This document shows, piece after piece, positions 1 to 33,446 of a stretch of DNA of 33,446 nt. A program made the position numbers and the translations under genes. The notes beneath the pieces are model-generated. The model searched no databases and was not told the origin of the DNA. It saw only the letters and a program-made list of their open reading frames with translations. Source of the stretch: Bacillota bacterium (lineage in GTDB: Bacteria; Bacillota; Sulfobacillia; Sulfobacillales; Sulfobacillaceae); contig JAMDDZ010000153.1 of assembly GCA_023488565.1 (NCBI GenBank), forward strand, positions 386 through 33,831. Reading direction: 5' to 3'. Each line of letters opens with the position of its first letter. Within the stretch, counting starts at the first letter, position 1.

Positions 1-305
1 CTGCTTTGCGTTGCCACTGCTTCTGGCGGCGGCGACGCCGGTGAATGCGGGCCTTCTGCATGGGGTCGAGGTCAAAGACCTGCCCATCCGAGGTCGTCAG
101 GGGTTGGGCGACGCCCCGATCCCCGCTGAGCGTGCGCTCGGCGAGTGGCTCCGCCGACAAATGCCGCAAGTCCTCGGCGATCTGCTCCGTCCTCGCGTCG
201 AGTGTTTTCTCGGGCATGGCCACATCGGGATCCTCCAATCCAGCGCAGCAAGATCTGTTCCTGCCCGAGGTTTGGATACAGACGAAACCGATACCCATTC
301 AGCAT
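1..305 (-). pseudogene. tnpB: IS200/IS605-type tnpB (OrfB) remnant, internally deleted and frameshifted, continuing off the left edge
   Basis: Minus-strand N-terminus MLNGYRFRLYPNLGQEQILLRWIG is a typical TnpB start. It is followed in another frame by LEDPDVAMPEKTLDARTEQIAEDLRHLSAEPLAERTLSGDRGVAQPLTTSDGQVFDLDPMQKARIHRRRRRQKQWQRKA, a TnpB internal segment. The normal intervening sequence is missing. Confidence 0.8.
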
Positions 306-418
306 GGCGGAATCCTCCAACGAACAAACGTTCTGAGTCTAGTGTACCATTCCCCGGCTTTATCGGCAATGGGACGCCCCGACGAGAAGAAAAAATCTGG
401 CGTCCTCAATGGCCGCCA

Positions 419-477
419 CCCGCTTGACCCCCTCCCGACTTCGCCTGGGAAGGGGAATGCGCGAACATTATGTTCAA
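419..477 (-). repeat. IS200/IS605-like left end belonging to the tnpB remnant; near-identical copy at 31968-32027
   Basis: Minus strand begins TTGAACATAATGTTCGCGCATTCCCCTTC...GAGGGGGTCAAGCGGG, an imperfect hairpin upstream of tnpB. The copy at 31968-32027 matches over about 59 nt with few differences. Confidence 0.7.
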
Positions 478-513
478 CGGAGTGCTGGGCGTCTGCACTG
501 TTGTGAGGCATTC

Positions 514-1110
514 TTAGAACGAACGAATTAATTGGTGAATCGTATAACGTGGCCATGACCTGGCGTCAATGTTCATTGCCGTGGGGTCCAAAAGTTTTGC
601 GTCGTCTTTAGCCCCAATGATTAGACGAATAAAGTGGAGGTTGGAGTCCTGTTGTTGAGCCACACACCAGGTAGTGGTGTCCGGCGCGGGCCAGTAGCCT
701 AACAACAGGATATCGTCCGCCATAAAAGGTCCGACGGCTGGACCCGGGTATCGCCATGCCCATTGGACCTCCGGAACACCTACTACTGTCATGGTGTCCC
801 CGGACAACAGAGGTTCGCGTCCATCGCGAAACCCCGCAATCACCGGAACCCTCCCATATCGCTGCTTCGGCTCCCGAGCCACGGTACCTTGGATGCGATA
901 TTGGCCACTAAGGATGGCTCGTTTAAAACCGGTTAATCCCTTATAACTTGAGCGCAACGTCCAGTAATACACCGCTTTTTCGTCCGCGTATCCTAGCCTC
1001 TTTGCCAACTCTTTGGCAGTGATATAAGGGTCCTCCAAAATGATTTGAGCCATACTATTCAACATTCGTGTCAGCATCACACGATCATGCCTCCTTCTTC
1101 CGGTATTCAT
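514..1110 (-). CDS. HTH-containing protein with a possible S24/LexA-like C-terminal domain
   Basis: ORF of about 198 aa with an RBS (AAGGAGG) upstream of ATG 1110. N-terminal HTH-like DPYITAKELAKRLGYADEKAVYYW; C-terminal GDTMTVVGV...FMADDILLLGYWPAPDTTTWCVAQQQDSNLHFIRLI resembles the S24-like beta fold. Confidence 0.6.
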   Translation of the reverse strand: MNTGRRRHDRVMLTRMLNSMAQIILEDPYITAKELAKRLGYADEKAVYYWTLRSSYKGLTGFKRAILSGQYRIQGTVAREPKQRYGRVPVIAGFRDGREPLLSGDTMTVVGVPEVQWAWRYPGPAVGPFMADDILLLGYWPAPDTTTWCVAQQQDSNLHFIRLIIGAKDDAKLLDPTAMNIDARSWPRYTIHQLIRSF

Positions 1111-1274
1111 CAAGTTATTCCTCCTTTTCTGGCAAATGCCTTTACAGATATCCTGTCAATTTATCGACAAAATTGCCTGGAATCTAATTCTTGGGCTGGG
1201 CAGGAATCCTTCCCACAGGTGGCGAATTGAGTGCCGTTATAGGATTGCGCAATATGCTGGCTCGGGGAGGAACC

Positions 1275-4200
1275 ATGCACCTGCATAAAGTCGTCATTTA
1301 CGGGTTTAAGTCTTTTGCCAAAGAAACACAAATTATTTTGCCTCCAGGACTTACCGCACTGGTTGGACCCAATGGCGGGGGGAAAAGCAACGTGGTTGAT
1401 GCCATTCGCTGGGCGTTAGGAGAGCAAAAAGTACGAGAACTGCGCGCAGAAAAATGGGACGATCTGCTGTATATGGGAGGGCCAGGGCGATCTGCTGCCC
1501 GTCTGGCTGAGGTATCGCTGCATTTTGACAATAGCGATCAAAAAATGCCAAGTTGGCCGGAGGTGCTAGTCATCACACGGCGCTACTACCGAAGTGGGGA
1601 CTCGGAGTACCTTATTAATGGAAGAGTGGTGCGGCTCAGAGACGTAACCGATATGCTGTTGGATAGCGGGCTGGGGCGGTTTAGTTATGCAATCATCAGC
1701 CAAGGACGGGTGGAGGCCACGTTAACCCAAAAACCCAGGGAGCGCCTTGAACAACTGGAAGAGGCTGCCGGCGTCTCGCGGTACAAGGTGCGTAAACGCG
1801 AAACTTTGCTTCATCTCCAAGAGGTGAATAGCAATGTGGCGAGATTGAGTGACCTCCAAGGAGACACGGGACGTCAAATGGACGAATTATCCCAACAGGC
1901 GGAGCGAGAGCGGCAATATTTGGGGTGGCAAAGTGAACGTCAGGGTTGGCAGACCCAAATTCAGCACACCGCGTTTCGCAATGCGCAAAAAGAACTCAAC
2001 AAGCTACACCAGCAACGCGATACCCAAGTTGCCCACCTAACGGAACTTGCCAACGAATTGGCCGCCCATGACCTCCAACTGCATACTGCCCGGGAGTTAG
2101 CCGACAGGGTTCAAGAGGAAGTGGCACGTAGCGAAGATCAATGGCGCCATTGGGATAAGGAGGCCGCCCAGTTGGAACAAAAAGAGGCGGTAGTGTTGTC
2201 GCAAGTGCAAGGCTTGATAAGGGAAAAGGAGCGCCTTGCTGCTGAAGTGCAGGAAATTGAGGAACAAGCCGCCGACTTGCAAAAAGAAGCATTGCAAGTT
2301 ATCGACCAGTCGAGCCATCAACATAGCGATTTGAACAATCAATTGGCCACACTGGAGCAGAACATAGCCACGATGGAGCACCAGGTACGAGAAATTGCGG
2401 AGGATCTGGATCAAAATAGGCAGGCCACAGCTCAAAGAGAGGCACAATTGGGGTTAATCAAACAAGCTTTGGCACGGTGGCAAGGGGTGCTCGGCATCAA
2501 TTCCCTGGACAACTTAGCCGAGATTATGGAGTCAAAAAAAGCGCAGGTACGGCAAAAGGAACGAGAGGTACAGCAGCTGAGTCAAGAACTTCAGCAAGTG
2601 ACCGAAAAACTTCAACAGTTACAGCGTTTTCACCATCACACCGAACAAGAATTGCAGCCGCTTCGTCATCAACTAGCGCAGCGCCAGGCGCGACTTAGAG
2701 CTTTGCATCAATTGGAAGCAGAGGGGGAGGGCCTTCCCGAGGGGGTGCGGGCCATATTACAGGCGCAACGCGAACGGAAGCTTGAGGGCATTTTGGGCAC
2801 GGTAGGGTCATTATTGACGAGCGATCCCGATGTAGCGTTGGCAATTCAGATTGCTCTTGGCGGCGCCAGCGCCGATGTGATTGTGGAGCGTGAATCTCAG
2901 GCACGAAGTGCTGTCAAGTTCTTACAGGCCCATGCGATGGGGCGCGCGACCTTTCTTCCGTTAGACACTATTCGTCCCGGCATTGTTCCGGATGGGGAGC
3001 GTTCTCTAAACCGCCTCGCAGGTGTGATCGGATGGGCACTAGATGTCGTACATTTTGAAAAAAGATTGCGACCCGCTATTTCTCATTTGTTGGGTCGGGT
3101 ACTCGTGCTCAAGACACTGGACGCCGCTATGGTGGCGGGGGGACAGCATCGGTTCCGTTACAAGATGGTGACATTAGATGGGCAGTTAGTGCATGCTGGT
3201 GGCGCTATTACCGGAGGTCACCATGGGCAGCGCGACTCGCGGAGTAGCCGACACACAGAAATCCAAACGCTCACCGGACGCGTGGCGGAAGATTCGAAGA
3301 TCATTGAGGGAAAAGAAGAGTTGCTAAAGGCGACTTTGACCGAGATCAGGGAAACGGAAATCGTTTTGGAAGGGGTCAGAGAACATCTTAGCGAACGGCG
3401 GCATCAATGGACGGCACTTCGTGAGGCACTATCCTCATCATCTACTCCGGAACAAGACCCTCATAGTTTGGTAGCTGCGGCAAAACAATTGGAAGAAGAG
3501 ATTGGTCGGCAGCATGTGACTATGGAAACACTCCAGATGCGGGAACTGGAGTTGCGCTCGCAATTGGCTGAAGCAGCAGAACGGCAGACCCAATTACGCG
3601 ATGCTTTCTCGCAAAGTCTATCGGCTTACTCGCAAGCCGAGGCCTTGCGTGAACGGATCCGATTCGAACAAGAACGTGTGGAAAGCAACCGACTGCGCAT
3701 GGTGACACGTTTGCAACAAGTTATCACGGCCTTAGAAGACGGGAGCCGGGAAAAACTCTTAGTCATGGCCGAGCGTGAAGCTGCGGTGAGCCATCGTGAA
3801 CAACAACGGATCGGGTTAGAGGAGAAACGGCGTGAATGGGATCAACTTAAACGCGATGGCTTAGCGTTGGAAAACCGGTTGCGGGCGTTGCAACATGAGG
3901 ATCGTCGCCTCACGGCGAAAGTGCAACAATTGGAGCAAGACATTTTTAAAGTGGAGCATGCCTGGGCGGACTTTGTGGAAGACCCCGCAATACCTTCACT
4001 TAAATCGGATCAAATCACGCATGCACAAGCGGAACTGGTACGTCTTGACCAGGCGATTGCTTTGTTAGGGGATATCATGCCTGGAAGCCTGGCATTATAT
4101 GAACAATTGAGAACGCGATGGGAATACTTAGCGCAACAATTGGACGATGTATCCTTAGCCCGGGAAGATCTCTTAAAGACTTTAGATGAGTTAGACCAGG

Positions 4201-4661
4201 AAGTCAGTCGACGTATTGAGGTTACCGCATCGCGGGTGGAGCAAGCGTTTAGTATGGCGTGCCAAACGCTATTTTCCGGAGGACGGGGCGGGTTGTCATG
4301 GATCCCTGGCGGTGATGGCGGCGTGGACGTGTGGGTGCGGCCTCCCGGTAAAAGGCCGAACCAACTTGGGCTGCTGTCGGGTGGTGAGAAAGCACTGGGG
4401 GGCATCGCCTGGCTGTTTTCTTTGCTATCAGTGCGTCCGTCTCCGTTTATCTTGTTGGACGAGGTGGAGGCATCGTTGGATGAGGCTAATGCCTCCCGCT
4501 TTGCCGACTATTTGGCGGAATTGCGGAAACACACCCAATGTGTTATTGTGACTCACCACAAATCGACTATGGAAATTGCGGATGCCTTATGGGGAGTGGC
4601 TGGGGACGGCCAAGGACAGAGCCGTACGGTTTCGGTATTGTTGGAACAAGTATCTTCGTAA
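1275..4661 (+). CDS. smc: Chromosome segregation protein SMC
   Basis: N-terminal MHLHKVVIYGFKSFAKETQIILPPGLTALVGPNGGGKSNVVDAIRWALGEQ (Walker A), long coiled coils, hinge, C-terminal LLSGGEKALGGIAWLFSLLSVRPSPFILLDEVEASLDEAN. RBS ggggagg before ATG 1275; the ORF-track start at 1191 is probably too far upstream. Confidence 0.97.
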   Translation: MHLHKVVIYGFKSFAKETQIILPPGLTALVGPNGGGKSNVVDAIRWALGEQKVRELRAEKWDDLLYMGGPGRSAARLAEVSLHFDNSDQKMPSWPEVLVITRRYYRSGDSEYLINGRVVRLRDVTDMLLDSGLGRFSYAIISQGRVEATLTQKPRERLEQLEEAAGVSRYKVRKRETLLHLQEVNSNVARLSDLQGDTGRQMDELSQQAERERQYLGWQSERQGWQTQIQHTAFRNAQKELNKLHQQRDTQVAHLTELANELAAHDLQLHTARELADRVQEEVARSEDQWRHWDKEAAQLEQKEAVVLSQVQGLIREKERLAAEVQEIEEQAADLQKEALQVIDQSSHQHSDLNNQLATLEQNIATMEHQVREIAEDLDQNRQATAQREAQLGLIKQALARWQGVLGINSLDNLAEIMESKKAQVRQKEREVQQLSQELQQVTEKLQQLQRFHHHTEQELQPLRHQLAQRQARLRALHQLEAEGEGLPEGVRAILQAQRERKLEGILGTVGSLLTSDPDVALAIQIALGGASADVIVERESQARSAVKFLQAHAMGRATFLPLDTIRPGIVPDGERSLNRLAGVIGWALDVVHFEKRLRPAISHLLGRVLVLKTLDAAMVAGGQHRFRYKMVTLDGQLVHAGGAITGGHHGQRDSRSSRHTEIQTLTGRVAEDSKIIEGKEELLKATLTEIRETEIVLEGVREHLSERRHQWTALREALSSSSTPEQDPHSLVAAAKQLEEEIGRQHVTMETLQMRELELRSQLAEAAERQTQLRDAFSQSLSAYSQAEALRERIRFEQERVESNRLRMVTRLQQVITALEDGSREKLLVMAEREAAVSHREQQRIGLEEKRREWDQLKRDGLALENRLRALQHEDRRLTAKVQQLEQDIFKVEHAWADFVEDPAIPSLKSDQITHAQAELVRLDQAIALLGDIMPGSLALYEQLRTRWEYLAQQLDDVSLAREDLLKTLDELDQEVSRRIEVTASRVEQAFSMACQTLFSGGRGGLSWIPGGDGGVDVWVRPPGKRPNQLGLLSGGEKALGGIAWLFSLLSVRPSPFILLDEVEASLDEANASRFADYLAELRKHTQCVIVTHHKSTMEIADALWGVAGDGQGQSRTVSVLLEQVSS

Positions 4662-5611
4662 TGGATGAGGTGGATAACGTGGCGAATTTCTGGGAACGGT
4701 TAAAGCAAGGAATGGCCCGCACTCGCACTGGGCTTGGTGATCGGTTGCGGACTCTATTTACTGGGCGGGAATGGCACGAAGACCTCTGGGATGAGCTCGA
4801 AGAAGTGCTTTATGAGGCGGATTTGGGGTCCGGGACAATTGAATACCTGTTGGGTCAGTTACGGAAAAAGGTACAGCAAGAACGGCCAAAAACCGCGGAT
4901 CAGGTTTTGCAGCAGCTATTTGAGGTGATGGTTGCAGAACTTGGCGAACCGCGCCCTGCGTTAACTTTAGACCCGGGGGGACCGTGGATTTGGCTGATGG
5001 TGGGAGTCAACGGCACCGGCAAAACGACAACAGCCGGAAAATTTGCCTATTTATTGCAACAGCAGCATAAAACCGTAATTTTGGGTGCCGCTGACACTTT
5101 TCGTGCCGCAGCAGTGGAGCAATTGGTGGAATGGGGACGTCGGGCAGGAGTCGAGGTCGTGCACCAAGCTTCCGGCGCAGATCCCGCAGCAGTGGCTTAT
5201 GACACATTGCGGGCGGCACGGGCGCGCGGTGTTGATTTGGCGATTATTGATACTGCGGGCCGCCTGCAAAACAAGGTAAATTTGATGTTGGAACTGCAAA
5301 AAATTCGCCGGGTAGTGGAACGGGAGTATCCGGGGGCGCCTCACGAAGTGTGGCTAGTGATTGACGCCACCACGGGACAAAATGGGTTGAGCCAAGCCCG
5401 AATTTTTATGGACAGTGTTAAAGTGACCGGAATCGTTCTTACCAAGCTAGACGGGACCGCCAAAGGTGGCATTGCATTGAGCATTTATCATGAGCTGGGA
5501 ATTCCCATTCGGTATGTAGGAGTGGGCGAAACCGCTCAAGATTTATTGCCCTTTAATCCACGCGACTATGTGCGTGCGATCTTGGGTGATGACAACGAGC
5601 CTTCTCGCTAA
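4661..5611 (+). CDS. ftsY: Signal recognition particle receptor FtsY
   Basis: GVNGTGKTTTAGKFAYLL, DTFRAAAVEQL, DTAGRLQNKVNLM, TKLDGTAKGG motifs of SRP GTPases. Start ATG 4661 overlaps the smc stop (TAATG). Confidence 0.96.
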   Translation: MDEVDNVANFWERLKQGMARTRTGLGDRLRTLFTGREWHEDLWDELEEVLYEADLGSGTIEYLLGQLRKKVQQERPKTADQVLQQLFEVMVAELGEPRPALTLDPGGPWIWLMVGVNGTGKTTTAGKFAYLLQQQHKTVILGAADTFRAAAVEQLVEWGRRAGVEVVHQASGADPAAVAYDTLRAARARGVDLAIIDTAGRLQNKVNLMLELQKIRRVVEREYPGAPHEVWLVIDATTGQNGLSQARIFMDSVKVTGIVLTKLDGTAKGGIALSIYHELGIPIRYVGVGETAQDLLPFNPRDYVRAILGDDNEPSR

Positions 5612-5612
5612 T

Positions 5613-5641
5613 TTGACCGTTCCCTAAAAATTGGGTATAGT
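5613..5641 (+). promoter_or_regulatory. Sigma-A-type promoter upstream of the c-di-AMP riboswitch
   Basis: TTGACC (5613-5618), 17-nt spacer, TATAGT (5636-5641). Confidence 0.65.
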
Positions 5642-5654
5642 ATAGACATTACCT

Positions 5655-5840
5655 TGAATACGCCGAATTCTGCCTGTCAGAAACGGGGGACCCGATTGTG
5701 TGGGGTGAATTGCGTTTGCAAGGGGCAGGTCCACGGTCCCAACCCGTCAGCTAACCTCGTAGGCGTTGGGGGCTCAAGGTTTATATGGGTTTCGTGCCTT
5801 CCTATCCCCCGGGAACATGTCGGGCTTTTTTTGTGGGCTC
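5655..5840 (+). ncRNA. c-di-AMP riboswitch (ydaO/yuaA leader) with downstream expression platform
   Basis: Contains the recognisable blocks GAAACGGGGGACCCG, GGGGTGAATTGC, AAGGGGCAGGTCC and CCCAACCCGTCAGCTAACCTCGTAGGCGTTGGGG, then a weak CCCG...CGGGCTTTTTTT terminator-like segment (to about 5832). Confidence 0.88.
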
Positions 5841-5860
5841 GTCTCATTCTGGGAGGTGTT

Positions 5861-7087
5861 TTGAAATTGCCACGCCGAGTATTGCAAATATCGCTAACTG
5901 CTGACCCGCTAAACGCTCTTGATGGGGGTGAAATGGGCGGGCAGCAAATAGTAGTTCGGGAAGCAAGCCTGCGATTGCAGCACCAAGGGTTTGGGGTCGA
6001 TGTGCTGACTGCCGCTCAACACCCGATGCTGCCGCATCATGCGAGCCTGGGTCAAAAGGGTCAAGTGATCCGTACCTCTCGTGTGTCAGCGCCGATGTCA
6101 GATGACCAATGGCTGCAGTTGCAAGATCAACTGTTTCACGACGCGATGACCTGGATCGAGGGTAATCACCGTCGCTACCAATTGGTGCATAGCCATTTTT
6201 GGGTTTCTGGGCTGATTGGAGAACGGATTGCTCGACATCTAGAGGTCCCTTGGGTGCATTCGCCGTACAAAATGGCAGAATGGGTGAAGAGACCCTATGG
6301 GACATATTCTGAAATTCGTCAAGAACATGAGAGAGATCTGATTGCCCAAGCCGATGCCGTGGTGGTGCCTTATCTCAAGGAAACCGATTTAGTACACCGT
6401 TACGCACCTAAGGTCCCAATTTACGTGGTGGCGCCCGGGGTTGACGTTACCAGCTTTTTTAGTCGGGACCCAGGTCCGGTACTTAAAGGGTTGGGGTTAT
6501 CGCGCCGGCCTTTGCTTTACGTCGGTCACTTGGATGTCGGGCGGGGTATCCATGAGGTGCTGGAATATATGACCACTCAGTCTTTACCGGACGATTTAAT
6601 ACTGCTTCTCATCGGAGGAGATCGGGGCGCAGTGGTACAAGGTCATCCGCAAGATCCGCGATTAGCGGAGCTGGCTGAGACTTTGGGGAATCATGTGCGA
6701 TTTTTGGGGCCCATGCCCCACCGGGCCGTCGCCATGTACTTTGCTACTGCCCAAGCGGTCATCGCCCCCAACCAGGGACCCACCTTAGGAATGGCGGTGT
6801 TGGAGGCGCTGGCATCGGGTACTCCGGTGGTTGGAACCAATGTGCCCGGGGTTGCCGATTGGATTGACCCTGCTGTGAACGGATTCGTGTGTGAAGCCAA
6901 CAGCGTGGCAACGCTGTGGCATTATGCGCGGATACTTTGGGATGATGCGAATTTGGCTCATAAGATGGGATTGGCTGGTCAAACCGTGATTCATCAAAGC
7001 CATGGCGGAGATGCGATGGCGTCGGAATTGGCTCAAGTGTATGAAGAGGTATGCCAAGGCAGTTCTCCGAGTGTAGACGTCAGCTAG
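5861..7087 (+). CDS. GT4-family glycosyltransferase (sucrose-phosphate synthase / MshA-like)
   Basis: GGEMGGQQIVVREASLRLQHQGFGVDVLTAA, LVHSHFWVSGLIGERIARHLEVPWVHSPYKM, YVVAPGVDVTSFF, LLYVGHLDVGRGI, PNQGPTLGMAVLEALASGTPVVGTNVPGVADWI. In-frame TTG at 5861 with RBS GGGAGGTG; the ORF-track start at 5654 lies inside the riboswitch. Confidence 0.9.
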   Translation: MKLPRRVLQISLTADPLNALDGGEMGGQQIVVREASLRLQHQGFGVDVLTAAQHPMLPHHASLGQKGQVIRTSRVSAPMSDDQWLQLQDQLFHDAMTWIEGNHRRYQLVHSHFWVSGLIGERIARHLEVPWVHSPYKMAEWVKRPYGTYSEIRQEHERDLIAQADAVVVPYLKETDLVHRYAPKVPIYVVAPGVDVTSFFSRDPGPVLKGLGLSRRPLLYVGHLDVGRGIHEVLEYMTTQSLPDDLILLLIGGDRGAVVQGHPQDPRLAELAETLGNHVRFLGPMPHRAVAMYFATAQAVIAPNQGPTLGMAVLEALASGTPVVGTNVPGVADWIDPAVNGFVCEANSVATLWHYARILWDDANLAHKMGLAGQTVIHQSHGGDAMASELAQVYEEVCQGSSPSVDVS

Positions 7088-7111
7088 TTCCAGATCGTGA
7101 TCTATTAACGT

Positions 7112-7142
7112 ACCGGACAAGGAGTATCCTTGTCCGGTCTTG
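7112..7142 (+). terminator. Hairpin/terminator after the glycosyltransferase gene
   Basis: ACCGGACAAGGA-GTA-TCCTTGTCCGGT perfect 12-bp stem; the U-tract is weak (CTTGCTTG). Confidence 0.6.
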
Positions 7143-7143
7143 C

Positions 7144-7172
7144 TTGACACCGGTACACTTTTTCTTTAATAT
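7144..7172 (+). promoter_or_regulatory. Sigma-A promoter for ylxM-ffh and downstream genes
   Basis: TTGACA (7144-7149), 17-nt spacer, TAATAT (7167-7172). Confidence 0.75.
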
Positions 7173-7224
7173 GTGCCTTGTTGTTCTGTTAAGGAGTAGT
7201 GCTTGACACCGGAGGCCGTACCTT

Positions 7225-7581
7225 GTGAATAACGTGGACGTTACCGAAGCCAATTTATGGTTTGATTTCTATGGACCACTTTTAACGGAACACCAAAGCG
7301 ATATTTGGCAGCTGCATTTTCAGGAAGATTGGTCTCTTGCAGAAATCAGTGCGTTGCAAGGGGTAACTCGCGCGGCGATACAAGATGTATTAGAGCGTAC
7401 CGCGAACTTGCTTCGCGACTATGAGCGCAAATTGGGACTGGTGGCTGCGATGCGGCAAAGGCAAGCCACGTTGTCGCGGTTGGTAAAGTTACTCAGTCAG
7501 TTGCCAGTGGGTCCGCAAGTCGGCGAAGCGATGGAATTGGCTCGTGGTTTGGCGCTGGAGGAGGGGCTCTCCGATGTTTGA
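7225..7581 (+). CDS. ylxM: YlxM/p13-like HTH protein associated with SRP
   Basis: FYGPLLTEHQSDIWQLHFQEDWSLAEISALQGVTRAAIQDVLERT is typical of YlxM; located immediately upstream of ffh; RBS ggagg before GTG. Confidence 0.92.
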   Translation: MNNVDVTEANLWFDFYGPLLTEHQSDIWQLHFQEDWSLAEISALQGVTRAAIQDVLERTANLLRDYERKLGLVAAMRQRQATLSRLVKLLSQLPVGPQVGEAMELARGLALEEGLSDV

Positions 7582-8908
7582 GAACTTGACCGAAAAGTTG
7601 CAGTCGACCTTCAAACGGCTTCGCAACAAAGGGCGGCTGACGGAGGCAGATGTCAAAGAAGCACTGCGCGATGTGCGTTTGGCGCTGTTGGAAGCGGATG
7701 TCAACTTCAAAGTGGTTAAAGACTTTCTAGCCACCGTAGAACGTGATGCGGTGGGCCAAGACATTTTGGAAAGTCTGACTCCAGATCAGGGTGTCGTTCG
7801 GGTAGTTCGGGACCACTTGGTTGCCCTTATGGGAACAACGGTGGAACGCGTCAAAATGTCCTCCAATCCTCCTACAGTGATTTACCTGGTCGGATTGCAA
7901 GGCTCCGGCAAAACTACCTCGGCCGCCAAATTAGCTTTAATGTTGCATCACCAAGGCAGGCAGCCGCTCCTGGTGGCAGCCGACATATACCGCCCAGCCG
8001 CCGTGGATCAATTGGTGGCTTTGGGTGCACAAATCGACATGCCAGTGGTGCATCAGGCGGGGTTAGATCCCGTGGCGTTAGCTCAGTTGGGATTGCAAAA
8101 GAGCCGGCAATTGGCCCGTGATGTGGTGATTGTTGACACTGCCGGACGGCTCCACGTGGACGAACAACTCATGGCAGAACTGCAGAAAATGCAGGGCAAG
8201 GTCCCTGCTCACGAGACATTGCTGGTAGTGGACGCGATGACTGGTCAGGACGCTGTTCGAGTGGCGACAGCCTTTAAAGAATTGTTGCCGTTAACCGGAG
8301 TAATCTTAACCAAACTCGATGGGGATACCCGGGGTGGCGCAGCATTGTCCATTCGTGCGGTGACACAGTTGCCCATAAAACTTGTGGCGACGGGTGAAAA
8401 GGTTGATGCGTTGGAGATATTTCAGCCCGATCGGATGGCCTCTCGTATTTTGGGAATGGGTGACGTGCTGACTTTGATCGAAAAGGCAGAACAAGCCCTA
8501 GATAAAGATGACACCGAGCGTTTGGCTGGACGTATGACCAGCAACTCTTTTAACTTGGAGGACTTTCGCAGCATGCTGAACCAAGTCAAAAAATTGGGCC
8601 CGCTATCCAAAGTGATGGAAATGTTGCCAGGCATGGGACAACTCAGCAAATTCAAGGGCCAGGTCGATGATTCCAGTTTGGTGCGTGTCGAGGCAATTCT
8701 CGATTCGATGACGGTCAAAGAGCGACTGCGTCCCGATATCATCGATGGGAGTCGAAGACGCCGCATAGCCAAGGGCAGTGGCACATCGGTTCAAGAGGTC
8801 AATCGGCTCTTAAAACAATTTCAAGACATGCGGAAAATGATGCATCAATTTAAGGGGCCGGGTGGGAAACGCAAATTGGCCAAGATGCCCTTCCCGCCAC
8901 CCCGCTAA
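7574..8908 (+). CDS. ffh: Signal recognition particle protein Ffh
   Basis: [94 protein letters not shown]-domain [23 protein letters not shown]. Confidence 0.97.
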
Positions 8909-8940
8909 ACCACTTTGGAAAGGAAGGAGGCACAGAAGAT

Positions 8941-9222
8941 ATGGTGAAAATTCGCTTGCGCCGCATGGGCGCCAAGAAACGACCGTTTTACCGTGTTGTG
9001 GTGGCGGATGCCCGTGCTCCCCGCGACGGACGCTTTATTGAAGAAATAGGGTACTACGACCCGACAAAAGATCCGGCCGTGGTGAAGATTGACGAAGACA
9101 AGGCAGTAAAATGGATTCAGAATGGGGCTCAACCGACCGACACGGCCCGTTCTTTGTTGCGGCAAACCGGTGTTCTTAAAAAGGTCCATGAAATGAAGCA
9201 GACGGCTAAGTCTCATGAGTAG
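8941..9222 (+). CDS. rpsP: 30S ribosomal protein S16
   Basis: [54 protein letters not shown] aaggaggc. Confidence 0.97.
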
Positions 9223-9754
9223 CCACCGGATGCAGGATCGTGCGGGTTTTGTGATGGTGGGAGAGATTGTCGGCGTTCACGGAATTGATGGTACGATGAA
9301 AGTCTATCCGACTACCGACTTTGTTGACCGATTGGTACGCAGAAAATCCGTATGGCTGTCTTCCGACGCGAAACCTATCTCGGTTCTCGAAGCGAAAACG
9401 CATCATAATCTGGTGTTAATGCGCCTAGATTCCGTGTCTACGCGAGAACAAGGATTGTTGATGCGAGGGAAAACCTTGTGGGTTCCTGTCGCAGAGCTTC
9501 CGCCATTACCGGACGGGGAATACTATTGGCATCAACTGCTAGGGATGCAGGTTGAAGAGTGCGACACCGGTCGGGTATTGGGAACATTGCAGCATGTTAT
9601 CCGTTCGGGACAGCATCACGATTTGTTTGAGGTCGCCCGCCCTGATGCTAAACCGTTGCTGATTCCGGCTTTGCGGAGGGTCGTGCGCGACGTCGATGTG
9701 GAAGTGAAAGTGATGCGGGTTGTTCTGCCGGACGGTCTGGAGGATGCGACATAA
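9215..9754 (+). CDS. rimM: Ribosome maturation factor RimM
   Basis: [26 protein letters not shown] and [18 protein letters not shown]; start overlaps the rpsP end, and the exact start codon is uncertain. Confidence 0.93.
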
Positions 9755-10491
9755 TGATCATCCAGGTGGTCACCTTGTTTCCCGAGATGATGGCTGGGGT
9801 GTTTGAGACGAGCATTATGAAAAGAGCTCAAGACAAGGCCTTAGTGGAATTGCGTCTAGTTCCCTTACGTTGGTTCGGTGTGGGGCCTCATCGCATCACC
9901 GATGACTATCCTTTTGGGGGCGGCGTAGGCATGGTATTGCGCCCCGATGTGGTGGTGCCAGCAGTTGAGTGGGCCATGATGCATCATGCGCTTCCCGGCA
10001 AAGTGGTGGTGACGTCTGCACAGGGCACCCCGTTTGGCCAAAAAACGGCCGAGGCATGGTCCCACTGTGAGCATTTAATATTCGTCGCGGGCCATTATGA
10101 AGGCGTGGATCAGCGGGCTATCGATCTTTTGCGGGCTGAAGAAGTCTCGGTGGGAGACTTCGTTGTGACAGGTGGCGAGTTGCCTGTTATGATAATGGTC
10201 GATGCCGTGGTACGATTGCTGCCAGGGGTTTTAGGCGCCCGTGGCGGAGCGTTGGAGGATTCATTTAGCCAAGATCTCGATGGCTTGCTGGAGGGTCCTC
10301 AATATACCCGTCCACAGAATTATCGCAACCTGGAGGTTCCAGGGGTGCTGGTTTCGGGTAACCACGCCAAAGTGGCGGATTATAAACGTAACGTGCGCCA
10401 AGAGGTGACTCGTTCCCGTCGGCCGGATCTGTTACACGATAGTGACGTCCATTTACTAAAGAAAGGAGGAGATACAGGTGGATTACATTAA
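9754..10491 (+). CDS. trmD: tRNA (guanine-N1)-methyltransferase TrmD
   Basis: [88 protein letters not shown]. Confidence 0.97.
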
Positions 10492-10819
10492 ACTTTTAGA
10501 GGAAGACCAAATGCGGCACGATATTCCTGCGTTTCGACCTGGCGATACCGTGCGGGTGGCCGTAAAAATTCGTGAAGGGAATCGCGAACGAACTCAGATG
10601 TATGAGGGGGTCGTAATTGCCATTAAGGGCACGGGATTATCCAAGACGATTACGGTGCGCCGCGTAAGTTACGGCGTGGGCGTGGAGAGGATTTTTTTGT
10701 TGCATTCGCCACGATTGGAATCCATTGAAGTGGTGCGTAGGGGTAAGGTGCGCCGCGCTAAACTCTATTACTTAAGAAAATTGCGTGGTAAGGCAGCGCG
10801 GATTAAGGAACGCCGGTAG
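10478..10819 (+). CDS. rplS: 50S ribosomal protein L19
   Basis: [98 protein letters not shown] aaaggagg. Confidence 0.97.
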
Positions 10820-10884
10820 CAGATGGGTCAGGCGGGGGTACTCTCAGGTGGAGGGTGCCTTCGCCCTGCGTAAGGGGGTATTCG

Positions 10885-11397
10885 GTGTCGCAAAGAAGTG
10901 GCTGGCGAGAAATTATAGAGACCGTGGTCTTAGCATTTGTGCTGGCATTTTTAATTCGCACTTTTGTGTTTGAATCATTTCAAGTTCAAGGCACATCAAT
11001 GTTACCCACGCTGAAAAATAACGAGCGGGTGCTGGTCAACAAATTAATTTATGACTTCGAAACACCAAAAACCGGGCAGATTGTGGTATTCAAGTCCCCG
11101 GTAAACAAATCCCAGGATTGGATCAAACGGGTTATTGGGGTTCCGGGAGACGTCATTAGTGTGAGAAACAATGTGGTATATATTGATGGAAAGCGCTATC
11201 ACGAGCCCTTTTTAAAATATCGGCAATCGATGAATGTGGCCCCGATCAAGGTCCCTCCGGGGGATTTATGGGTGGAGGGGGACAACAGGCCCAAGAGTTT
11301 TGACAGTCGGTACTTTGGGTTTCTTCCCATGAAAAATCTCAAAGGGCAGGCGTTTTTGGTTTGGTGGCCCTTATCGGAACTACATTGGTTAAACTAG
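10885..11397 (+). CDS. lepB: Signal peptidase I
   Basis: FESFQVQGTSMLPTLKNNERVLVNK (catalytic Ser), DWIKRVIGVPGDVI (catalytic Lys), GDNRPKSFDSRYFGFLP. Likely GTG start at 10885; the ORF track gives 10855. Confidence 0.93.
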   Translation: MSQRSGWREIIETVVLAFVLAFLIRTFVFESFQVQGTSMLPTLKNNERVLVNKLIYDFETPKTGQIVVFKSPVNKSQDWIKRVIGVPGDVISVRNNVVYIDGKRYHEPFLKYRQSMNVAPIKVPPGDLWVEGDNRPKSFDSRYFGFLPMKNLKGQAFLVWWPLSELHWLN

Positions 11398-11401
11398 GTC
11401 T

Positions 11402-12163
11402 ATGACAAAGAGTAAGTCGTGGTATCCCGGGCACATGATTGCCACCCAGAAAGTCATCCGGGAACTGGCCCCATATTTGACCGCCTTTGTGGAGGTAGTG
11501 GATGCCAGAGCACCGGAACTGACTCGCCATCAGCCTATGGCTCAGTGGGTGGGTCGCGCTAAACGCGTGGTGGTGCTGAATAAAATGGAATTGGCCGACG
11601 CCGAGGCGACGGAGTCCTGGCTTGAGTGGTATCGGAACCATGGCGTGATTGCTGTGGCGCTAAATGCCACCGCTCATCAATCAGAGCAACAATTGCGTGC
11701 TGTTTTAAAGCAAGCCTTAGAACCACCATATCGGCTAGCGGTAGTAGGATTGCCCAACTTAGGGAAATCAACATTGCTAAATCGTATGGTGGGCAAACAT
11801 CGGGTGGCTACTGGTGCCAAGCCTGGGGTGACCAGAGGACCGCAATGGATTCGGTTGCCTGGTGGCTGGGAATGGCTGGACTTGCCTGGCGTAGTGACAC
11901 CGTCTAAATCCAAGGATTGGCGATTAAAATTGTTAGGTGTAGTTCCGGTTCCGGCCGAAGAATTGGAAGAGATGGCGGAGCGGGCCTGGCAGTGGATGTT
12001 TCCTGAAGAAAACGGCGACTGGGAGGCATGGGGACGCTCGCGTGGGTACTTGATGACGGGAGGCCGGGTAGATTTGCATCGTACCGCTCAAGCCGTGCTC
12101 ATTGCGGTACGTGATGGCGCCTTTGGACCGCGTAGTGTGGAGTGGCCTCCCCATGTCAAGTAG
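11402..12163 (+). CDS. rbgA: Ribosome biogenesis GTPase RbgA/YlqF
   Basis: WYPGHM, VVDARAPELTRH, VVLNKMELAD, VVGLPNLGKSTLLNRMVG, GVTRGPQW, LDLPGVV: circularly permuted GTPase order. Confidence 0.94.
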   Translation: MTKSKSWYPGHMIATQKVIRELAPYLTAFVEVVDARAPELTRHQPMAQWVGRAKRVVVLNKMELADAEATESWLEWYRNHGVIAVALNATAHQSEQQLRAVLKQALEPPYRLAVVGLPNLGKSTLLNRMVGKHRVATGAKPGVTRGPQWIRLPGGWEWLDLPGVVTPSKSKDWRLKLLGVVPVPAEELEEMAERAWQWMFPEENGDWEAWGRSRGYLMTGGRVDLHRTAQAVLIAVRDGAFGPRSVEWPPHVK

Positions 12164-12779
12164 CCGAGTCCAACCCGAGACTTGGTGGGAAGAGCTGTCC
12201 CGCTATGAAACTCCTTATTGGGTGGCCAGCCGCTTGGTGGCAGGGGTCGATGAGGTCGGACGGGGGCCCTTGGCTGGACCCGTCGTTGCCGCGGCGGTGA
12301 TCTTGGATCCTTCTTGCCCGGTTCTGGGAATCCGCGATTCCAAGGCGTTGACGGCATTGGCCCGTGCCAGACTTTATCCGGAAATTTTACATAACGCGGT
12401 GGCTGTTGGCGTAGGAATGGTAGGGCCACGTACCATCGACCGAATAAATATTTATCAGGCATCCAAAGTGGCGATGCAACGGGCGATTACAGCCATGGAG
12501 GTTACGCCCCACGTAGTGCTCAGCGACGCGATGCCGCTTCAAGGACCCTATATGGTTCAATCGATTACTCATGGGGACGCGGTGTCGGTAAGCATCGGGG
12601 CGGCATCCATTGTCGCGAAAGTCATCCGCGACCGTTATATGGAGGCGCTGGATGTTGTCTATCCGGGATATGGCTTCGCCCGGCATAAAGGTTATCCGAC
12701 TGTTTTGCATCGAAAGCGATTACGAGAATTAGGCCCTAGTCCTTGTCACCGCCGCAGTTTCCACTGGGATGAGCCGTAG
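12153..12779 (+). CDS. rnhB: Ribonuclease HII
   Basis: VAGVDEVGRGPLAGPVVAAAVIL, IRDSKALTALAR, SIGAASIVAKVIRDRYMEALDVVYPGYGFARHKGYPT. Confidence 0.95.
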   Translation: MSSSRVQPETWWEELSRYETPYWVASRLVAGVDEVGRGPLAGPVVAAAVILDPSCPVLGIRDSKALTALARARLYPEILHNAVAVGVGMVGPRTIDRINIYQASKVAMQRAITAMEVTPHVVLSDAMPLQGPYMVQSITHGDAVSVSIGAASIVAKVIRDRYMEALDVVYPGYGFARHKGYPTVLHRKRLRELGPSPCHRRSFHWDEP

Positions 12780-12815
12780 CGTCAGGTCAACAATATAAGG
12801 AAGCTTGGAGAAATT

Positions 12816-12824
12816 TGTTATAAT
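12816..12824 (+). promoter_or_regulatory. Extended -10 promoter for topA
   Basis: TGTTATAAT (TGn-TATAAT) 30 nt upstream of the topA TTG start; no good -35 seen. Confidence 0.55.
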
Positions 12825-12853
12825 AGACCAATGTCATTGCGGGGGGTGCAGGA

Positions 12854-14968
12854 TTGCCTAAGGCCAAACCGTTAATTATCGTGGAGTCGCCAGCCAAGGC
12901 CAAAACGATCAGTCGCTTTTTAGGGAAGCGGTACCAAGTCAAAGCATCTATGGGCCATGTACGGGATCTGCCCAAGAGTCAGTTTGGGGTAGACGTGGAG
13001 CATGGCTTTACGCCGCGTTATATTACCATTCGCGGCAAAGGGCCAATTTTGAAGCAATTGAAGGATGCTGCCAAAAAGGCCGATAAGGTATTCTTGGCTA
13101 CTGACCCGGACCGCGAAGGGGAAGCGATTTCGTGGCACTTGGCGGAAGCTTTGGGCATTCAACCGGAAGCCACCCGGCGCATCGAATTTCACGAAATTAC
13201 CAAAGACGCGGTGAGCCATGCCATTCGCAATGCACGCCCCGTATATATGCCTAAAGTTAATGCCCAACAGGCGAGGAGGATATTGGATCGGGTTGTTGGA
13301 TACCAGTTATCTCCCTTACTATGGCACAAAATTCGGCCCGGCTTGTCTGCGGGCAGGGTTCAGTCCGCTGCCCTTAAGTTATTGGTCGACCGGGAAGATG
13401 AAATTTTAGCGTTTGTACCGGTGCAGTATTTTACGGCGAGCCTTGAAGCAGGTCAAGGCGCACTCTCTTTGCAAGCCGATTATGTGGGACCGCGGGGCGA
13501 AAAAGGCCGACTCGGCGCTTCCGATGTGGAAATGGTTCTTGGGCATGTAGGGGTTGGTTCCCGGGTATTGGTGCAATCTGTTAAGACCCGTGAACGACGT
13601 CGATTTCCTGCACCGGCTTTTACCACGTCAACACTGCAGCAAGAGGCGTCTAGACGTCTGGGGTATTCGGTAAAACGGACGATGAGCTTGGCGCAGCAAC
13701 TGTACGAAGGACTAGAAGTAGCCGGGGAAGGGACCGTAGGTTTAGTCACCTACATTCGCACGGACTCGGTGCGGGTAGCCGACATAGCCGAAACAGAGGC
13801 CAAACGATACATCTCGTTGCATTATGGCGACGCCTACCTAAAAGATCAGATGACCTCGCGGCCAAATCGGGATCCGGTGGGATCCCAAGGTGCCCACGAG
13901 GCGATTCGTCCAACGGTGTTGACTCGGCATCCTGACCAACTCAAGAATAGCTTGAATCGCGATCAATTGCGTCTTTACCGGTTAATTTGGGAACGATTTG
14001 TCGCTAGCCAAATGGCACCCTTGGTATATGATGCCACCACCATTGAGTTAGTGGCGGAGCATGGCGAGCAATTTCGAGCCCATGGCGCGGTCATCAAGTT
14101 TAAAGGATTTACTGAAATCTATTTAGAAGCGCAGGACGGCACTGATGCCAACTCTGACAAAGAGTTCGATTCGTCATTGCGTCCCCTGCCCGATGTCGCC
14201 GAGGGAACCGAGTTGGTGATTTCCCATATTAGTGCTGCGGAGCACTTTACAGAACCGCCTGCGCGGTTTAACGAAGCCATGCTGGTCAAGACTCTGGAAG
14301 AACTAGGAATTGGAAGGCCATCGACCTACGCCCCTATTATTGAAACTTTATTGCAACGGCAGTATGTCGAACGGTCCCAAAAGCGCCTATTACCTACAGC
14401 ATTGGGATGTGTTGTGGTCGAGCTTTTACGCGAATATTTTCCGGAAATCGTGAATACGGCGTTCACCGCAGAAGTGGAGAGCCAATTGGACCGAGTGGAG
14501 TCCAACGAGATGGCATGGCAAGATGTGCTGGGGCAATTTTATGCACCATTTGCGGCAGAATTGGCGCGTGCCGAAGCAGATGTAGAAAAGTTGGAACTTC
14601 CTAAAGAAAGCACGGACGAAGTCTGCGAGAAGTGCGGCAAACCAATGGAAGTCAAATACGGACGTTTTGGAAAGTTTTTGGCTTGTACGGGATATCCCGA
14701 ATGCCAGTTCACCAAACCTTATTTGGAAAAGACCGCGGCCTTGTGCCCTCGCTGTGGAAAACCGCTAGTAATCCGCCGAACCCGCAGGGGGCGCACTTTT
14801 TACGGATGCAGCGGATTTCCCGAATGCGACTTTGTGACTTGGAACCAACCTACGGATAAAGTGTGCCCTCAGTGTGGATCATCAATGGCAGTCAAGCGCC
14901 GTGCTCATCGCGAAAGTTTCCTCTGTCTTAAGGAGGGATGCGGGTATGAATCTGAACAAGCCCAATGA
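12854..14968 (+). CDS. topA: DNA topoisomerase I
   Basis: LIIVESPAKAKTISRFLG, TDPDREGEAISWHLAEAL, YIRTDSVRV active site, three C-terminal zinc-ribbon repeats (CEKCGKPMEVKYGRFGKFLACTGYPEC etc.). TTG start. Confidence 0.97.
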   Translation: MPKAKPLIIVESPAKAKTISRFLGKRYQVKASMGHVRDLPKSQFGVDVEHGFTPRYITIRGKGPILKQLKDAAKKADKVFLATDPDREGEAISWHLAEALGIQPEATRRIEFHEITKDAVSHAIRNARPVYMPKVNAQQARRILDRVVGYQLSPLLWHKIRPGLSAGRVQSAALKLLVDREDEILAFVPVQYFTASLEAGQGALSLQADYVGPRGEKGRLGASDVEMVLGHVGVGSRVLVQSVKTRERRRFPAPAFTTSTLQQEASRRLGYSVKRTMSLAQQLYEGLEVAGEGTVGLVTYIRTDSVRVADIAETEAKRYISLHYGDAYLKDQMTSRPNRDPVGSQGAHEAIRPTVLTRHPDQLKNSLNRDQLRLYRLIWERFVASQMAPLVYDATTIELVAEHGEQFRAHGAVIKFKGFTEIYLEAQDGTDANSDKEFDSSLRPLPDVAEGTELVISHISAAEHFTEPPARFNEAMLVKTLEELGIGRPSTYAPIIETLLQRQYVERSQKRLLPTALGCVVVELLREYFPEIVNTAFTAEVESQLDRVESNEMAWQDVLGQFYAPFAAELARAEADVEKLELPKESTDEVCEKCGKPMEVKYGRFGKFLACTGYPECQFTKPYLEKTAALCPRCGKPLVIRRTRRGRTFYGCSGFPECDFVTWNQPTDKVCPQCGSSMAVKRRAHRESFLCLKEGCGYESEQAQ

Positions 14969-15149
14969 TCTAGTCACCGTGGGAAGGGTGGAGTGCTTAA
15001 ACTCTTTGGGAAGTGCCTCAATGGCTAAGGGAATATTCCTGGCCCGGGTTCGTGATGAATGCCAGCGCCTTTTACATGAAAAGGCGCTGATCGATCTCTT
15101 AGAGTGTTTTGCGGGGCCAGGAGGGCACACCAATGTCCAAGCCAGTTAG
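14946..15149 (+). CDS. Possible small ORF (67 aa) between topA and xerC
   Basis: ATG 14946 preceded by AAGGAGGG; translation [67 protein letters not shown]. Overlaps the topA 3' end and xerC start; could be spurious. Confidence 0.25.
   Translation: MNLNKPNDLVTVGRVECLNSLGSASMAKGIFLARVRDECQRLLHEKALIDLLECFAGPGGHTNVQAS
15064..15088. repeat. Perfect inverted repeat/hairpin between topA and xerC
   Basis: AGCGCCTTTT-ACATG-AAAAGGCGCT, 10-bp stem, 5-nt loop, no U-tract. Confidence 0.7.
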
Positions 15150-16032
15150 TCCCTGGATTGCCGATTATCTTAGACATCTACGGGCAGTGGAAGGGCGATC
15201 TGCTGAAACATTGCGCGCCTACGAGTCGGATTTGCTCCAATTCGAAGAACAGATAGGAGACTTAGACTTGGTTGACGCCAAGGCCATCCGACGTTGGTTG
15301 CTGCAACTGGGGGAATCAGGGATCTCTGCTCGCAGCATGTCTCGCAAGTTATCGGTGGTCCGCTCTTTTTATCGTTACTTGGAACAGGAGCGGTTGCGAA
15401 CGACTAATCCGGCCCGCCGGGTGCTGTCCCCCAAGTTTCGCGCGCATTTGCCCCGAGTATTGACCATTGATGAGATCACGGCGATGATGGAAACAGCCTG
15501 TCTGGAGCATGGCCCATTAGGTGTACGCAATTTGGGTTTGATCGAAACTATGTATGGAGCGGGGTTGCGCAGTCAAGAAGTGGTGGACATGAATCTCCGA
15601 GATATTTTTTGGGATGATGGGATGATTAAAGTGACAGGCAAAGGACGTAAAGAGCGTGTGGTGCCCTTGGGCCGATATGGCCTGACGGCATTGCGCAGGT
15701 ATGTGACGGAGTCGCGTCCTTATTTGGTGAAAACTGCGACCGAAGCTTTGTTCCTCAATCGTCGCGGCGGCCGACTGACCACTCGCAGCGTGCGTCGCAT
15801 CGTCAAGATTACTATGTTGCGGAGTGCGGTAAGCCGTAACATTAGTCCGCACTGGTTGCGCCATTCTTACGCAACCCATTTATTAATGAACGGAGCCGAC
15901 TTACGCATTGTCCAGGAGTTGCTTGGCCACGCCAATTTGCGTACTACGCAAATTTACACTCATGTCTCGCAAGACCAACTGACCCGAGTGTACCAGGCGG
16001 CTCATCCGCGGGCTCGGCGCAATTTAGAGTAA
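15133..16032 (+). CDS. xerC: Tyrosine recombinase XerC/CodV
   Basis: [74 protein letters not shown] aggaggg before ATG 15133. Confidence 0.95.
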
Positions 16033-16052
16033 TATTTATGGAGGGTCAAATT

Positions 16053-16601
16053 ATGGGGGACTCACTGTTTCATGGCACCACTATCTTGGCGATGGTAAAA
16101 GATGGGAAGGCTGTTGTTGGTGGTGATGGTCAGGTAACCTTTGGCCAAAATACGGTGATGAAGCATACGGCGCGAAAGGTCCGGCGCCTTTACCAAGGGG
16201 CCATTCTTGCAGGGTTTGCGGGTGCGGTTGCAGATGCCTTAACGCTGTTTGAACGATTTGAAGGGAAACTGGAAGAACACCACGGCAACTTGCCGCGAGC
16301 AGCGGTGGCTTTGAGCCGCGAGTGGCGAACCGATCGTATGTTGGGGAAATTAGAGGCGCTGTTGATCGTGGCCGATACCCACGACTTGTTCATTCTCTCA
16401 GGGACCGGGGAAGTTATTGAGCCGGATGACCATATTGCTGCAGTGGGTTCCGGAGGCAGTTACGCGTTGGCCGCGGCGCGGGCCTTCGCATCCTTAGATC
16501 AAACTCCTGCGATTGAGGAGATTGTGAGAAAATCGTTGGACATCGCGGCAGATATTTGCATATATACCAATCATCACTTAACAATTGAAACATTGGGTTA
16601 G
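16053..16601 (+). CDS. hslV: ATP-dependent protease subunit HslV/ClpQ
   Basis: [69 protein letters not shown]. Confidence 0.96.
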
Positions 16602-16613
16602 GAGGCGATGGGG

Positions 16614-18020
16614 ATGGATGAGGCATTGTTGACACCAAAGCGAATTGTAGAGGAATTAGATAAGTATATCGTTGGTCAAAACGAAGCCAAACGAGCGGTC
16701 GCTGTGGCCTTGCGCCACCGCTGGCGCCGTAGCCGCCTCGACCCAGAACTGCAGGAAGAAATCACTCCCAAAAATATATTGATGATTGGCCCGACAGGCG
16801 TGGGGAAAACCGAAGTGGCACGTCGATTGGCTCGTTTACTCCATGTTCCTTTTATTAAGGTTGAAGCCACAAAATTTACCGAAGTGGGTTATGTGGGTCG
16901 CGATGTTGACGCGATGGTGCGTGACTTGGTGGAAACCAGCATTCGCATGGTAAAGGAAGAGCGGACAGGCTCGGTTAAAGATCGCGCCGAACGTGCGGCC
17001 GAAGACCGTATTGTGGAGGCGTTGGTACCAGATCCATCAGACAACACCGCAACCAAGAACCCCTTTGAGGCGCTGTTCGGTGGAGCCGGGGGAAATTACC
17101 AATCACGCCGTCCCGTGGATGCCGAGGAACGGCGGCGCATCGATGACGAACGGCGGCGGGTGCGGGAAAAACTGCGGATGAAGGCCATGGAACATGAACT
17201 TGTCGAAGTGGAGGTCGAGGATTCCGGGCCTACACTGCCCATGATGGGCAATTTTCCCGGCTCTGAGGACAATCAAATGAATCTTGGCGAAATGTTTGGC
17301 AACTTGTTGCCAAAGCGAACCAAACGGCGCAAGATGACTGTTGCCGAGGCGCGTAAGGTTTTAACCCAGGAAGAGGCACAGAAACTGATTGATACTGACG
17401 CTGCCAATGCTGACGCGGTCTGGAGGGCAGAGCAACAGGGTATCATCTTTATCGATGAGTTCGACAAAATTGCTTCGGGGCAAGACATGCGGGGACCTGA
17501 CGTCAGTCGAGAAGGAGTTCAACGCGACATTTTGCCAATTGTCGAAGGTTCCACGGTAAACACCAAATATGGCCCCGTGAAAACCGACCACATTCTATTT
17601 ATTGCCGCGGGAGCATTTCATGTGTCAAAACCAAGCGACCTGATACCGGAATTGCAAGGACGGTTTCCAATTCGCGTTGAGTTCGATGCTTTGACGGAAC
17701 AAGACTTTTACCGCATCCTAACTGAGCCTAAAAATTCGTTGATTTTTCAGTATCAGGCACTGTTGGGCGCTGAAGGCGTTCAGATCCGGTTTGACGACGA
17801 GGCACTTTGGGCGATGGCCCGTTACGCAGATCGGGTCAACCGTGATACCGAAAATATTGGAGCCCGTCGACTGCATACGATTTTAGAGAAAGTATTGGAA
17901 GAACTTAGCTTTGAGGCGCCAGACTTGCAAGGACAAACTATTCCGATTACTGCGTCATACGTGGATCAGCGATTAGCTCGGATAGCGGACAATATTGACA
18001 TTAATCGGTATATACTCTGA
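16614..18020 (+). CDS. hslU: ATP-dependent protease ATPase subunit HslU/ClpY
   Basis: [68 protein letters not shown]-terminal NIDINRYIL. Start could be 16608. Confidence 0.97.
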
Positions 18021-18057
18021 ATTTTTGGTTTCGTTATCACATTCCAAACCAAAGTTA

Positions 18058-18066
18058 TGGTATACT
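18058..18066 (+). promoter_or_regulatory. Extended -10 promoter for codY
   Basis: TGGTATACT (TGn-TATACT) upstream of codY; inverted repeat TTTGGTTT/AAACCAAA (18024-18031/18046-18053) just upstream. Confidence 0.5.
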
Positions 18067-18124
18067 CATACCCGGAATTTAGAACTGTGGTGACGAATTA
18101 ACCAAATTTGAGGAGGCTTTGGTC

Positions 18125-18907
18125 GTGGAAGAATTGCTTGAAAGGACACGACGGATTAATCGGTTGTTACAACGTACGGCGGGTCATCCGGTAAACTTTG
18201 AAGAAATGGCTCAGATTTTGAGCGAACTGATTGCCGCCAATGTGTATGTGGTGAGCCGCCGCGGTAAGGTATTAGGCTATGCACTGTTGGATTCGTTTGA
18301 ATGCGACGTGATGATCCGCGAAGTCTTGGGCCAAGAGGTGTTTCCTCAATCTTACAATTCTGGATTGTTAAAAGTTGACGAAACATATCCCAATGTGTCG
18401 CAAGAAAGTCGCCGTTGCGTATTTTTTCGTGACAAACCCTGCATTTATGAGAACAAGATTACGACTATCGTGCCCGTCAACGGAGGCGGAGACCGACTAG
18501 GGACGTTGGTGATTTCCCGGTTTGGACGGGAATTTGGCGACGAAGACCTTATTTTGGCCGAGTACGGTGCCACCGTCGTGGCGATGGAAATTTTGCGCTC
18601 CAAATCCGATGAACTGGAAATGGAGGCACGGAAGAAGGCGGCGGTAAAAGTCGCGATTGATACTTTATCCTACTCGGAACTTGAAGCAGTACAGCACATT
18701 TTTGAGGAACTGGGTGGCGAAGAGGGATTGTTGGTCGCGTCTAAGATTGCGGACCGTGTGGGTATTACCCGTTCAGTAATTGTCAATGCCTTGCGCAAAT
18801 TTGAGTCCGCGGGGGTTATTGAATCTCGCTCCTTGGGGATGAAAGGCACCCATATTCGCGTATTAAATGATCGGTTAATTGGGGAACTTAAAAAACTGCA
18901 ACGTTAA
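18125..18907 (+). CDS. codY: GTP-sensing transcriptional pleiotropic repressor CodY
   Basis: [50 protein letters not shown]-terminal [47 protein letters not shown]; gene order xerC-hslV-hslU-codY. RBS aggagg fits GTG 18125. Confidence 0.97.
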
Positions 18908-18917
18908 CTCCAATATT

Positions 18918-18954
18918 ATTCCGGGGCACGGTGTCTTCGCCCCGGAATATTTTT
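18918..18954 (+). terminator. Rho-independent terminator after codY
   Basis: ATTCCGGGGC-ACGGTGTCTTC-GCCCCGGAAT followed by ATTTTT. Confidence 0.85.
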
Positions 18955-19204
18955 GGGCGTCTCGCCTTTGCAGGGCAAATTTTTTCCAATCAACCGTTGG
19001 GATCGGGGGCGTGCCGCAACGCTCCGCGCATAGGATTACCCATGCGGGTTTTCGCACGAAACGATGGTGAAAAGGCATCACCGTCAGGCACTTTGTACGC
19101 GATACATCATGTGCCTAAAACCCTATGTCGGGGAGATTATTAACCAATTAACCAACCAAATATTCCTAGGGCAATATCTATTCACCGATACGACATCCTT
19201 CATG

Positions 19205-19918
19205 TTAACTGCCAACCAAATTCAGCGGTGCGGAATAAATGCGGTGTGCTGTGTGCAAGGTAATAAGGCGATCCGACACCATGCTTTCCAGAACTTCCCA
19301 CTGGCGTGTTTTAGCCTGGTGGTAGTGGCTATCCGGGTTTAAAGCCGACGGGGCTTGGGGCAACCCCGCTAACAGGGTAGCTTGAGCGGGGGACAGATTT
19401 TTAGCTGGTCTGCCAAAATAGGTTTGGGCAGCGCGGCCAACACCATAACTGTTATGGCCTAAATAGACTTCGTTGATATACATGGTGAGAATTTGCTGTT
19501 TGCTGTAGAGCACCGTTGTCATCAATGCCAATAGTGTGCCGGTGACCTTGCGGGGAATCGTTTTGTGGGGTGACAGCAACAAATCCCGGATGAGTTGTTG
19601 GGTGAGGGTACTGCCTCCTTGGGCAAACGAGCCGGTTTCGATATCAACCACCAAGGCTCGGCCTATTCCTTCAAACGAAATCCCCCAATTGCGGTAAAAG
19701 CTCCGGTCTTCGGTGGCTATTAACCCTTTGGTAAACCATGGCGTTACTTGGTTAAGGCTCACCGGAATGCCGTGGTGCGCCATGGTGCGGTCATGAACCC
19801 GCGCCGGCAGAGACGTGAGCGCAGACCAGTATCGCACATAGAATACCGCTAGAAACGTGATAAGCAAAACTAGCATCAAAATCGACCATTTGACCAAGGG
19901 ACTGCGCGGCTTTGTCAT
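19205..19918 (-). CDS. Monofunctional biosynthetic peptidoglycan transglycosylase (GT51)
   Basis: TEDRSFYRNWGISFEGIGRALVVDIETGSFAQGGSTLTQQLIRDLLLSPHKTIPRKVTG, YLGHNSYGVGRAAQTYFGRPAKNLSPAQATLLAGLPQAPSALNP; N-terminal TM; no transpeptidase domain. Confidence 0.92.
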   Translation of the reverse strand: MTKPRSPLVKWSILMLVLLITFLAVFYVRYWSALTSLPARVHDRTMAHHGIPVSLNQVTPWFTKGLIATEDRSFYRNWGISFEGIGRALVVDIETGSFAQGGSTLTQQLIRDLLLSPHKTIPRKVTGTLLALMTTVLYSKQQILTMYINEVYLGHNSYGVGRAAQTYFGRPAKNLSPAQATLLAGLPQAPSALNPDSHYHQAKTRQWEVLESMVSDRLITLHTAHRIYSAPLNLVGS

Positions 19919-19928
19919 GACATCCTCA

Positions 19929-20687
19929 CTATTGGTAGAACCCTGGGGATAATCGCCAAGATTCCTTCTCCGCTTGTATGGGGTCGTGAGAGAAAAAGGG
20001 TCGAGCATGGAGTGTTTCGGTCAGATGCAATAGATGGGCTACGGATAGCCGAGCTTGGTCGGGATTGGTGGCTGTGCCGATGTTATCTGGATGAAACTGG
20101 CGCTGAGTATAGACGGCATCACCGGTCAGTACGATAGGACCGCCATTGAGTTCCACGATCAGTGATTGATGGCCTTCTGTGTGACCGGGGGTAGAAACCG
20201 CGTACAATCGCGTATCAAAGCGGTAGTCGCCATCAAGAAGATGCAACTGCCCAGTGTTAATATCTAGAGCGGCAGAGTCAGGATATTGATCCGGATCTGA
20301 GGCGACTGCAGCCCATTCGGAGCGTTGGATTAGAAATTTGTGGTGACTAAATGCGCTATTGCCGCCGCCATGATCAAAATGCAAGTGCGAGTTGATGACC
20401 CCATCGATATCGCTCGGTGCAAAACCTATCTTAGCTAACTGTGCGGTGATGTAGTCGTCTGGTGCCAATCGGGGCTGCAACAGTTGAGAGAATTCTTGAC
20501 CCAGCAGCCCTTGCGGATTAGTGCGGCATTGGTTGGAGCAACCTGTGTCAAATAAAAACAGTCCGTTAGGTGTCTCGATTAAATAGGCGTATACCGGGAT
20601 GAAGAGAATATTGCCCGGTTCGCAATGAGGGTCCAAAACCGTTTCGTCGGCGGAAAATGTTCCTACCGGGAGTATCCAAAGGCGCAT
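19929..20687 (-). CDS. Metallo-beta-lactamase-fold hydrolase, N-acyl-homoserine-lactonase-like
   Basis: NSHLHFDHGGGNSAF (HxHxDH), STPGHTEGHQSLIVE, VLTGDAVY; start likely ATG 20687 (MRLWILPVGTF). Confidence 0.85.
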   Translation of the reverse strand: MRLWILPVGTFSADETVLDPHCEPGNILFIPVYAYLIETPNGLFLFDTGCSNQCRTNPQGLLGQEFSQLLQPRLAPDDYITAQLAKIGFAPSDIDGVINSHLHFDHGGGNSAFSHHKFLIQRSEWAAVASDPDQYPDSAALDINTGQLHLLDGDYRFDTRLYAVSTPGHTEGHQSLIVELNGGPIVLTGDAVYTQRQFHPDNIGTATNPDQARLSVAHLLHLTETLHARPFFSHDPIQAEKESWRLSPGFYQ

Positions 20688-20914
20688 AAAAACCCCCCTG
20701 CCTATTTGTCTTCTCATCATAACACATCAACGGGCCTGCGGAAGAAGATGGCATTGCCCAGTAATGTAACCTTGGCCGCCCCTGCTACGTTATCAGGGAC
20801 AAGGCTGGACGCACGGAACCATCGAGCAATTTGGGAAAGATGGTCGAAATTTCGCGATCAGAACGACCGATTCTACAGTATAATATCTGCGGTATGCCTG
20901 AAAGGGGCGGGGCT

Positions 20915-22177
20915 ATGAGGCGATTTCGTTGGGGACGATTTTTAGCGCTGCTGGCAGCAATCGTGGTGGTTGGAGGTGGCACAGCCGCCTACCTGGGATA
21001 TCGAGCGATACAGCCAGCGGCGGTGGAAACTAGTCGTGTACTCAAAAAGAATCCGCCAGGGTTTCAAAACCGTATCACGATTTTGCTCCTGGGCAATGCC
21101 TTGTCGATAATCAACAACAAAGACCAGACCAACCCATATGTTCGTGACCGAACTGACACGATGATGTTGGTATCGGTGAATCCTAAGACGGATCAAGCCA
21201 GTGTTTTGTCCATTCCACGGGATTCCTTGGTGTTTATCCCTGGGGTAGGGGAAACGAAGATTAATGAGGCCAATTATTTTGGAGGTCCGAAACTCGCGGT
21301 TAAACTAGTAGAGCAAACATTGCATGTGCCCGTAGATTATTACATGGAAACCACCATGTGGAACTTTGAAAAAATCATCAACACGTTGGGCGGTTTAACC
21401 GTGGACGTCACCCAACCCATGCATTACGGTGGTGTAGGCAATCCTCTGGACATCAACTTGAACCCGGGAGTGCAAAAATTAAATGGGCAACAGGTGTTGG
21501 AATATGTGCGATTTCGGGCGGAACCTCTAGGAGATATCAGCCGGATCCAACAGCAACAGTACATTGTGAAATTGATTTTGGAAAAAGTTCTGACCCCGAG
21601 TCAACTCTATAAACTTCCTGAAATTATCACGATGTTGCGTCAAGATATTGTACACACAAATTTAAGTTTGCCGCAGATGTTGTCGCTTGGCTTAATTGCC
21701 ACGCATGTTAAGCTGTCCGCAGTGCGTTACGCGACGCTACCGGGGCATCCGGTGGTGCGTACCGACCCGGTTCTAAAGGTTCCGTTGGATTATTGGGTGC
21801 TGGATCAGCGCCTGATGCACATGATGGTCGATGAGGTTGTCCTGGAGAAGCCTTTAACAGCCGCAGACCGCCAAAATGTCCACATTATTATTAAGGCAGG
21901 AACCGGTTCTATGCAGCCAGCCGATGAGGTTGCGGCGTGGCTTAAGGCCAAAGGATTTACCGTGTCGGCAATCGATTGGTCTAACCGTCATAATCATGTC
22001 CATAATGAAATTTTGGACTTTACCGGAGATAAGTATTTGGTTGCCAGGATTCAATCGGCATTAGGACCTGCCTCGGCCACGGAAATTACCGAGAGCCCCT
22101 ATCATGATTACCCGGGATTAGACATGATTATCACGGTAGGGTCCGATTTGAAGTTGAACCCCCACATTCAACCCTAA
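20915..22177 (+). CDS. LytR-CpsA-Psr family protein (cell wall polymer transfer)
   Basis: N-terminal TM, RTDTMMLVSVNPKTDQASVLSIPRDSLVFIPGVGETKINEANYFGGPKLAVKLVEQTLHVPVDYYMETTMWNFEKIINTLGGLTVDV, C-terminal LytR_C-like region. Confidence 0.93.
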   Translation: MRRFRWGRFLALLAAIVVVGGGTAAYLGYRAIQPAAVETSRVLKKNPPGFQNRITILLLGNALSIINNKDQTNPYVRDRTDTMMLVSVNPKTDQASVLSIPRDSLVFIPGVGETKINEANYFGGPKLAVKLVEQTLHVPVDYYMETTMWNFEKIINTLGGLTVDVTQPMHYGGVGNPLDINLNPGVQKLNGQQVLEYVRFRAEPLGDISRIQQQQYIVKLILEKVLTPSQLYKLPEIITMLRQDIVHTNLSLPQMLSLGLIATHVKLSAVRYATLPGHPVVRTDPVLKVPLDYWVLDQRLMHMMVDEVVLEKPLTAADRQNVHIIIKAGTGSMQPADEVAAWLKAKGFTVSAIDWSNRHNHVHNEILDFTGDKYLVARIQSALGPASATEITESPYHDYPGLDMIITVGSDLKLNPHIQP

Positions 22178-22192
22178 GATTTCCGGTATTGG

Positions 22193-22250
22193 GAATCACC
22201 TCAGAGCATTTATTGCTGTGGTTTCGACCACACTGACGACGAGGTGATTC
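22193..22250 (+). promoter_or_regulatory. Structured 5' leader that pairs with the GH18 gene Shine-Dalgarno
   Basis: GAATCACCTC (22193-22202) is perfectly complementary to GAGGTGATTC (22241-22250), which contains the SD; inner hairpin TGTGGT-TTCG-ACCACA (22217-22232). Confidence 0.6.
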
Positions 22251-22253
22251 TGA

Positions 22254-23267
22254 ATGGGCCACAGTGTTCGTAAACAATTGTGGGGAACGATTGCAGCTTT
22301 GGCAGTCTCAGTGACCGGGTGTGGTTTTAATGCCCATGCGGCAAAAAACGTGTCGAGTTCTTCATCTAGCAAGCTGCAAGTGATAGGTTTTTGGGCCAAC
22401 GACGTGTCTACCGGGTTAACTGCCATCTATCAATATCCCCATGCTATTTCCCAGTTTTCGCCATTTTGGTATTCGGTCGACAGGTTGGGCGGCCTGACCA
22501 GTCACGTAAACTCCGCAATCTTATCGCAGGTGCAAAAAAAACATATCCCTATCGTTCCTTTGGTGAATGATGCAACCGGTACACAAGCTTTTTTGCCAGA
22601 TCCACTCACCCGTATTCGAGCTGCTCGGGCAATAGCTGACATGGTGGGCAAAATGCATTTTCAGGGCGTTAATATTGATTTTGAACCCCCGCATACCCAT
22701 TTGAGCAGCGATTTAACGGCCTTTGCTATCGATCTAAGGGATTTTCTGCCGCGCACCGACGTCATTACAATGGATGTGGTGCCTCATTCTGGCGGTGCCT
22801 ATGACTACAGCAAGCTCGCTCCTGAAGTCAACCAGTTTATCTTAATGAGTTATGATGAACACGCTGATGGATCTTTGGAAGGTCCGGTGGCTGCAATGCC
22901 TTGGGTGTCCAACATTGTGACTCGGATGTTAAGTTCGGTTCCTGCCTCCAAAATTATTTTGGGGATTCCAGTCTATGGCTACAGTTGGCCAGTGGGTAGC
23001 ACCGTGGCGACTACCATTCCGTACAACGCGGTAACCCCGGTTATGAACAAAAACGCTAAGTGGAGTACTTTATATCAAGAGACGTACGCGCGATACATAA
23101 CGGCCAACGGACCAACCATAGCCTGGTGGGAAAGCCTTCAAGGCATGAGTCAAAAGATTGCTCTGGCTCAAAAAGACCATTTGGCTGGGGTCGCATTATG
23201 GCATGTCGGATATGCTAATAAGAGCGTAACCCAGTTGTTGCTTAGTCAAATTGGGCGCCAACCGTAA
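22254..23267 (+). CDS. GH18-family glycoside hydrolase, putative lipoprotein (spore-peptidoglycan-hydrolase/chitinase fold)
   Basis: N-terminal signal with lipobox-like VTGC; FQGVNIDFEPP catalytic region; MSYDEHADGSLEGPVAAMPWV; IILGIPVYGYSWP. Confidence 0.87.
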   Translation: MGHSVRKQLWGTIAALAVSVTGCGFNAHAAKNVSSSSSSKLQVIGFWANDVSTGLTAIYQYPHAISQFSPFWYSVDRLGGLTSHVNSAILSQVQKKHIPIVPLVNDATGTQAFLPDPLTRIRAARAIADMVGKMHFQGVNIDFEPPHTHLSSDLTAFAIDLRDFLPRTDVITMDVVPHSGGAYDYSKLAPEVNQFILMSYDEHADGSLEGPVAAMPWVSNIVTRMLSSVPASKIILGIPVYGYSWPVGSTVATTIPYNAVTPVMNKNAKWSTLYQETYARYITANGPTIAWWESLQGMSQKIALAQKDHLAGVALWHVGYANKSVTQLLLSQIGRQP

Positions 23268-23315
23268 CAAATTTCGCGAGTATAAAAAGATATATTCAAA
23301 TGGTATCTTAAATGC

Positions 23316-23321
23316 TATAAT
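23316..23321 (+). promoter_or_regulatory. -10 element immediately upstream of tnpA
   Basis: TATAAT ending 6 nt before ATG 23328; weak TTCAAA (23295-23300) as -35. Confidence 0.5.
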
Positions 23322-23327
23322 ATTATC

Positions 23328-23999
23328 ATGGAAATGGAAAAGTTTTTGTCCATCGGTAAGGCAGCTAAATTGCTAGGTGTCACACCTCAAACGATCCGCA
23401 GGTGGCAGAAAGAGGGAAAAATTCAAGAAACACGCTCCCCCACGAATCGACGCTTATATAGCGCTCGCGAAGTCAAACGGATTTTAGGAGTGCGCACACA
23501 GGAACAAGTCGTGATTTATGCCAGAGTGTCATCGGCCAAGCAAAAAACAGATGGCAACTTAGAACGGCAAGTACAGCGATTGAAACAGTACGCACAAGAT
23601 CACGGATATGAAGTGTCGCGTATGTTTCAAGAGCAAGCATCTGGTATCAACGAGAACCGCAAGCAACTCCATCAACTGCTACAACTAGCCGAACAACACG
23701 AGATTCAACGAGTGTTGATTGAATTTCCTGATCGATTGGCACGGTTTGGGTATCGGTATTTGGAGCGATTTTTAAGTAGTCACGGTGTGACAGTCGAAGT
23801 CACTCATAAAACAGAACCGAAGTCGTCACAAGAAGAATTGGTGAACGATTTGCTGACGATAATAACCGTGTTTTCGGCTCGTCTGTATGGAAAACGATCA
23901 CAGGAATTTCGACAAAAAGCAAAACAGCTAATCAATGAGATGGAAGGGGGTGAAACACATGCCAATGCTGGTGAAAACGGTGAAGATCGGTATCCATAA
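23328..23999 (+). CDS. tnpA: IS607-family serine recombinase TnpA
   Basis: FLSIGKAAKLLGVTPQTIRRWQKEGKIQETRSPTNRRLYS (MerR-like HTH) plus VVIYARVSSAKQKTDGNLERQVQRLKQYAQ (resolvase catalytic Ser). Confidence 0.95.
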   Translation: MEMEKFLSIGKAAKLLGVTPQTIRRWQKEGKIQETRSPTNRRLYSAREVKRILGVRTQEQVVIYARVSSAKQKTDGNLERQVQRLKQYAQDHGYEVSRMFQEQASGINENRKQLHQLLQLAEQHEIQRVLIEFPDRLARFGYRYLERFLSSHGVTVEVTHKTEPKSSQEELVNDLLTIITVFSARLYGKRSQEFRQKAKQLINEMEGGETHANAGENGEDRYP

Positions 24000-25479
24000 A
24001 GAAGTTCATGCCGTCAAACAGCAAGCCATCTTAGCCACACAAGCCTTATATAACCAGACGATTGCGTTTTATATAGAGTTTTTCGTCGGGCATATAGCGG
24101 TGTTGGATGCAAAGAAAGAAGCGCGTCGCAAGAATGGCACACCGTATGAACGGTCATGGACAAATCAAGAATTGCTCACGTTTGCAGAAATGCACACGCT
24201 GGACACAAAGGCACATCCTCATCCCTTGCAACCATTGATCGAAAATCTGCCAAGTGTGCGAACCATGCCAGTCAGCCTTCGTCGTGCGGCCATCAATCAT
24301 GCGATTGGCAAAGTAAAATCGTGGTACAGTCTGCTCAAATTATGGGAAGCCACCGATCGCAAAAAGCGGCCTCCACAACTAGGCCAACCCAACGAACCCA
24401 TCACGTTTTATGCGGATATGGTGGAATATCCTGATGTGGCTGATGTGGATTTGGAAGTTCAGCGTCAAGTTCGCCATGACTTTATCGCGGTGAAATTGTT
24501 TTACGAAGGCAAATGGCAGCTAGTGCCGCTACCAGTGACTTTTCATCGTCAAGCACAAGACGCGTTGACTAAATCACAAGCGGAATCGGTGCGCATATAC
24601 GAAGCAACGATCAAAGCGCGTAAAGCTCCAAAAGAAGCATGGACAGACGCAGAAAGGGCGGCCGTTCGCCCTCGCGAGTGGTGCGCCATGTCCCTTGCTC
24701 TTTATGCGAAACGGGACAAGCAATACCCGGGCGGGTTGCGGTTTGCGTTCCATGTACCGTTTGAAAAATGGGTAGATGCACCGCAAAAAGCCAAAGAACA
24801 ATTCGCCGCGGATCCCGGAATGTCCGTCGTCACCGTTGATCTTGGGGTGAATCGTTTGGCTGTCATGGGTGCGTTCCGGAGCGACAAACTGACGGCGACA
24901 AAATTTATTCACGGGGGAAAAGTCAATCATCATCGGCATCAGTTGTTGAACGTGATTGCGAACAAACGGAGCCAAAGCGGCAGGCTTCAAGCGAATGCGC
25001 AAGATAACGTCGAACTTTGGGGAAAAGTGCGTCACATTGACGAGAACGCGGCGCGGCAGGTTGCCCGCCAGATCGTCGATTTCGCCTTGGCCCACGAAGC
25101 GAAAGTGATTGTGTTGGAGTATCTTCGCCGGTATCGCCCACCCAAAGAACGGATGAGCCGTTCGGGGCGGAAGAACCATAAACGAGCGTATTGGCTGCGG
25201 GGCCAGATCATGAAATGGGTACGCGACTTGGCGTTTCGCGAAGGAATCTTAACGGTCGAACGCAATCCAGCCTATACATCGCAAATGTGCCCGCATTGTC
25301 ACACACAAGGAAATCGGACTGGTCCCCATTTCGCTTGTCAAAATCCATCTCATTTATACCATGCAGATGCGGATTTTGTGGGTATGATGAACCTGTACCG
25401 AAAGTGGAATGGCAGCTTCGTCTATCCGCGAAAGAAAAACCGTGCGGATGAACCAAAGCCTGTGCAGGCGTATGCCTAA
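23959..25479 (+). CDS. tnpB: TnpB RNA-guided nuclease homologue (IS607-associated)
   Basis: RuvC-like VVTVDLGVNRLAVMG, VIVLEYL, zinc finger CPHCHTQGNRTGPHFACQNP, DADFVGMMNL: D-E-D motif appears intact. Confidence 0.92.
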   Translation: MPMLVKTVKIGIHKEVHAVKQQAILATQALYNQTIAFYIEFFVGHIAVLDAKKEARRKNGTPYERSWTNQELLTFAEMHTLDTKAHPHPLQPLIENLPSVRTMPVSLRRAAINHAIGKVKSWYSLLKLWEATDRKKRPPQLGQPNEPITFYADMVEYPDVADVDLEVQRQVRHDFIAVKLFYEGKWQLVPLPVTFHRQAQDALTKSQAESVRIYEATIKARKAPKEAWTDAERAAVRPREWCAMSLALYAKRDKQYPGGLRFAFHVPFEKWVDAPQKAKEQFAADPGMSVVTVDLGVNRLAVMGAFRSDKLTATKFIHGGKVNHHRHQLLNVIANKRSQSGRLQANAQDNVELWGKVRHIDENAARQVARQIVDFALAHEAKVIVLEYLRRYRPPKERMSRSGRKNHKRAYWLRGQIMKWVRDLAFREGILTVERNPAYTSQMCPHCHTQGNRTGPHFACQNPSHLYHADADFVGMMNLYRKWNGSFVYPRKKNRADEPKPVQAYA

Positions 25480-25650
25480 AACAGCACAGGTCTATCATTC
25501 AGCCACTGACTGTCTGGTAGTGCTCGGGTGGTACGAGTGGAGTCTGAACGCTTCTCTTGGGATGACGGTTTACCGAAAAGGGAGAAGTGTACACGCCGAT
25601 AAGGGGCCCCGTTCTCAAGCCCCTCCACGTATTTGCGTGAGAAAAAGGTC
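25480..25650 (+). ncRNA. Putative omega-RNA at the 3' end of the IS607 tnpB
   Basis: Non-coding segment after tnpB with nested stems: CTTCTC...GGGAGAAG enclosing CGGT-TTA-CCG, AGGGGC...GCCCCT, and CACG-TATTTG-CGTG near the element end. Position matches known TnpB omega-RNAs; 5' end unknown. Confidence 0.5.
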
Positions 25651-25744
25651 AGCCCAACGGCAGTGAATGATTATGTTTGATTATATAATCAGGTAACTGT
25701 TGATATCACTGCTTAATTTTCGAAGGATCCAAGAGGAATCTACC

Positions 25745-26193
25745 ATGAGGATGTCGACTCCATTGGATAGACGAGGATTCGAATCCCTACTGGAGCTACA
25801 GGAATTATAGCGAGTTATTCGTAAGCGCCTGGGCATTATCATTTTAATTGCGGCGGTAACTACCGCGACCAGCGGTATCCTCAGTAAATTTGTGTTGCCT
25901 AAGCAATATGCGGGTACCGCTACACTCATCGTAAAAGGCCCTTGAGGTTATCGGCTTACGAGCCCGTGATTGAACGGCGGTATGGAGAGGCAGTATCCGA
26001 ATTACTGTTGCAAACAACCCCGCAACTGGTTTTGGCAGGTCTTCCCGTGGAACTAATCCCCCGTGTTCGGATTGGATGGCGGAGGTTTTTTGGCAGCCGT
26101 TAAGTGACAAAAATTTTTATTTAATATTAGTAGGAATTTTCGTTTTGATGTCGAATTTAGGTAATCAATCCAGTTCGGCCGAGCTGGCAATGG
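25745..26193 (+). pseudogene. Decayed Wzz/chain-length-determinant (YveK/CapA-like) gene
   Basis: Frame from 25745: LLELQEL*RVIRKRLGIIILIAAVTTATSGILSKFVLPKQYAGTATLIVKGP*, interrupted by TAG and TGA. Further ORF fragments in shifted frames follow (…DWMAEVFWQPLSDKNFYLILVGIFVLMSNLGN…). 3' limit and identity of the downstream fragments are uncertain. Confidence 0.6.
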
Positions 26194-26217
26194 AATGAAC
26201 CACAAAATCGGGCAAAT

Positions 26218-26250
26218 ATCCCGGCGCCAGGCGGTGCCGGGATCTATTTA
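26218..26250 (+). terminator. Rho-independent terminator after the decayed gene
   Basis: ATCCCGGCGCC-AGGC-GGTGCCGGGAT followed by CTATTTA. Confidence 0.65.
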
Positions 26251-26402
26251 TGCTTAGTATAAACGAAGACACATCTTTCGCCGAGAGATCGGCTCATGCT
26301 ATCTCATCATGGGACTAATGCCGTATTATGAAGAAGTGATGCAGTTGACGGAGACCTTGGAGAGATAAATAAGCTGAACAATAAGAATCGAGGCGAGGAG
26401 CA

Positions 26403-27911
26403 TTGCTAACAGTCGGATCAGCGCTATTAGGGGCTGCGCACCGCATGAATGATAAAACTGCGCTGATATTCGGTGACCAGCAATTAAGTTACCGACAATT
26501 GAATCAAAAAGCGAACCAGGTAGCGTGGAGTTTTCACCAGGAGGGCGTAGGACCTGGGGAACGTGTAGCACTGCTGTTGCCTAACGGGCTTGAGATGGCG
26601 GAACTATACTTCGGGATTTCCAAAGCGGGAGTAGTTGGAGTGCCGCTGAATTTACGGTGGGCGCCACCCGAAATAGCATACGCGATGCGAGACGCCGATA
26701 TTTCTTTGGTAATAGCGGACCCCGATTTTGAACCGATTTTGAGTCAAATTCCCTTTGAAAAGGCCCGAGTTTTTTACACCGGACCCGATGGCAGTTGGAC
26801 TCGCATGGTCAGTGGTGCACCTGTCAAGGAACCGGATTTTGTGACGGTCCGGGAAACTGACCCCTGGGTTTTAGTCTATACGTCCGGTACTACGGGCCGA
26901 CCCAAAGGAGCAATTCGGACCCACATGAGCAATATCATGATTGCCTTGGCACTGGTAAGCGAACTGGGTATTTCTTCAGACCAAATAGGATTTGCGATTT
27001 TACCCATGTTTCATGTGAACTCTATGTGGTTTGTCACTCTTTCCGTAGCTATTGGAGCCACGTGCGCTATTTACCCGCATCGCACCTTTCATCCGCATCA
27101 TGTGATTGAGCAGATAAATTTTCATCACGTCAATTATGGGATGTTTGTGCCCAGTATGTTGACATTCTTAGCTGACGCCGTCGAGTCAGGAAAAGTTCGA
27201 GCCGATGGACTGGAAGTGATTATGACGGCATCAGCACCTCTAGACAGTACGCTTCGGGACCGAATCATTCGAGGATTTCCTAAAGCCCGGTTGTATGACA
27301 TTTACGGATCGACTGAATATGGCGCTGCTACCATTGTTAGACACTCCTTGGATGGCCCGCTTGGATCGGTAGGATATGCCACTATTGGACAGGACATTGA
27401 AATTCTAGACGATAACCGGCAGCCGGTGCCACCGGGAACTGTTGGAGAAGTTTTTGTTCGGGGGCCTTCATTAATGACGGAATATTGGAAAAACGCCGAA
27501 GCCAATCAGAGGTCATTTACCGCCGACGGATTTTTGACAGTAGGGGATATGGGCTATCAGCGGGAAGACGGCCTGCTGTTTTTAGTGGATCGCAAACAGG
27601 ACATGATTATCGTTGCCGGGGAAAATGTGTATCCAAGCGAAGTTGAAGAGGTGTTGTTGCGCTATCCGGGAGTGGCACTAGCGGCTGTTTTTGGGGTTCC
27701 CGACCAGCGCCGCGGAGAGAGAGTGATTGCCGTCGTGACCCAGCGCGAAGGGGGTACCCTCGATCTTGAACAATTGGAGGAACTGTGCCGCCAAAACCTG
27801 GCACACTATAAACGTCCTACCCGGATTATTGTGGCGCCGGAACTTCCCATTGGGCCGTCGGGGAAGGTGGTGCGGCGTTTGGCCAAAGATGCCTGGTTGG
27901 CACAGTCGTAA
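26403..27911 (+). CDS. AMP-dependent acyl-CoA synthetase/ligase
   Basis: LVYTSGTTGRPKGAIRTH, YGSTEYGAA, FLTVGDMGYQREDGLLFLVDRKQDMIIVAGENVYPSEVEEVL, LPIGPSGKVVRR. TTG start with upstream GAGG. Confidence 0.92.
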   Translation: MLTVGSALLGAAHRMNDKTALIFGDQQLSYRQLNQKANQVAWSFHQEGVGPGERVALLLPNGLEMAELYFGISKAGVVGVPLNLRWAPPEIAYAMRDADISLVIADPDFEPILSQIPFEKARVFYTGPDGSWTRMVSGAPVKEPDFVTVRETDPWVLVYTSGTTGRPKGAIRTHMSNIMIALALVSELGISSDQIGFAILPMFHVNSMWFVTLSVAIGATCAIYPHRTFHPHHVIEQINFHHVNYGMFVPSMLTFLADAVESGKVRADGLEVIMTASAPLDSTLRDRIIRGFPKARLYDIYGSTEYGAATIVRHSLDGPLGSVGYATIGQDIEILDDNRQPVPPGTVGEVFVRGPSLMTEYWKNAEANQRSFTADGFLTVGDMGYQREDGLLFLVDRKQDMIIVAGENVYPSEVEEVLLRYPGVALAAVFGVPDQRRGERVIAVVTQREGGTLDLEQLEELCRQNLAHYKRPTRIIVAPELPIGPSGKVVRRLAKDAWLAQS

Positions 27912-27921
27912 GTTACCAAAA

Positions 27922-28194
27922 TCGGTCGTAAAGCCCCGGCCTTTAGGCTTGGGGATATAAGCCCGGGGCCACATTTGCTAGAATGAACCCAAGGGCCGAT
28001 GTGAGACGAAAACCAAGTTCCTCGACACAATCGGTTGATGGTCAAGCGCAGGGCGGGCCACACCCGGTGAGCCTGGGGAGCGCCCTCTTGCGGACGAACG
28101 AGAAACGCCCTAAGAAGCAAATGGTGTGATGAATCAGGAACCCGATGCCGGAAGGATCGGGAATCCCCCGGATTTTTTCGTGGGAGAATGTCAA
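27922..28194 (+). mobile_element. Short IS200/IS605-derived element lacking tnpB, retaining left end, structured 3' segment and right end
   Basis: Left-end-like GGTCGTAAAGCCCCGGCCTTTAGGCTTGGGGATATAAGCCCGGGGC; internal ATGGTGTGATGAATCAGG; right end GGGAATCCCCCGGATTTTTTCGTGGGAGAATGTCAA, typical of IS605-type ends. Confidence 0.65.
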
Positions 28195-29345
28195 TTTTGC
28201 AAAGCGTTCAGAAACTCGGCAACCACGTCGGTGGGATCTTCCAGGCCCACCGACACCCGCACTACATCAGAAGTAATTTGCCGCTCGTTGCGCTCTTCTT
28301 GGGTCAGTGCGGCATGACAGTGCAACTCCGGTAGCGAGACGATGGTCTCGGCTCCGCCAAGCCCGGCTCCGATGCGGGCAAAGTGCAACCTTTCGGCTAA
28401 CCGGGGCACTGACGCGACATCCTTGAGACGGAAGGTAACCATTTGACCAAATCCTTTGTCAGTGGCCATGGTTTCGTTGGCAACGGCGTGACCTGGGTGT
28501 GATGGCAATCCCGGATAAAACACTTGAGACACCGCAGGGTGAGATGTCAATGCGAGCGCCAACGCCATAGCCGTTTGTGATGCTTGTCGCATTCTCACCG
28601 GGAGTGTGCGTAGCCCGCGATGCACCAAATATGAATCGTCAGGAGATAAAATGGGTCCGCAGGCATTTTGAATGAAATAAAGTTGTTGAGCCAGTTCTTG
28701 GGTGCGAGCTACCGCGAGTCCCGCGGTAACGTCGGAGTGTCCCCCAATCATCTTGGTTCCTGAATGCAACACCAGATCTGCACCCATCGTTAGAGGGTTC
28801 TGCAGATAAGGAGTGACAAAGGTGTTGTCAATCCACACAGATAATTGGTGACGATGCGCCCAGTCTACGATGGCCGGCACGTGCGCTACATGCAAAAAAG
28901 GATTAGAGAAATTTTCCACCAAGATGGCCCGCGTATTTGGTTCAATGGCTCGGTCCAGATCTTCAACTTGGTCGGTGTCCACGTAGGTTACCGCAATGTT
29001 GAAACGGGAGAATACCCCCCGCAACACCCTTTGGGTACCGCCCTGGCAGTCCCGGGTAACTAAAAGGTGATCTCCGGCGCTCAGCAACAAAAAAGTTGCG
29101 GTCAGTGCAGCCATGCCTGACGCAAACGCAAAGCCGCGAACGCCCCCTTCTATGGTCGCCATAGCGGTTTCTAAGGCTTCACGGGTAGGGTTTCCAGAGC
29201 GGGCGTAATCAAATGAAGACGGAGCCCAGGGATTCGTCTGATGATATGTGGTGGCCCGATAGATGGGAGGGACTACAGCGCTTAGTTGCGGATCCAGTTG
29301 GCTGGCGTGGACAAAAGTGGTGTCCGATGGTTTCTTGGTAGACAT
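28191..29345 (-). CDS. Cys/Met metabolism PLP-dependent enzyme (cystathionine gamma-lyase/beta-lyase-like)
   Basis: SFDYARSGNPTREALETAMATIEGG, VDNTFVTPYLQNPLTMGADLVLHSGTKMIGGHSDVTAG (PLP Lys), VRVSVGLEDPTDVVAEF. Confidence 0.92.
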   Translation of the reverse strand: MSTKKPSDTTFVHASQLDPQLSAVVPPIYRATTYHQTNPWAPSSFDYARSGNPTREALETAMATIEGGVRGFAFASGMAALTATFLLLSAGDHLLVTRDCQGGTQRVLRGVFSRFNIAVTYVDTDQVEDLDRAIEPNTRAILVENFSNPFLHVAHVPAIVDWAHRHQLSVWIDNTFVTPYLQNPLTMGADLVLHSGTKMIGGHSDVTAGLAVARTQELAQQLYFIQNACGPILSPDDSYLVHRGLRTLPVRMRQASQTAMALALALTSHPAVSQVFYPGLPSHPGHAVANETMATDKGFGQMVTFRLKDVASVPRLAERLHFARIGAGLGGAETIVSLPELHCHAALTQEERNERQITSDVVRVSVGLEDPTDVVAEFLNALQN

Positions 29346-29363
29346 AAAGAGCGTCCTTCTCTC

Positions 29364-30518
29364 CTAAGGAATAGCGTGCAATGCTTGAGCTAAATCGGCC
29401 TCTAAATCAGCAACATTCTCAATTCCCACTGAAAGCCGGACCAACCCAGGGGTGATACCTAGGGCCATGCGCACCGATTCCGGCAATTCTCGGTGTGTCT
29501 CATAAAAGGGATGGGTAATCAATGATTCTACACCGCCTAGACTGACTGCAGGGATGATGCAATGGAGTTCGTCCATCATTGGGCCGACCGATTCGGGGTC
29601 ATGGAGCCGAAAAGAAATCATAGCGCCGGGGCCAGTGGCTTGTCGCAGATGCAGCAATCCCCCCGGATGTTGGGATAATCCCGGATAATAGGTCGCAGCA
29701 ATTTTGGGATGCTGCGCTAAAAATTGGGCTAGAGCGATGGCATTTTGCTCTTGGCGGTCAAGGCGCAAATCTAGAGTTTTTAGTCCACGCAACAATAACC
29801 AGGAGTCCCACGGCGCTAGGATGCCTCCCGACGCGTTGCAAATAACGGCGATTTCTTCTGCCAACTCGGGACTACGACTAATCACCAATCCGGCCACCAC
29901 ATCGTTATGCCCTGCGAGGTATTTTGTGGCACTGTACACGACGAAGTCTGCCCCAAAATCAAATGGACGCTGCCGCAAAAATGTCATAAAGGTATTGTCT
30001 ACGGCAATCCATGCCCCCTGGGCATGTGCCAATTCGGTTAAAATCTTGAGGTCACTGATTTGCAACAATGGGTTACTGGGGGTTTCGATAAACAGCAAGC
30101 GAGTGTGAGGAGTGAGTGCGGATGCCACTTGGTCTGGGTCGCGCGTGTCGACATATGTCGCGGTCACTCCGAATTTTTGGAATGTGTCTTGAAACAAGCG
30201 ATAAGTGCCACCATAGGCATCCTGAGTTAATACGACATGGTCGCCGGATTTCAACAAATGGCCTAAGGCCGTAATGGCCGCCATCCCGGAACCAAAAACA
30301 CTGGTGCCCGACCCGCCTTCTAGTTCCGTGATGGATTGCGCCAAACTGTGACGGGTAGGATTGTCGGTGCGAGAGTAATCGAATGGGCCAAAGCCGTCAC
30401 TGGTATGTTGGTATGTGACGGTTTGAAAAATTGGGGTAGTAACCGATCCATAAGCAGGATCACTGCCAACCCCGGCATGGGCGACACGGGTATCCAGACG
30501 CCACTCTTTTTGCGGCAA
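29364..30518 (-). CDS. Cys/Met metabolism PLP-dependent enzyme (cystathionine gamma-synthase-like)
   Basis: FDYSRTDNPTRHSLAQSITELEGGSGTSVFGSGMAAI, VDNTFMTFLRQRPFDFGADFVVYSATKYLAGHNDVVAG, LVRLSVGIENVADLEADL. TTG start with GAGGAGAAG RBS. Confidence 0.92.
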   Translation of the reverse strand: MPQKEWRLDTRVAHAGVGSDPAYGSVTTPIFQTVTYQHTSDGFGPFDYSRTDNPTRHSLAQSITELEGGSGTSVFGSGMAAITALGHLLKSGDHVVLTQDAYGGTYRLFQDTFQKFGVTATYVDTRDPDQVASALTPHTRLLFIETPSNPLLQISDLKILTELAHAQGAWIAVDNTFMTFLRQRPFDFGADFVVYSATKYLAGHNDVVAGLVISRSPELAEEIAVICNASGGILAPWDSWLLLRGLKTLDLRLDRQEQNAIALAQFLAQHPKIAATYYPGLSQHPGGLLHLRQATGPGAMISFRLHDPESVGPMMDELHCIIPAVSLGGVESLITHPFYETHRELPESVRMALGITPGLVRLSVGIENVADLEADLAQALHAIP

Positions 30519-30584
30519 ACGAATCTTCTCCTCTGAAAAAAGATTTGTCTTCTTTGTGGCACATAACGAATTTTGGTCAGATGC

Positions 30585-30968
30585 CTACGACAATAGAAAT
30601 CGTTCGAGTCCGGTTCTTACATCGGAACTTTCACTAGCCAGTTTTAACAGTTCCTGACTGACCCATTCAATCCATTGGGACAACGAACCGCTTTCCGTTT
30701 TTAACGCGATCCCTCGGACCATTTTTACTCGTTGGGCGTCTATCCGTCCATGATCCTGGGTGAGGATGTACAGCCATTCGCCAGCCTGGATTCTTATCGC
30801 ATGCACCGACTTGGTTTTGGAAAACAGGCCGCCACGACGGTCTACCGTCGTTTGCAGCGGAATTGCGGCTTCTAACTTTTTGGCCAAGACTTCTAAAAAA
30901 GTTAATATATCGCTGGTGTCTTGACGAAGACTAGCCGCTAAAATATCAAATGAGAGGTCGTCAGCCAT
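30585..30968 (-). CDS. Uncharacterised protein (about 127 aa)
   Basis: MADDLSFDILAASLRQDTSDILTFLEVLAKKLEAAIPLQTTVDRRGGLFSKTKSVHAIRIQAGEWLYILTQDHGRIDAQRVKMVRGIALKTESGSLSQWIEWVSQELLKLASESS...; start chosen at ATG 30968 rather than 31109. Confidence 0.7.
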   Translation of the reverse strand: MADDLSFDILAASLRQDTSDILTFLEVLAKKLEAAIPLQTTVDRRGGLFSKTKSVHAIRIQAGEWLYILTQDHGRIDAQRVKMVRGIALKTESGSLSQWIEWVSQELLKLASESSDVRTGLERFLLS

Positions 30969-31107
30969 GTCCACCGCTCCCGTAGTGATTTGTTTTATTT
31001 TAGCATACTCCTGTTGTAGGCTTAAGGTAACACGAAAAACATGGTATTTGACTTTTGTTGACATTTGTAGTATGACAAACTTATCAAGCGTATAGGAGGG
31101 ATGGAAC

Positions 31108-31773
31108 ATGTTTAATCGGTCTCCTTATGCCACCTATTCCGTGAGTGACGGAGTGCCGGGACGGTTAATGGCGCGGACTCTAGGGTACCTGGGGCTGCTT
31201 TTGGCGATTTTGAGTGTGGCGGTGCTGTTCGGCGTAGGACTGGGTGCCGCGGGAATCTGGGTTGGATTCGCGGCTGCCATTATTGGCACTATCATGGTAT
31301 CACGGAGCATGGCCAGCGCCGGGGCGGCATTCGTCTGGGGTGCCGTGGTGGCAATCGGCATGGGTATAATGATATCGCCGGTGATTTGGGCAACGGTCGC
31401 AACGGATCCGGGGCTTCTTTTACAGACGCTTGGGGTGCTGGTTATTACCATCTTGATGTCAGCGGCTGTCGTCGCATGGATACCATGGGATTTTTCCCGC
31501 ATGATGCCCCTGTTGTTCATTGGGCTAATCATGCTGATCGTGGTGAGTTTGCTTTCGTTTTTCATACCCGCGTTCGCCGGTGTTGGTGCCTCCCGGGCGT
31601 TTAACCTGATTGGGGTACTGATTTTTACCGGATATCTGATGGTTGACTTTTCCTTAATGCGGATGCGGGGCAGAGTCATGCCGACTCAGGGAACCGCAGT
31701 GGTTTTAGCCGTGTCGTTACTCATTGATATCGTGAATCTGTTTTTGTTTCTTCTTCGTTTGGGACGGCGATAA
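31108..31773 (+). CDS. Bax inhibitor-1/YccA family membrane protein
   Basis: Seven predicted hydrophobic segments; C-terminal RAFNLIGVLIFTGYLMVDFSLMR...VVLAVSLLIDIVNLFLFLLRLGRR resembles the Bax1-I signature; RBS aggaggg. Confidence 0.82.
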   Translation: MFNRSPYATYSVSDGVPGRLMARTLGYLGLLLAILSVAVLFGVGLGAAGIWVGFAAAIIGTIMVSRSMASAGAAFVWGAVVAIGMGIMISPVIWATVATDPGLLLQTLGVLVITILMSAAVVAWIPWDFSRMMPLLFIGLIMLIVVSLLSFFIPAFAGVGASRAFNLIGVLIFTGYLMVDFSLMRMRGRVMPTQGTAVVLAVSLLIDIVNLFLFLLRLGRR

Positions 31774-31779
31774 GCAAGA

Positions 31780-31813
31780 GCGCCCTGAAAGCCGATGTTG
31801 GCCCGCAGGGCGC
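31780..31813 (+). terminator. Hairpin downstream of the Bax1-I gene
   Basis: GCGCCCTG...CAGGGCGC 8-bp stem, weak T-tract. Confidence 0.5.
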
Positions 31814-31825
31814 GACTTTATGCAA

Positions 31826-32027
31826 TGAACTCTCCCGCCGCCTGACCCTAACGGGGTGAGGCGGGGGTTTCTGAGGTCACCCTCTGGAAGTTCCTGGTTC
31901 TACGACCGCTGCGCCGAGCCGTTAGACTAAACCAAAAGTCTGGGCCTTGTCTAGCCCTGCGGGCTGGCCCGCTTGACCCCCTCTTGGCTTGCGCCTAAGA
32001 AGGGGAATGCGCGGGCGTTATGTTCAA
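31826..32027 (-). mobile_element. Short IS200/IS605-derived element (about 200 bp) lacking tnpB
   Basis: Minus strand: left end TTGAACATAACGCCCGCGCATTCCCCTTCTTAGGCGCAAGCCAAGAGGGGGTCAAGCGGG (shared with 419-477) through right-end-like CAGAAACCCCCGCCTCACCCCGTTAGGGTCAGGCGGCGGGAGAGTTCA. Confidence 0.65.
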
Positions 32028-32029
32028 TG

Positions 32030-32317
32030 CTAGAGGTGTGCTAGTAGCGGCATGATCCAATGGTGGATTTTGGCGAAAATAGCCGATAGTATGCTGGCAA
32101 GGAGGGCTCTGGTGCTTTCAGCATGGCGTAGTCCATGTTGCAAGGTGCCCAATCCAGCAATGACGGGGTTGAGCTGCCACATCACCAATGCCGCCAAGAT
32201 GATGAGAATAAGTAGCGTATTACGGAAATAATGCTTTTTAGCTTTAGGCTTCTCTTGAGATGGAGAAAGATGCATTCCTCCTTTATGGTTTCGTGCAAGG
32301 TCCGACGGTGTCGACAT
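32030..32317 (-). CDS. Small hypothetical membrane protein (95 aa)
   Basis: MSTPSDLARNHKGG... with one clear hydrophobic segment NTLLILIILAALVMWQL; RBS GAGGTGACACGATG on minus strand. Confidence 0.55.
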   Translation of the reverse strand: MSTPSDLARNHKGGMHLSPSQEKPKAKKHYFRNTLLILIILAALVMWQLNPVIAGLGTLQHGLRHAESTRALLASILSAIFAKIHHWIMPLLAHL

Positions 32318-32402
32318 CGTGTCACCTCCTCAATCGGTTATGGCTCATCCTAGCATTGCTGGTATTAAATGGCAATATCGGCAGCCCGAGAAAAATTGCC
32401 CA

Positions 32403-32431
32403 TTGACCGAATCACTCCGACATGGTACATT
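32403..32431 (+). promoter_or_regulatory. Promoter of the SAM riboswitch/methionine synthase transcript
   Basis: TTGACC (32403-32408), 17-nt spacer, TACATT (32426-32431). Confidence 0.55.
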
Positions 32432-32453
32432 GCCTAAAACTTAATAAATTTTA

Positions 32454-32603
32454 CTTCTTATCCAGAGTGGTGGAGGGACTGGCCCTATGAAGCCCGGCAA
32501 CCCCCCCTTGCGTAGTGGTGGGTGCCAATTCCTGAAGGACGCAGCGTTGCGTTGTCCTTAGAGATGAGAAGAGTGCTCACGCCTCTTCTCAGGCGTGTTT
32601 TTT
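32454..32603 (+). ncRNA. SAM-I (S-box) riboswitch with terminator
   Basis: TTCTTATCCAGAGTGGTGGAGGGACTGGCCCTATGAAGCCCGGCAACC...GGTGCCAATTCCTG...TCCTTAGAGATGAGAAGAG; P1 TTCTTATC/GATGAGAA; terminator CACGCCT-CTTCTC-AGGCGTG-TTTTTT. Confidence 0.96.
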
Positions 32604-32641
32604 GTATGTCCATCTATTGGTACTATGACAGGAGCGATTGC

Positions 32642-33446
32642 ATGCGAATTACAACATTAGGATCCTACCCTAAGATCCCCGCAGATAATGGCCCGAGTGT
32701 GCGCACAGCCATTCAGCGATTTGAACGACGAAGCATTGGCCTGACCCAATTAGAACAAATCATTAGGGACCGTACTCGTCACGTTATCCAGGTAGCCGAA
32801 GCGCATCGCCTGGATATGACGAGCGATGGGATGATTCGATGGAATGACATGTTTGACGGTGTTGTGCGTGATGTCGACAATGTGCAATCTGCCGGATTGC
32901 TCCGGTTCTTGGACAACAATTTTTATTACCGACACCCCTTGATTCGCGGTCGCCTCTCATTTCAAGGAGGGGTCGTCCGGTGGTGGTTGACCCAGGCTGT
33001 GGGTATGTCAAAGGCGCCGTTGAAGGCCATATTGCCGGGGCCATTTACGTTTTTGCAACTGTCTCAGGATGACAGCTATCATAATCGGCAGGCCTTGTTA
33101 GACGATGTTGTAGAAGTCTTGAGGCTGGAGGCCCATTCGCTATTGGATACCGGAATTCAAGAGATTCAATGGGATGAACCGGCTCTGGCCTATTATCCCG
33201 AGTGGGATATTCGTGAGGTCAAGGAAACTCTTACGGCCCTAACCAAGAATCTTACAGTGGCCCAAAGTCTTGCCCTTTATTGGGGGCCTGGTGTCCATCG
33301 TTGGATTGAACCGCTGGCCACCACCGGATTTTCCCGACTTTACCTTGATGCGGTGTCGGACGCTGAAGTGGTACCACGCCTGGCGGCTGAACAATCGCCG
33401 GTAGAAGTGGGAGTGGGTCTTATCGATGCTCGCCAAGTAAAAAAAG
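32642..33446 (+). CDS. Methionine synthase (MetE-type), partial, runs off the right edge
   Basis: MRITTLGSYPKIPADNGPSVRTAIQRFERRSIGLTQLEQIIRD...DMTSDGMIRWNDMFDG...RFLDNNFYYRHPLIRG...LPGPFTFLQLS...IQEIQWDEPALAY; downstream of the SAM-I riboswitch. Not in the ORF track because it has no stop in the window. Confidence 0.85.
   Translation, partial: MRITTLGSYPKIPADNGPSVRTAIQRFERRSIGLTQLEQIIRDRTRHVIQVAEAHRLDMTSDGMIRWNDMFDGVVRDVDNVQSAGLLRFLDNNFYYRHPLIRGRLSFQGGVVRWWLTQAVGMSKAPLKAILPGPFTFLQLSQDDSYHNRQALLDDVVEVLRLEAHSLLDTGIQEIQWDEPALAYYPEWDIREVKETLTALTKNLTVAQSLALYWGPGVHRWIEPLATTGFSRLYLDAVSDAEVVPRLAAEQSPVEVGVGLIDARQVKK

Follow-up and report, generated by a model that had tools for sequence, protein, structure and literature searches.

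A candidate c-di-AMP riboswitch cassette with a catalytically atypical GT4 protein of probable sucrose-phosphate synthase ancestry

The uptake of K+ and osmolytes is limited by c-di-AMP. In Streptomyces, the ydaO-like switch of rpfA was reported to work in a ligand-stabilized OFF mode (PMC10117811). In the literature that we searched (the founding surveys of ydaO targets lie outside it), neither sucrose-pathway genes nor GT4 glycosyltransferase (GT) genes were found as targets of the ydaO riboswitch. For the sucrose-phosphate synthase (SPS) of T. elongatus (TeSPS), contacts of Glu331 with the 3-OH and of His158 with the 6-OH of the donor glucose were described, together with binding of the UDP phosphate by Arg249; the E331A and H158A variants are each inactive (PMC7264703). 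The pseudoglycosyltransferase VldE keeps His182 and Asp383 (PMC3441724). Sucrose accumulation in cyanobacteria is associated with the salt response (PMC4390843). Here, we describe a locus in a 33,446-nt stretch of Sulfobacillaceae DNA (the window) at which an SPS-derived GT4 protein with atypical catalytic residues is very probably under the control of c-di-AMP, as judged from sequence comparisons.

The GT gene was found where the initial annotation had placed it, between ftsY (end of FtsY, 5611) and ylxM-ffh (YlxM, 7225; Ffh, 7544). The description of this site as the inside of the signal recognition particle (SRP) gene cluster holds for the position, but the gene looks like a transcription unit of its own, with its own promoter and leader, a 12-bp hairpin at its 3' side, and a separate promoter for ylxM (Table 1). 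The promoter ahead of the leader matches the one originally described; about 1.7 promoter-like matches of this kind are expected by chance in the scanned region. The start codon, previously put at 5861, is more likely the TTG at 5867, because this codon is in register with the orthologous starts and 10 nt downstream of the Shine-Dalgarno sequence, compared with just 4 nt for 5861. A start at 5654 had been regarded as an artifact, correctly so, as the open frame reads through the aptamer.

Table 1. Features of the GT4 locus (window coordinates)
Feature	Position	Strand	Basis or remark
Sigma-70-like promoter TTGACC-17-TATAGT	5613..5641	+	Consensus scan, 10/12 matches; just 3' of the ftsY stop
P1 extension, 5' strand ACCUUGA	5651..5657	+	Pairs with UCAAGGU, 5774-5780
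c-di-AMP riboswitch aptamer	5651..5780	+	Full-length RF00379 match; pairs and compensatory changes over 36 leaders
Antiterminator, 5' strand GGGGGCUCAAGG	5768..5779	+	Pairs with 5797-5810 (CCUU...CCCCC); rivals the P1 extension
Intrinsic terminator CCCGGGAACAUGUCGGG (DNA CCCGGGAACATGTCGGG), then U7	5808..5832	+	Terminator proper at 5808-5824, then seven T; leader hairpin comparison
Shine-Dalgarno GGGAGG	5851..5856	+	Sequence
GT4-fold protein, 406 aa, SPS/MshA-like; catalytic Glu to Pro, active-site His to Tyr	5867..7087	+	Domain and structure searches, alignments
12-bp hairpin ACCGGACAAGGA-GUA-UCCUUGUCCGGU, 3' of the GT gene	7112..7138	+	-20.7 kcal/mol; terminator-like, poor U run
Separate ylxM-ffh promoter TTGACA-17-TAATAT	7144..7172	+	Consensus scan

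Several other features of the window were noted. A SAM riboswitch (RF00162, 86.5 bits) at 32455 to 32570 precedes an open frame that is cut off by the end of the window and, by eye, looks like the N-terminal part of a methionine synthase. A TnpB-like protein with a Cas12f1-like TNB domain (38 bits) and a 223-aa open reading frame ahead of it occupy 23328 to 25479, possibly as an IS607-type element. Two adjoining PLP enzymes of Cys/Met metabolism, equal in length, are encoded on the minus strand at 28191 to 30518.

The assignment of the leader to the ydaO/yuaA class was borne out by a match to the entire RF00379 model (positions 1 to 134) with a score of 85.3 bits (E = 1e-18), against a gathering score of 38 bits. 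In a comparison of 36 leaders, most of the 26 aptamer pairs were standard in 34 to 36 of them, and compensatory changes were observed (e.g., at 5670:5680, 5711:5720, and 5687:5756). The folded leader as a whole, taken alone, gave no signal (z-score = 0.16), which is not evidence against a pseudoknotted, ligand-dependent aptamer.

Downstream of the aptamer, pairing of the antiterminator strand with CCUU and CCCCC would block the terminator, while the UCAAGGU part of that strand can alternatively pair with ACCUUGA at the 5' edge of the aptamer, which would free the terminator. The latter pairing (the P1 extension) is standard in 23 to 36 of the 36 leaders, depending on the position (26/30 at one position). 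For 36 leaders, both a hairpin terminator ending in a U run and a rival hairpin can be drawn; for the G032 leader, the script chose a later hairpin, but the same CCCGGG..CGGG-U7 terminator can be seen in the sequence. The promoter, antiterminator, and terminator together are the predicted layout of a transcriptional OFF switch. At high levels of c-di-AMP (i.e., in K+-replete or low-osmolarity conditions, by analogy with other bacteria), the aptamer would be bound and P1 with its extension would be stabilized, so that the GGGGG strand would be barred from CCCCC, the terminator would form, and the GT gene would be off. A drop in c-di-AMP would let the antiterminator form and the gene be transcribed.

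Two diadenylate cyclase genes were found in each of the three same-genus genomes that are >90% complete. The genome that contains the window (1.85 Mb; 71.5% complete) yielded no such gene, and we put this gap down to its incompleteness, given the two genes in each of those genomes. Other RF00379 targets in these genomes include classic ones (i.e., KdpA, LysM-NlpC/P60 proteins, and PG-binding/3D proteins), ComA, and an ABC permease. The ComA-type phosphosulfolactate synthase (PF02679, 257 bits), a nonclassic ydaO target, is preceded by a riboswitch in two same-genus loci (L114, 525 to 660; L118, 455 to 590). The ABC permease operon, also preceded by c-di-AMP riboswitches (54 to 58 bits; L120, 537 to 675; L126, 3951 to 4074), resembles nitrate/taurine-type importers and, in L120, also encodes a substrate-binding protein.

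All 34 genomes of the Sulfobacillus family (Sulfobacillus benefaciens AMDSBA4 is among the named relatives) contain RF00379 matches. A GT orthologue (at least 376 bits) is encoded in 31 of these 34 genomes, and the coordinates place a riboswitch directly 5' of the gene in every one of the 31. The sister family of the same order (f142) has orthologues in six genomes (36 to 40% identity), all six with the riboswitch directly upstream (72 to 87 bits). The linkage thus holds in all 37 genomes that have the orthologue, which span 12 genera in two families of one order; 36 of the leaders are distinct, since G033 and the window come from what is in effect one organism. Four examined genomes without the GT gene (G001, G002, G508, and G515) have no riboswitch at the ftsY site, where ylxM and/or ffh directly follow. 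The 37/37 linkage and this joint absence indicate that riboswitch and gene come and go together; the linkage also shows that RNA and gene are one functional unit, so that conditions altering c-di-AMP can reveal what the unit does. The initial annotation had proposed riboswitch control of the GT gene and had named absence of the leader upstream of orthologues as a reason for giving the proposal up; the leader is present upstream of all of them, and the proposal is supported. Chance placement of the riboswitch is ruled out by the same linkage. Outside the order, within the sampled class and phylum, the only comparable GT match (E < 1e-40) was in G145 (L098), a phylum member outside the class. 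Its gene encodes a canonical GT4 protein with the Glu, adjoins an SPP-type gene, and has no riboswitch, making it a useful comparison enzyme.

The GT gene is followed, in 24 of the 31 family genomes that carry it, by an adjacent or slightly overlapping gene for an S6PP-type phosphatase (117 to 146 bits). The closest solved structure to a representative of these phosphatases is the Synechocystis sucrose-phosphatase 1s2o, and the representative resembles the SPP-like domain of bacterial SPS, with 126.7 bits in TIGR02471 (SPP), below the cut-off of 209.75 bits. HAD motifs I to III are intact, and some members carry one Asp-to-Asn change in motif IV. The pairing suggests a compatible-solute-like origin and is the best evidence pointing to an SPS-like ancestry of the GT. 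The S6PP-type gene is absent beside the GT gene in the window's genus (g1), its sister genus (g6), and f142, and no other strong S6PP was found in the g1 and g6 genomes searched, three of the g1 genomes being 93 to 97% complete. Since g1 and g6 form a single clade (nested beside g9), one loss of the phosphatase is the simplest reading. In some genera, variable genes without a shared functional clue lie between the phosphatase gene and ylxM.

The window protein contains the Pfam Glycos_transf_1 domain (80.2 bits) and an N-terminal GT4 domain (49.9 bits), both above the cut-offs, and its best solved structures are SPS 6kih and MshA 3c48 (about 103 bits each). With TIGR02472, which describes larger SPS forms, it scores 34.8 bits (cut-off, 576 bits). 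Its best NCBIfam model is TIGR03449 (MshA; 146.4 bits; cut-off, 462.5 bits), a model that does not separate MshA-type from SPP-paired GTs, as the G145 GT reaches 318 bits. An AlphaFold2 model from four same-genus sequences (pLDDT, 48.8) was too poor for a fold search. An SPS origin is supported by the adjoining SPP-type gene of the 24 genomes. The initial claim of a normal SPS/MshA-type enzyme is weakened by the two replaced residues described below and by the loss of the phosphatase in the window's lineage, and the protein does not qualify as SPS or MshA.

At the position of TeSPS Glu331, the residue is nonacidic in 37 of 37 orthologues (ungapped motif alignment; the column labels are offset by 3 from the numbering of PMC7264703). 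It is Pro in the window and, within a QGPTLG/LGPTLG segment, in nearly all Sulfobacillus-family members (one has Ala); in f142, it is Ala, Gln, or His. Glu occupies the position in each of the five PDB chains aligned with the window protein. The His158 position holds Tyr in the window, Val/Ile in others, Trp/Leu in f142, and, in g10 alone, His. Arg249 is conserved in the phosphatase-bearing genera, is His in g1 and g6, and is lost in f142 too, which retains fewer donor-site residues still; the P-loop glycines and the ribose-binding Glu339 are kept. Since both essential TeSPS residues are replaced, synthesis of sucrose-phosphate by the known mechanism is unlikely. The dN/dS ratio of the GT gene is 0.04 to 0.06 in the window's genus and similar in other genera, so purifying selection continues to act on the gene, and gene decay is ruled out. 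The window GT therefore appears to be a maintained protein that is unlikely to be an ordinary SPS.

On the basis of these results, we favor, with a probability of about 0.6, a c-di-AMP-responsive transcriptional OFF switch acting on an SPS-derived GT4-fold gene that belonged ancestrally to a solute cassette and whose chemistry was changed or lost in the window's genus. Together, riboswitch and gene make up a single cassette with a constant location between ftsY and ylxM-ffh. The S6PP-type sugar phosphatase in the cassette of most genera makes it most likely that, ancestrally, a sucrose-like sugar-phosphate was made and dephosphorylated to a compatible solute, only when needed; from this gene content, we infer an osmolyte role as probable. 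In the window's genus and its sister, where the phosphatase is lost and the donor-phosphate Arg is replaced by His, the protein probably changed its chemistry or became a noncatalytic sugar-nucleotide-binding protein under strong purifying selection. Points against the favored reading are the replacement of both essential TeSPS residues, the phosphatase score under the SPP cut-off, and f142, with no phosphatase and still fewer donor-site residues.

The alternative that survives best, which we hold tentatively, is that the GT4 protein is a pseudoenzyme throughout the order, serving as a sugar-nucleotide sensor, partner, or scaffold, with the phosphatase acting on something else. The nonacidic Glu331 position in all 37 orthologues, the replacement of His158 in nearly all, the inactivity of the two TeSPS variants (PMC7264703), and the absence of Arg249 from g1, g6, and f142 agree with a dead site, and the low dN/dS would reflect a function without it. 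However, the coupling of the GT in 24 genomes to an S6PP-type phosphatase, in which HAD motifs I to III are intact, suggests a phosphorylated product, and the nucleotide-binding residues (i.e., the P-loop glycines, Glu339, and, in phosphatase-bearing genera, Arg249) are kept. Those same residues and the phosphatase partner in 24 genomes fit an active GT whose donor does not depend on either the 3-OH or the 6-OH contact (e.g., a pentose or a 3-modified sugar) and which makes a new glycoside-phosphate, the lost residues being those that hold these hydroxyls in TeSPS (PMC7264703). We consider this doubtful: no biochemical precedent was found in the literature searched, and even VldE retains its His and Asp (PMC3441724). 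The analogy to a VldE-like pseudoglycosyltransferase was dropped for the latter reason. An ordinary SPS with unusual but functional residues, producing sucrose as a compatible solute, would agree with the 6kih match, the SPP-like neighbor, and the association of cyanobacterial sucrose with the salt response (PMC4390843); it is unlikely, as both indispensable residues are gone and the window's genus has no S6PP of 117- to 146-bit strength. Placement in a low-molecular-weight thiol pathway as an MshA-type enzyme, suggested by TIGR03449 being the best model (146 bits), is highly improbable and was dropped, because this score is far under the cut-off, the G145 GT scores higher with the same model, and the neighbor is a sugar phosphatase rather than an amidase or ligase.

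Returning to the favored OFF switch on an SPS-derived gene, a riboswitch on an SPS-SPP-derived cassette would, if the reading is true, extend direct c-di-AMP control to the making of a sugar-type solute. A wider proposal, to which we give even odds, is that this order-wide cassette, with a GT4 protein lacking the canonical Glu and His, ties osmotic signaling by c-di-AMP directly to sugar-derived solute or envelope metabolism through a new transfer chemistry or a sugar-nucleotide-binding regulator. The loss of catalytic residues under strong selection offers a clear test of the GT4 fold without them.

Compared with known ydaO/yuaA systems, the locus shares the full-length aptamer with conserved pairs, the terminator-type OFF architecture, and a genus that encodes diadenylate cyclases; the usual targets are K+ and amino-acid transporters and wall hydrolases, whereas here a GT4/SPS-derived gene is targeted, accompanied in some genomes by a sugar phosphatase gene. 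The OFF mode of the Streptomyces rpfA switch (PMC10117811) fits the window leader, for which we infer the ligand response. The window protein is similar over its full GT4 length to both C. glutamicum MshA (PDB 3c48, about 103 bits) and T. elongatus SPS (Tll1590, PDB 6kih). It differs from MshA in falling below the family cut-off, in lacking the catalytic Glu, and in its neighbor genes, and from the SPS in having Pro for Glu331, Tyr for His158, and His for Arg249. The arrangement in 24 relatives, with the gene for an S6PP-type HAD phosphatase next after that for the GT, resembles the pair of SPS 6kih and sucrose-phosphatase 1s2o, while the window's genus is without the phosphatase. As in the VldE/ValL pseudoglycosyltransferases, a nucleotide-sugar GT-B fold may have been turned to other chemistry, although the His182 and Asp383 kept by VldE (PMC3441724) are not kept in the window's GT family.
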